A stretch of DNA of 64,000 nt from Geosiphon pyriformis (Eukaryota; Glomeromycota; Glomeromycetes; Archaeosporales; Geosiphonaceae): contig JAAOMT010000436.1 in assembly GCA_016748015.1 (NCBI GenBank), positions 878,033-942,032 of the forward strand, given 5' to 3'. The position numbers were made by a program, and so were the translations under genes. Shown piece by piece: positions 1-64,000 of the stretch; position 1 is the first letter of the stretch, and the number at the start of each line of letters is the position of its first letter. The notes beneath the pieces are model-generated. The model ran no database searches and was not told where the DNA came from. It saw only the letters and a list, made by a program, of their open reading frames with translations.

Positions 1-1018
1 GACACTCAAGTATGGCTCAATGATATAGAAAAAGCCATCACAGCTAATGGATGGAACAATGACAGAGCCCTTCAAGCAATTTTCTATTTTTTACAAGATA
101 CTGCCAACTTGTGGTATCAGAGTTTAGCCGTTAAACCTCAAACATTCTAGGAATTCAAAACTGCATTTTTGAGATATTTCAGTAATAATAACAGTATTAA
201 TCACTTAGCCAACACCTTTATCACAATTAAACAAGAAGAAACTGAAGCAGTTACCACTTACTTGGGACGTTTTTACAGAAATTTATGCCAAATTCAAGCA
301 ATTCAAGCTGACTATTTTACCATGCCTCAGATTCTAAACCAGTTCATCCATGGGCTACATAGTAGCCTTTTCCAGTGCATATGTTCAATGCACCCATAAA
401 CTCTCCAAAATGCCATTATGAATGCCAGAGATTTTGAATTAGCAGAACTTGAAGCAAGTCATGCCCAAGCTGTTAATCTAGTGATGAATGGATCATCTGA
501 ATTGAATTCCAAATTGAAACAATTCAGTAATTCAATTAATCAAAAATTGGAAGGATATTTAGCTGACAATAGTGCAATTTATCAATTACTACAACGATGC
601 AATAATTCAGGAAACATAAATCATTTCCAAAATCAGACACATCTATCATTATCTCCAAATCAGTCATGGCAACAAGAGACATGTGTCTGCCATAACTGTG
701 GTAAATAAGGCCACATTAGAGCTGACTGCCAATTTTATAATAATAACTAATGATCGGGAAATCAATATTGAAACCCTGATTGCCAGTTTCCAATTCCAAG
801 TTACCAATCCAATCCAGTCCCATATCAACCAACTTACTTGCCAATGATGCAACAGCCAGTATATTAACCACCTGTATATCAATCTCCAGTTTATCAACCA
901 CAGCCACTGATAATATATCAATCACCACAACCACAAATAATTTATCAGACATCCACAATTCAAACACTGCTATCAAACCCAGCTCAAATAACATCAGAAA
1001 ACCCCAGATCGAGAGTCA
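1..1018 (+). pseudogene. gag remnant of element A with CCHC zinc knuckle
   Basis: The reading frame gives a retrotransposon gag capsid region (WLNDIEKA, then FYFLQDTANLWYQSL), followed by a zinc knuckle CHNCGK-stop-GHIRADC at about 690-728, in which a stop stands where the CCHC spacer would have a Trp or similar residue. Further stops interrupt it at about 150 (TAG where Trp is expected), 400 and 748. The tail after the knuckle is rich in Pro, Gln and Tyr. Gag would form the particle and bind RNA. This copy is broken in several places. The start lies outside the window. Confidence 0.8.
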
Positions 1019-1235
1019 CCTAAAACTGGAGATCGGCAATGGTTGTTTACTAACCAATTCCCAATTCATCCAACCAGCCATCAGAATCACAACAACAGAG
1101 TTCAGGAACCAGGTATACTCAAAACCCGAGTTCTTAGAACTATTTAAGTCTTTTGGCTATCTTAAAAGACACCTCACCCAACACTCAGGAACCCAAACAG
1201 AAGCAATCACTTACCAATATTCTGTCAGCCACTGT

Positions 1236-1795
1236 CATGGAAAATGAGTCTCTAGCAGCTATATTTCCTTTCAAAATTGAGGAACTGACAGAAACCCCTT
1301 TGTTCAATAGAGCTGTACTTGAGGAAAAACCTATCATGGCAATATACACAGATGCCAAAATTGATGGTCAGTCTATCAAACTGATCCTAGATAGTGGATC
1401 AGCTGGCAGTATTATCACAAGACAGCTCATAGACCAATTAAGTTACTGAGTTAATTGAACTGCCAGTGCAAGGATAATCACCACTGATCGAGCCACCAAG
1501 ACTCCAATTGGTGAAATAGATAACTTGCCCATAGAAATAAATGGCATCACCATACCAATCAAGATATTAGTTATAGAAGCCACTCAATACCAAGCACTGG
1601 TGGGTAATGATTGGCTGTTCAAAATCAATGCAACACTTGATTGGAACACTCAAGAGCTCCAGCTTAGCCAGAACAGACAACACATACGTGTACCAGCCAT
1701 GTGTGGCCATTTCAAACCTATTACCACGCCATCAGCTTCACTTATTGAATTTAAAGAAAAAAAAGAGAAACCTATTTGGAAAGCATATTAAGTTT
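1236..1795 (+). pseudogene. Retropepsin-type protease region of element A
   Basis: The frame encodes a retroviral-type aspartic protease with the catalytic motif LILDSGSAGSIIT at about 1381-1425, so the Asp-Ser-Gly triad is intact here, unlike in element B where the Gly is Arg. Downstream YQALVGNDWL is the usual flap and helix stretch of Ty3-type proteases. A TGA at about 1447 interrupts the frame just after the active site. The protease would cut Gag-Pol. It lies in the same frame as gag in this element. Confidence 0.75.
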
Positions 1796-2060
1796 CTTGG
1801 GCTGATGAAGACCACAATGAGCTACCACTAATACTTTCTTGGGATGACAAGAGAAAAGGGAAGGAAAACAAAGAACTTACTTGAAATACCAACCAAAACT
1901 GGGAAACTGATAATAACCAAGACAAACCAGCAAACTGGGAGTGGGAAGAAATTGATAAGGAAAAGGGAAAAGAGAAAAAAGAAGAAACCAATCTCATCAG
2001 CAGCACTTATAGTTCATACACTTACACTTCATTACCACCATCCAATTATTATCAACTAAA

Positions 2061-2730
2061 ATTGGAATGCATTGATTGCAGCAAGAAATTGTTGTCAATG
2101 GGTGTATGTTGTGATGACGACAAAAAATACTCCACAGCCACAAGATTTTATTGTCACCCATGCATTATAGAATGCTTTGGATGACCAAAACGACAAGGAA
2201 AGTGGAATAACCAACCATGTCTTGCATGTAGAACTATCCTACTTGACAAAGGAATGTGGAATGACATTCCTGGGCATGGAAAAATGTGCAATAAGACATG
2301 CCAATACACCATACTGATAAATGATTGGATAAGCAAAAGAACACCAATTGATGACATTTGGAAACAAGCATTGTGATGATTGGAAGAATATCCCCATAAC
2401 AAAGATAAACTATGGAGAATGGCGCATGCAAAAACAGAAGGTGCGACAACCAGCAAACTACTAAAGATCAAAAACAATCCTCTATCTCTTTCTGAACCTG
2501 AATACATACAAACTTTTGACATCTTTGGCAATATTGAAGATGATCCAGAAGAGTTTCATGAATATTACCAGCATTTGGCACCTACTAGGAAAGAACAAGA
2601 GCAGCATTTAAAACAGTTGAACACTCGATTATGTTAACATTGCTTAATTCTCTGTAACTTTCAGTATTGTAATGAGTGTGATCTCATTTACAATCCACCA
2701 CCACGCATGATCTACACAATCCCAGAAGAG
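2061..2730 (+). pseudogene. Unrecognised Cys-rich domain between protease and dUTPase, element A
   Basis: The frame shows Cys pairs typical of metal binding: LECIDCSKKLL, FYCHPCIIECFG, PCLACRTIL, MCNKTCQY, and after a TAA near 2636 also HCLILCNFQYCNECD. The same order of Cys pairs occurs in element B at 55560-56240, so the domain is conserved between two families and is not noise. I do not recognise it as any named retroelement domain. It is broken by several stops in this copy. A zinc-binding role is inferred only from the Cys spacing. Confidence 0.6.
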
Positions 2731-2955
2731 GATAAACCAATAAGCAACTGCGCATCAGAATTGAAATCAGCTTTCAATCCCGATTTAAACTTCAACAATA
2801 ATAACAATGAAAACAACAGTTCCAGCTCCACTCTGAATAGCAATAAAATTTAAAACAATTCAAACTCTAATTCAAATCCCAAAACATTTATTGCACTTTC
2901 TGACCTCACTAAAGAACAGAAACTTAAATGATTTAGTGATAATAGCAAAGGTATT

Positions 2956-3666
2956 ATGCCAGAGCATGTGCATAATATTGATGCAGAGTTTGATCTGAGA
3001 TATCCAAAGAAAAATGCCATCAAATTAGAGCCACATTCACACATCTGCATCAATTTGAAAATAGCATTGGAAATACCAACAAAAACTATAGTTCAACTAG
3101 CTTCCAGAAGTTGTTTAGCAAAAAAAGGAATTACTATAAGAGAAAGAATAATCGACGCTGGATATGTGGGAAATATTATGGCAATGCTATAAAATGACTC
3201 AAAAAAGACCTATATCATAGAACTCAATAAAAAAATAGCATAGGCAATATTCCTGCCTCTGATTAGAGTAGCTTAGTTAGTATTAGTAGGAAAAAGAGAA
3301 GAATTAGGAATAACAGCTAAAGAAATACAGAGATTCGGATCTATGGGTAGAATAGAGGTACCAGTCAGTATGGCAGAAAAAAAAATGATTGGCCAAAGAG
3401 AAATTATCTCAACCAGTCAAATAATTTCCATTCTACTATATAACCAGTACATAGTAATTATAAAAAGAAAGGTAAAAGATAAGGATCAGATTTTTGAAGC
3501 AGAAACAAGTCTTTGTGAATCAGGAGAAATTGGACTTATCAATCTCTACATACCAGCCAAAAACCACAACTATATCAAAATTCCCATTTACAATACCACA
3601 GGAGATGCCATCACAATACCAGAGGGAACCATCATTGAATACATAAGCACTGAATTAAAAAATTAA
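2956..3666 (+). pseudogene. dUTPase domain and following spacer domain of element A
   Basis: Trimeric dUTPase motifs are readable: motif 1 DAEFDLRYP, motif 2 SRSCLAKKG, motif 3 IIDAGYVGNIMAML with the catalytic-site Tyr present, and motif 4 near 3220. Element B carries a cleaner version with all five motifs. dUTPase hydrolyses dUTP and would limit uracil entry into cDNA. A TAA near 3190 and a TAG near 3241 break the frame. The next ORF (3343-3666) starts with the motif-5 region (RFGSMGRIEVPV) and goes on into a domain containing IKIPIYNTTGDAITIPEGT that I cannot name. Confidence 0.8.
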
Positions 3667-3771
3667 CCACCAAGCATTATTTCAGACTTTCCACAATTAT
3701 GCGAATATGTGAATATCATGTCACAAACAATCTACAGATGAAATGAATGTTATTTGCTCTAACCAGAACAA

Positions 3772-5170
3772 TTGGAACAAATGAACATAAGAAATTTGGA
3801 TCTGCTCCAACATATGCAATTCAAGATGTTACTTAACAACTTCAATGACATCTTCACTAGTAAAAACAAATTCAGCAGAACTAACATCATTCAAGACTGG
3901 GGATGCTATGCCAATCAAACAACAAGCATACAGAGTACCACCAGCCAGCCATGAGATTATCTGTCAAGAAATCAACTGAATGCTTGACAATGCGCTAATT
4001 CAGTCATCTATGAACTCATGATTATCACCAGTGGTACTTGTCCAGAAGAAGAATGGAAAGATCAGATTTTGTGTAGACTACAGAAAACTCAATGGAGTCA
4101 CCTATGGAGACAGCTATCCAACTTCATAAATTCAGGAGCTATTCAATGCTTTTAGAGGAAATAAATGGTTCTCAACACTGAATCTAGACAGTGAATACTG
4201 ACAGGTAGTCATGGATCCAGCAGACAAAGAAAAAATGGCTTTTATGATGAAAGAAAGGAATTTCGAGTTTGAAGTCATGCCATTTGGCTTAATAAATGCT
4301 CCAGCCACATTTCAATGGCTAATGAAAATAGTATATACTGGCTTATTATGAAAATTAGTAGTCGTTTATTTAAATAACACCAATGTGTTTTCTAAAACAT
4401 TTGATAATCATTTGTATCATCTACAACAAGTGTTTGAAAAACTACGACGAGTAGAGCTAAAGTTGAATGCCAATAAGTGCTTCTTTGGCAAGACAGAATT
4501 AAACTTTTTAGGACACATAGTAAGCAAAAACGGCATCAAAACGGATCCAGAAAAAATAGAGATAGTCAAGAACTTTCCAGTACCAATCAATGTGACAGAG
4601 TTGAAGTTATTCTTGGGATTTGCAGGCTATTATCAACATTTTATCAAAAACTTTTCTAAGATAGCCCAACCACTCAATCATTTCCAAACCAAGAATGTAA
4701 AATACGAATGGACAAAAACACAACAAGAAGCTTTTGATATTCTAAGAAAAAAACTTATACAAACTCTGATACTAATTTATCCAGATTACAATAAACCATT
4801 TATCATTACCACCAATGCATCAGGCCAAGCATTGGGAGCAATACTATCACAGAGAGAACCAGATAGAAGAGAACATTCAGTTGCATATGCCAGCCGAAAT
4901 TTAATTCCAACTGAAAGAAATTATGAAACACCAGAATTAGAACATTTAGCAATTTATTGGGCAGTTATAAAATGGAAAAAATACTTGAGTCAAAAGTTTG
5001 AGGTGTATACAGATTACAAAAGATTGATATCATTCCAAAAACAAGAATTTGGAGATGGCAGACAATCCAGATAGAAAATGGCACTCTCGCCATATACTTA
5101 TATCATACATTATAAAAAGGGAAAAGACAACAGAAATGCAGATGGTTTGTTACAAATAAGACAAATCTAA
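3772..5170 (+). pseudogene. Reverse transcriptase and RNase H region of element A
   Basis: The RT palm is readable as [18 protein letters not shown], then WFSTLNLDSEY, MPFGLINAPATFQWLM and VVVYLNNTNVFS. The usual YLDD box is YLNN at 4367-4378 and the first catalytic Asp (motif A, usually LDL) reads LNL, so all three metal-binding Asp residues are lost. RNase H follows with TTNASGQALGAIL (Asp to Asn) and VYTDYKRL. Thumb and connection are intact in a 229-codon ORF from 4385 to 5074. Stops at 4018, 4199 and 4349 are TGA, the first two at clear Trp positions. Confidence 0.85.
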
Positions 5171-5259
5171 GAACATTCAACCCAAAAATATAACAAAATC
5201 AAACCAAATCCAATGGAAATATAACAAAAGATGAACACACAAAAATACCAAAAACTCAA

Positions 5260-6490
5260 ACATTATATAGATACTTAGTAGTTTAAGAAGAAATTATCTC
5301 AATCGGAACGAAATAGTATCAAACAACAATCAAAATATTTTATTACTTACCAAAACATACTTTATCAGAAAAATAGACAAAACCCAGATCAACTAACTAG
5401 AGTAGTCACAGAATCAGAGAAAGAAACAATACTGTTCAACATGCACTCAGATCCAACAGCAGGACATTTTCACAAAGAAGCAACCATAGAAAAGACCAGA
5501 AAAAGATATTATTGGCCATCAATGTATCTAGACATCATCCAATATGTACAAAATTGTGATTCTTGTCAAAGAAGAGAAGGAACAAAACCCAGTAAACCAC
5601 TGAGACCAATCAAAGTGGGACAACCATTTGATCACGTTGGAATTGACTTAGTCGGACCATTAACAATTACCAGCAGAAGAAATAGATATATTGTAGTAAC
5701 CATGGACTATCTCACTAAATGGCCAGAAGCAAAAGCAATTCAAAGAGTAGATGCAGAATTCATTGCCGAATTTGTTTATTAGGATCTGATTTGTCAACAT
5801 GAATGTTCAAAAAAATTATTATCAGACCAAGGAATTCACTTTGTGAACAGAACACTAGCAGAATTGAGCCAAAGATTCGGAATTAAAAGACCATTATCAT
5901 CATCATATTATCCACAAACAAATAGTTTAGTTGAAAGATTTAATAGAACATTGTATAAAGCAATTACCAAACTCAGCCAAAAAAACCAGGATGAATGAGA
6001 TTTGTTTATACTATCAGTACTATTTGTTTATCGAACAATGAAACAAGACACTACACAAGCAACACTATTTGAATTAGTATACAGTAGAACAGCAACATTA
6101 CCAGTCGAGATAGAAGTCAACACTTATCCAACAGAACCAATAACTGAAGACAATTTTCAGGAAACATTGCTAAGAAGAACATATAACTTGATAGAAACTC
6201 TAGAAAACAAGTGACGAAGAGCAGCTGATAACATCTAAAAGTCACAAAAAAAACAAAAAGAGAGACATGATAACCAACTACCAGACAAACCAGTTGAATT
6301 CAAGATTGGAGACAAAGTACTGCTACATCGTACTAAAGTAGAAAAACAATAGAATGGAAAATTTGATCCCAAATGGGATGGACCATTCCACATTGAAAAA
6401 ATTCTTAGAAATGGAGCTTATAAATTAAGATTGAACAACAAAATCTTGACCAAAGCAGTACATGGTGATTGACTGAAACCATATTACCAA
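5260..6490 (+). pseudogene. Integrase region of element A
   Basis: An HHCC zinc-binding head is seen (MHSDPTAGHFHKEAT and CDSCQRREG), followed by the catalytic core GIDLVGPLTI with its first Asp intact, LLSDQGIHFVN and SLVERFNRTL. A TAG at about 5780, a TGA near 5997 and others break the frame. The C-terminal part shows KVLLHRTKVEKQ and KWDGPFHIEKIL, as in Ty3-type integrases. The integrase would join cDNA to the host chromosome. The core of this copy keeps the Asp that element B has lost. Confidence 0.82.
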
Positions 6491-6599
6491 ATAGCATCAT
6501 CATCCACCAATAACATTCCACAATTAGAAGTACAACGAATACTAGTTCAACCAGACAAGATTTCACAAAATCTGGAACCAATCATAATCATTGGACCAA

Positions 6600-7290
6600 A
6601 CACGTAAAATCAAACAATAAAAAAGTATATAAAGACACAGTATATGCAACAAAAGCAACCAAGAAAAATGGAAATACCAGATCATATTCACATGATAGCT
6701 CAACAATTGTTTTAGACTTTAAGTTAACAACAGTTAGATATAGAAATTATCATTAATAACCAAACAATTTGCTATTAAAACACCAAAAAAAAGACAAAAA
6801 ATACACTATATTAGCATTTACCAAAGAATGATAAAAACTGGTCAGATAACATAATTGAAAAAGTAAAGAACACTTTTGGAAAATTACCTATTATGGTGTC
6901 AACAGAAAAACTTACAAAAGAGAATTAGAAGCAATAGACAGGACAACTTCCAATATCATACTGTTACTACCAATTAGGTCGAAAATTGAATATTCAAGAA
7001 TTGTATATCGACAAATCCAAAAGAGTATTTAACCAAAACATAATACAGCAAATTAAAGAATTCATTGGGAAAAAGACAAACTCAACACTACATGTAAGAA
7101 CAATTTATTGACTACACAACATATTTCAGAACTATTCAAAAATACTGTTACACTCTGACATGAAAACCATATCCATTAACCAATGGGGAAAAATAAACAA
7201 TACACAAGTAGAAGATGTGAAGAACAGAGTAGAACAAACAATACTTGAAAAAGAAGTATTAGAATTAATTCAAAATGAAGATTTTGATAG
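6600..7290 (+). pseudogene. Remnant of an extra ORF between integrase and 3' LTR, element A
   Basis: Broken frames between integrase and the polypurine tract contain a stretch starting YYQLGRKLNIQELYIDK, matching in position and pattern the ORF of element B at 60203-60868 (YFQIGKTLYERKLELEA), and a later TIYWLHNIFQNY-like segment with a stop at the Trp. The two elements therefore share an accessory ORF in the place where env sits in other elements. No signal peptide or membrane segment is apparent, so an env role is not supported. Function unknown. Confidence 0.5.
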
Positions 7291-7315
7291 AGCTCAATAT
7301 TAAAGGAGGAGATAA

Positions 7316-7735
7316 TATTACTTATAAAAAAAAAATAGGTATGGAAAATAGCAGACCAATAAGAAAATAGTATTTAGCATGTGAGCACATTGCTCAGCAA
7401 TATAGAGCAATATCAGAAATCATGGCATATTGCTCAGCAATATAAAGCAATGTCAGAAAACACGGCACATTGTTTAGCAATATGGAGCGATGTTAAAAAA
7501 GTAGAGCATATTGCTTAGCAATGTGAGCATTGCTCAAGAAATCATAGCACATTGCTCAGAAATGTAAGCAATCTTGTAGAACATCAATTATGTATATATA
7601 GTGATAGCATTAGAAGTGAAAAAGACAGAATTTTTTAGTTAGAAATCTCTCATTTCCAACTATTGAATAAATAAATTATTTACCATCCAAATCCACTCTT
7701 TACTATTAATACTCCATGTTGATAGTAATTGATAC
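7316..7735 (+). repeat. Candidate 3' LTR of element A
   Basis: The polypurine tract at 7302-7312 is followed by TATTAC, which lines up with the TGTTAC start of the LTR of element B. The stretch holds a TATA-like run (tatatata at about 7592) and AATAAATAAA-type polyadenylation signals near 7668. The right end is a guess from a GATAGTAA near 7727. The matching 5' LTR is not in the window, so neither the ends nor a target duplication can be checked. Confidence 0.45.
7384..7580 (+). repeat. About 40-bp imperfect tandem repeats inside the candidate LTR
   Basis: Four to five diverged units each contain a core like GCACATTGCTCAGCAATA followed by AGCAAT and a short AGAAATCA-type spacer. The core is itself partly palindromic (attgctcagcaat), so each unit can form a short hairpin. 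Units differ by mostly C/T and A/G changes. Confidence 0.75.
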
Positions 7736-8231
7736 TTAACCACATTAGAACAATAGCTCTTAATCATGGCTATTGACAGATACTAACTTGTGCATTGCCT
7801 TGGCTTATTTTTTTTCTTTTATTTTTAATTTTGTTATTACTAACTCTATTGAAGATTAATGTGTGGAGTACTGATGTCAGGATATAGTACTGGTAAAAGA
7901 TCCAGAAATAAGGGTAGAACACTCGATTGAGGATAGCTTATTAGGAAGAATACCAGCCATTAAGCTGAGAAAGAAATTGATGAAACTGCGGTTTTGGGAA
8001 GCTACAGATAAAACTATTACCACTGAATCTCTGTTTATTATACAAAAAACTCAACCAAAGCCTTCAGATATTACTAACAACATTATATCAATTGAGCACC
8101 AAGTTACGGGTTTGTTATTTGTCTTGAGACCCCAAGTAATCACTTATAACACCAAAAGCCCCACCCGTATTGCTAAAATTGACCAGATTGGCCATCAAAC
8201 TTTCAGTAAGCACTTGTTCAAAAGGCTTTAG

Positions 8232-11200
8232 GCCATACAACATAGGATGATGCAGTGCTATACTAGGAAAGTCCTTAGACAAATTTGCCTTGAGTTTGAA
8301 TTCTTTTCTTAGTAACTTGTCCCACTTCTTACAAACACTCTTGGATGTAAAGCTAAATTGAAGTCTGTAACAGACAATTGGCTACAAGACAGTAGAAACC
8401 AGATATAAAAATTGTTTTTCAGTGATGGTCTTCTTTAGGATAACATTCGAAAAAAATCTGATGTTACCATGGGTCTTGGCAAGACTTGGTTTGGACAACT
8501 CAGTAAACAAGAAAATTCCCAAATATTGATGAGAATCACTCTTTTTGGCCACAGAAATTTTTGACCCACTAATGAACAGTTCAGCATCCCGAACATCTTG
8601 GTTGATAGGGATGATAACAGTCTTGTCAGTATTTATTGAGATGTCATTAATAAAAAAAAATTCATTAGCTATGTTTAATATGTTTTGCATCACCATTAAG
8701 CAGTTTCCAATCCAAAGTGTGTCATCAACAAAGGCACCTGCAGCAAAGAATAAAGTACTGTTGCTGCTCAGGTTAGCCTTACCAGACTTAGTATAAAACT
8801 TTGAGCACATTTTGTAGCCATACAACTGTTCATATTTCTTGACTTCACATAGCAATGGATCATAAAAAATTCGCCACAATAGAGGTAAAAACATCTCCTC
8901 TTGATTCAGACTATTATGTACAATATAACCATCAGACAGACCAAAATCTGTCATAATTTGATTGAATCTCCCATTGTGTATACCACCAAAAAAATTATGA
9001 AGTGAGGACACATCTTGATTCTGATTAAACTATTGCACAGATGGGTCCAACCAACAGAGTCATATGCTTTGCACATATCTTGAAGAACCAACCACAATTC
9101 TCTGTTCTTCTCCAAAGCATCCTTAACAATTGAGCCAACAGCAAAAATGAAGAATTGTATGGAAGTACCCTTTAGCACTGAGAAATTGTCACCATGCAAG
9201 ATGTCATATCTACTACAAACCAAAAATATCCTGTCTGAGAGAATTTTAGACAAGATCTTCCATGCAGTCTCAATAAGCACAATTGGCCTAGTGTTGGTGA
9301 GAGTACCCTTCCAATCATATGGTTTAAGAATCATGGAAACCCAAAATTTCTTCTACTGTGTGGGAACACTACCAGATTTCAAACACCTATTGAGAATGTT
9401 CAGAAGACCATTGAGAGCCAGAGAACCATTATGCTTCCAGAGTTTATTGGGAATTCCAAAAAATCCAGCAGTCTTGCTATTGGGCAATTTTTTGACAATC
9501 ACCAAAAGTTCATCCAAATTGATATTACACATAACCTCTGAAAATGCATTATTGTTAATGTAGTCTAATGGAGTGTATTAGTCAAGCCATTGATCTGGAA
9601 GAACACTAGGGACCAAGCATTTCCTTGTTTAACTTTCTATTATAGTATCAACTAAAGACTTGACAGCTTGAGGCTCTAAGATAAGTTCATCATCAACAAT
9701 CAAATGATTGAGAATCACCTTCCTGAAGGGCCAATTTAGAATGCTTTTAATCATCCTCTCCTTATCTGAATAGAAATTTTCCATGTATTTTGCCACAGCC
9801 ACCCTGATAGACTCATCTCTGACAACTCTAGATTTATAATATTTGGACTTGTGGTATTCTTTCTTAACAACTGAAATATGACGCACAATATCCTCAGTTT
9901 TAGTGTTTCCATTAATCATAACTCGAACCTTGGATGCTGTTACCAGTAGAATTTTAGCTATTAATTAGCATGAAATTATCCTTATAATTCCTATTATTAA
10001 TTAACATGTTAATATCAATTCAAATTATCACTTATTATTTAATCAATTTATTACATATTACAATTCAATTAATAATCCAATTAGTACAACAGAAAGTAAG
10101 ATGATCAAATTACACAATACCCTGAACTTTGTAACATTCTAAAATTCGCCAAAATTTACAGAAATTCGCCAAAATTTATATGAAATTCGCTGAAATTTAT
10201 AGAAATTCACTGAAATTATAAATAGTTCACCCAAATTAATCAATAGTTCAGCGAAATAACTTGTAGTTCATTAAAATGTATCTTTAGTTCACCGAAATTT
10301 GAGCAAAGAAAAAAAATGCAAGTTCATAAACTAGTACTACAACAAGTTGTATAAAAGAAGAGCTTTTTTCTTCAAGAAAATATATCTTACTTTAGATTTA
10401 TCACTTAGAATCATTTCTATACACACAAAAAGAAATAAATATCAAATAAATTTGAAAGAAACCAAATTTTTTAATTATTGCACTTGAAAAATCTCCAAAA
10501 CCCAACTAACATTTTGAAATTGATTAGCTACCAATTTCAGTAAACTGTTAGTGACTTCAGGCCTGAATAAAAAACGTTTCCCTTGACAGAATTCTATTTC
10601 TTTTACATTTTTTTTATTTTCTTGTATTTTCTTATTACAATTATTAGGGTAGCCTACAGATGAGATTTTTGTAGAAGAATTGACTTTCACAGCAAAGTAA
10701 CTACACATTTTTAGTAAGCTTCTAAATGAGCAATTCCTGGAAAAGAGTTGACATTTATTACAATGTAACTTCATAAAGTAACTGACACGGAATTGGCCAT
10801 TTCATTTATAAGCCCAGCAGTTCAAATTATAGGAAATAATTTGAAGATAAATTCAGTTACTGAAGGTCCAACTACTTCTAAAAAATGTGAATTTACAATA
10901 AACAGATATCAACAACATTTAAAAAAAGAGACCAAAAACCTCTAGTAACAATGTTCTATCAACATCTAAGTCCATCTAAGTGTCAACAAAGTGGCCAGTC
11001 TCCAAACTTAGGCCTGTTTTCATACTGTTAACAATCTTGAACATCAACATTTCCAACCCATGAAATCTCGAAGAAGCTTTATTCCTTATGCTATTAAATT
11101 CACTAAACCAAAGTCTAGAGAAGATCATGTCAGCAGAATCTATTATCACATTTCTGAGAACATTCCATATGTCATTCAAATTACCACTATGCTCCACATT

Positions 11201-12040
11201 GTGAAACACACCTGACCTCTTCAGAAACTTGGCCGAAGAGCACTCCATAAAATGCTTCCAACCATCAGTGTCCACATTTTTTAGCTTAAATTTCCAGCAA
11301 TCTTTATTAGCATTCTTATGAATGCCATCCAAATACATGTTCAAAAGACCACTCAAACCCATTGATACCAAAACAGCTCTATGATCAGTGTCAAAGAATT
11401 CAGTTACAGATTCCACTCTACAGCTGGCCACAGCTAAGATCAGGCTTCCACTAACAAAAATGTAATCAATGACTTTTTCAACACCTCTCAAGTTGCTTCA
11501 CATTGACGCATTAGTCAAAGAATGTTCACCAAAAGAATTGACCAAATCCAAACTTAAACAGAAACTGAAACTCACACTCCTTTTAGACTTGCTCTCATTG
11601 AAATCACTGCCCAAAACAATAAAACTACTGGAATTAACCACCTGAGCTATGAAGGAATTGATACTGGGCACTTGTCTAAACCAGTCACCAAGAGAGACAC
11701 AGGCATACAAACCAACAACCAACACTGAAATTTTGCCTTTGAAAAGAAAATGCACTGAAATAGTGTGACTAAGAACTTCTTTTATCTTAGACACATGTTA
11801 AGTCAAAAGATTGTTCATAATTATTACCATTCCAGTTCCAAGGAACCCAATATTCAGACCAGATGTAAAAATACGCACTCCATCAAAACTGTTTATAATC
11901 TATGGTCTAACATTAGACCTCAATTTTGTTTCCATAATGATAGACACCATATTGCCAAATTTCTTATGCCAACAAACAATGTCTTCCTGCTTAGCAGGAA
12001 CATTGAGACCCCGAACATTGTAAGTAGCAAACTTTTATAT
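8232..12040 (-). pseudogene. LINE 1 ORF2: endonuclease and reverse transcriptase, interrupted
   Basis: The endonuclease part has VLGSDFNESKSKR (catalytic GDFN-like box, Gly-Ser-Asp here) near 11600 and TDHRAVLVSMGL near 11380, the SDH-type end motif. After the solo LTR the RT continues with IVLIETAWKILSKILSDR, LQDMCKAYDSVGWTHL and FAAGAFVDDTLW, the FVDD catalytic box. RNase H and the C-terminal Cys-His finger found in LINE 2 are missing. Stops and the LTR insertion inactivate it. ORF2 would nick target DNA and copy the RNA onto it. Confidence 0.8.
9938..10950 (+). repeat. Solo LTR of the element B family
   Basis: This 1013-bp block begins TGTTACCAG and ends AGTAACA, the same ends as the LTRs of element B. 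It is flanked by 4-bp target copies ATGC (9934-9937) and ATGT (10951-10954), differing by one C/T change. A TATA box (tataaaag, 10350-10357) and AAATTCGCC-type repeats (10140-10300) are present. No internal element sequence is left, so it most likely arose by LTR-LTR recombination. It interrupts ORF2 of LINE 1 and lies in the opposite orientation. Confidence 0.93.
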
Positions 12041-12045
12041 TAGCT

Positions 12046-13926
12046 CTATTATTGAGAAGAAAGAGCATTAGAAACTAAACCAGCATTGTTAATTTTGGCC
12101 AAGAGGTCCATAACCATAATCAAAAGATTTTTTAGAGTTTCTTCTATTTTAGAGACAACCGAAGAGTCACAAACTGCCATTCTTGCTATAGTCTCACCAC
12201 TAGTGGCCACACCTGAGCCCTCACTCATCACTATATCCACTCCTTGATTCTGTGATAAAGGAGTCACCAACGGCTGACATTTAGAACTAGGCTGGGAAAC
12301 CATTGGCCCAAGTGAATTCAACCTCTTAGCCAATTTATCAACATGTTCTGTGAGACTGGCAAGACTATGCTCAAGAGCAGCAAACCTATCATTCAATTCC
12401 ATAGACACCATCAGGGTAGGTTTTATCTCTGAAGAGAAACCAAAAGAAGCTGAGTCATTATGTACAGAGAGAGAAGAGAATGAAAATCCACCAACAATAT
12501 TGGTTCATGAAGCACTACCAAAAGAAACAGAATGGGAAATTGGGGCAAAATGTCTAGCATAAATGGAAGCCAGTCTGCTTTTATCATCATTTGACAATAT
12601 TTTGCAAGTTGGTCCACCAGAAGGAGTCTTTCCACCCACAAAACAATTCAGAGATGTATAACCTAAATTCTCACACTTAGCACACTTAGCAAAATCCATG
12701 TAAAACCAATCCAAATTGGCACCCTTTAAGACAGAAGTGGTTTTCATAACAGCATTAATTGAGGCAGCAGAGTCAAAACAAACAACAACACATCTGGCCC
12801 AGGCATATGTAATAGAGTGTTGATCAATAACACATGTTTTTCCACCCACAAAACCAATAAAGTCTCAAATATCATGAGCATTTGTGCCCATCAGCAATGT
12901 ATATAGTAAAGCCCTATACTGATCTCTTGTGTCCCATAATTTCTTGTTTGCATTAGCCTTGGCCATTCTCACAGCATCTTTCCTGATCAAGATAGACCAT
13001 CTAGCTGCAACCAAATCAGCCTGATCAGATTGGGCAAATTCAACTACAGTCTTCTGTCATAGCCCTACCAATTGCATTTTGATTGACACAATAAAACCAA
13101 ATTCAGAAAGCACAGCCCGCACAGCCTCAGCTAATGTTCTAACTGGAATTTTTTTTATTACCACAGCCTAATCTGAACAACCAGTTGATTTTTTGAGATT
13201 GATGTTTACTAAAATATCTGCTGCTCTTGCCTTTTCTGTTATCTGTGCCAAACTGGCTTCAAAAGTAAAAGAAGCACAGATGATTCCAGAAAATTTTGAG
13301 GAAGTAGAGGCCCCCTCAAAACTATTGACTTTTGAGAATAATTTTCTGACTACTGCCAGCTTTTTCTGAGAAGATTTCCCAGCCACCTTATTAAGACCAA
13401 TATCCATAGCAAAAGATTTTTGGACAGAAACAGTAACCAAATTTTTCAATGGAGGAAGAAATACCAAGGAGACATCCAAGAAAGCATCATCATTTTCGTC
13501 TTGACCCAAAAAATTTATTTTCTCCAATGGCTTGTCCAATGCTTTCATAGTTTTAACACCTGGCTTTTTAGGCGTTTGAACATGATTCTTATCAGTGATG
13601 TTTCCATTCTTACCATAGTCAAAGCTAATTTCTTCTACCAGACATTCTTTCTCTATATCAATGTTTTTAGACTCAGTAGTGTTACCAGTCTCAGAACCTC
13701 ATGAGTGACCACTTGACACTTCAGTTGGCACACCACTTCTATCAACACTTTCTTCCAAACTGACATCTTTTCTCTTCTTTCTAGACAAAACAGGCTTGAA
13801 GCCCCCACTAGCACCAGAATTCTTAGCAATCTTCTTCATAATAATTATATTAGGGCCAACAGTGGTCTTGAAATCAAAAAACAGTTTGGTTTTATCATAC
13901 TGAATGATGAAAAATACTTCTTTCAA
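12046..13926 (-). pseudogene. LINE 1 ORF1: nucleic-acid-binding protein with a decayed zinc knuckle
   Basis: Fragments in order from 13926: a Lys-rich start, a 126-residue segment (13548-13168) like the ORF1 of LINE 2, a knuckle CAKCENLGYTSLNC near 12680 in which the His of the CCHC is Tyr (a C-to-T change), and a tail with a heptad-like stretch near 12360 (HSLASLTEHVDKLAKRL). ORF1 would package the LINE RNA. Several stops break it. Confidence 0.7.
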
Positions 13927-13990
13927 AAAAACTTTTTGACTCTTTTTAGGAATTTGGGATGAATAAGAGAAAGAAGTTTTTTTATTAATA

Positions 13991-14109
13991 TTATTAATTA
14001 TAATTATAATTAAAATATATTAATTAATTATGTTTTTAAACCTTTTAATTATTTAAACAAATATACAAAAATTGTAAAAAAATTAGTTTGTTATTATTTT
14101 TTATTTTTT
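13991..14109. other. Short AT-rich junction between LINE 1 and LINE 2
   Basis: Almost pure A+T with TTAATTA runs. It holds no gene. It lies between the 5' end of LINE 1 and the T-rich + strand tail of LINE 2. Confidence 0.6.
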
Positions 14110-14235
14110 TTATTAATGTTTTATGAGTGAGGTCCAAACACTACCTAGAGCTATACATTAAAGAAATGACATAAACTAAGTGTGAATCATGCTTTTTCTA
14201 CATGTGACCAGCCACTCAGGCCAATCAGAACAATA

Positions 14236-17200
14236 CTACACTGCTATATGTACCAAAACAGAATCACCAATACTAGAAAAGAAAGAACAATATTTACGAA
14301 AGCCAAAACAAACACCAAGAGCATCAGTCATGCCAAGTAGCCTAACAACACCAGCCGAAAACCTAGAAGCTGAGCCAAAGACTGAGATAGAAAATGAACT
14401 ATTAAGTGGAATGAGATTATTTCTTTTCATAAATACACGATGTTTAACCCGAATTAACCAAATATCACTCCTAAAAGTGAGACCAAGGGAATGCACAAAC
14501 TCAACAATATTCAAACTAGCAACCTTGGGGGCCTTGAAAACAGAGACAGCCTCATGAAACCATTTACTAAAAACAAACCCTTTAAAGAGAATCATAGACA
14601 CAGAGACATCAGAGGCACAAAAAGACAACAATTGCAGCACACAGGAAGAAGAGAGAGATAGGCCAGAAAGTGTCATTCAAGATTTTGAACATGTATTCAA
14701 TATCTGAAGACACACAGAGTTATCAATCTTACAAGAGAAAACGTGATCTGATGTCTCCATCTTACCACAATATAAGCACAATATGCTAGGGTACCATCTG
14801 TTATACAGGTGTTTTTGAACAGCAACAGACAGCCAGTGGTGCAATGTCTTTATGAAAAAAGTGTGTGCATCTGCTGTGGGCCTGCTAGTGTGGCCAGCAG
14901 CCATATGTGAATCAAGATGCCATACTAGTGAGAAGCAGAACCAATCAACATCTGCAAGCAAACTGGCAGGCAAAAATTTAGAATCAGAACCAATCTCCCA
15001 GTATGCATGACAAACAGAACAAAAAATATTGCAAACAAAATATCTAGAATTGCTAGAAACAACACTACCGTCTGCCAACAAGAAGCGTGCATTCAATTGT
15101 AAAGGAAGGAACCAGCCAGAGTGAGAAGAAACCCCAGCAATAATATCTGCATGTTCATTTCCAATCACACCAGAGTGATCTTTCACCTTATGCCATTCCA
15201 CTCTCAAATTCTTGCCATGAATAATGTTCACAACAAACTGGCATTTGACCCAACAATGATTGCAAAAATCTGGACAGACCAGATCTAGTTCTGACTTACA
15301 GGCAATCCAGAGCAGCTTGACTATTAGAGAACAGATAAACAGAGCTGAAATAGAAGACACACTCCAGTGCCAGCACAATAGCTTGCATTTCCACCAAAGT
15401 AGAAGACAACAAACCTAAAACACCAATGCCCAAACCCAGATCAATGTCACTAAAAAAAACTCCAGCCCCAGCCGTGCAATTCTCGGTACTAAGGTTCATC
15501 AGAGACCCATCCGTATAAACAGAAATGTTACCAGAAAGAACTTGGAAAAGCTGATCATAAACCAACACAGAGCCAGGAGAGTCGAGAATATTCTGAAGAC
15601 TCTCACCAACCAAAGCAGGAGGAGGGGCACAAGAAGAAGACATACCAAGAAGAAATTCAACAGAAAGCACAAACCACTCAAAAGTCAGGCCACAGGGGTC
15701 CAATCTCTTCCACTGTTTGAATTTGTACCAGTCAAACACAGCACCATGTCAATTGTGGAGTTGGTTAACAAAGGCAATGCCATATTGTTGGAGTGAAGAA
15801 AGGAACTTGATAAATCTAAACTCACTGAAAACAGCAAACATGGACACCCTACCATAAAGCTGAAATGGACTATCAAAAAAACCACTCAAAGATAAATTGC
15901 AATTGAGAAAAATGTGAACAACACCTGCCAAGAAGTTATTCAAAGGGCTGACTCAAACATGAACAGGAATGCTTAAAGAATAAACAGGGTGCCAACACGA
16001 AACTTGTAAATCATGAGACCTGTGGGAGAATAGGTGACCCAGGATCCCAACTGAGTTCGCAAAACAAATAAAAGAAGTGACTTTACTTTCTGATTGAATT
16101 TGGGCAAAAGATTTCAACTCATAAAAAGAAGGGTGATGGATCGTATCACTAGGAAAATCAAGAGGCAATCCAGATTTGGACTTCAAGTCTTTACGAATCA
16201 AAGCATCTCACTTGTTATACATACTAACAAGAACAAAATTAAATTGAGTCCTATAACCAATGATAAGATAAAGAACAGCAGACACCAAATATAAAAACTG
16301 TTTGTTCAATACAGCCTTCTTCAGAACCAAATTGGTAAAAAAACAAACATCTGAATGCGCTTTTACCAGACTGGGCTTTAACAATCTTTTAGATGACAAA
16401 AAGATACCCAGGTAATGATGTGATTCACCTGATTTGACTATAGAAATGGGGGACCCACTGATGAAAAAAGAAGGTGCACTGGCACGAGTATTAATCGGAA
16501 TAACCACTGTCTTATCATTATTAATAAAAATATCATTGATGTAGAAAAATTCACTAGCCACATTAAGAATGAGCTGAGTAGCAGCCTGACTGCTACCCAC
16601 CCAGATCATATCATCCACAAAAGCGCCAGCAGCAAAGAAAGATGACAATCCAGCCTGAAACTCTATACAGCCCATCTTAGCAATGAAATGAGAAATTAGT
16701 CTGTAATTACACACACTCTTCTGCCTCTTAACTTTGCACAAGAGAGGATTATAAAATATATGCCAGAGAAGAGGTGAAAACACCTCCCCTTGGTCCAAAC
16801 CATTGTGTACATAATAATCATTCATTAACCCAAAATTAGTCATAATCTAGTTGGTACAACCACCATGAATATCTCCAAAAAACCTAATAAACTTACAGCA
16901 CATCTTTATTCTAACCAAACTTTTCTTAAGATGTTCCCAACCAACCAAGTCATATGCTTTTCGCATGTCTTGCAAAACCAACCAGAGCTCCCAGTCTTTT
17001 TCAAGAACATCTTTGATCACTGAACCAATTGCAAAAATGGGAGATTGAGTTGTAATGCCTTTGAGAACTGAAAAATTGTCTCCACAAAGGACATTAAACT
17101 TGCTACATGTCAAAGAAATTCTATCAGAAAGAATCTTGGAAAGAATTTTTCAAGCTGTCTCAATTAAAGCAATAGAACAAATGTTTGTGAGCACACTCTT

Positions 17201-18905
17201 CTATTTATAAGGTTTAGGAATCATTGATATCCAGGCATTCTTCTATGCACTAGGCACTAATTCACCACAGAGACAAAAATTGATAAGCACCAAGAGCATA
17301 TCAAGAACAGATTTGTCACAATACTTCCAAAGTTCATTGGAGATGCCTGAGAGACCAGTCGCCTTTCCATCAGGTAGGTTAGAGACCATGCCAAACATTT
17401 CATCAAAACTAACACAGCTCATAACATCAGAAAAAGCACCATCAAAAACATATTCCAAAGGCTGATATTGATGAGACCAATCTCCCAAAATATCAAGAAC
17501 CACTCTACGTTTACGAGTCTATTTCTCCATAATCTCATCCACCTTAGTTTTAACAGAACCAGGTTCTAAATAAAGCTCATCACCAACGACCAAATGATCC
17601 AAAACCACCTTGCAAAAGGGCCTCTCCAAAACACTTCTAATAGTATGACTTTTGTTAGATTCAAAGCTTTCTATCCTCTTATTAATAGCAAATTTGATTT
17701 GTAAAGCTTCAGCACATTTCACTTCCGACAACTTTGAGGCATGATAAGATTTTCTGGCTTTGGACAGAGCTAAGTGAATGTCATCAAAAGGAGACTTTGA
17801 GAGAAAAAAAAACCTTACTACAGCAGCATAAACAGAATTAAGCAATTCCCAAGTATTAAGCAGCAATATGAACTCATCACAATCAACAGAATGGGAAGTT
17901 TTGACTAATTTAAACACTAAAAGTTCTAACTTATGAAACCTGGATGAACACTTAGTAAAAATGCCATCATAATCTTTAAACCATTTTTTCTTGAGTACTA
18001 CATCCACTGAAAAGCACATAATTTTGTGAACAGCATCCCATATCACATCCAAATCCAACAGTTCCCTAGCAGCCATGAAATCAACAGAGAACATGGCAGC
18101 ATTAGCCACTGTCTCATCCTTAAACTTTGACTACAAAGCATCATCAGTGGTATTATAATTGTATTTCCAGCAGTTTTTATTAGCCTGTTTACGAATAGAA
18201 CACAATTGTGTGTCCAAGAGACCACCCAAACCAATTGATGCAAAAATGGCTTGGTGGTCAGTATCAAAGAAATTGACCACATCCAGAATATTGTGATCCA
18301 CAATAGTATTCACCAAGTTGGGAGACACGAAAAAATAATCAATTGCTTTTGTTACACTCTGGGAATTACTTCATGTTAGAAACTTTAAAAATGGACTACT
18401 GACAAAAGAGTTGATTAGATCCAAGCTACCACACTTTTTGAAACTGGCACTTCTACACAAACCATCTTCATTAAAGTCACCACCCAAGACAACAAAAGAG
18501 GAGTCATTTACAGCACCAGCAATTAAAGCATTCACATCATCAGCCTGAGAAAAGCACACCAAAGCCAACACACCAGCATACAGACCCAAAATAGAGACTG
18601 AGAGTTTATTCTTAAAAAGTAATCTGACAGAAATAAGACAACCAGAGACTTCAGAGACTTTACACACATGTTTGGCCAGAGCAATGTTTATAATAATAGC
18701 CACGCCTAAGCCGAGATGACCTGAATCCAAACCAGAAATAAAAACCCAAACACCAGCAAACCTATTAGCAATCCATGAACAAACTTTACCCTTTAACTTT
18801 GTTTCTATAATTATTGAAACCATATTGTCCATGCTCATATGCCAATAAATAATATCGGCTTGCTTAGAAAGATTATTCATCTCTCTAACATTGCAAATAG
18901 CTATT
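14236..18905 (-). pseudogene. LINE 2 ORF2: endonuclease, RT, RNase H and Cys-His finger
   Basis: In order: endonuclease with VVLGGDFNEDG near 18480 and FFDTDHQAIFASIGL near 18260; RT with LQDMRKAYDLVGWEHL near 16960 and FAAGAFVDDMIWVG near 16620; RNase H with VYTDGSLMN near 15520 and KVKDHSGVIGNEHADI near 15170; finger CLYCGKMETSDHVFSC near 14760. RNase H catalytic residues (Asp in YTDGS, Asp in HAD) look intact. Stops near 17520, 17220, 17150 and 16205 replace Trp or Gln codons. It is the best model here for the intact LINE. Confidence 0.85.
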
Positions 18906-18924
18906 TTTCACACGAAACTACTTA

Positions 18925-20766
18925 TTAAAATAAAAAAGAAACCGCAGAATCTGAGCCAGTACATATCTGATCAAACTTCTCCAAAACTGAACAAACCGAA
19001 GCCTCAAGAGCCATCAACTTCGACTCCAAACAGCCCACCTTTGAGATTAAAATTTTTGAACTACTCAAACCTAAATTTGAAGTACTAGAGGAAACAAAAG
19101 AGGAGGGAAGAAGTACTGGCTTAGGATCATCCAGAGCCATGTCCGAATCAATCTCCACAGTTATCACAACTGGGACCACCAAATTTTGAGAGGAGGAGGT
19201 AAGAGCTGGGGGCACCAAGACCAAATTTTTAAGTTTACTCACAATACCAGACATCTTATCCACAAAAAACTTCACAGAATACTCCAAAAAAGCAAGACAA
19301 GCCTTCAAAGATGTACTAGCAGAAACCATATAAGAAGAGGGACCAATCACACCTGAGACACCAGAAGAAAAGAAGCCAAAACCAGGATCAAAACCAAAAT
19401 GAGGATTATTAGATGAGGATACAAGAGAGACTACTTGGGCCCACAATTTGCCATCAAAAGCAACCAGTCGAGTGATAGACACATCTTTTTTCGCATACAA
19501 TTGGGCCAACTGGAGGCAGTTTTCATCAGAAACAACTCTTTTAAAAGACTTGGAAGATTTAGAAGTAGAAGTGATCTCAACATCACACTCCAAAGTAGAA
19601 TGACTGAATTTTCCATACCACTCATACCGAACCAGATCCAATCTAGCCCAAGAAAGCTTCACACCACCAAAGATTGGTTCCATATGAAAAGCAGACTCCA
19701 GCACTTTATTAGACTTAAAGCCAACCACTGCACAGCGAAACTTATTTCCAGTCTTTAAGGAACAGTTGATTATGCAACTTTTTCTACCAGTCCCATCCAA
19801 CAGATCATTGAGATCATGGGCAGTTGTTCCCACAGGCAAAGTAAACAAAAGCGCCCTGAATTGATCTCTAGAAGCCCAAGTATCATGATCACCCACTGCT
19901 ATAGCCACACGAACCAAGTCTTTACCAATTAGGAAAGACCACTTAGCAGCCAAAGACACAGCCTGTTCCAATTTGGCGAATTCTACTACAGCTTTCTACC
20001 ATAAACCAATAAGTTGAATTTTGATTGACTTAATTTGTCCAAACTTAGATACTGCAGTGATGATCATTTTTTTTGGCATATCCATAAGAATTTTCTTAAT
20101 AACTACAGTTCGATCTGAGCGAATTTCTTGTCTTGTAAGATCGCTGTTTACTGTGATGTTATTTTTTCTGGCCAATAAGATGGCCTTTTCCATGCTTGCT
20201 TCAGAGATAAAGGTAGATCTGATGATTCCTTCAAATTTTGAGGAGATAGTGGCCCTCCCAAAACCATTGATTCCTGAAAATAATTTCTTTATGACATGAG
20301 TTTTGGCCATTGCCAATTTCCCTTCCACAGCTGAAAGATTGATGTCCAAAGCGAAAGATTTTTTTACAGCCACTTCCACCTGAGTTTTAATGATTTTGGG
20401 ATCAATCCACGCCTTATCCAAAAAAAAAAGACCTACAAGGGGAAAGAAAAACCTTCTCTTTCTCCTCTATGTCATAATTAATAGAGCTGAAGGGGGAGCC
20501 AACAATTGCACCATTATTGAAACATTTGGCTTGGGGTGTATTCATCTTGAAATCAAATACTTCTTCACTTTAGAAGTCTTCCCATCAGTATCCATGCTAT
20601 TAAACTGTCCAACTACTTGACCAAATCCACTATTTTTGAGAGTTGCACTATTACTTGATAACTTAGTACTACCAAGAGGTTTCTTGATCTTATAACTTGA
20701 ACTACTATTAACTGAACCAGAAGTTGGAACTTTGGTTGATCTTTTTTTAGCACCAATACCACTCAT
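18925..20766 (-). pseudogene. LINE 2 ORF1: nucleic-acid-binding protein
   Basis: Starts MSGIGAKKRSTKVPTSG at 20766, followed by segments 20421-19996 and 19971-18925. The last, 348 residues, has a region equivalent to the zinc knuckle (YGKFSHSTLEC) whose first Cys residues are lost, then a Ser-rich tail. Breaks at about 20540 and 19980 separate the segments. Family resemblance to LINE 1 ORF1 is clear from shared wording such as KKSFALDI and VRKLFS/IKKLFS. Confidence 0.72.
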
Positions 20767-20919
20767 GGGAGCAGCCAGGTCAACAACAAAAGGATTTGTT
20801 TTTTGTAAAGTGATGGAAAACAGTATAAAATAACAGAAAAAACTTTTTTCGAAATATGCTTTTTTTGAGGATTTTTGGAGGTAAGAGAGAAAGAAGTTTA
20901 TTGTTTTTTTTTGTTATTA

Positions 20920-22960
20920 ATTTACTATAAAAAATTTAATCTAAAATTAATTACAAAATTAATAATAATAACAACAAAAACAGTCAAAAATACAACAATA
21001 AAAACAGTCAAAAATACAAAAACTTTGGCATATAACTTAGTATTAACAAAAAAAAAATTTTGAATTTTGAATTACTTATTAACTTAAATAAAAACTTAAA
21101 AAATAAAAATAAAAATATCTTATAATTTAAGACTAAATAATCTAAGTTTTAATATTTATAATAATAATAATATTTAAAAATTTTTTACCAAATATAACAC
21201 TTGTACAAAATATTAGTTATTAAAACAACAAAATTTATAGTTTTTAAAAACTTAAAAGTTATGATAATAAAATATTAATAAAAAATAAATAAAAAGCAAA
21301 ACAAATTTAATTACTAATTTTAAAGATTATATAACCAAAAAAAAAATATTTTTTAAAATAATAAATTTTTTTTAATTAAGCAGAAAAAAAATTTTAATAA
21401 TGTTTTTTAATTAATATAAATTAATTATTAAGAATAATAATAACAAATAAAAATCTTAAAACAAATAATAATATATTATTACAAATTTAATAAACTTTAA
21501 CTTAACAAAAAAAACTTTACCAAAAACACTAAAAATATTTTAATATTATTAAAAAATATACTAAAAAAAATATTATAAAAAGCAACAAAAAAGACAAAGA
21601 TTATAACAAAAAACTTTGCAATTTTAAAAATAATCAAAAATACAAAATTACTAATAATAATTTTAATAACAATATTTAAAAAGTTTTAAAAATGTAAAAT
21701 TTATACAAAACAACTTAATATTGTTTTTTAAAACTGATTTAAATCCAATAAAACTAAACAATAACTAAAACAAAAAAATTAATAAAAGCTATTTTAATTT
21801 TAAATATAATATTAGATATTAAGTAAAAGCCATTTATTCAAAATTTTTTAAAAATTGAAGATTTTTTTCCAAATATTATTAAAAATAGCATTAAAAAACA
21901 AAGAAAAAAATTAATTTAGTTTCTATTTAGTTAATTTAATTCTTAAAATTAAGTAATTTAATAAGTTAAATAATTAAAGACATATCTAAAAACATGTGTT
22001 AAAATTTAATATATTTAATATAAATAATATTTAAAAAAAACCAATTTGTGCTTATATTAATAATTCAAAAAATTTAATAATTAAATTTTTTTAATAATAA
22101 ATTAAATAAGATATATATTAAGTATTTTAATTTAAAACAATAAAAATTTTATTTATAAATTAAAATAAATTATTATGTTGTAAAATATAATTACTTAAAA
22201 TAAACGAATATATTTATATTTATTAAATTATTAAATTAATTAAAAAAACAAAGTAATTTTCAAAAAACCAGTTAAAAATATAAATTATATAAATTAAAAT
22301 TAACAAATTAACAACAAATTACCAAAAATTACATAATTAATTTAAAAAGTACTAAAAACAAATTAGAATACTTTAGAATATTTGGTTATTAAATATTAAA
22401 AATAACTTTATAATACTAAATATAATTATAAAATTCAAAAGAATATTATTTTAATGTTTTATTAAGTTAGTAAAATATTTATAACATTTGTATAATGTTA
22501 CCAAGCTTTAATAAATTTTGAATTTTTAAAAACCTATAAAAACAACACCGTTTTTTTCTTATTACATAAATAAAAGTTAATAATTGTTATTTAATTTAAT
22601 ATTAACTAAAGTTATTGGTTAATATAAATATTATGTGTTGACATAAAAAAAAGTGTGTTGTTAATAAGTTTTATAAAGATACAAGTTTATTTTGTATGCT
22701 AAGTTGGTTTTAGAGAAAAATACATTATTGTAGAATAGTTTTAATTTGATCTAAATAACTAATCACTGTAAAAGGTGTATGTATTTATATTATCAATGTA
22801 GATTATAAAAAGACTACATTCAATAATGCAAAAAAAAATTAAGGTTTGATCAAGTTTAATATTAAATATACTTGATTTCTTTCAAAAAAAGAATAATGAT
22901 GCTCGATGTTTATCTTGTTACATCAAATAGAACTCTGATCAATCTTTTCGAGAATTTACC
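20920..22960. other. About 2 kb of very AT-rich spacer
   Basis: Long runs of A and T with almost no C or G and only short chance ORFs. I see no gene, RNA or repeat family in it. It separates the retroelement block from the gene island. The last 200 bp before 22967 become less biased and probably include the promoter of the WD40 gene. Confidence 0.7.
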
Positions 22961-22966
22961 CTGTTC

Positions 22967-24704
22967 ATGGAAGACGAAAGGCCAATAGGACCTCAAATTG
23001 GGAAGTCTCCAGGAAATTTCTTTCAAACAGATGTTGACCTTAAAACTCAGCAAAGACGAGCAGCCAAGCGTGGCAATAAAGCAGGTGACCCTATCGAGGT
23101 CACTTCAAAAGTTTTATACCTTCGTTTCGCGGGAAGCGACGCTGATTATATATATGTAGGCGAATCTGGCTTCTCAGCACGAAAGATAAACTTGTTGGTA
23201 TGCCTTTTAGGCCTTTAATTGTTCCTCTAGTTGATATTCTTCGGCGAACCAAAACTATTGTTTTTTGTCTTTTTAAACCATATATGTAACTCTGAAAGCT
23301 AGTCGGGCAAAACAGTGAAAATATTTAAAGGCCACACAGGGCCAGTTACCAGTCTGGATATATGGTATCATGAAGGTGAAGAATACCTAATTACCGGATC
23401 TTGGGATAAAACATTAAAGAAATGGAACACTAAGGTGAGATTTTACAAGCTCTCTTTTACTGATGATTCATCCGTTTAAATACAACTCAATATTCAATAA
23501 TTTTGAAATAGACTAAAAATTCCCTTCACACATTCACCTCACACACCGACTTTGTTAAATCAGTTGTTGTCTCTCAAACCAAGTCTATTCTATACTCGGG
23601 CTCTTCTGATCGAAATATTCTTTCATGGGATTTACGAACCGGCGAATTATTACCTGTCACGATGAAGGGGCATACCATGGGAGTAGAAGATTTGGTGTTT
23701 AATGAGACCGAAGATTTTCTTTATTCTGCCTCCTCAGATAGGCATATACGGAAGTGGAACCCGACGACGGGGGAGTGTTTACATGTTTTTGAAGATCACC
23801 TTACTAGTGTATATTTCATAAGGGTATCGGATGACGAAATGTGGTCGGGTAAGTGATAATATTCTTTGATTTCCACGTTATTGGGATGTCAAAATTTTTC
23901 ATCAAAGAGCTTATTGCGTTTCCTCACAAAGCATCGGCTGATAAGACCGTTAAGCGATGGGATTTGGAGGTGAGCACTCGCTTTAAACGTAAAAATTTAA
24001 TTTCCCACATAAATAAAATTTGTCTTCCTTAAAGTCTTAATTATTTACTCAATCTTTCTTTTAATAAATTTATACCCGAATATTTTAATTCTTCAATTTT
24101 TTTTAATAGACCGGTAATGTCGATACCACTTTTACCCACCCTGATTTCGTAAAATGCCTTGCCGTGTTTGGGTCATATCTGTTCACCGGCGGACGCGACG
24201 AAACAATTCGTGTGTTTGATATTGGGGTTTTACATTATTTTATTCAATAAAATTTATTCTTCATCCTAACGTCCTTAATAACAATCTGATTGAATTTTCT
24301 AGACAGGAACGATGATCAGAGAGATCGAGGGACATTTCGATGAAGTTTCTTGTATGGTGTTACAAGGAACCACGCTTTATACTGGATCATTGGACGGTAC
24401 GATTCGACGGTGGTTAATTTCTGGTATGTGGAATTCGATGATTTAATTTTGAACCCTTATCAAAATACTGCCCAAGCCTTGATGTATAATCGGAGAATTT
24501 TCGACTAGTTTTTGATTAAAATTGTCTGTATCAACTAAATTTTAATTTATCCGTTCTCCCCCCAAACTCCAAGATCTTATAAATGCAGGGAAAGAGACTG
24601 AAGCCGTGAAAACACTCTCACCGAATTTAGATAAATTTGAAGGATTGATGACTGCAGAAGAAGAACAAGAACTGGCTGAATTAATGGGAAGTGATGATTT
24701 TTAA
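22967..24704 (+). CDS. WD40-repeat protein, about 363 residues, seven exons
   Basis: Exons read by eye: 22967-23197, 23303-23434, 23512-23848, 23932-23969, 24110-24226, 24303-24423 and 24589-24704, all joined in frame by GT-AG introns of 70-140 bp. The product is a single beta-propeller with repeats such as FKGHTGPVTSLDI...GSWDKTLKKWN, SGSSDRNILSWDLRTGE, SASSDRHIRKWNPTTGE, SASADKTVKRWDLETG and TGSLDGTIRRW. The C-terminus is acidic (EEEQELAELMGSDDF). WD40 propellers act as protein-binding scaffolds; I cannot say which complex this one serves. The last intron could also end at 24573, adding five in-frame residues. Trp is always TGG here. It converges on the calpain gene. Confidence 0.9.
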
Positions 24705-25137
24705 AGTAGCAGAGCAGGAATGTATTTAAGAAATGTATCAAAGATTTTAGTAAATTATTGTTCTAAATATTTCTAAAATTGAACATGATTGAGTAGAAAG
24801 ATTTCTTTCAAAAAAAGGGGATATTCATTTTAGAAAACACTCGTAGCTAAAGCGTAAAAATTTATGAGCTATTTCGACTTTTAAAAGCGTAGTTTTATGT
24901 ATCACTCTCGCTGCTTAAATCCGAGCCCAATTTGTTACTAAGACGCGCTCAATTTTCAAAGCTTTAATATTAAATGTTTATTGTTTATTCATAGTAAAAA
25001 TTTCTCTCGGGGGCTTTTTGCTTAATTAGCAGAAAGCATCCTCGAATCTCAGGGGCCGAGAAAGAGGGGTGTATGACCAAACCTCGAATTCGAACGAGAT
25101 AATCAGTATAGCGGAAAAAAAAAGAATCGAAAAATAC

Positions 25138-28100
25138 TTAAAAATCTTCTGATACTTCAACTTGACGATCGCTGTATACGTATACGATGAAATTTCCCGT
25201 GACACCTTGATCCCATGTAGAAAATACCATGATGTAACCTAAAAATATTTCAAAATTTAATTTGTCTGCGAAAAAACTTGAACTAGATGCGTAAAAAAAT
25301 ACCGTCTTTTCGGGGAGGTAAAGCCACTTCTTCGGTACAAACGCCCTGGAATAAATATAAATTGAGAAATCGGAAAAGAACTGAACAAATAAAGAGTATA
25401 GCTACTTGTATATAATCAGTATAGGCTCCGGACGTTGCAACTTCTCTGCCAAGTTTCCTGGTAGGATGCTTTTCAAAAATTTTGATGTTGGTTGTGGGCG
25501 TTGGGGTAATCTCCGGAGTTTGTAATCGTATTCTAATGATAGTAAATATTGTGTGAAGTCATGAATCGAATAATGAAAATCAAAGTAACATCAAATTGAT
25601 GAAAGATTAAAGATTCTCAGCTCACTTCACAATTGTCATCTCTTTTATGGCAAGTCGGAAAGAAGGATTTTGATGGTATTCAGCGAAATTTGGGCATCCC
25701 ATCGCGTTGACTCCATCAATCCTAAAAAAATTTCCAGGCAAAATATAATTATTGGATCTTTGAAGAGTGCCAAATACATGAGCATAATATTTTACCATTT
25801 TCCGGTGACGACTTTTTTGAACATACCCTAAAAATTATTAAGTATTAGATTGTATTCATAATATTAAGTTGCCGAAAATTCAAATAAATACCGCTCCTTC
25901 AGCCGCTATAGGAACAAGGGTAAAATTGACATTTGACGATACCCTCAAAATAAAGTCTCCAATCAAACCGGGCTCATAGGTTGAGGCAACAATTGTGTAA
26001 TCACCCGCTAGATAAACAATCGATAAATCAAGCTTCATCAGCAATAAATTAATAGATCATCTTTATTAACCATACCTCGGATATCATCTATTTCACAATA
26101 ACAAAATCCATGCCGGTAATCACCCGATTGAACCAATACATCGTTGGGGGAGACGCTAATAAAATGAAGAGTGTGACTATCGCCTAGAATATGCCATATA
26201 ACAAACGCTAAAATTGCCCTTATACCCACCTGCCCACCCTTTTACCTCTACTCCAAACTAATTTGACATGAATCGCATATGCTTTCGGCCCTTCTAACAT
26301 GAGCATCAATCGAGCCTTCATGTTAATTGCATGAGAAGCGTTTGCCTGTGATATCGAGAGACAATACTGTGGATTATTCAAATATGTGATATTTGAGGCA
26401 TTGCCACCAGCTGTGAGGCTCGTCCATTGGCTACGAAGCTTTTGAAAGAGATGCAAATATTGAGAATACAAGTACATATTTTTGATAAAATAATTACAGA
26501 AACGGAACAAAGCTCACAGTCTTTTCAATGGGATATTTTTGGGGAACTTGACTAAGTGTAAAAGGCGATAAACAATAACATTTCAATGTGTAATCTAACG
26601 AATTCGTCTTTTGATGTTGAGCCACAACTATAGTGTATTGTGTAGTCCCGGGTGGGGCATTGAAACGAGCCTAAAAATTAATGCATTCAGTTGATATATG
26701 TCACCAGGTCACGAAATCAAAAAGACCAAAAAATGAAGGGATAATATTCACCAAGATGTGAGGACTGTTTACGTAAACACCCTATGATACAAATTGATGT
26801 AAGAAGTTTTACATCTAGCTTTAACTTTTGTCCTTAAATTACAGTAATTCAAAGCATACCTGAACCCAAGGTTTTCCACGATAATAAATTTTTTCTCCTT
26901 GCGTATTATTATAAACATGGAGAGTTATGTAATCTCTATTCTCGGCAATCACGGTGATATGTTTACTCAATAAAATGAATACCACGGATGGCTCTCCTTT
27001 TTCATTTACAATCTCCAGCTTGTACTGAGGATTGTGGACTATGATTTTGGTTTAAGCGAGCTAAATACATATATATGTAAGTGTAGAATCAAGACATCTA
27101 AACTCAATTAAAACCTCCTACCCAAATTAAAATCGTCGTGATCGACATCATTCATAGTAGGCCACGAACTTGGAAAAGAATCGTTAAATTTTGGCAAAAA
27201 GCAAAAATTGAGGTCGTCCAAATTTCAAAAAAATCTTAAAATCATAGAAATCAAAAAAACTCACGCATGCAGCGTATATTTGCAGGGGAACAATTCTGGG
27301 TTCCAATTCATATGTATTGAGTCGAAATACTTGCTTACAGAGCTAAAATCTATCCAGAATATCCCTAGAAGCACAAATGCAAAAATAAGTAACCTCTTTC
27401 AGAGTATATTAATTTACTTAATTCATAAAATAGCTTGCCGTCATCATTTCGAATAGCTTTCTGTCGATCATAATCCAATAATTCCATTAGGTTGGGTGTC
27501 CAAGAAGATTCATCTAAATAACTAAACGATCCTGTCCATCGTTTGTGACTCCAAGGATTTTTTACCTGCATAAAAAATGAAGTTTTAAAGTATGAGATAT
27601 AAGCATATTAAAGTGACACTTGTTCACGAACCTGTAGTAAACAGAACCCATTTACTTCCTTAACGTCTAATATTGAAAACAGGTAAGAGAGTCCGGGACT
27701 CTATGAACACTGAGGCTAAATAAAAGGACAGCATTAAAGAATTCGCTAAATACCTAATACCGCATATGCATGAGTCGGCACTAGACCAACTAAATCTGCT
27801 TCGGCATCAGTCATGGTCCCAGTTGCAATGGTTATCAAAGCATCCCCTAAAAATTTCAAAGTAATTAGTGATTTAAATAAATAATGGAGCCCTATAAATC
27901 AAAATATTGCAATACCATAGGTTTGGCCATCCAGAATTCTTTTCCAAGTACTTTGAGGATTGAAATTGGAGCTGAAATGCCAAAAAGATGAGAAAATATA
28001 TGTCATAAAATCAAAATCAAACGAATACATACTCTCTTATAAAGATATGTTCTGGAATCCAACCTGTCAAGGCACTGAAATTTTATTTTTAAGGAGGGTA

Positions 28101-30400
28101 AATTTTGAAAAAGAAAGCATAGTTTATGATAATTAAGAGAATTCCACTCACTGCAAATCAATGCCTGAATTGCTTTCATAACATTGAGCATAGTCATTAG
28201 AGACAAATTAGAGCCACTTTGAAGATAAAACTAACTGTAGTTTTAATTTTTTATACTTACGACCCCGGGAAATCATAGCCTCCCATCAACTTCATGTACT
28301 ATTAAATAAAAGGATAAATAATTAAATAACTGAAAAAATTCGTTTATATAAAAATTAAAATTAAATAATTACCGCCTTTTCAATTATACTGGCCCAAAGT
28401 TCATCCTTATTTGTCGAAAATGTGCACATCAAAGTACCTGTCCGGGAAACAGGAAGCAAATCATCGACAACTTTTATATAGTTTAGAAAAAGTAAAGCCG
28501 AGGTTGATTGATGGAGTTCGACGTGGGACAAAATTCTCATTTGATGCATAATTACTCACCAACCTATAAAAATGGATGCATCAGCGTTGAGAAAAATAAT
28601 AATCAAAAAATCTTTGGACCTTGAAATCTATAAAAGAATAGAAACCTACAGACATACTTTTCTTGGAATTCCATTACAAGTTAGTTTAATCATATACTTT
28701 CCGCTTGGATTATACATGGGTTGGCCTAGTTTGTTTTGCGGATATATACATCTGGTAATTAACTAGTTTGTAAAATGAGAAAGAAAGTTTAGAACAAAAA
28801 TGATAATGGAGATATTGCAACAATATTTTAAAATTTAAGATTGCCTGTTTTCGAAATTTTCTTTCGTAAGACGCGGAAACGCACAAAGATGCAACAAAAG
28901 AACAATCGGTGACAATATCCTTTAAAGTTTAAAATGATTCATGAGAATATTGACCTTTAGCTATGATAAATTATAATTCTTGCAATCGAACCCCAACCTG
29001 AATAATACTTGAACTAGAAATCATGGCGATCATCTTTGGATTTCTCATTATTTGCGAAGGGCGCCTCCAGGCACCGAAATTTTCCTTTTGCTTATCTGAT
29101 AAATTCACACTCCCGTCAGGATCACTACAGGAACTGTATTAGTGAGAAAAGCGCAAAAAAATGTATTAAGAACAATTCAATTACCCACGTGAAGGGTTGA
29201 TCGTAGGTAAACTGCTCATTCAAATCAATCTCGAGCCATGGCAAATAAATTTTGCCATTTACATGAGAGGTTTTGAAAATCACATCTCTTTCTGCCGTAG
29301 TCAGTTTAGCGTCTGGTGTGGAAGAATTCGAGCGAGGAACTTCTTCATTAGGAGATCGAACATCTTTAATGAAGATTAAATGAGTCGTTTAATGAACAAT
29401 ATAAAATGAAGCCCAATCAAAGAATTGCCAATTTTGATCTTCAAAAATCTCATACTTAATAGAGACATTGATTTGGTAGGTAATCCTTTCAAATTCTCGG
29501 CTCTGTCAAGCAATCCAGATACTTTTGCTTTTAACTTTACCCTTAGAGCTTCATCTCGCGTTTCTGGCACAGGAAAAAAGATACCAATTCCAAGTCAGTT
29601 GAAATTTTCTCTAAAAAAGCTCAAATTCAAAATCTCATAATTTCCCTATTTAATGAATGAAGATTTTGAAAAATATCAACCTTTGATTGCTTTGAGATAA
29701 ACGTCAACAGCATCAGTATAAAGGTTCAAGGCTTCTTGATCATTTTTTTGCGTGTCCTGAATTAAAGCTTGATCTAATATTGTCTACTTTTGGGAGAAAA
29801 CATAGAGCACACACTAAATCAAACCGTTTCGTTTTATAAAACGGAAAGATTAAAAAGGAGCAGGTAATGCTACGAAACCTGGGCCTTTTTCATCAGATTC
29901 TCCAATTGAGAGGTTTCTTTCCCTTGTGTCCCGCTCTGATTAACAGATAGAAGGTTCAATTCTACGACACGTTGTTTATATTCCTGACATTTCCTCATAG
30001 CCATATTTTTCTTTCTTTGATCATTCTCAACTTCAAACAATTTGTAATAAAGGTTTGAATCATAAATCAGATTAGATTTCAAAGTTGAGTTTTATTACAA
30101 GGCAAACTGACAAAACATACGGTTTATTATCCGCTCAAATAACTATTCAAATAGAGCATGGAAAGCGAACCATGTAAAATGTTATCGAAAAAAGAAAGCT
30201 AGTGAATAAAGGCGCGATGAGATCCACTACGAAAGGACCATTCTTATGAATAGAAAAACAACCTCAATAACCTCTAAGTAACAACTTTTGGCTAGAAGAA
30301 AGTTTTCTTTTTGATCTTCTTTCACCGCCTGAGTGGCTACATGAAGAGCATGTTCACTTAAACTCGTGAGGATTTCGTTGCTCGGCCTGATGTCAGCCAT
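25138..30400 (-). CDS. palB: Calpain-7/PalB (Rim13) cysteine protease with MIT domains, multi-exon
   Basis: Start ATG at 30398-30400 ([18 protein letters not shown]) opens a first MIT domain; a second ([16 protein letters not shown]) is near 29700. The protease core has the catalytic Cys in [10 protein letters not shown] (about 28900), VDDLLPVS and [22 protein letters not shown], the catalytic His in PTHAYAVL (about 27770) and the Asn in KNPWSHKRW (about 27555). Two C2-like calpain domain III modules fill 27060-25138, with [11 protein letters not shown] in the first; it ends [10 protein letters not shown]. In fungi PalB/Rim13 cleaves PacC/Rim101 in alkaline-pH signalling, docked on ESCRT-III by its MIT domains. 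About twenty short introns; the catalytic triad looks intact. Exact splice sites were not all resolved. Confidence 0.93.
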
Positions 30401-30520
30401 GGGAATTCATCAAAGAAGATAACCTCAAAAAGTGAGAAAACTCTTCGGAGAGTCTTAGCCTCAAAGAGAACATCCTGCAGTGTGACTTTAGCCAATAGTT
30501 TTCCCAGATTGTTTTAAAAA

Positions 30521-30559
<39 letters not shown>

Positions 30560-30718
30560 GATAACAATTTATATTTTTATTTATAAATAAAATAATACAT
30601 AAAAAACTTGATAATTTAAATCTTTTAAAAAAGTAGAGGTTACACGATCTGAGATCTAATTTTTTTACGGCGTGACTTGTTCAAAAGATGCCGCATTTTT
30701 ACGCTATTTTCTTCCCTA
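30401..30718. promoter_or_regulatory. Shared divergent promoter region of calpain and RIX1
   Basis: Only about 318 bp separate the start codons of the minus-strand calpain and the plus-strand RIX1. The gap contains a (TTA)n microsatellite and an AT-rich stretch. Bidirectional control is inferred from the spacing alone. No specific factor site was recognised. Confidence 0.5.
30521..30559 (+). repeat. (ATT)n microsatellite, 13 units
   Basis: A perfect run of ATT trinucleotides lies in the divergent promoter between calpain and RIX1. It is likely to vary in length between isolates. Confidence 0.95.
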
Positions 30719-33700
30719 ATGGCTTACCCTCAATTATTTGATAATTCAAGAATTCTCCATTCTATTCTTTTTAATTATCTTTCGAATGATAACTCAGTTG
30801 AAAATTATATTCCATTTATATTGGAATCCATGATTTACCACCAACTTTTAATACCACAAAAACTTCAAGAAACAGAAGTTGAATCGAATAAAAGTCAGAA
30901 AGCACTTTTGCATAAATGGTGCACTCGTGTCAATTCTTTACTTTCCTCAAAAGTTAGCGGTGCCCGATGGGCCGGAGTATCTTTTGTAAAATTATCAATA
31001 GAACAGTCCGAAGCTCTATATGTTGAAAATCTCAGTAGTTGGAGCTTAGCACTTTTGAACATACTTACGGTCTGTTATTTTAAATTGATTGCATTTATTA
31101 TGGAATTTCACCGAGTTCTTGGAGATAAATCATGTAACTTATCTATTCCAGCGACCTGAACCTATACCAACTTTAGAAGTCACTATAGCAACTTTATCAG
31201 AGCTCTTCGCCAGGACTATTAACAGGCCTGAATTACAACGGGAACTCACCTCGCAATTCTTGCCACGTTTCAATGCATGCCTTTTGGATCTTTCAGAAAA
31301 TAAAGAATTATTGGTAAATCTTTAGTTGTGAATCTATAAACCTTACCTTGTTATTTCGCTCTCTCAATCTTAACATTTTCTCCAAAAGCCATCCATATTT
31401 CAAGCATTATCGCGATCTGTATCCCTCTTTCCTTCTATATTTCGTCCTTTTGTTGAAAATGCACAAAACTTGTGTCTTCTTATTGTCAACGGCTCTCTTG
31501 GATCTGATACAACGGTGGTAAAAGAGGCAGCGAACTGTTTAGCAAAAATATCTCGGGCTGGTGGTAAATCTAGTCCATCAGAACAATGGCGCTCCAATTT
31601 AATCAAATTAATGGGATCTATGCACCAGGTTCTGGATAAATTGTTCGACTCTGTGGATGAAGGTTTGTGTTTTTTCAATTCTTAAATTTTAGATCAAGGG
31701 ATAAGCTTTCTAAAATTATCTATAAAGAATCTCAATACGCCAAAAAGCAATCCTCCTTTGAGTTACCTCCCGTTTCGGAAGATTATATCCTGGCTTTTCC
31801 TGTTTTTTTTGAGCGCTTCAAAACACTTTCTGAATGCATGGTTTCCATGCTAAGGTAACTATTACGATCTCCTCATCTGATAACTATGGTTATATGTTTT
31901 GTGGTTCAATAAATTTCCCAAAAAATTCATATAGTTCTCCAAGTCCACACTGTGTTCAAATTCCAGTCAACAAGATCATCAATCTTTTATGCAGAGTATT
32001 TAATATCTGCGAAGGAACCATCTTAAGTTTTTATATAATTTCTCTGATTTATATCCATTTTAGTATCAAAGTTTTCCTAAAATCAATCTTTATGAATTTT
32101 ATAACAACAGTTAGGAGAGCATAAAGAAAAGAACGAATTTTTTACCCTCATGATTGGTGTTCCAACACTTCATTTAGCTGCCATTGAAATACTTGCAAGT
32201 CTTATTTTAAGGTACGATAGTCATATGTGTTTTTTTTATTAGAGTACAAAATGGCATGTTACTCATAACCTCATCCTTGTATATTTAAAGTGTAGGAGAC
32301 CATCTTTTACATTCCATGCGGTTAATAAATGAGATCATAATGAAGCTTCTCAATCAGTATAGGAAACAGCCGTATGTTTTTGTTCTTACTTTCTGGAAGA
32401 AATTCTCGTTCAACTCTGATTTCTAACTTTAGATCAAATATTATCAGATTAGTTCGCACCTCCATTTATTATTTAGCCAAGCTATGTATCCAAAAATATG
32501 GGATTGGTTTTCTGCAACTTGCTTCATCTCCATTGATATATCACATTACCGAAGATCTCATTGTTGTTAAGAGGACCCCCACGAATATAACAGAAGGATT
32601 GAGCCCAATTTCTGGCAAGGTACTCACTCACTTGAATAGTCTTGAAGCATCTGATAAATATTTTATCACTAATTCGGCTATATAATCAAGTAGAAAGCCG
32701 GGAAAAAGAAAAAAACCCAAATCACAAATTCTGATAATTTTATTGGTACAAGAACCGTTATCGAGCAAGCTAGTAGTAACGTGCAGTTTGCTGCACTCGA
32801 AAGTAAATATTATTTCATAAGAAATATTTAATATCTCATAAATATCATCATTACTGACTTTAAGGTTTCCTTTTGATACTAGCACTCAATTGCTTGTTGC
32901 CAATATATGGAGAATCTTTATCAGCCTCTTCACGTGCTACTATCGATAAATTGCTCCTAACCCGCATTTTGGATTCCACTCTGATTTCACATACGGAATC
33001 TAATGATAATGAACATTCTATTCAATTGAAGTTGCATGAATGCTTGCTAGCCTCTGCTGTGGCCGCTTCAGAATATCAACCCAGCATTATTACCCACGCG
33101 CTTCGTGTCTTTACAGCAGGCCTCAATTCGCATTCTTATCAGGTTAATCTTCAATTTATTAAGAGACTCTTCTTATTATCAAATTTCTCATTACTGTAAT
33201 GTCCTTATTGCTTCTCTATTTTAGATACAATTATTTTGCTCGCAAGCATTGACAATATGTGATTTAATATATCATCCCAGATTGCCATCAATCGCTCGTT
33301 TTGAATCCACTTCTACTACCGCTCCGCCAATATCTTTGGGTTATAAACAATCTACTTTGGTAAATCCTGCTCAAGAAGATAGAAAAGAGGAGGAAGAAGA
33401 GGAAGAAAAGCGAGAGACAAAAATGGAAAATCATTATGGAAAAACAGTGGAGATAAATATCTATAGAGATCAAGACGTCCAACAGAGTGAACCTAGCCTG
33501 GATAATCGAAGCATAATTCAAGAGTCATGTAATATCGCTGAAAAAGATGGGGTAAATATTTTCGGCAGATAAAACCTTAGGATTTTTAATCAATTATTCA
33601 TGAATATTTTAATTGTATCCTTTTTATAATCCCTTCCAAGGCTTCTGTATCGGATAAAGAAGTTACATTTGTTGCAGATACCTCTTCGTCGCTTCAGCAG

Positions 33701-33823
33701 TCTCCGTCAACATCCAGATTATACTCGGAGAGGATATCAGATGTAGAAGATGATTTTGAGATCCCCGAGATTGTTGATGAAGGACCGGATTCTGAATTTG
33801 AAGACGATTTGATGGATGAATAA
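30719..33823 (+). CDS. RIX1: RIX1/PELP1-type pre-rRNA processing protein, multi-exon
   Basis: The start MAYPQLFDNSRILHSIL is at 30719. Clear exons are 30719-31069, 31152-31313 (RPEPIPTLEVTIATLSELF), 31389-31666 (ending SMHQVLDKLFDSVDEGL), 31693 to about 31840, and further ones to the stop at 33821-33823. Helical repeats with RWAG-type wording (SGARWAGVSFVKLSI), SQALTICDLIYHPRLP and a very acidic C-terminus (EIPEIVDEGPDSEFEDD) fit RIX1 of fungi and PELP1 of animals. RIX1 works with Ipi1 and Ipi3 on pre-60S particles, in ITS2 processing and Rea1 recruitment in the nucleus. A Glu-rich run near 33390 follows the conserved HPRLP region. Splice sites in 31840-32700 are uncertain. Confidence 0.87.
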
Positions 33824-35934
33824 ATACTCTCAAATTCCAGATTTCATTAATAACACCATGGCTACTATACATTCTTCAGAGATCTTATTATCTACCTTTC
33901 GCACGGCGTCTATTTCTGTCCTGGTTCTTTGATTCAAGGGATAATTCTTTGGCTTATATAAAAGGATCAGTAATTTTTGGTAAGTTTTTGGCATTTTATT
34001 TCCCCATCTAACACCAAAGTCATTTTGGCGCTTGAAATAAGTATAAAATCCTGGATGCGGGGGCCAATCAAAAATATGACTGAAAAGTTTCAAGACTTCA
34101 TTTGCGGTAAAATTTCCCCATTGAAAATAGTTACCGAGAATTTTGTTTATTTGATCATTATTATAAGTTGCAGTGTATTTTGTTTTTTTAAACGTTTTAT
34201 CGAGTTTTACTGAAAATTCTATTCTACTTTAAAATGCAATTCCAGTTTTTTGTCCAAAAATTAATTAAATTAATTAATAAAACAAATAATTCAATATTTT
34301 ATGCTTGGTTTTTTAATTAAAACATAAATGTTATTAAGTATTTCATTAATATTTTTCCTACGATTGAAGTCACGTGTTATGTATTGCATGTAACATATAA
34401 TGTAAAATTTATGTTTTTGTATATTTTTTTCATATTAACTTTTTATGATCATTATTAAAGTTTTTTTAATATAAAAACCAAAAGTTTTATATAAATAAAA
34501 TAAAAAACATATTGTTCAAAAGCATATTTTTCAATAAATAAGCTTTTACAAGTAATAATTAAATTTAAAAGTTAAAATATGTTTAATTATAAAATATTAA
34601 CAATTTTTAAGTAGTTAATTAATAAATAAATAAAAATAAACTTTATTTTTTTAATATTTTTAAATATATTACATATTAATTATTATAATATTTATTTTAA
34701 TTAATTATTAAGCTTTGTTTTATGTTATAATTTAAAATATTAGACTAAATTTTAAAAAATAAAACTAATTAACAATTGTTGATTAAAATATAATAACAAA
34801 TTTAAGAAACATAAAAGATAAAGATTAACAGTTTATTTTTATTTTGTAATTAAGTACAAATCAGTTGTATTGATAATAATATTATAAAATTCTTAAACAA
34901 TCAAGTGTTAAAGAAATAATATTAGTAATACTAACAAAAAAAATGAAACTTAAATGGTTTTAAACAACAAAAAACTTGTTAACATGTTTTGTAGTTTAGA
35001 TAAAAAATTTATTGTTTTTAATTTGGTATTTTTTTTAAAAAAGACTGATTTTTAAAAAGTATTTTTTTATTCCTAATTTTGGTCATATTTTTGAACGATT
35101 CTTTTCAAATTTTAAAGGAATAAACACATAAAAATTAAGGTTCTTGGTAAAGAGGTATTTCATTAGCCGAAACTCTAATTTTACATATCTCAAATTCTGA
35201 ACAGGAACAATAGATTGAAAAAAATCTATAAAATATAACATCAAAAAATCAAATGGTTGAAATAACAAATAAGAATTCTAAAAAATATTATTTTCTTAAT
35301 AATTAAAGAGGTTTTAAACCCATGTACAGTGCTTATTTGAAATTTATGAGAATTTTAACGAAATTAATTGGAGCCCCCCAATTTACAAACTTTTTAAAAA
35401 AAAAAATCAAGCTTCTCGAGATGTTGAAAATTTTTTATTTTAATAATACATGCATTTTTGAATTAAGAAATTTCTTTTATTTTTTTTTTTTAAATAAATT
35501 TTTAGTTTTAACAGCAATTTTAAAATTTTTTTGCTCAATTTTTAGAAAACTTTGTTAAAATAACGCTTTAATAGTACGATTATTTGGAAAAAAAGCATGT
35601 TCAAACAGATGAAAAAAATTCTAGAAAAAGATCATGTGTAGCCAAAGAGATCTTTAATTAAGAAAAAGAAAGGACTGTTTGATTCGGTTCGAAATTTTAC
35701 TAATTTTCTTTAAATTCACCATTGGTTTATTAATATTATATTTCTACTTATTGAGGTTTCCATCAGAAATTTGGGATCAGGATAGTTTTGGAATTAAAAG
35801 ACAATTCTTTAAAATAGTTTTATTAAATGTTGAATATAATAGGCTGAAGCTAAATTCTTTCACTTAATCACTGCTTTATTGTATGGGCGAGAAGGGAATT
35901 AGAAAATTAGAAATTAACTTATTGGAAATGATGC

Positions 35935-36041
35935 AAAGACAAAACAAAACAAAACAAAGACAAAACAAAACGAAACAAAGACAAAACAAAACAAAACAAA
36001 ACAAAACAAAGACAAAACAAAACAAAACAAAACAAAACAAG
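35935..36041 (+). repeat. ACAAA/ACAAAG low-complexity tract
   Basis: Units of acaaa and acaaag repeat about twenty times. An ORF across it codes only QNKTKQR-type repeats and is not a gene. Confidence 0.93.
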
Positions 36042-36239
36042 ACGAGAATAAAAAAAAATATAATATATTTAATACTATTTCAGCCTGTTTCTTTGGACCT
36101 GATTGATTGAAACTGTTGGTATTTTTAAGATATAACATAATTAGTAAAGAAAAATGCTTTGAATTAAAAGTACTTAAACAATAAAAACTTTTTGTGTCAA
36201 AATAATCTAATTTATAACGATAAAAATAAAAATTACACA

Positions 36240-36268
<29 letters not shown>
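36240..36268 (+). repeat. (AAT)n microsatellite
   Basis: A run of about nine AAT units in the AT-rich spacer. Confidence 0.9.
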
Positions 36269-36271
<3 letters not shown>

Positions 36272-36464
36272 GAAGATTTTTAAAAAATCAAAATATTAAA
36301 ATTTTTTGCATCATTTAATTATTAATACGAAAAAAAAAACTTGATATATTTTTTATTGTTATTTAATTAAATTTGCAAAAATTACAAAAATTAAATCTTT
36401 ATCAAAATTATAAAAATTGATGCATAAATTAGTGACGTGACGTAACTATTACCTTCCAAAACTC

Positions 36465-37025
36465 CCTTTTTATAGAGTTTGTTGAAATCAGCAGTAGCTT
36501 CTTTTGAGACAAGGTTGTCCTAGTCATCTCATTCGCAGTCCTAATAATCCAAGTTGGTATAAACTGAAAAAGGAGTTCGTCTTATTTCGCCCTCCCTTCT
36601 TCCCGCTTCTCGACCTTTTTATAGAGCTTGTTGAAATCAGCCGTAGCTTCTTTTGAGACAAGGTTGTCCTAGTCATCTCATTCGCAGTCCTAATAATCCA
36701 AGTTGGTATAAACTGAAAAAGGAGTTCGTCTTATTTCGCCCTCCCTTCTTCCCGCTTCTCGACCTTTTTATAGAGCTTGTTGAAATCAGCCGTAGCTTCT
36801 TTTGAGACAAGGTTGTCCTAGTCATCTCATTCGCAGTCCTAATAATCCAAGTTGGTATAAACTGAAAAAGGAGTTCGTCTTATTTCGCCCTCCCTTCTTC
36901 CCGCTTCTCGACCTTTTTATAGAGCTTGTTGAAATCAGCCGTAGCTTCTTTTGAGACAAGGTTGTCCTAGTCATCTCATTCGCAGTCCTAATAATCCAAG
37001 TCGGTATAAACTGAAAAAGGAGTTC
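36465..37025 (+). repeat. Tandem array of a ~149-bp unit, about 3.8 copies
   Basis: Units start at 36465, 36613, 36763 and 36912 (CCTTTTTATAGAG). The inner three are almost identical; the first differs at several bases (for example tagagtttg against tagagcttg), and the last is cut after ggagttcgg. The unit is much richer in G+C than its surroundings. On the minus strand each unit carries a TATA-like CTATAAAAAGG. No open frame of convincing length runs through it. Confidence 0.93.
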
Positions 37026-39270
37026 GGAAATAATAAGCGAATGCCTCGCCAAGTTCAACGTTCCCTCTTAATAATAGGGTCCAAAGCCGCACTTTTTGAT
37101 TTTTTCCACATTAAAGCGTCATGGTTGTGGAGTAATACTTACAATATGGGAGATTGTGAACCAGTCAACTATCACTCTATTCAACTTGAAGGTTTAAAAA
37201 TGTATGTCGAGAGTCAGATCCATCTAAACATATGAATTTCGCTATCCTTGCTGGCCAAATCTTCTTCATGCTTCAGCAATAACATCACTGATAGGTAATT
37301 CCAAAATTTATTTATACTCTCTCCACTATTTGAACAAAGCACCCAAAAAGTGTTGGCACAATGGTTTAAAATTTTGAATCGCCTTTATTTACAAAAATAG
37401 AAAATCACTTTTTTCTGTTATGCAATTCAATTGATCTGGTATCGGTTATGATTATCCGACGAAAAATGGTTTAAATTCAACTAATTTGGACTAGGCAACC
37501 TTGATGAAGCTCCCAACTTTATGGCTGATCTTTCACAAACCAAAATTGACTTCAACATTTTCAACAAACACAACAAAAGCGATTAAAAGAGCATAGATTG
37601 TCCGACTTCAGTTCATCGTCTTTTTTTTTTTTTTTTTTTACAAGTGTGAGGTACTCTTATCGTTACATTTCACCCTGATTGGGACTAAAAAAAACCTCAG
37701 AATTTATTTTATTTCTCAACTACATATTGAACATTAAACACTTTTACAGTCTTTGGCAGGGGGGGTTTTTTTTTTACAAATTGTCACTCCTTTTTAAATT
37801 AAGAAGCTGGCATATTATTATCATTTTCTTTTCCTGTGCTTTTTAATTGCTTATCAATAATAATCATTGATTAATTGATTGATTTTTATTTTATTAAACA
37901 CACAAAACAATCGAATTTAATCAAGCATGTTTGGATTTTCGGAGTAATATCTAAAGTGAGAACATCTCTTTCCCCGCGCTTTTTCAAGAAACTCAAAGAC
38001 GTTTGAATATCATTATGATATGTTAAGCCAGGGATCTTCTTTTAAGTTTTATAGTTTTTGTTTTATTACTCCATTTTATTCCTCACAAAACACCATTGAT
38101 TTTTATTGAAGTTTAAAGAGAATTTAAAATATTTTAAACTAGCTTACCAGTTAATAATTCAAGAGGAGACTTTTTCATAGATTTTAGTAAAAATTCCTTG
38201 GGGAATTTTTAAGAATGAGTTGTTAGATGATCTAACTGATGGGCGAATCTCGATGACTAAAATTCATTGGCGCCTTAGCAGCTTCATTGAGCCACGAGAG
38301 GTGTGGCTGGCAGGTTGGATGTAAGTAAGATAGGGTGAATCCTCGTCGTTAAAAACTTCTAGCGCCCTGTCAGGTTCATCCGATTAGTAAAGGTGGAGTC
38401 GGGTGAATCCAGTGGACGAAAATCCGCTGTTCCCATCCCTGATTTAGGGAAGGTTGCTTTTAGGAAAATGTTCTTAATTTATTCCCCCAACAACGGGGGT
38501 CAAGATAATATTGTGGGTAAAAGGATATCCACAATTATATTATTTATTATGAAGAATATTTTCCAGAGATTAAAAGATTCACATCAAGAAACTTTTGATC
38601 ATTGGGGTTTTTAATAAGTGTTGAGCTCTTTACCCCTATTGAAATTTAATTTAAAATATAAATAAATTATTTTATAAAACAATAATAAAATTTAACTTGA
38701 AATTTTAAAAATTTATTAATTTAATGTTTAATAAATTTTACAATATTTTTATATATTGTTTTAACTCAAAAAATAACTGAAAATAATTATCTGTAAAGAA
38801 TTTATTAACATATTATTATTATTTTAATTATTTAAATATTTAAAAATAATATCAATCTGTAATATTTTAATTAAAATTTAAATTAAATTTACAAAAATAA
38901 TAAATTATTATAATTTGTAACTTATCAGTTATTTTTGTCGAATTTATATACATGAATTTTTCATTCGTAAATCAAAAATCAAATATTAAAAAACCTAATC
39001 CTTTTTTCAAATTTGAACCTGCAAACGAATCGAATATATGGAAATCTCAAGTCACACCCCCCCCCCCACAGCCGGTTTTTGCCTTTGATGTAATAGACGA
39101 CTTTTACAATTATATGAACTGACCCAAAGAACAAATTATCTTATATCTGATTTTTTTCGAATTTCAAATTTCCAACCCCCCACCCTGTTCCTTTAACAAC
39201 AAGGTTTTCCGTTCGATCTGAAATTTAGTAAACTGAATTGTTTCACTATTAGTACTATTCTCTGGACAAA
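37026..39270. other. Intergenic region with gene-like debris
   Basis: A 67-codon coding-like stretch at 37040-37236 (MPRQVQRSLLIIGSKAALF) and another at 38390-38614 (SGESSGRKSAVPIPDLGKV) stand alone with no recognised relatives. Both are less AT-rich than their surroundings and may be remnants of genes or elements. A poly-T run lies at about 37621-37639 and a C run at 39058-39069. The final 200 bp are the likely promoter of the THP3-like gene. Confidence 0.45.
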
Positions 39271-42200
39271 ATGAGTGAGAGTCCTCAATATACCCAACCA
39301 CCACCTTGGTAAGACGATTCTTTAAGTTCTAACCCAATTCTAAATCATTTGTTTCAAATTCATTGCTTTTTATCCTTCTTTGTTAATTTACTCAACACTT
39401 CTCTTAACTCTTAATCGTTCCAAGGGCAACATATTATGACCAAAATCAAAAACAAACTCAATATCCACCCCCTCCTCCGGGAACCCAGCAAGATTATACA
39501 AGCTATTATCCTGTTCCTACAGTCGCTCAACCAATCTCTTTACCCCCAAATTATTATTCTTATATCAATGCACAACCTTCGCCTTCCACATATTCTACTT
39601 CAGCAGCTCCCAACGCAGCCACTTTTGCTACTGGTATAGTACCAATACTTACAGAACCTTCCTCAGCTCAACCTAGTCCCCCTGGGGTTACTGCTGCATC
39701 CTCTTGGTATTCAGCGGCACCTTCTCAAGCTTCGAATCAATTATATTACGCTCAAACTTATCCTGGTGCTTACGATCCAAATAGCTATTATTCCACTCAA
39801 ACATATCCAGTTTATACACAACCGACAACTACCAACACTACCTTTTACCCTGGTTATACCATTCAACCTGCACCTCCAGGAACTACCCCTGAATCAAGTC
39901 CTTCGACAAGGAGTACCACCGTTTCCGCTAGTTTGTCTCAGACCCTAGTTTCCGAGAAAACAAAACAAAATTCTTCGACAGCCCAAACGTTTGTCTTTGA
40001 AATTGATTTTACATTTTTACTTTACGCAAGACTCCCTGGCAACGCTAATCATATATTCTCTCCAGTTCAAACAAACCTTTGGTGAACCCATTCAATTCAA
40101 TACCAAAGACCCCTACCCAGACCTCTCCCAAGGTTTCATCATCTGATAATGTTCAACAAACTACATCTGGAATAGCCAATCTAAATGTTGGGTCTAACGG
40201 ACTATCTAATATTGAAAAAAAAATTAGTAATTACCTTCTAAATTTTGAAATTGTTTTTATTCTTTTTAATTATTTTTGACACAACTTAAGACCAAACTTT
40301 TTTAAACAGAGCCTGCCTATCATTCGATTAAACTAACAAAAGCTTCAAAAAAAACGCCGGCTAGAAATCCTTTGGAAGATCCAACACCCGAGTCATCTTC
40401 TTCCTCACCTAATCAAAAAGGGTAAGTTTTTTTGATTCATTTCGATTATACCCAAGATGATGACTTATTAATCCTTTAATTAAATTTTATCGTAAAAAGG
40501 CAACGAATTCAGTCATCTGAACCAAAATCGGCCGGCCAATGGCCTGACAGTTTGAAGTTATTTTCCTTATTTCTTTAAGTCTTGTATCATCCAAAAGTCC
40601 CTAAAAATCATTTCTTCTGAAATTTCAGGGAATATGTAAGGCGTAGTTTTGATCTCGCGGGGGATAATATCGATGCTGTCGAAGAGGAACTAAAAACATT
40701 GATATCCTCGAAAATAGATACGAAAGCGATGTGGACAACTGACTGGGCTAAAATGAGTCTTCCAGTGTATTGTACTAATTCCTTGATTTTTTCATTAAAT
40801 TACATGAGATTAACTCAAATATATTAATATTATCATTGTTATTGTTATTATTATAGAGCCTGTTCAAGTATTGAGAAAACTCCTGAAATAAAAGTCGAAC
40901 CAAAACGAAGAATGTATGTTTGTTTTGAAACAGGGAATCTCTGTTTTTGTGAAGTCTATTAATGTTTTTAGTGACACCAGCCAGTAACAAAACCTAAATT
41001 ATTATGATCAAAAAGCGTTAAATCCCCTCAAAACCGACAAGTCCAAGCTGAAATTGACATTGGAGAACAATCTAAACGCGAAAAACGTCTCAAGAGATTT
41101 GGAACCGATAATAATCAAACAGACAGACAAGGCTCACCAAATTTAGCAACTTACAACAATAATCAGGTCAGTCCCAAATGTTTTCTCCATATATTTCTTT
41201 TAAATATCCTAAAAAAATCCCATGCGTTTCTTTTCTATAGGAAGAGAATAACGAAGGAAATCAATTTAAAATAATCGGGACCAGCCAGAGCTTGGAAAAA
41301 AAATATTTACGGCTAACTTCAGTAGGTTATTTTTTTTCCAACTTCAAATTGATATAATTTCTATCTATTCATAAAAATTCTTTTAATTTATAGGCACCAG
41401 ATCCTTCCACAGTAAGACCTTTAGAGGTTCTACAAAAAACTCTAGAATTATTAAAAGACAAATGGAAGCAAGAACAGAATTATGCTTACATATGTGACCA
41501 ATTTAAATCATTACGGCAAGATTTAACGGTTAGTCAATTTTCAGTCATATTCCTTGGCAAGAACGATCTATTCTACTTTTAATTCTGTCAAACAAGGTTC
41601 AACATGTTCAAAACGAATTCACGGTTAAAGTATATGAGACCCATGCTCGAATCGCATTGGAAAAGGTCGGGTTTAAAAGCCTATTTTGTTCCATGCTTAA
41701 TCTTTTCAACTCTCAGTTCCTCATTATTAATTTCTTAGGGAGACCTTGGCGAGTATAACCAATGTCAAACTCAGTTAAGGACACTATACAAGCAAAATAT
41801 TGCAGGTCATCTTATGGAGTTCACAGCCTATCGGCTGTTATATTTCCTGCATACAAAAAACCAATCAGGCAACTATTAAAGATTACATGAATATTTGCCA
41901 TTTTAAATAATTTTGAAAATAACCTTGCATTTAATTTCTCAAACATTTATTTCATTTCATTCCACTCCACTCCAGATATAATGAAATTAATCGCGGGGCT
42001 TACCCCAGAAATGCGGAATGACTCTACTATTAAGTACGCGTTAGAAGTTAGAGCAGCTTTAGCCACTTCCAATTATCATAAATTCTTCAGATTATACTTG
42101 GAAGCTCCCTATATGGGTGGCTATTTGATTGATCATTTTGCTAAAAGGGAACGTGTTGAAGCTTTACTCGCTTTGTGTGCAGCGTAAGTTCTAGTTATAT

Positions 42201-42463
42201 CATTACATGGAAAGCTAAGATGGGTTTTTTTGGCTTATTAGTACATCTTTTTTTATGTTAAAAGTTTTCGGCCGACCCTAGACCTAAAATTCGCAACCAA
42301 GGAACTCGGATTTATAGATGTTAATGATTGCATCAAGTTTCTGAAAGAGCATGGGGTTAACTGCTTTAACGAAGACTATTTGTTGGACACCAAACAAGCT
42401 GAATTTCCCCTTCGCGCAAGTAGTCAGAAAAATTCTAAAGTCGATATTAAAGGGCAAATATAG
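39271..42463 (+). CDS. THP3: THP3/LENG8-like SAC3/GANP-PCI domain protein, multi-exon
   Basis: Start [13 protein letters not shown] at 39271; the first intron splits the Trp codon. The N-terminal third is rich in Pro, Gln, Tyr and Ser. The middle has [20 protein letters not shown] and the basic [12 protein letters not shown]. The SAC3/GANP core runs from about 41240: [76 protein letters not shown]. It ends with TAG at 42461-42463. Yeast Thp3 acts with Csn12 and Sem1 in transcription elongation and mRNA maturation in the nucleus; LENG8 is the animal relative. I count about a dozen introns of 60-110 bp. All conserved blocks appear uninterrupted. Confidence 0.9.
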
Positions 42464-42539
42464 AGAGCTTTTGCAACATCTTTGGATCCATTCCTATATT
42501 CCTTGTGAATCCTTAATTTTGTATAAAATATACACGAGA

Positions 42540-42672
42540 TAAATGGGGGCTCTGTCATTTACCAAGTGCAGATATTTTACGATCAACATTAGCACTCGTT
42601 CGACAGAATCTGAGAAACTTATCGAGACACACAAGTTCCGTTGAACATTGGCATGAATTAAATTTAGGCTAA
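42540..42672 (+). other. Possible orphan coding exon after THP3
   Basis: A frame ending in TAA at about 42670-42672 reads ADILRSTLALVRQNLRNLSRHT and SVEHWHELNLG, and looks like protein rather than chance sequence. A possible acceptor (agtgcag) precedes it at about 42568. It could be the last exon of an alternative THP3 transcript or a remnant of another gene. Confidence 0.3.
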
Positions 42673-42939
42673 AACTTTTCTATAGAATCCTTAGTATTTT
42701 TTCGTGACTATTTATTTACTCCTTTATTTTTGGTTTGAATCTGATTTATACAGCTCACATTGTAACTTAAATTGTTAATTTGAAATTTTGGCTGTGTGGA
42801 TATTCGTAACAATATTTCAAATCCAAAATTTTTTTTAATAAACAGCATTTGTATATTTTGAATAAATCGTAATTATTATTTTTTATTATAAAATAAAAAT
42901 TATGTGAAAAATAAAATAAAAATAATTGTATTGTTTATA

Positions 42940-42974
42940 TGGGGCGTGCTGCAACAAAACCAGACAAAGTGAAC
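42940..42974 (+). repeat. Left terminal inverted repeat
   Basis: 35 bp, perfect inverted match to 48128-48162. Beyond position 42974 the two arms diverge at once (atgtgac against ttcgggt), so the repeat has a sharp inner edge. Confidence 0.97.
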
Positions 42975-43191
42975 ATGTGACATCACTCGAATTATTTTCG
43001 TTCTAATGATTCAAAATTCACCATATACATAGAATAATTAAAATAAGCAAACTGAAGGTATATAACCCAATGCTGCAGGAAAGTGAACATGTGATTTTAC
43101 GTTTCGCCCAATCAAAGATTTTGCGCCCAAACATTACTTCCATTTCTGGTGTATTTTTTTTTTTTTTTTTTTTCGCGTCATTTTATGTGAC

Positions 43192-46100
43192 ATGGCGGTG
43201 GACGAACGATACCCAGGCCACGAAGGTGAATATTTTATCTTTTATCCCATCCTACATGTACCCATGTGCGTTACTGACGCTTTGCCGCGCGATTCCCTCA
43301 GCGGTGATCGCGTATTTGCGCGACGTAGACAGCGGTGACTGCACCTACCCTCATTTTCTGGACAAGCTTCGGGACACCGTTCTCGAATCACCTCCATTCA
43401 CCGAAGACTGGAGTGGTCTCGACGGAATTTGGTACAAGCGGTACGCGCATCAGGCGCATTTAGCACAAAAGAAAGTAGGCTTTTTTTTTTTTGTTGAAGG
43501 CGGAGGAGGGTGCTTCTCGGCTGTTATCATTCACATGGAACGGTTCGAAAGGTTTTGCTGGAATTTCCAGTACCCGAGTGGCGAGAGAAAGGCCTCGTGG
43601 CTGTTATTATGTGGCGCATTTTCTTTATCGCTAACATAGAACGGCTTGCGGGGTTTATTGTTATCATTTCACATGGAATGGTGCCTTCCCCATTGCCATC
43701 TCCGCCGAGAATAAAGCGATGAGAGGATAGAGAGGGAGTTGGGTGCTGCCGAAACAACCACCTAAGCGGCATGGCTGCGGTCAAGCTAGTTACGAGGAAC
43801 TCCTCCGGTGGGCTCCCTCTCAAGTCTGCGTGAAGGCCAGAGGCTGCGGTCTCAGTGCCAAGAGCAACCCCAGTTCATTCGCAGCCCTCAATGACTCGCT
43901 TTTTTTGCTTCATTGCTTACATCTTTATTTTGATATTAAAATCCTTGTTCTCGACAGCCATCCGCCCATCCACCAATGAAATCATTTTTCGAAGGAATCA
44001 TTAGGGAGCGTAGAGAGCTTCAAAAGGAACCGGAGAAATATCCTGGTCATTCATGTAGGTCTCATCGATGATTAGTCTGTGTCCAAGTCAGGGATCAGTA
44101 TTTTGGTTAAATCAGGAAGGCAATTACTAAAAAAAAAAAAAAATCCATCCCTTTTAACATTCTAGCTTTTGAAAAGCAATTTGAAGGATGGGAGAATATT
44201 TTGGATCCAAATGATTTCAACCTCTGTTCAATACTGGAATTCCGCAAAAATAAGGATGACTTCTCCTTCGACAAGTCAACTGAGCACACTTTGATTTCCA
44301 AATTTGTTTCACACATTGCAACAATTACAACTAACACAATGTGGAAGAAGGCTGCTTCCTCTCTTAATGGTGATGGAGTGCTACAGTGTCAGGCCCAATA
44401 GGACGAAGTCAAATAATTTTGGCGGGATGTCGAGCTCGCAAAAACCGATGAGGAAATGCTTCTAATGGAGAAAAAGATAGCCCAAACCACGGTATATATA
44501 TGCATCAGTCTAGTATAAATACTAAGTTGCACATTGTGTTAACTTTAGTCACAATTTGCAGGTCAAGTTTGCTCTCGATCAATCTTTGGTGGAAAATGAA
44601 GCTCAAGCGGTCTTGAACAACTCCAAACTAGATTATCTGAAAAAGAAGGCTGGTGTAGGTATCACCGTTAAAGGATTCTTTGGCATTAAATGTGAACTTT
44701 TTTTTTTTATTTTTTTTTATTTTAAACCTTGAATGTCCAGATATTGCTTCAATCACAAGTAAAAAAACGGATGGTTTTGGACAATAATGAGGGTGACCAT
44801 GATGCAGAGTATGAATCTCTGTGCAGAAAACCAAAAGTGATTGCGGAAGAGAAGAGCAAGGGGCAAGATAAGGTAATGGTACGAATATGCTTGATACTGG
44901 ACAAGAACTCATGCAACTTTTTTAATGACTTACCCTCTACTTTTACGTTTAGTTGGGCACTAGCACAGCAAAGAATAAGCACACAGCGAATGATGATATT
45001 TTCGATGATTGTGAAGACCTTGCTAACAGTGAAGATGACAATGTGAGTGATAGTCTAGATGTCGATAAAGACTCGGAGGTCGAGAATAAGGACAATTTGG
45101 GGCCAAAAGCAACAGCTCAGCACATAAAGAGTTATCAGATTAATTTGAGATCGATGCTGGCAGATTACTGTAAAAAGAAAACCATTTCTTCATACAAGTA
45201 AGCCTTCATAGTAGAAGCTAATAATATCCCTCGAATGCTAGTGCTTACTCTGTATGTATGCATACCGTTCTCATCAGTCCGGCTCGTAGCTTTATTTTGG
45301 ACTTGTCCCCAAGCTCAAAAATCCGGAGCGAGTTCCCTCGGGAAAAGTGGAATGAGCTGGTAGCAAGCAAATGCATAACTCAATGGATTTATCATCACGA
45401 AATTGAGTCTATTATTGCTCACTTGTTTGGAGGGGCTAGTGAAAAGGTAAGTTGTGTTGGGTGAGTAAAACTCTAGCTTGAATATCTATTGACAACTGTT
45501 GGAAATATCTATCATTAGAGACCATTCAGGAATTTGTCAGAAGCTCGCTCAAAGTGGTATACTCTCCGCGATTTGCCCTCTTCTGAGTACACTAATGAGT
45601 TTTCATATGCAGAGGACGACTGGCGAAAGATTTGTCGTTGGATTGAGCGGGCGACTGGACAGTTGTATGTTACAGCCGTTCATTCTGAATTTTGTTATAA
45701 TGTGAGCTGAATGGCTACTGTTTTCACTTTTATAGTTTAGACGTATTTAAATCTTCTTGCAATCTGCTCCAAAACAATTGCCAAAAACGAGAATGGTTCG
45801 GCGATTACATTGTTCCACTTTTTCAGGGAGCCTTAAAATTGGACGGCAACTGCCGTGTCCCATGGTGAGTTGTAAAGTATTCATCCATGATCAGTGCATA
45901 CCATCGACCCAAGGCTAAAAAAAATCTCGATTTTACACATTTTCAATCGTCGTCAAGGTGAGAGGTTTCTGTTCTATCAACCCAACGTCGTCATAACTGA
46001 GAGAAGGATATCCTCACACAGCAAGTCGAACGGGGCCACATGGCCGATCTCCTATGTCTATACGAGCAGCATGAGATCGCCTGTGCTCTGGCATGCGGTG

Positions 46101-46325
46101 GTCCTGAAAAGTACGACATTACAAAGATGGCATCGGATGAGTTCTCCTTACCTAGAATGATAAAAGATATGATGGACGAATTGCAATCCAAGTTCCCATA
46201 CGCTGGGAATTATATATTTGGAATACAAGTGAGTTGCGATGTGTTATTTATGCATAATCTGACGTAGAATGATTAACACGCCGTTGATTTTGCTTCAGAC
46301 ATATATGACGGAGGTTCAAATCTAA
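43192..46325 (+). pseudogene. Decayed multi-exon fungal-type gene of unknown function inside the inverted-repeat unit
   Basis: Exon 1 (43192-43225, MAVDERYPGHE) and exon 2 (43302-43474, YLRDVDSGDCTYPHFLDKLR) join in frame and are strikingly GC-rich. Later exons read SFFEGIIRERRELQKEPEKY, FEGWENILDPNDFNLC, EFPREKWNELVASKCI, EDDWRKICRWIERATGQLY, REWFGDYIVPLFQGALKLDG and ADLLCLYEQHEIACALACGG, ending TYMTEVQI at 46323-46325. Two stops in one exon, TAG at 44399-44401 and TAA at 44414-44416, both stand where Gln would fit, so C-to-T decay is likely. The central exons hold an acidic region near 45000-45110. I do not recognise the family; it could be the transposase of the unit or a captured host gene. 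Confidence 0.6.
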
Positions 46326-46362
46326 TAATAGTGAAAACTACTCTTAAACTTATTCAAGAAGT

Positions 46363-47949
46363 TCAATTAAATTGTTTTTCGGCATTTATTTGAGCTTCTA
46401 ATCTAGCTAATTCTGCTCTTTTTTTTTGTAGTTGTTTTTCTTGCTCTTCAGTTCGATTAGTAATCCTTTCTAAATCTTTGATTTCTTTTCTGATTATTAA
46501 TTGGGAAGCCTCTCTTTCTCTCTTTTTTTCTGTCCCTGAGTTATTTTTCTTTCGTTCTCTAAGGGCTTCTTCCTTGTGTTTTAGATAATCTTTATCTTCT
46601 TTTCAGATAGCGTAATAAGTTTCCGGATCTCTTATTTTTTCTGCTATTCTTTCATTTTCCATTGTGCCATCAAATTGGTTGTTTTTAATTGGTCTATATT
46701 GTCTTCATTATTTTTGTAGTTTAAATTTTGGAACTAGATTAATAGTAAATTCTGATTCACTATAAACTTTATCATGATTGGGAACATTTTCTCCTCATTT
46801 TTCTTTTTCTCACATTCGTTCAGCCTTTTCTTCTAGTTGGCATCCTATGGTAAAATCATAGCATTCTAATTTGTCTTCAAATTTTGCCATTAACTCTTGT
46901 AAAATTTCGCCTATTTCGGATCAAATTTCAGAATCTATTGATTTGATGTCATTAGGAAGATGCTTTTTAGTAGAGATAGTGGTATATCCCAAGTGTTTAT
47001 CATTGTGTAAGCGAGCAATTATTTTGTCCCTCTCTGCAAAGATATTGTCAGCATTGGGTTGAAAGACTTCTTTGGATATTTCTATTTGTTCAGGTGTGGC
47101 TGGATGGTAACTACTACTTGATCCTACAGTGCCTCAGTTCTCTTTATATTTTGGAACTATTCACATGTAGAAGTGGGGTGAATTCTCACCACCTAGTTTT
47201 CCAACTGAAATACTAATTCGATAACCTGCTGGTTTATACACTTTATCTATTTTTTCAATTTGGTCTTTAAGCACTGGCAAAATATCATCTCATTCTTTTC
47301 TATTTACTTCTCGCAAGTTTTTAGCATGACGTTTGGTGCATAATGATACATGAGCTTTAGTATTTGGTCTTAAAATTGAACCAGAAAAAACACTCCCTCC
47401 AAAATCAGAAACTCAACACTTATACATGCCCTTTTTATGCACTTCTATGTTGTCACACATATGGCAAACTTTCTTATCTCCATCTTCACTCTTCTGGCAC
47501 TTATAATTTGGAGAGTTATCTAAATTTCAGGTGAAGTGCTGATCTTGTTGATTCTTTTCAATTTGCTTTTGACAATTACAGCACTGAAAACATTTATGGC
47601 CTCGACTGTCTTCATAAGTGGTGACATCTCAATCTAACATGATTCGACATTGGGGACAATTTGTAGTAACTCTATCTCATCTGCCATTACCATATTGCCT
47701 TATATTTCTATACCGAAAAGGTCAATCAAAACTCTCCCTTTTTTTACATTTTTCTAGGGCTTCACGGAAGAGCTTTATTTTATTTCTCTCTCAATCTTTA
47801 TTGGTGTTGTTATCTAAATCTTGTTGCAGGAGAGTTTCGGCACACCCTCAACAACAAAACTTAATAATCTCTCTTTCTTCTTGGTCTCATCAGTTGATAG
47901 TTAATCCTTCTTTATTTTGATTACAATTAAAACATTCTTTTTTAGTCAT
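46363..47949 (-). pseudogene. Zinc-finger/HIT-like protein gene using UGA as tryptophan (Mollicute-type code)
   Basis: From ATG at 47947-47949 the frame runs 413 codons with no TAA or TAG to 46708-46710, yet has 15 TGA and no TGG. Each TGA fits Trp: for example ERM-W-EKEK-W-GENV (46810-46812 and 46795-46797) and FYM-W-IVPKY (47161-47163). N-terminal Cys pairs (ECFNCNQ, CPQC, KCFQCCNCQ, VCHMC) suggest zinc ribbons. A HIT-like domain follows (KRHAKNLREV, GYRISISVGKLGGENSPHF), but of the His triad only the first remains (HFYMW). After the TAA, perhaps from CAA, a charged coiled-coil-like stretch with two more TGA runs to about 46363; read with UGA as Trp, the frame stays open to 46273. Unreadable by the fungal nuclear code. 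Origin from a Mollicute is inference. Confidence 0.8.
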
Positions 47950-48127
47950 AATATTTTTTTTACAAAAAAAAAAAAAAAAAGTGGCAAGAGATAATAATAA
48001 TAAAGAAAGAATTGTGGGTTATATTTTAGCTTGCTTGTTGTGATTATCGTGTATGATGGGTATTGAATAATTGAAAGGTTGTGGGAAGGGGTGAGCGAAA
48101 GAAAAATCTTTAAGCCTAGCACCCGAA

Positions 48128-48162
48128 GTTCACTTTGTCTGGTTTTGTTGCAGCACGCCCCA
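48128..48162 (-). repeat. Right terminal inverted repeat
   Basis: 35 bp, perfect inverted match to 42940-42974. It ends CGCCCCA and is followed by TATTATATT. Confidence 0.97.
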
Positions 48163-48410
48163 TATTATATTATATTGTTTAAATCAAATTATCTTTACTT
48201 TTTTATTTTTTAATCAAAGATTCAATTATGTAATAATTATATACTAATTGTTAAAATGTATATTGAATTATTGCATTATTGTTTTTACAATTTTTAAATT
48301 AACATAAATATGTTAAAATTTTAATTTATAAATATCTAAATATGTATATTTATTACTTTAAAAACAAACAAAAAAATTTTGTTATTTAAATAATAATTTA
48401 TTTTAAATAA
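48163..48410. other. AT-rich spacer between the inverted-repeat unit and LINE 3
   Basis: About 250 bp of AT-rich sequence. I see no gene in it. Confidence 0.6.
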
Positions 48411-48499
48411 TATTTTTTTTTTTTTATTAACGTTTAACGAGTGAGGCCCAAAAGCCACCTAGTGCAATACATCAAACTAAGCAATCTAAACTAAGTGGT

Positions 48500-51400
48500 A
48501 ATTATGCACTTTCTACATGTAACCAGCCACTTGGACCAATCAAAGCAACACTATGAATCTATCAGAACAGAAACCACACCATTTATACCAGAAAAAAAGC
48601 AGCTATGTTTACGAAAACCAAAACAGATACCAACCACCTCGGAAATCCCAAGCAACCTAATCACTCCAGCAAAAAACATGCATGACAAACCATGAGTCAC
48701 AGGATATACAGAATCATCAAGTGGAATTAAACCACTTTTTTCCATCAAAGCCCTATATTTAGCTCTAATCACTCAAATATCCAAGTAGTGAGCAGCATCC
48801 AATTCTCGAACAAAATTAACAATAAACCTTCTCACAATTTTGGTATTACCTAGAATAGATAAAGCTTCCTGAACCCAATCCTTGAACACAAAACTTTTGC
48901 CCACGGTAGTATACAACATATTGTTACCAAACAAAATTAGAAATATTGTTTAGCATGAAATTACCCTTATAAATCTTATCATTAATTAGCATATATTATC
49001 ATTTCAAATTATCACTTATTACATTAGCAAAATATCCGAAATTATCATTTAATTAATAACCCAATTTGTACATAACACAAATGTAATCTAATTGTGATGA
49101 TCAATCATGCAATACTCCAAACTATGTAACATTCAAAAAGTTTGCCAAAATTTGTAAGAAATTCACCGAAATAATTGATAGTTTGCTAAAATATTTAATA
49201 GTTCACAGAAATAACTTGTAGTTCGCCAAAATGTATCTTTAGTTTAGCAAAATTATAGAAAATAGCAAAGTTCAAATTCATAGAATAGTATTACGACAAG
49301 TTGTATAAAAAAAGAGCTTCTCTCTTCGAGAAAATGTATCTTACTTCAGATTTAAACAATTAGAATAATCTTCTATACCCAAAAGACAAATAAATATCAA
49401 ATAATTTGAAAAGCCAAAATTCTTAATTATTTCCCTTGAAATTAACCAATTCCTACTAACAGTTTGAAATTGATTAGCTACCAATTTCAGTAGACTGTTA
49501 AAGCACTTCCAGGCCTGGATTCGAAATGACTTCCATAAATCATCAGTTTTACTTTTTCTTTTACATTTTTTTTATTTTCTTTTATTTTCTTATCATAATC
49601 ATTAGGGTAACCTACAGATGAGATTCCTGTAGAAGAGTTGACTTTCACAGCAAAGTAACTACACATTTTTAGTGAGCTTCTAGACGAGCAATTTCTGAAA
49701 AAAAATTGACATTTATTACAACATAACTACATGAAGCAACTGACATGGAACTGGTCATTCCACTTATAAGCCCAGCAGTTCAAATTATAGGAGATAATTT
49801 GAAGATAAATTCAGTTACTGAAGGTTCAACCACATCCAGAAAATGTGAATTTACAGCAAACAGGTATCAACAACATTTAAGAAAAGAGACCAAAAACCTC
49901 CAGTAACAACATCATCAGATGTGCACAAAGAGAGCACCTGTGAGACATGAGATGAATGCAAGTCCAATCCAGAAACACTTTGTCACTTGGCCAGATGAGA
50001 CTTGAGAATGCTCTTATGAGCATCAGAATTAAATATGCAAACAAAGAAATGGTCGGAACTTTCCACCTTACCACAATGCAGACACAAGACACTTGGGTAG
50101 ATCTTATTATATAGACATTTTCACATAGCAATTGGGAGACGGCAGTGGAGAGTCTTTAAAAAATAAGAGCACAAACCAGCCATAGATTTACTGGTAAAGC
50201 TGGCTGTCATATGGGAGTCAGAATGCCACACTGAAGCAGTGTGAAACCAATCCACATTATCAAGCAAACTGTCATCAACAACATTGAAACCAAAACCAAC
50301 CTCCCAGTAAGCCCAATTAATAGACCTGAAAATCTCACAAGCAAAATAACAAATATTCTCAGACACTGCCTCTCTGGTAACTATGATAAATTTCTCTCTA
50401 ACCAAAACAGGAAGCACCAAAGAAAAGCTTGCAGCTAAACCAGCCAACTTATCAGCATGCTCATTATCTATAACACCTGAATGTCCTTTTACCTTATACC
50501 AAGAAACAACAAGCTGCTTTTTTCTAATTAAATTGACAATGTCATGCCACTCTATCCAACAGCAGTTGCGGAAATCTGGAGACACCAGAGCAAATTCAGC
50601 CACACACGCATCTAATACAACCTGACTGTCTGAATAAACCACCACAGAACTGTTAAGGGGAACACACTCTAATGCCAAAGCAATCACCTACAGTTCTGCC
50701 ATAGTCGAAGACACCAATCCACCAATCTTAGCACCAATACCCATGTCCAAATCTGAGAAATAAGCAGCAGCATCACATTTCATTTTACATGAACTCAAAT
50801 CTTTCAATGATCTATCAGTATAAACATTGACTACCCTCATATTTGCTGAAGAGAGACAATAGCTCAATCTGGAAACTGCATCCGAACTACAAACATCTAT
50901 ATCCCATGAACCTTCAATGTGCAAATTATCAGAAGTAAAAGATCAATTCAAAAAGTCACAAATCAAAGTGAACCAATGAGGGACAGGACCCCTTGGATCA
51001 AGTCTTTTCCAATGATGAAAGCTTTTCTAATCAAAAATTAAACACTTTTTGGTATATAACTGCTCAGCAAAGGCAACTCCAAACTTTCTGAGAGACAAAA
51101 AGACATCATAAAACAAAGAAGCACCTAGGACTGCAGATATTGGTATTCCACCAGAAAATCGGAATGCAGAAACAGAGAAATTGCCAAAAAACATGCCACA
51201 GTCCAAAAAATTCTAACAACTTCTGCCAAAAAATTATTGACCGGACTGACATGCAACCTAATTGGACAACATAAAGGGTGAATAGGTGACCAACCCAAGA
51301 CTTAAAGATCCAGAGATCTATGATTGAACAAATGACCAAGAATACCATCAGCATTTGAGAAACACAACACAGAAACCACCTTGTATTCAGTTTGCAACTG

Positions 51401-52354
51401 CTCAAAAGATTTTAAACTGTACAAAGAAGAATGATGAAGAGTCTCATTGAAAAAGTCTCTTGGAAGACCAGCTTTAAGCCTTAACCCCCTCCTGATCAAT
51501 GTATCCCACTTCATACACACATTCCTGAAGACAAAACTGAACTAAGTTCTGTAACTAATAATCGGTTGCAACACAGCTAATACTAGATAAAGAAACTGCT
51601 TGTTCGAAATAGTTTTTTTGAGAACCAAATTGACAAAAAACCTGACATCCATGTGTGCCTTAGCCAAGCTTGGTTTGGACAATCTCTCAGATGACAAATA
51701 AATGCCAAGGTATCGATGAGACTTCTTCCTGTAAGCAATTGAAATCAGCAGACCACTAATTGACAATGAAGCATTACTAACTCTCTGATTGATAGGAATA
51801 GCTACAGTTTTTTCATTATTGATAAAAATGTCATTTATCTTAAAAAATTCACTCACTGTGTCCAAGATATATTGAATGGCAGCCTGATTGCTTTCCACTC
51901 AGATGGTATCATCCATGAATGCACCAGTAGCCAGAAAGGAAGTCAAACTGCCTTGGTTTTCTATTCTGCTAGTCTTAGCTACAAATTTAGTATCAATTTG
52001 GTAACCACACAAACTTTTCTGTCTCTTGATCTCACACAAAAGAGGGTTGTAAAAGATCTTCTACAGCAAAGGAGAGAAAACCTCACCCTAATTAAAACTA
52101 TCATGTACCCGGTAGTCATCCATTAGACCAAAATTAGTCATAACTTAGTTAATGTGGTCATTGTGAATTGAACCAAAAAATCTAATAAAATGCCTGCACA
52201 TTTTGATTTGAACCAAACTATTATACAAGTGATGTCAACCTACAGAATCATAGACTTTACGCATATCTTGTAGCATAAGCCAAAGTTCACAATTCTTCTC
52301 CAAAGCATCTTCAACAACCAAACCAATGACAAAAATAGAAAACTGAGTGGTCAT
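48500..52354 (-). pseudogene. LINE 3 ORF2, distal part: RT, RNase H, Cys-His finger
   Basis: In reading order from 52354: RT from VIGLVVEDALEKN onward, the region equivalent to the FVDD box near 51910 (broken), RNase H with DRSLKDLS near 50815 (Asp of the usual TDGS kept), ALALECVPLNSSVVVYSDSQ near 50640 and KVKGHSGVIDNEHADKLAGL near 50470, then a finger CLHCGKVESSDHFFVC near 50080. A solo LTR cuts it at 48922-49908. Many stops. Confidence 0.8.
48922..49908 (+). repeat. Solo LTR of the element B family, in LINE 3
   Basis: A 987-bp block starting TGTTACCAA and ending AGTAACA. The flanking 4-bp copies are ATAT (48918-48921) and ACAT (49909-49912), one C/T difference. TATA box at 49304-49311. 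It is more diverged from element B than the solo LTR at 9938, so it is probably older. Confidence 0.92.
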
Positions 52355-53367
52355 TGTTACCAGTAGAATTTTAACTATTAATTAGCATGAAATTACCCTT
52401 ATAATTCCTATAATTCATTAGTATATTAATATTATTTCAAATTATCATTTATTATTTAATCAATTATCACATATCACGATTTAATTAAAATAATCTAATT
52501 AGTATAACAGAAAGTAGAATGATCAAATTACACAATACCCTGAACTTTGTAACATTCAAAAATTCACCGAAATTACAGAAATTCGCTGAAATTTATAAAA
52601 AATTCACCGAAATTTACAGAAATTCACTGAAATTATGAATAGTTCACCCAAATTAATCAATAGTTTAGTGAAATAACTTGTAGTTTATCAAAATGTATCT
52701 TTAGTTCGCCGAAATTTGAGCAAAGAGAAAAAGTACAAGTTTATAGACTAGTACTACAACAAGTTGTATAAAAGAAGAGCTTTTCTCTTCTGGAAAATGT
52801 ATTTTACTTTAGATTTATCTCTTAAAACCATTTCTATATACACAAAGAGAAATAAATATCAAATAATTCGAAAAAACCAAATTCTTTAATTATTGTACTT
52901 GGAAAAACCCCAAAAATCCAACTAACATTTTGAAATTGATTAGCTACCAATTTCAGTAAACTGTTAGTGACTTCAGGCCTGGATAGAAAACGTTTCTCTT
53001 AATAAGATTCTATTTCTTTTACATTTCTTTTATTTATTTTTTTCTTTTCTTATTATAATCATTAGGGTAGCCTACAGATGAAATTCCTGTAGAAGAGTTG
53101 ACTTTTACAGCAAAGTAACTACACATTTTAGTGAGCTTCCAGACGAGCAATTCCTGGGAAAGAGTTGACATTTACTACAACCTAACTACATAAAGTAACT
53201 GACAAGGAATTGGCCATTCCACTTATAAGCCCAGCAGTTTAAATTATAGGAGATAATTTGAAGATAAATTCGGTTATTGGAGGTTTAATTACTTCTAGAA
53301 AACGTGAATTTGCAACCAACAGACATTTACAATATTCAAGAAAAGAGACCAAAAACCTCTGGTAACA
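52355..53367 (+). repeat. 5' LTR of element B
   Basis: 1013 bp, TGTTACCAG to GGTAACA. It holds AAATTCGCYGAAATT-type tandem units (52556-52720), a TATA box (52767-52774), AATAAATA polyadenylation-type signals near 52850 and a CTAC/TAAC-rich tail. It is 40 bp longer than the 3' LTR, mainly because it has more internal units. Confidence 0.95.
52767..52774 (+). promoter_or_regulatory. TATA box of the 5' LTR promoter
   Basis: TATAAAAG within the block CAACAAGTTGTATAAAAGAA, which is kept in all four LTR copies of this family (also at 10350, 49304 and 61221). The conservation supports a promoter role. Confidence 0.75.
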
Positions 53368-53369
53368 TT

Positions 53370-53381
53370 TGGTGCTCTCTC
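53370..53381 (+). other. Candidate primer-binding site of element B
   Basis: TGGTGCTCTCTC begins two bases after the 5' LTR. The TGG start matches the CCA end of a tRNA. The tRNA was not identified. Confidence 0.5.
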
Positions 53382-53412
53382 ACAGAAATAACACAGCAAC
53401 AACAAATTCAAA

Positions 53413-54509
53413 GTGGCGACCACACCAAACACAGCAACTCTAGAGTATTACCAGTCAATTTACACCCACTGCAAACAAAGATTCAACATTTCAGACGAAA
53501 TTGAAATTGTAAAGAAATCAGTATACCAATACATTGAAAACTGCATCAACAATTATCTTTTTGGAAACTACAACATTACAGAAGTTAGAAGCAACCTCTA
53601 CAATAATTTAGTGCACTATTCACAATTGAAAACAGAAGACTTGAACAGTGAAACACTTGCTACCTACTTCCAAGAACTTAATTTTAACATTATTGAGTAT
53701 TGTGAAGAAAAATACCCAGTACAGTCTAAATACTCTTTTGACTTTGAATTAGAGACAGAAACAAGCAACAAAGGCAAACAAAGATTAAAACAATACTCAA
53801 GAACCACTCCAAACACTCCAACATTACAAAAGACAATTGCCAAACACTTGCAAACACCTGAACAAGGAACCAGTGTCAAATTATCACTTTCTATTACACC
53901 ATTTTCAATTTCACTTGTTCAACTACAAACACCAAGTTCACCACTTAGCCATTTCTCCAGACCAGAAGATTTTCAGTCACTTAGAAATCCTACTCAACAG
54001 CAGGAACCAATATCAACAAGTGCCAATATCATTGATTACTTACAGGAAAACGAAAGTAATCACTCAGAAAGCTTAGAAAGTAAAGAAACTGAATCAGAAC
54101 CAGAAGAAATTACAGAAAACGAAGAAAAAATGGCAACTGCTTACATTGCAAAAATTTCAGAATTCACTGGTGAAGACAATAATACCAGTCCCCAAGAATG
54201 GCTTGACAAAGTTCAAAAAGCAGGAGATGCAAATGGTTGGATTGCAGCAAGAATGCTCAAAGCAATTCCCTACTTTCTCTAAGGAACAGCAGGAGAATGG
54301 TTTGAAAATTTAGAAAAACCATTTAAAAACTGGCAAGCATTCAAAGATGCTTTTCTACAACAATTCACTGACAACAATACCTCTATCACTCTCAGAAACT
54401 GCTTTCACAATATCAAACAAGAAACATCTGAATCTGTTATGACTTATCTTAGAAGATTTAACAAACTTCTCAGACAAATCTGACAATTGGAAACCAATAA
54501 TTACTATTC
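53413..54509 (+). pseudogene. gag of element B, with long N-terminal extension
   Basis: An open frame from about 53413 (GTG where an ATG would be expected) gives about 240 residues of unrecognised N-terminal region, acidic near its end (EPEEITENEEK), then a gag capsid region (ATAYIAKISEFTGEDN, PQEWLDKVQKAGDANGW). A TAA at 54280-54282 stands where Gln is expected and a TGA follows at 54481-54483. The frame then meets the 19-bp adaptor-like sequence at 54510 and is lost. The capsid C-terminus and zinc knuckle present in element A are missing. Confidence 0.8.
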
Positions 54510-54528
54510 CTGTCTCTTATACACATCT
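54510..54528 (+). other. Exact Tn5/Nextera mosaic-end sequence (probable library artefact)
   Basis: CTGTCTCTTATACACATCT is the 19-bp synthetic mosaic end used in transposase-based sequencing libraries. It coincides with the loss of about 450-500 bp of gag relative to element A and with a frame change (gag in frame 1 before it, Pro/Gln/Tyr-rich linker and protease in frame 3 after it). The native Tn5 outer end differs from this sequence, so a natural IS50 is not the source. Confidence 0.93.
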
Positions 54529-55545
54529 CAACCTATTATTCACCAAGACCACAAAATCAAAACTACTATCCACCAGCTCCACAATCAATGCAGCAACAAT
54601 ATCAGCAACCTTTACCAATTCAGCCATATCAGACACCACCCACTCAACAATATTAAGTACCAGCAAGAAGATTGGTTCAACATAACCAATTCACATCCCA
54701 AAATCAATTGCAGAATAACCACAACAGAATCAATCCAAATAACCAGTTGGTTCTCCGAAATTTAGGTTAGCAAAGATCTAATCACTATCATACTCAACCC
54801 AGTTATCTTACAATACCAGAGGAATCGGATTTTCAACAAACTGCACTTTTTGAAGATGAAGTTGCAGCATTAAGATCAAATTCTTCCAACTACACCATCC
54901 CACCAGCTCAAATTGCCCAAAATGCTAATCTGTTAGATATATTTTCATTTGAATTTGAAGCAAATGAATCACTATTTCTGTTTAGTAATGCAGCAGTCAA
55001 TGAACAGAAAGCAATTACTGCCATGTACACAGAAGCTACAGTGAAAGAAAAACCCATTCGCTTAATCTTAGATAGTAGATTAGCTGGAAGTATCATCACT
55101 TACCAGCTGATGCAACAACTCAAACGAAACGTAGACAAACCAGCTCAAACAGTTATTGTCACAGCTGATAGTATGAAGAAGACTCCAGTAGGAGAAATTA
55201 ATGATTTCCCTTTTTCAATTGATGGAATCACCATTCCAGTTAAAGTTTTTGTATGGATGCACCCCAATACCAAGCTCTAGTCAGAAATGATTGGCTTCTC
55301 AAGGCCAATACAAACCTGAACTGGGAAACTCAAGAACTTAAAATCTCATACCATAGTACCTGCAATCTGTGGTACCTTTAACAAATGATCAGAAAAAACT
55401 CCAGTATTTGAATTTGAAGAGGAGAAAGAAATGCCACTTACTGAAACCTACATGGCTCTTGGATCAACATTCAATTGGGCTAAAGAAACCAAACAAGAAA
55501 TTTTTGAAGAATCAAGGGGATAGAAAAAAGTTAGATATTCTACAC
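54529..55545 (+). pseudogene. Gag-pol linker and protease region of element B
   Basis: Frame 3 gives a Pro/Gln/Tyr-rich linker (YYSPRPQNQNYYPPAPQ) with stops near 54650 and 54767, then protease LILDSRLAGSIITYQL at about 55060-55107. The catalytic DSG is DSR here (GGA to AGA), and the Ser-Ala after it is Leu-Ala, so the active site is lost. A one-base shift near 55250 moves the frame before QYQALVRNDWLL. Stops follow near 55385 and 55520. Confidence 0.75.
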
Positions 55546-56240
55546 CAGAACCACAGAAACAACCACCCTATATTCTACTCAAATGCAAAGATTGCAACAA
55601 AAAACTTTCATCAATGAGAGCATGTATTTCTCCAGAAGAAGAATATGAAACTCATATCTGTTACTTTTGCAAAGCATGCCATAGAGAACGATTTGGATCT
55701 CCAAAAAGAAGTGGAAAATGGGACAACACACCTTGTCTTACATGTGGAGAAATGCTACCAGAAGAATGCAATTGGATTGATGTAGCAATGAAAGGAGGAG
55801 TATGTAATCAAACCTGTCAATATGCTCTATCAATTTCGGAAAAAGTCAGAAGAGAAACACCATTTGATGCAGCATACAACAGTGCTCTCAATAAACTTTA
55901 CCACTACCCTCATGATGCTGGAATGATTTTTGACTTAGCAATGGCATTGATCAATGGAGCCACCCAAGAAGATGTCCACCAAATGAAAGAAGCTGAATTT
56001 ATTAAGTATACCATGGAATTAACTGAATTCGATTATGAAGATGAAGTAGAAATCTACCACCAAATTACAAGCCACACATATTCGACCAAAGAAGCTCAAA
56101 TTCAATGATTAGAGCAAATAAACATTCAATTGTGTGAAGAATGTGTTATGTCTTGTGATAACCAATGGTGTTTAGAATGTTATGCTCTTATCATTCTTCT
56201 GCCAGATGAGAATGATGAAAATAAAATCAAATTTGGAGTA
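55546..56240 (+). pseudogene. Cys-rich domain of element B between protease and dUTPase
   Basis: An almost clean frame with Cys pairs LLKCKDCNKKL, ICYFCKACHRERFG, PCLTCGEML, VCNQTCQYAL and, after one TGA at 56106-56108, LCEECVMSCDNQWCLECYAL. Between them is a helical, acidic stretch of about 100 residues (AAYNSALNKLYHYPHDAG). The pattern matches element A. Not a known retroelement domain to me. A zinc-binding role in the Pol polyprotein is inferred. Confidence 0.7.
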
Positions 56241-56299
56241 TCTGAACTAGTAGAAGAACTACCAACCACTCCCATCTATCTTCTTGAAAAGCAACTACC

Positions 56300-56735
56300 T
56301 CTACAACTTAAATATTTTGACAACCATGGCCAAAGAATCAAACCAGAAAAAGCACACGAAATTGATGCTGGATATGACCTAAGATACCCAGGAAAAGATA
56401 CTTTGATTCTCCAACCAAAGTCTTTAACAAAAATCAATCTCAAAATTGCTCTTGAAATTTCACCAGGAGCAATGGTTCAAATTGCCTCCAGATCATCATT
56501 GGCAAGCAAAGGAATCAATATTAGAGGAGGAGTTATAGATGCAGGATACACTGGAGACATTACCATTATGTTACAGAATGAGACAGACAAACCATTCAAA
56601 ATTAAACATGCTGAAAAAATTGCTCAAGCAATTTACTTACCCTTAATCAACATTTCGGGTTTACAATCAGTAAACAACAGAAAACAATTGGGAAAAAGTG
56701 AAAGAGAAACTCAAGGTTTTGGTTTAACTGGATGA
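56300..56735 (+). CDS. dUTPase domain of element B
   Basis: All five trimeric dUTPase motifs are present: AGYDLRYPG, ASRSSLASKGI, GGVIDAGYTGDITIML, HAEKIAQAI and RETQGFGLTG. The length of about 140 residues fits the family. It sits in an uninterrupted frame (56130-56735) that ends in TGA, where element A has Arg, so CGA-to-TGA decay is likely. The enzyme hydrolyses dUTP to dUMP and would keep uracil out of element cDNA. It would have been part of Gag-Pol, not a separate protein. Confidence 0.9.
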
Positions 56736-57170
56736 TTTACAGTCCCAGTAAACATAGTTCTTAATACACAAAATGAATCTCACCAGATTCTTCAACTTCC
56801 TCAGCCAATTACCATTTTACTTTTTGGAGAACATCACGAAATTTACACTTGCTCAAAACCCATTACTACACAACAAATCTTTGAATCCAATGAACAAATC
56901 TGTTTGAAGCATGAAATATCAATTCCAAACGTTTATATTCCCAAAAAAATGAAAAAATTTTGAGTTATATTCTACAACCCCAATAATTACCTTATTGTTT
57001 TATTAAACAAATTAGAAATTGGAATCATATACAGCAATATTTTTTAAGATGAAAACCCTTAAATTGTCTCTAATTTCATCAAAATTGTAAAGCACACTCT
57101 ACTCCCAAATCCAAATATCATTCCCACTACTGAAAACTACCACTTGTTGGAAAAAAAACTCTTTTGAATC
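56736..57170 (+). pseudogene. Pol spacer between dUTPase and RT, element B
   Basis: Broken frame with FTVPVNIVLNTQNES, ISIPNVYIPKKMKKF and IVLLNKLEIGIIYSNIF, equivalent in place to 3351-3666 of element A. It may be a beta-sheet domain. I cannot name it. Stops near 56960 and 57045. Confidence 0.4.
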
Positions 57171-57179
57171 AATATGGGT

Positions 57180-58580
57180 CCCTTAGAACCTTAACAACAA
57201 AGACAATTGAAACAATTGATAGCTGAATTTGCAGATATATTTGCAAAAGACAACAATGACTTGGGAAAAACAGACATTGTTCAACATCAGATCCATACAG
57301 GAGATGCTCTACCAAAACGTTAACAAGCTTATCAAATGCCACCTGCCAGCCACCAATTCATCAGAGAAGAGGTCCAAAAAATGCTCAATAACGGATTGAT
57401 TCAACCATCAAGAAGTTTTTGGGCCTCATTAGTAGTTTTAGTTAAAAAGAAAAATGGAAAAATCAGATTCTGTGTTGATTATAGACAACTGAATAGTGTT
57501 ATAATTAGAGATGCCTACCCTCTTCCAAGAATTGATGACATGCTAGATGCTCTAGGAAAAGCCAAGTTCTTTTCAAGTTTAGATCTGAAAAGTGGATACT
57601 GGCAAGTCGAAATGGATCCAAAAGATAGACCCAAAACAGCATTCACCACTCAAGAAGAAAATTATGAGTTTAATGTTATGCCTTTTGGACTCTGCAATGC
57701 ACCAGCAACATTTCAGCGACTCATGGATGTTGTCTATGAAGGGCTCTTGTGGCAATCAGTAGTTGTTTATCTTAATAATACTGATGTATACTCACCAAGC
57801 TTTGAAGCCCATCTCATTCACCTACGAGAAGTTTTTCAATAATTATAGAAAGCAGGATTAAAGTTAAATATTGAGAAATGTTACTTTGGAAAAACAAGCT
57901 TGATTTTTCTTGGACACATAGTTAGTAAAGATAGAATCAAACCAAATCCAGAAACAATCAGTGCTGTCAAAAACTTTCAAACTCCCAGAAATACTACAGA
58001 ACTAAGAAGATTTGTGGGATTAGTCTCTTACTATCAAAAATTCATAAAAGAATTCTCAGAAATTGCCAAACCATTCAATTATCTTACCAACAAAAACATA
58101 CCATACAAATGAACTGAAGAACAACAAAAAGCTTTTGAAATTCTCAAAACAAAATTGACAATAACCCCAGTTCTTGCTTACTCAGACTTGAACAAATGAT
58201 TCCAATTAGCCACTAATGTCTCACACATAGCATTTGGTGCCATCTTATTACAATTGAATGAAAATGGCCAAGAACAAGTTATTGCCTATGCCAGCAGAAC
58301 ACTCAAGCCAATAGAACTCAAATATGGCTCAACTGAATTAGAAGCTGCTGTAATTATTTGGGCTCTTAAACATTTTCAACAATATCTGAAGAATGGAAAA
58401 GAATTTGACATAATAACGAACAACATTGGCCTCAAATGACTCAATAAAAAGAAAACTGAACAAAGTGCCAAACAGTCTCAATGGAATGACTTCCTAGCAG
58501 ACTACAGATATATTGTACACCACAAACCAGAAAAACTACATACCAATGTTGATAGCCTCTCAAGAATGAGACAAGATTAA
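57180..58580 (+). pseudogene. Reverse transcriptase and RNase H of element B
   Basis: RT core in one open frame (57336-57842): [37 protein letters not shown] with the first Asp intact, MPFGLCNAPATFQRLM and VVVYLNNTDVYS, in which the YLDD Asp pair is Asn-Asn (57768-57779). Stops at 57841, 57847, 58110, 58198 and 58438 break connection and RNase H. RNase H has TNVS for TDAS (Asn at 58215-58217) and TNN for TDH (Asn at 58419-58421). RT and RNase H are therefore both catalytically dead. Confidence 0.88.
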
Positions 58581-58638
58581 TACCAACAACAATTCTACCA
58601 CAACTTACCAACTTACCAACAAAAATAACCAAACAAGA

Positions 58639-59973
58639 ATGGATCCCAGAAACTACAGCAATCTTAAAAATTATTTGGAGACTCTTACCATGTCAGAAAA
58701 CTGGTTTCTAAGTAAAAAACACCACTTACAACACCAATCAAAACAATATTTCATACACCAAAACAAAATCTATTATAAAAATTACAGAAAACCAAACCAG
58801 CCACTCAGATTAGTACAAGAGAATGAAAAAGAAACAATTTTATACAACATGCACACAGATCCGTTTTCAGCACACTTGGGAAAAGAAAAAACAATTCAAA
58901 GAACTCTTGAACATTATTTTTGGCCTCACATGCAAAAAGACATTCAACAATATGTAGAATCTTGTGATAATTGTCAAAGAAAAGGAGAAACTTGTCCCAC
59001 AGAATCTTTAAATCCAATCAAAGTTGGACAACCTTTTGAGAGAGTTGGAATTAATTTAGTTGGACTATTACCTATCACAACCCAAGGAAATTGTTATATT
59101 GCAGTTGCAGTGGATTATCTTACTAAATGGCTTGAAGCTAGAGCCATCCAAAGAGCAGATACAAAATCAGTAGCAAATTTCATCTATGAAGACATTATCT
59201 GTAGACATGGATGCCCAATTGAACTTTTATCTGATCAAGGAACACATTTTGTGAACAACTTGATACAAGAAATTTGTGAACGGTTCAATGTCAAAAGACC
59301 TCTATCATCACCTTATCACTCTCAAACAAATGGACTTGTAGAACGTTTCAATAGAACATTGTGTGAATCTTTAGCCAAAGTCTCAACAAACTTTGAGCAG
59401 GAATGGGATATCTTTATTCCATCAGTGTTACTAGCATACAGAACACTAAAACAAGATACTACGAAACACACACCATTTGATCTTACTTATAAAAGAACAG
59501 CAATATTACCAATTAATTTCACAGTGGAAACATACCCAGTGCAACCAATCAATGAAGAAAACTTTCAAGAGACACTCCAAAGAAGAGCCTACACTCTTTT
59601 TAGTACATTGGAAGGAAAAAGAAGAATAGCAGCAACTCATATTGAACATTCCCAAGCTCAACAAAAAGAAAGACATGACAACAAATTACCACTTATTACC
59701 AACAAATTTAAAGTTGGAAATAAAGTTCTCTTACACAGAACTAAGGCTGAAAAACAATGGAGTGGGAAATTTGAAAACAAATGGGATGGATCATTTTATA
59801 TTCATGAAATTCTAGGCAATGAATCATATAAGTTAAGACTTGATGACAAAATATTAGCAAAAGTTGCACATAGAGACAGACTGAAACACTATCATTCCAG
59901 AAACAATCCTGAACCATTAATTCCACAAATTGGTATACATTCCCCTTTAATTAATCCTGAAGATATTCCCTGA
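58639..59973 (+). CDS. Integrase of element B, 444-codon open frame
   Basis: HHCC head (MHTDPFSAHLGKEKT and ESCDNCQRKG), catalytic core with GINLVGLLPI, LLSDQGTHFVN and GLVERFNRTL, and a C-terminal region with KVLLHRTKAEKQW and KWDGSFYIHEIL. The first catalytic Asp is Asn (59053-59055) while element A keeps Asp, and the second Asp and the Glu are intact. The longest open frame of the element, yet probably inactive. No chromodomain was recognised at the C-terminus. It would be released from Pol by the protease. Confidence 0.88.
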   Translation: MDPRNYSNLKNYLETLTMSENWFLSKKHHLQHQSKQYFIHQNKIYYKNYRKPNQPLRLVQENEKETILYNMHTDPFSAHLGKEKTIQRTLEHYFWPHMQKDIQQYVESCDNCQRKGETCPTESLNPIKVGQPFERVGINLVGLLPITTQGNCYIAVAVDYLTKWLEARAIQRADTKSVANFIYEDIICRHGCPIELLSDQGTHFVNNLIQEICERFNVKRPLSSPYHSQTNGLVERFNRTLCESLAKVSTNFEQEWDIFIPSVLLAYRTLKQDTTKHTPFDLTYKRTAILPINFTVETYPVQPINEENFQETLQRRAYTLFSTLEGKRRIAATHIEHSQAQQKERHDNKLPLITNKFKVGNKVLLHRTKAEKQWSGKFENKWDGSFYIHEILGNESYKLRLDDKILAKVAHRDRLKHYHSRNNPEPLIPQIGIHSPLINPEDIP

Positions 59974-60202
59974 AATTTAAAACCAATAATCATAATAGAA
60001 CAACAACCAAACTTGAACACTTAAATTTTACAATAATTTTCTAATAAAAACACAAAGACAAAAATAGTAAACAAAACACCCAAACCCAAAAACAAATAAA
60101 AATCCCATATCCAAAAATAATTTTTTTTATTCTCTCTTTTCATAATTAGTCAATTTTATCATAATTATTCCCTGAAATATTCAACAAATATCCCAATAAT
60201 TA

Positions 60203-60868
60203 ATGTTAGTCTTGAAAACACTCCCTGACTTATCTATAATAATTAATAGAAGTCAAATTAATTACATTCAGAAAGAAACTACAGCCCCAGTAGCAAATCA
60301 GTTACAGAACTATCACCCCTATAGAAGAAAAACAAAAAGTCACTCTAAGAATAAATTACCAAGACTTTTGAAGCAGGCACTAAAAGAAAATCTTTTAATT
60401 GCCCCTATTGACATTCCACCAAATGCTACAATGCAACAAAAACTTCTACTACTTCTTAATGAACAGAACAATGAACACACCCTTATCTATAAATACTTTC
60501 AAATTGGAAAAACACTTTATGAACGAAAACTGGAACTTGAAGCAACAAATCTCACTTCTGAAGTTATACAAAAACAAATCCACAATGAATTCAAAACAGC
60601 AGCTGGACCAACAAATATTTACTACAAACCTAGAGCAGCTCTTAGACTCTATGACTTGTTTAATACTTGTGAAAATATTCTACAAAATCCAATACTGCAA
60701 TCAATAAAAGTCCAATACATTGGCAAACTCACAGAACTGAAATTTCAACAATTTTCAGACCAGATTACTTCAATTATTTTAGATCACTATTTCAATATTA
60801 CAGATAGTGCTTGGACTTCGACAGAGCTCAGTTTTGAGGAGGAGATTATGTTACCAGTAGAATTTTAG
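60203..60868 (+). CDS. Accessory ORF of element B between integrase and 3' LTR
   Basis: An intact 221-codon ORF with a basic N-terminal part (YRRKTKSHSKNKLPRLL), a helical middle (YFQIGKTLYERKLELEA) and KPRAALRLYDLF. Its last seven codons and its stop lie inside the 3' LTR, since the LTR starts at 60849. A decayed relative is in element A. It has no membrane segment, so an envelope role is unlikely. Function unknown; the RAALRLYDLF block resembles helical DNA-binding or replication-type folds only in a general way. Confidence 0.65.
   Translation: MLVLKTLPDLSIIINRSQINYIQKETTAPVANQLQNYHPYRRKTKSHSKNKLPRLLKQALKENLLIAPIDIPPNATMQQKLLLLLNEQNNEHTLIYKYFQIGKTLYERKLELEATNLTSEVIQKQIHNEFKTAAGPTNIYYKPRAALRLYDLFNTCENILQNPILQSIKVQYIGKLTELKFQQFSDQITSIILDHYFNITDSAWTSTELSFEEEIMLPVEF
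60836..60845 (+). other. Polypurine tract of element B
   Basis: GAGGAGGAGA just before the 3' LTR, expected as the plus-strand primer site. The equivalent in element A is AAAGGAGGAGA at 7302-7312. Confidence 0.75.
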
Positions 60869-61821
60869 CTATTAATTAACATGAAATTACCCTTATAATT
60901 CCTATAATTTATTAGTATATTAATATCATTTCAAAGTATCATTTATTATTTAATCAATTATCACATATCACGATTTAATTAAAATAATCTAATTAGTATA
61001 ACAGAAAGTAGGATGATTAAATTACACAATACCCTGAACTTTGTAACATTCAGAAATTCGCCGAAATTTACAAAAATTTGCCGAAATTATGAATAATTCA
61101 CCCAAATTAATCAATAGTTTAGTGAAATAACTTGTAGTTCATCAAAATGTATCTTTAGTTCGCCGAAATTTGAGCAAAGAGAAAAAGTGCAAGTTCATAG
61201 ATTAGTACTACAACAAGTTGTATAAAAGAAGAGCTTTTCTCTTCTGGAAAATGTATCTTACTTTAGATTTATCTCTTAAAACCGTTTCTATACACACAAA
61301 GAGAAATAAATATCAAATAATTTGAAAAAACCAAATTTTTTAATTATTGTACTTGGAAAAACCCCAAAAACCCAACTAACATTTCGAAATTGATTAGCTA
61401 CCAATTTCAGTAAACTGTTAGTGACTCCAGGCCTGGATAGAAAACGTTTCTCTTGATAAAATTCTATTTCTTTTACATTTCTTTTATTTTTTTCTTTTTT
61501 TTCTTATTATGATCATTAGGGTAGCCTACAGATAAGATTCCTGTAAAAGAGTTGACTTTTACAGCAAAGTAACTACACATTTTAGTGAGCTTCCAGATGA
61601 GCAATTTCTGGGAAAGAGTTGATGTTTACTACAATGTAACTACATAAAGTAACTGGCAAGAAATTGGCCATTCCACTTATAAGCCCAGCAGTTCAAATTA
61701 TAGGAGATAATTTGAAGATAAATTCGGTTATTGGAGGTTTAACTACTTCTAGAAAACGTGAATTTGCAACCAACAGACATTTACAACATTCAAGAAAAGA
61801 GACCAAAAACCTCTAGTAACA
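60849..61821 (+). repeat. 3' LTR of element B
   Basis: 973 bp, TGTTACCAG to AGTAACA. TATA box at 61221-61228. It lacks some of the internal AAATTCGCC-type units of the 5' LTR and differs at scattered bases, so the insertion is not very recent or the units changed in length. Confidence 0.95.
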
Positions 61822-63680
61822 TCGTTCTCTTAAGCACTGGAAAATTGTTCTTATGAAGTACATTGAATAGACTGTATGCTAAAAAAATTCTGTCAGACAA
61901 CAACTTAAAAAAAATCTTATGGGCAGTCTCAATTAAAACAATTGGCCTAGTATTTGTTAAGACATCCTTCCACTCATAGAACTTGGGAATCATTGACACC
62001 CAAGCTTCTTTCCAACAATGGGGAATTGACTCACATACTAAACAAATGTTCAGAAGATTTAGAAGCAAGCCTAGCACAGAACCATTACAATGTTTTTAAA
62101 GTTCATTTGAAATGTCAGACAAGCCAGCAGCTTTACCATTTGGCAAATTCTTAATCACACATGTTAAGTCATCCAAACTAATAACATTCATCATGCCCAA
62201 AAAAGCATTATTATTAACATAATCCAATGGCAGATATTGATGCTGCCACAAATTGAGAACACTTCTTAGCATGGCTTTCTTCCTTGTCTAGCTCTCTATT
62301 ATACTATCAATCTTATTTTTACCTTCTACTGGGTCCAAAATCAAGCTGTCATCAGAGACCAAATGATCTAACACCACTTTGCAAAATGGGTGTTTCAAAA
62401 CACTACAGATTGTGTGGCCTTTGTTAACCACAAAACTCTTCATCCTTCTCTCAATAACTGATCTAATGCTTGACTCCTCGGCTTGCAAAGACTCGGCAAG
62501 CTTAGAGGCACAATAATACCTCCTCATGCCACAAAAAACAGAATGGACATGATTGAAACTTGCACCAGAACTCACAAGATCACAAACAACAGAAGCTTTG
62601 TCACTATCTATAGAAACCCAGCATTTTAATAGAGACTCAAACCTGCTGGAGTCTGCTTCGCAAGAAGTCTTAACAATTTTTGACACCAAAACCTCCAAGT
62701 TATGCAACTTGGAAGACTCTTTGGTAAACACCCCATCATAATTCTTAAATCATTTCTTTTTGAAAGCACCATTAGCTGAAAAAATCATCACTTTGCAAAC
62801 AGTATTCCATATAGCATCCAAATCAGAGAACTTCCTGGCAGTCTTAAATTCGTCCAAAAACATGGCAGCATTGGCTATAGTAGCATCTTTAAACTCACTT
62901 CATTTCGCTACATCCATACTTTTGACATCAAACTTCCAACAATCCTTATTTGCCTGCTTGCATATTGAACTTAAATGGACATCAAGCAAACCACCCAAAT
63001 CCACAGAAGCAGATACAGCTTTGTGGTCAGTATCAAAATATTTCTCAACATTGGCCACACTACCATTTGTCACAGTATTAACCAAACTCAAAGAAACGAG
63101 AATGTAGTTGAGAGCTTTAGCAACACCACAGAAATTGGTCCATGTAGGTGTCTTAACAAATAAACTTCCCCTCAGAAAATCAACTAAACCCAAATCAAAG
63201 TATTTTTTGAAGCTAGCACACTTTCGGGACTCATCTTCATTAAAGTCACCACCCAAAATAATGAAAGAGGACTTGTTTACTGTCTTTGCAATGAGAGAGT
63301 TGATTTTACCAACCTGAAAGAACCAAACCACTGACAATGTACCAGCATAGAGTCCCAAAATTGACACAGAAAGATTATTCTTGAAGAGTAATTTGAGAGA
63401 AAAAAGATAACCAGGAATCTCAAAAACCTTACATACATGTCTCGCCAAAGAAATGTTCATAATAATCACAACACCAAAATCCAAATGACCAGAGTCCAAA
63501 CCAGAGGTGAAAACCTGAACACCATTAAATTTATTCATGATTCATGAGTGGATCTTGCCCCTTAACTTAGTCTCAATAACAACAGAAATCAAATTGTTCA
63601 TTTTTTTATGCCAATATATTACATCATCCTGTTTTGTAAGATTATTCATACCCTTAACATTGCATGTGACAATCTTCCAA
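61822..63680 (-). pseudogene. LINE 3 ORF2, proximal part: endonuclease and start of RT
   Basis: Endonuclease from about 63680: FNGVQVFTSGLDSGHLDFGV, IILGGDFNEDESRK near 63240 (catalytic box intact) and FDTDHKAVSASVDLG near 63020. RT begins with IVLIETAHKIFFKLLSDR near 61930 and stops at the element B insertion. Stops near 62895, 62755, 62288 and others. It joins the distal part at 52354. Confidence 0.82.
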
Positions 63681-63693
63681 ACTAGACTGGTCA

Positions 63694-64000
63694 TTAAAAA
63701 AGAGATTTGGGAAATGCACTGCCAGCCAAAATTGAACCATCAAATCTCACTGTAAGACTTAGAACTAAGGCAGAAAGTTCTTCCAACATGCTTTTCAATC
63801 TTTTTACTTTAGTAGAAGCAGAAGAGTTCAAAGTCATAACAGTCTTACCACTAGTGGCCTTATCCAAACTCTCTCTCATTACTACATCGCCCACCTGATT
63901 CTGTGATAGGAGGGTCACCGGCAGCTGACATCTAGGGCTAGGCTGGAAAACTGCCGACATGAATGAATTCAACCTCTTAGCCAACTTATCAATTTGTCCT
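63694..64000 (-). pseudogene. LINE 3 ORF1, C-terminal part (cut by window end)
   Basis: The last part of ORF1 with MAKRLNSFMSAVFQPSPRCQ, closely related to LINE 1 ORF1 at 12049-12330 (LAKRLNSLGPMVSQPSSKCQ). The rest lies beyond the window. Confidence 0.7.

Follow-up and report, generated by a model that had tools for sequence, protein, structure and literature searches.

A family of TIR transposons carrying TGA-coded genes in the nuclear DNA of Geosiphon pyriformis

We describe a dispersed family of DNA transposons with terminal inverted repeats (TIRs) in the genome of the fungus Geosiphon pyriformis, linked to genes in which TGA stands where Trp is expected. Within the family TGA and TGG are exchanged as synonymous codons, purifying selection is detected under translation table 4, several types of cargo occur, and copies range from open to decayed. 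Mollicutes-related endobacteria (MRE), relatives of the Mollicutes that live inside such fungi, read UGA as Trp. We consider it probable, at roughly 0.75, that the family evolves in a genome using this code, most likely that of an MRE, that it reaches the nucleus repeatedly by transposition, and that its copies decay there. We infer both the MRE home and repeated arrival, instead of copying within the nucleus, from these patterns; they suggest an element that evolved in a bacterium and carries genes between both partners.

A TGA-coded gene inside a TIR unit

The window, meaning the whole stretch of DNA that was analysed, comprises 64,000 nt of contig JAAOMT010000436.1 (assembly GCA_016748015.1), and positions below are window positions. 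Labels beginning with C denote contigs of the organism's own assembly (124.7 Mb in 406 contigs, 2.34 Mb of it in the window's contig), and those beginning with L denote individual loci. The features of the unit are as follows.

42937..48165, no strand: TIR element with 4-bp target duplication, a 5.2-kb unit bounded by a perfect 38-nt inverted repeat
42937..42940, no strand: ATAT, left copy of the putative target duplication, outer part of the 38-nt repeat
42941..42974, plus strand: left TIR, 34 nt, starting GGGGCGTGCTGC
42975..46300, plus strand: fungal-type DNA between the TIRs, GC 0.418, with intron-like stretches by eye; the rest of the genome matches it over short lengths only
46324..46662, minus strand: second TGA-coded ORF, coiled-coil type; its lower end is the end of homology to the C320 copy
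46708..47949, minus strand: HIT-like gene, 413 codons plus TAA, with 15 TGA read as Trp
47959..48127, minus strand: subterminal stretch from the TIR to the HIT-like gene, with a counterpart at the left end of the C294 element
48128..48161, minus strand: right TIR, 34 nt
48162..48165, no strand: ATAT, right copy of the putative target duplication, outer part of the 38-nt repeat

An initial annotation had described a minus-strand frame from 47949 with 413 codons, 15 TGA and no TGG, TAA or TAG. We confirmed this frame, which opens with ATG, has its coding part at 46711-47949 and ends with TAA at 46708-46710. The span then given to it, 46363..47949, holds for the gene at 46708..47949, but the remainder (46363-46707) belongs to the separate second ORF. 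That ORF lies in the same frame, starts with an ATG at about 46662, contains three TGA after the ATG and no TGG, and is kept beside the HIT-like gene in several copies.

None of 100 windows simulated with an order-1 Markov model had a frame free of TAA and TAG as long as 413 codons; the longest ran to 294. The window itself holds further long TAA/TAG-free frames, two of which (453 and 412 codons) have 9 and 10 TGA, so the length of the HIT-like frame is not unusual by itself and the weight falls on homology. The simulated windows and the homology together rule out a chance ORF. Five ORFs called in the window with table 11 contain 17 TGG and no TGA, an outcome fixed by the construction of such ORFs. 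Standard-code ORFs at 4352-5074, 56109-56735 and 58570-59973 carry reverse transcriptase/RNase H, dUTPase and integrase domains.

Translated with table 4, the HIT-like protein scores 33.2 bits against the Pfam HIT domain (PF01230; cut-off 21.5), placing it in the HIT protein family, and has a PDB relative in 6iq1 (E 4e-4). Unlike that relative, it lacks the H-x-H-x-H catalytic triad, with HFYMW aligned opposite HVHFH of 6iq1, and its N-terminal half is longer, cysteine-rich. PHROGs gave weak matches only (the HIT-like gene to phrog_19494, E 9e-6, function unknown), a plasmid collection yielded two distant HIT proteins, and scans of viral contigs yielded no relative. On the evidence of its sequence and relatives, the view that the HIT-like gene was written for UGA=Trp and evolved under that code is supported. 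Because the standard code halts at the first TGA, the gene would be untranslatable as a whole in the nucleus, as had been proposed.

TGA and TGG at the Trp sites of dispersed relatives

The initial annotation had advised looking for copies of the ORF elsewhere in the fungal assembly, and relatives do occur there: a search with the table-4 HIT protein gave 24 matches, spread over the contig of the window and 15 further ones. We extracted about 10 kb around each of 16 other HIT loci, together with one locus, found at the DNA level, that has the second ORF alone. At the window's Trp sites, as defined by the query sequence, the 16 loci read TGA 34, TGG 11, TAA 3, TAG 1 and other codons 37 times (n=86), and at non-Trp codons they contain 15 TGA, 22 TAA and 4 TAG (n=2883); TGA is strongly concentrated at Trp sites (Fisher p 4e-44). 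The initial annotation had named TGG at these sites in relatives as evidence against its reading. Such TGG codons are present (11/86), but they stand beside 34 TGA within the same family.

If TGG codons had decayed by G-to-A change, TAG would be expected as often as TGA. When the Trp sites of the HIT-like gene and of the transposase-like gene described below were pooled (the 16 HIT loci and 15 transposase loci, six of the latter among the top seven transposases), we counted 63 TGA, 1 TAG and 7 TAA, which rejects this decay. Under table 4, the dN/dS of the window's HIT gene against its relatives is 0.13-0.37, finite in 10 of 13 pairs and mostly measured near saturation; the comparison with L030 gives 0.21 at a dS of 1.17. 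The mixture of TGG and TGA, together with these ratios, fits TGA and TGG as synonymous codons.

The TIR family

A 21-nt core of the TIR, allowing at most 3 mismatches, occurs at 118 sites in the assembly, against none for a reversed-pattern control. The TIRs of the window and C309 elements are perfect, and the subterminal stretch of the window unit is 69% identical to the left end of the C294 element over 220 bp, TIR included. Twelve TIR pairs were hand-chosen from the window and 100 of the 118 core sites, and among these the 4-bp target duplication is exact in nine and has one mismatch in three. Since ATAT is palindromic and preferred, it is weak evidence alone; the informative duplications are ATTT in C294 and AAAT in C280, whose units each enclose a TGA-coded transposase-like gene. 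A TIR-like site lies within about 4 kb of eight of the 17 HIT loci (window, C355, C362, C266, C404, C242, C138 and C325), with none found in the stretches read around the other nine.

By its position and its relatives, the window gene is cargo in a dispersed TIR DNA transposon family, and a lone transferred gene is ruled out. Of the earlier reading as a transferred endobacterial gene, what stands is a UGA=Trp gene in fungal nuclear DNA; what changes is that it travels with a dispersed family and is not a single gene.

MRE sequence has been reported in Glomeromycotina assemblies (PMC10507103), which would favor endobacterial contamination, or a chimera made in assembly, as the source of such DNA. 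Against either stand the relatives on 15 further contigs and the length of the window's own contig, the target duplications, and copies in every state of decay; the only SSU rRNA reported from the assembly is eukaryotic (5 of 277 candidates scored). MRE assemblies measure 0.31-0.97 Mb with a GC of 29-33% (PMC11423566), and the contigs of the window, C355 (2.09 Mb) and C373 (1.19 Mb) all exceed that size. Those of C309 (0.57 Mb), C294 (0.70 Mb) and C150 (0.22 Mb) do not exceed MRE genomes in size, and little of their flanking DNA was read. We consider a chimeric contig improbable and give chimerism or contamination as an explanation almost no credence.

A transposase-like gene in the UGA=Trp code, under selection

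Many copies lie beside a gene whose product matches Pfam DUF7869 above the cut-off (E 7e-17 in the C309 and 2e-16 in the C294 element). Its matches to ISAzo13-type (DDE-type) transposases are far below the cut-offs (E 0.06-0.09), and it has no relative in the PDB. DUF7869 is mostly eukaryotic; we found none in 14 control genomes and none in the plasmid collection, and no paper on DUF7869 in the literature searched. The protein may be a transposase of eukaryotic ancestry.

Searching the assembly with this protein returned 89 matches, with 76 of 216 candidates scored. Within that scope, all nine matches covering at least 480 residues have in-frame TGA; no long transposase free of TGA was found, and the stop-free matches are short pieces. 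We compared the best seven of the 89 (L046, L047 and L078-L082), whose frames are open over 488-612 table-4 codons. Alignment with the query over its full length holds for L047 and L078 alone, the other five being shifted or ending near a terminus. The query has six Trp columns, one of them not conserved; at the five conserved columns TGA occurs in 7, 4, 1, 6 and 4 of the seven copies and TGG in the rest, for 22 TGA among 35 codons. All seven have TGA at the first column, so a ribosome using the standard code would terminate near codon 78. The dN/dS of these genes is 0.047-0.188 in 9 of 21 pairs, and dS is saturated in the other 12. Exchange of TGA and TGG at conserved Trp, combined with low dN/dS, indicates that selection acted where UGA means Trp; TGA and TGG are synonymous where the transposase-like protein is selected. 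The gene retains TGG at part of its Trp codons and has a GC of 0.39, above the 0.28-0.34 of the cargo, as expected of a standard-code ancestor part-way through recoding. The protein probably descends from such an ancestor that entered a UGA=Trp genome.

These data bear on whether the copies could have been made in the nucleus, with a few old insertions of MRE DNA multiplied there by a transposase from elsewhere; the TGA-coded genes would then be passengers and the copy number a product of nuclear copying. In its favor, long stretches are common to L028, L032, L033 and L044 (73-85% identity), and the HIT genes of the first three are near neutral in pairwise comparison (dN/dS 0.70-0.82), as expected of decaying copies. 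Short TIR pairs of about 0.4-0.7 kb, too small to hold the genes, point the same way. However, the seven top transposases differ from one another by a dS of 0.19 to saturation with low dN/dS, which places most of that divergence before arrival, in a UGA=Trp genome where selection acted, and the search above turned up no long TGA-free transposase that could drive the copying. We therefore regard multiplication in the nucleus as unlikely.

The short pairs (C81:37692-38112, C122:114627-115092, C370:2169520-2170058, C174:78343-78892 and C298:371867-372555) resemble non-coding deletion derivatives.

Evolution in a UGA=Trp genome followed by repeated arrival leaves one comparison unexplained in its simple form. 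Between L028 and L032, the transposase gives a dS of 0.66 and dN/dS of 0.23, and the HIT gene a dS of 0.24 and dN/dS of 0.70. The two genes of this element seem to have different histories, perhaps through exchange between elements.

Because purifying selection continues beyond the first TGA, it could also be supposed that the fungus itself translates the element, through recoding of UGA or read-through. This would have to operate on 3 to 6 UGA in one frame and in copies that freely exchange TGA for TGG. Moreover, TGA accounts for all 19 Trp codons of the two window ORFs, and two of the five table-11 host ORFs examined in the window end in TGA. Translation in the fungus thus appears extremely improbable.

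Several transposase pieces lie inside frames of 1036 to 4215 aa and could be masked stretches or fusions (C346:525755-526057, C346:1351592, C346:618154, C258:351142 and C370:2106337). Two relics, C335:18700-19680 and C403:18973-19953, have an equal match range and nearly equal stops, perhaps as a duplicated region or haplotig.

Other cargo

Four elements (C294, C309, C355 and C150) carry TGA-coded cargo other than the HIT-like gene. On C355, two unbroken ORFs lie between an open transposase and a TIR, one of 312 aa with 5 TGA and no TGG and one of 223 aa with 3 TGA and 1 TGG; relatives of both, partly broken, occur in C294 and C309. C150 carries a different ORF, 326 aa long and containing 3 TGA and 6 TGG, that has no Pfam match, a weak match to phrog_420 in PHROGs (E 9e-5, function unknown), and, to the eye alone, a phosphatase-like appearance. 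In the transposase tree, the inner support of which is partly low, the HIT gene is found in three groups; it runs opposite to the transposase in L028, L032 and L033 but in the same direction in L029 and L031. Its distribution over groups and orientations indicates that cargo is exchanged or lost.

Two further shared segments were seen. L031:7291-9899 and L034:6236-8824 have 2.6 kb in common at 74.5% identity, outside the TIR unit. The other, some 180-290 bp in length and including a 91-aa ORF, lies at L028:5944-6219 on the minus strand and has similar counterparts in L029, L030, L031, L032, L034, L040 and L047; it matches Viral_Rep weakly (E 0.011, below the cut-off), and its position relative to other genes varies by element.

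The home genome

Many fungal mitochondria read UGA as Trp, and the window by itself does not separate their code from that of MRE. The home could then be the fungal mitochondrion or a mitochondrial plasmid, possibly also one with UGA as Trp. Mitochondrial plasmids carry DNA and RNA polymerase genes, and a cargo of HIT-like, coiled-coil and zinc-ribbon-like genes, together with TIRs flanked by 4-bp duplications, is unlike the genes of such plasmids. We consider a mitochondrial home highly improbable.

For an MRE home, the GC of the cargo resembles that of MRE assemblies (PMC11423566). Scanning a genome collection gave no relative with patterns that spell Trp as TGG, which is a weak test, and no Mollicutes with a 16S primer. 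Gene transfer from host to MRE is described in PMC10507103. In the opposite direction, Diversispora epigaea reportedly received genes of a methylation defence system from MRE, a finding of Sun 2019 that PMC8227670 cites. None of the bacterial donors identified for Rhizophagus irregularis was a known MRE (PMC5982333), and this counts against an MRE home. A Moeniiplasma-type donor appears likely.

A proposed route between endosymbiont and nucleus

We propose the following course of events. A standard-code ancestor of the transposase-like protein would have entered an endobacterial genome in which UGA means Trp, most likely an MRE genome, where the family's proteins would evolve under selection. 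From there, elements would enter the fungal nucleus many times by transposition, as their TIRs and 4-bp target duplications suggest, each bringing the endobacterial gene that it held: the HIT-like gene in the window, and a coiled-coil, zinc-ribbon-like or other protein elsewhere. With UGA a stop in the nucleus, translation would end at the first UGA and the copies would fall silent and decay.

Naito 2015 and Torres-Cortes 2015 reportedly described genes passing between MRE and arbuscular mycorrhizal fungi. Together with Sun 2019, these accounts concern the same presumed partners and put transfer in both directions into print, so that MRE-to-fungus transfer is already known. Unlike the single-gene transfers described there, the vehicle here is a TIR transposon family, in the endosymbiont's code, with a probably recoded and strongly selected transposase-like gene. 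No report of a transposon in the UGA=Trp code in a fungal nucleus was found in the literature searched. Pack-MULE type transposons likewise form TIR-bounded units with a short target duplication, enclosed host-type DNA and short non-coding relatives; the present family differs in its 4-bp duplication, DUF7869 protein and TGA-coded genes. NUMT-like insertions of organelle or endosymbiont DNA also consist of foreign-code DNA decaying in the nucleus, but whereas NUMTs have random break points, the present units end at TIRs with target duplications.

If the proposal is right, integration by transposition is a concrete mechanism of gene exchange between endosymbiont and host, the genetic code is a built-in tag showing where each copy evolved, and the origin of fungal genes in MRE becomes testable. 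Through TGA at Trp sites, nuclear relics could serve as a record of endobacterial lineages, perhaps even in fungi that are now without them. Annotation with the standard code would miss such genes or label them pseudogenes.

Enclosed fungal-type DNA

Fungal-type DNA, with a GC of 0.38-0.42, is also present in the units of the window, C294, C309 and C280. That the element includes a fixed fungal gene is rejected, because the fungal-type halves of the window, L046 and L047 are mutually non-homologous. This DNA was either captured by elements in the nucleus or carried along on their rounds, and the presence of unrelated fungal-type DNA between the TIRs counts against the reading that we prefer.

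It also invites a wider and more tentative reading, to which we give somewhat less than even odds. A eukaryote-type DNA transposon would have colonised the endosymbiont, been rewritten into its code, and would now cycle between bacterial and fungal genomes by transposition, carrying bacterial genes to the nucleus and, in the units that enclose fungal-type DNA, fungal genes towards the bacterium. A transposon would then be one vehicle by which MRE acquired their host-derived genes.

Relatives of the fungal-type half of L047 lie close to a TIR at C346, and close to both a TIR and a transposase relic at C132. The C280 unit contains a kinase-like ORF whose match to PF00069 (E 1e-6, 28.7 bits) is below the cut-off of 31.7. 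In L085 (C280:6570-10206), the fungal-type half of this TIR unit, the kinase-like ORF is paired with a coiled-coil ORF, a combination reminiscent of crinkler-type genes.
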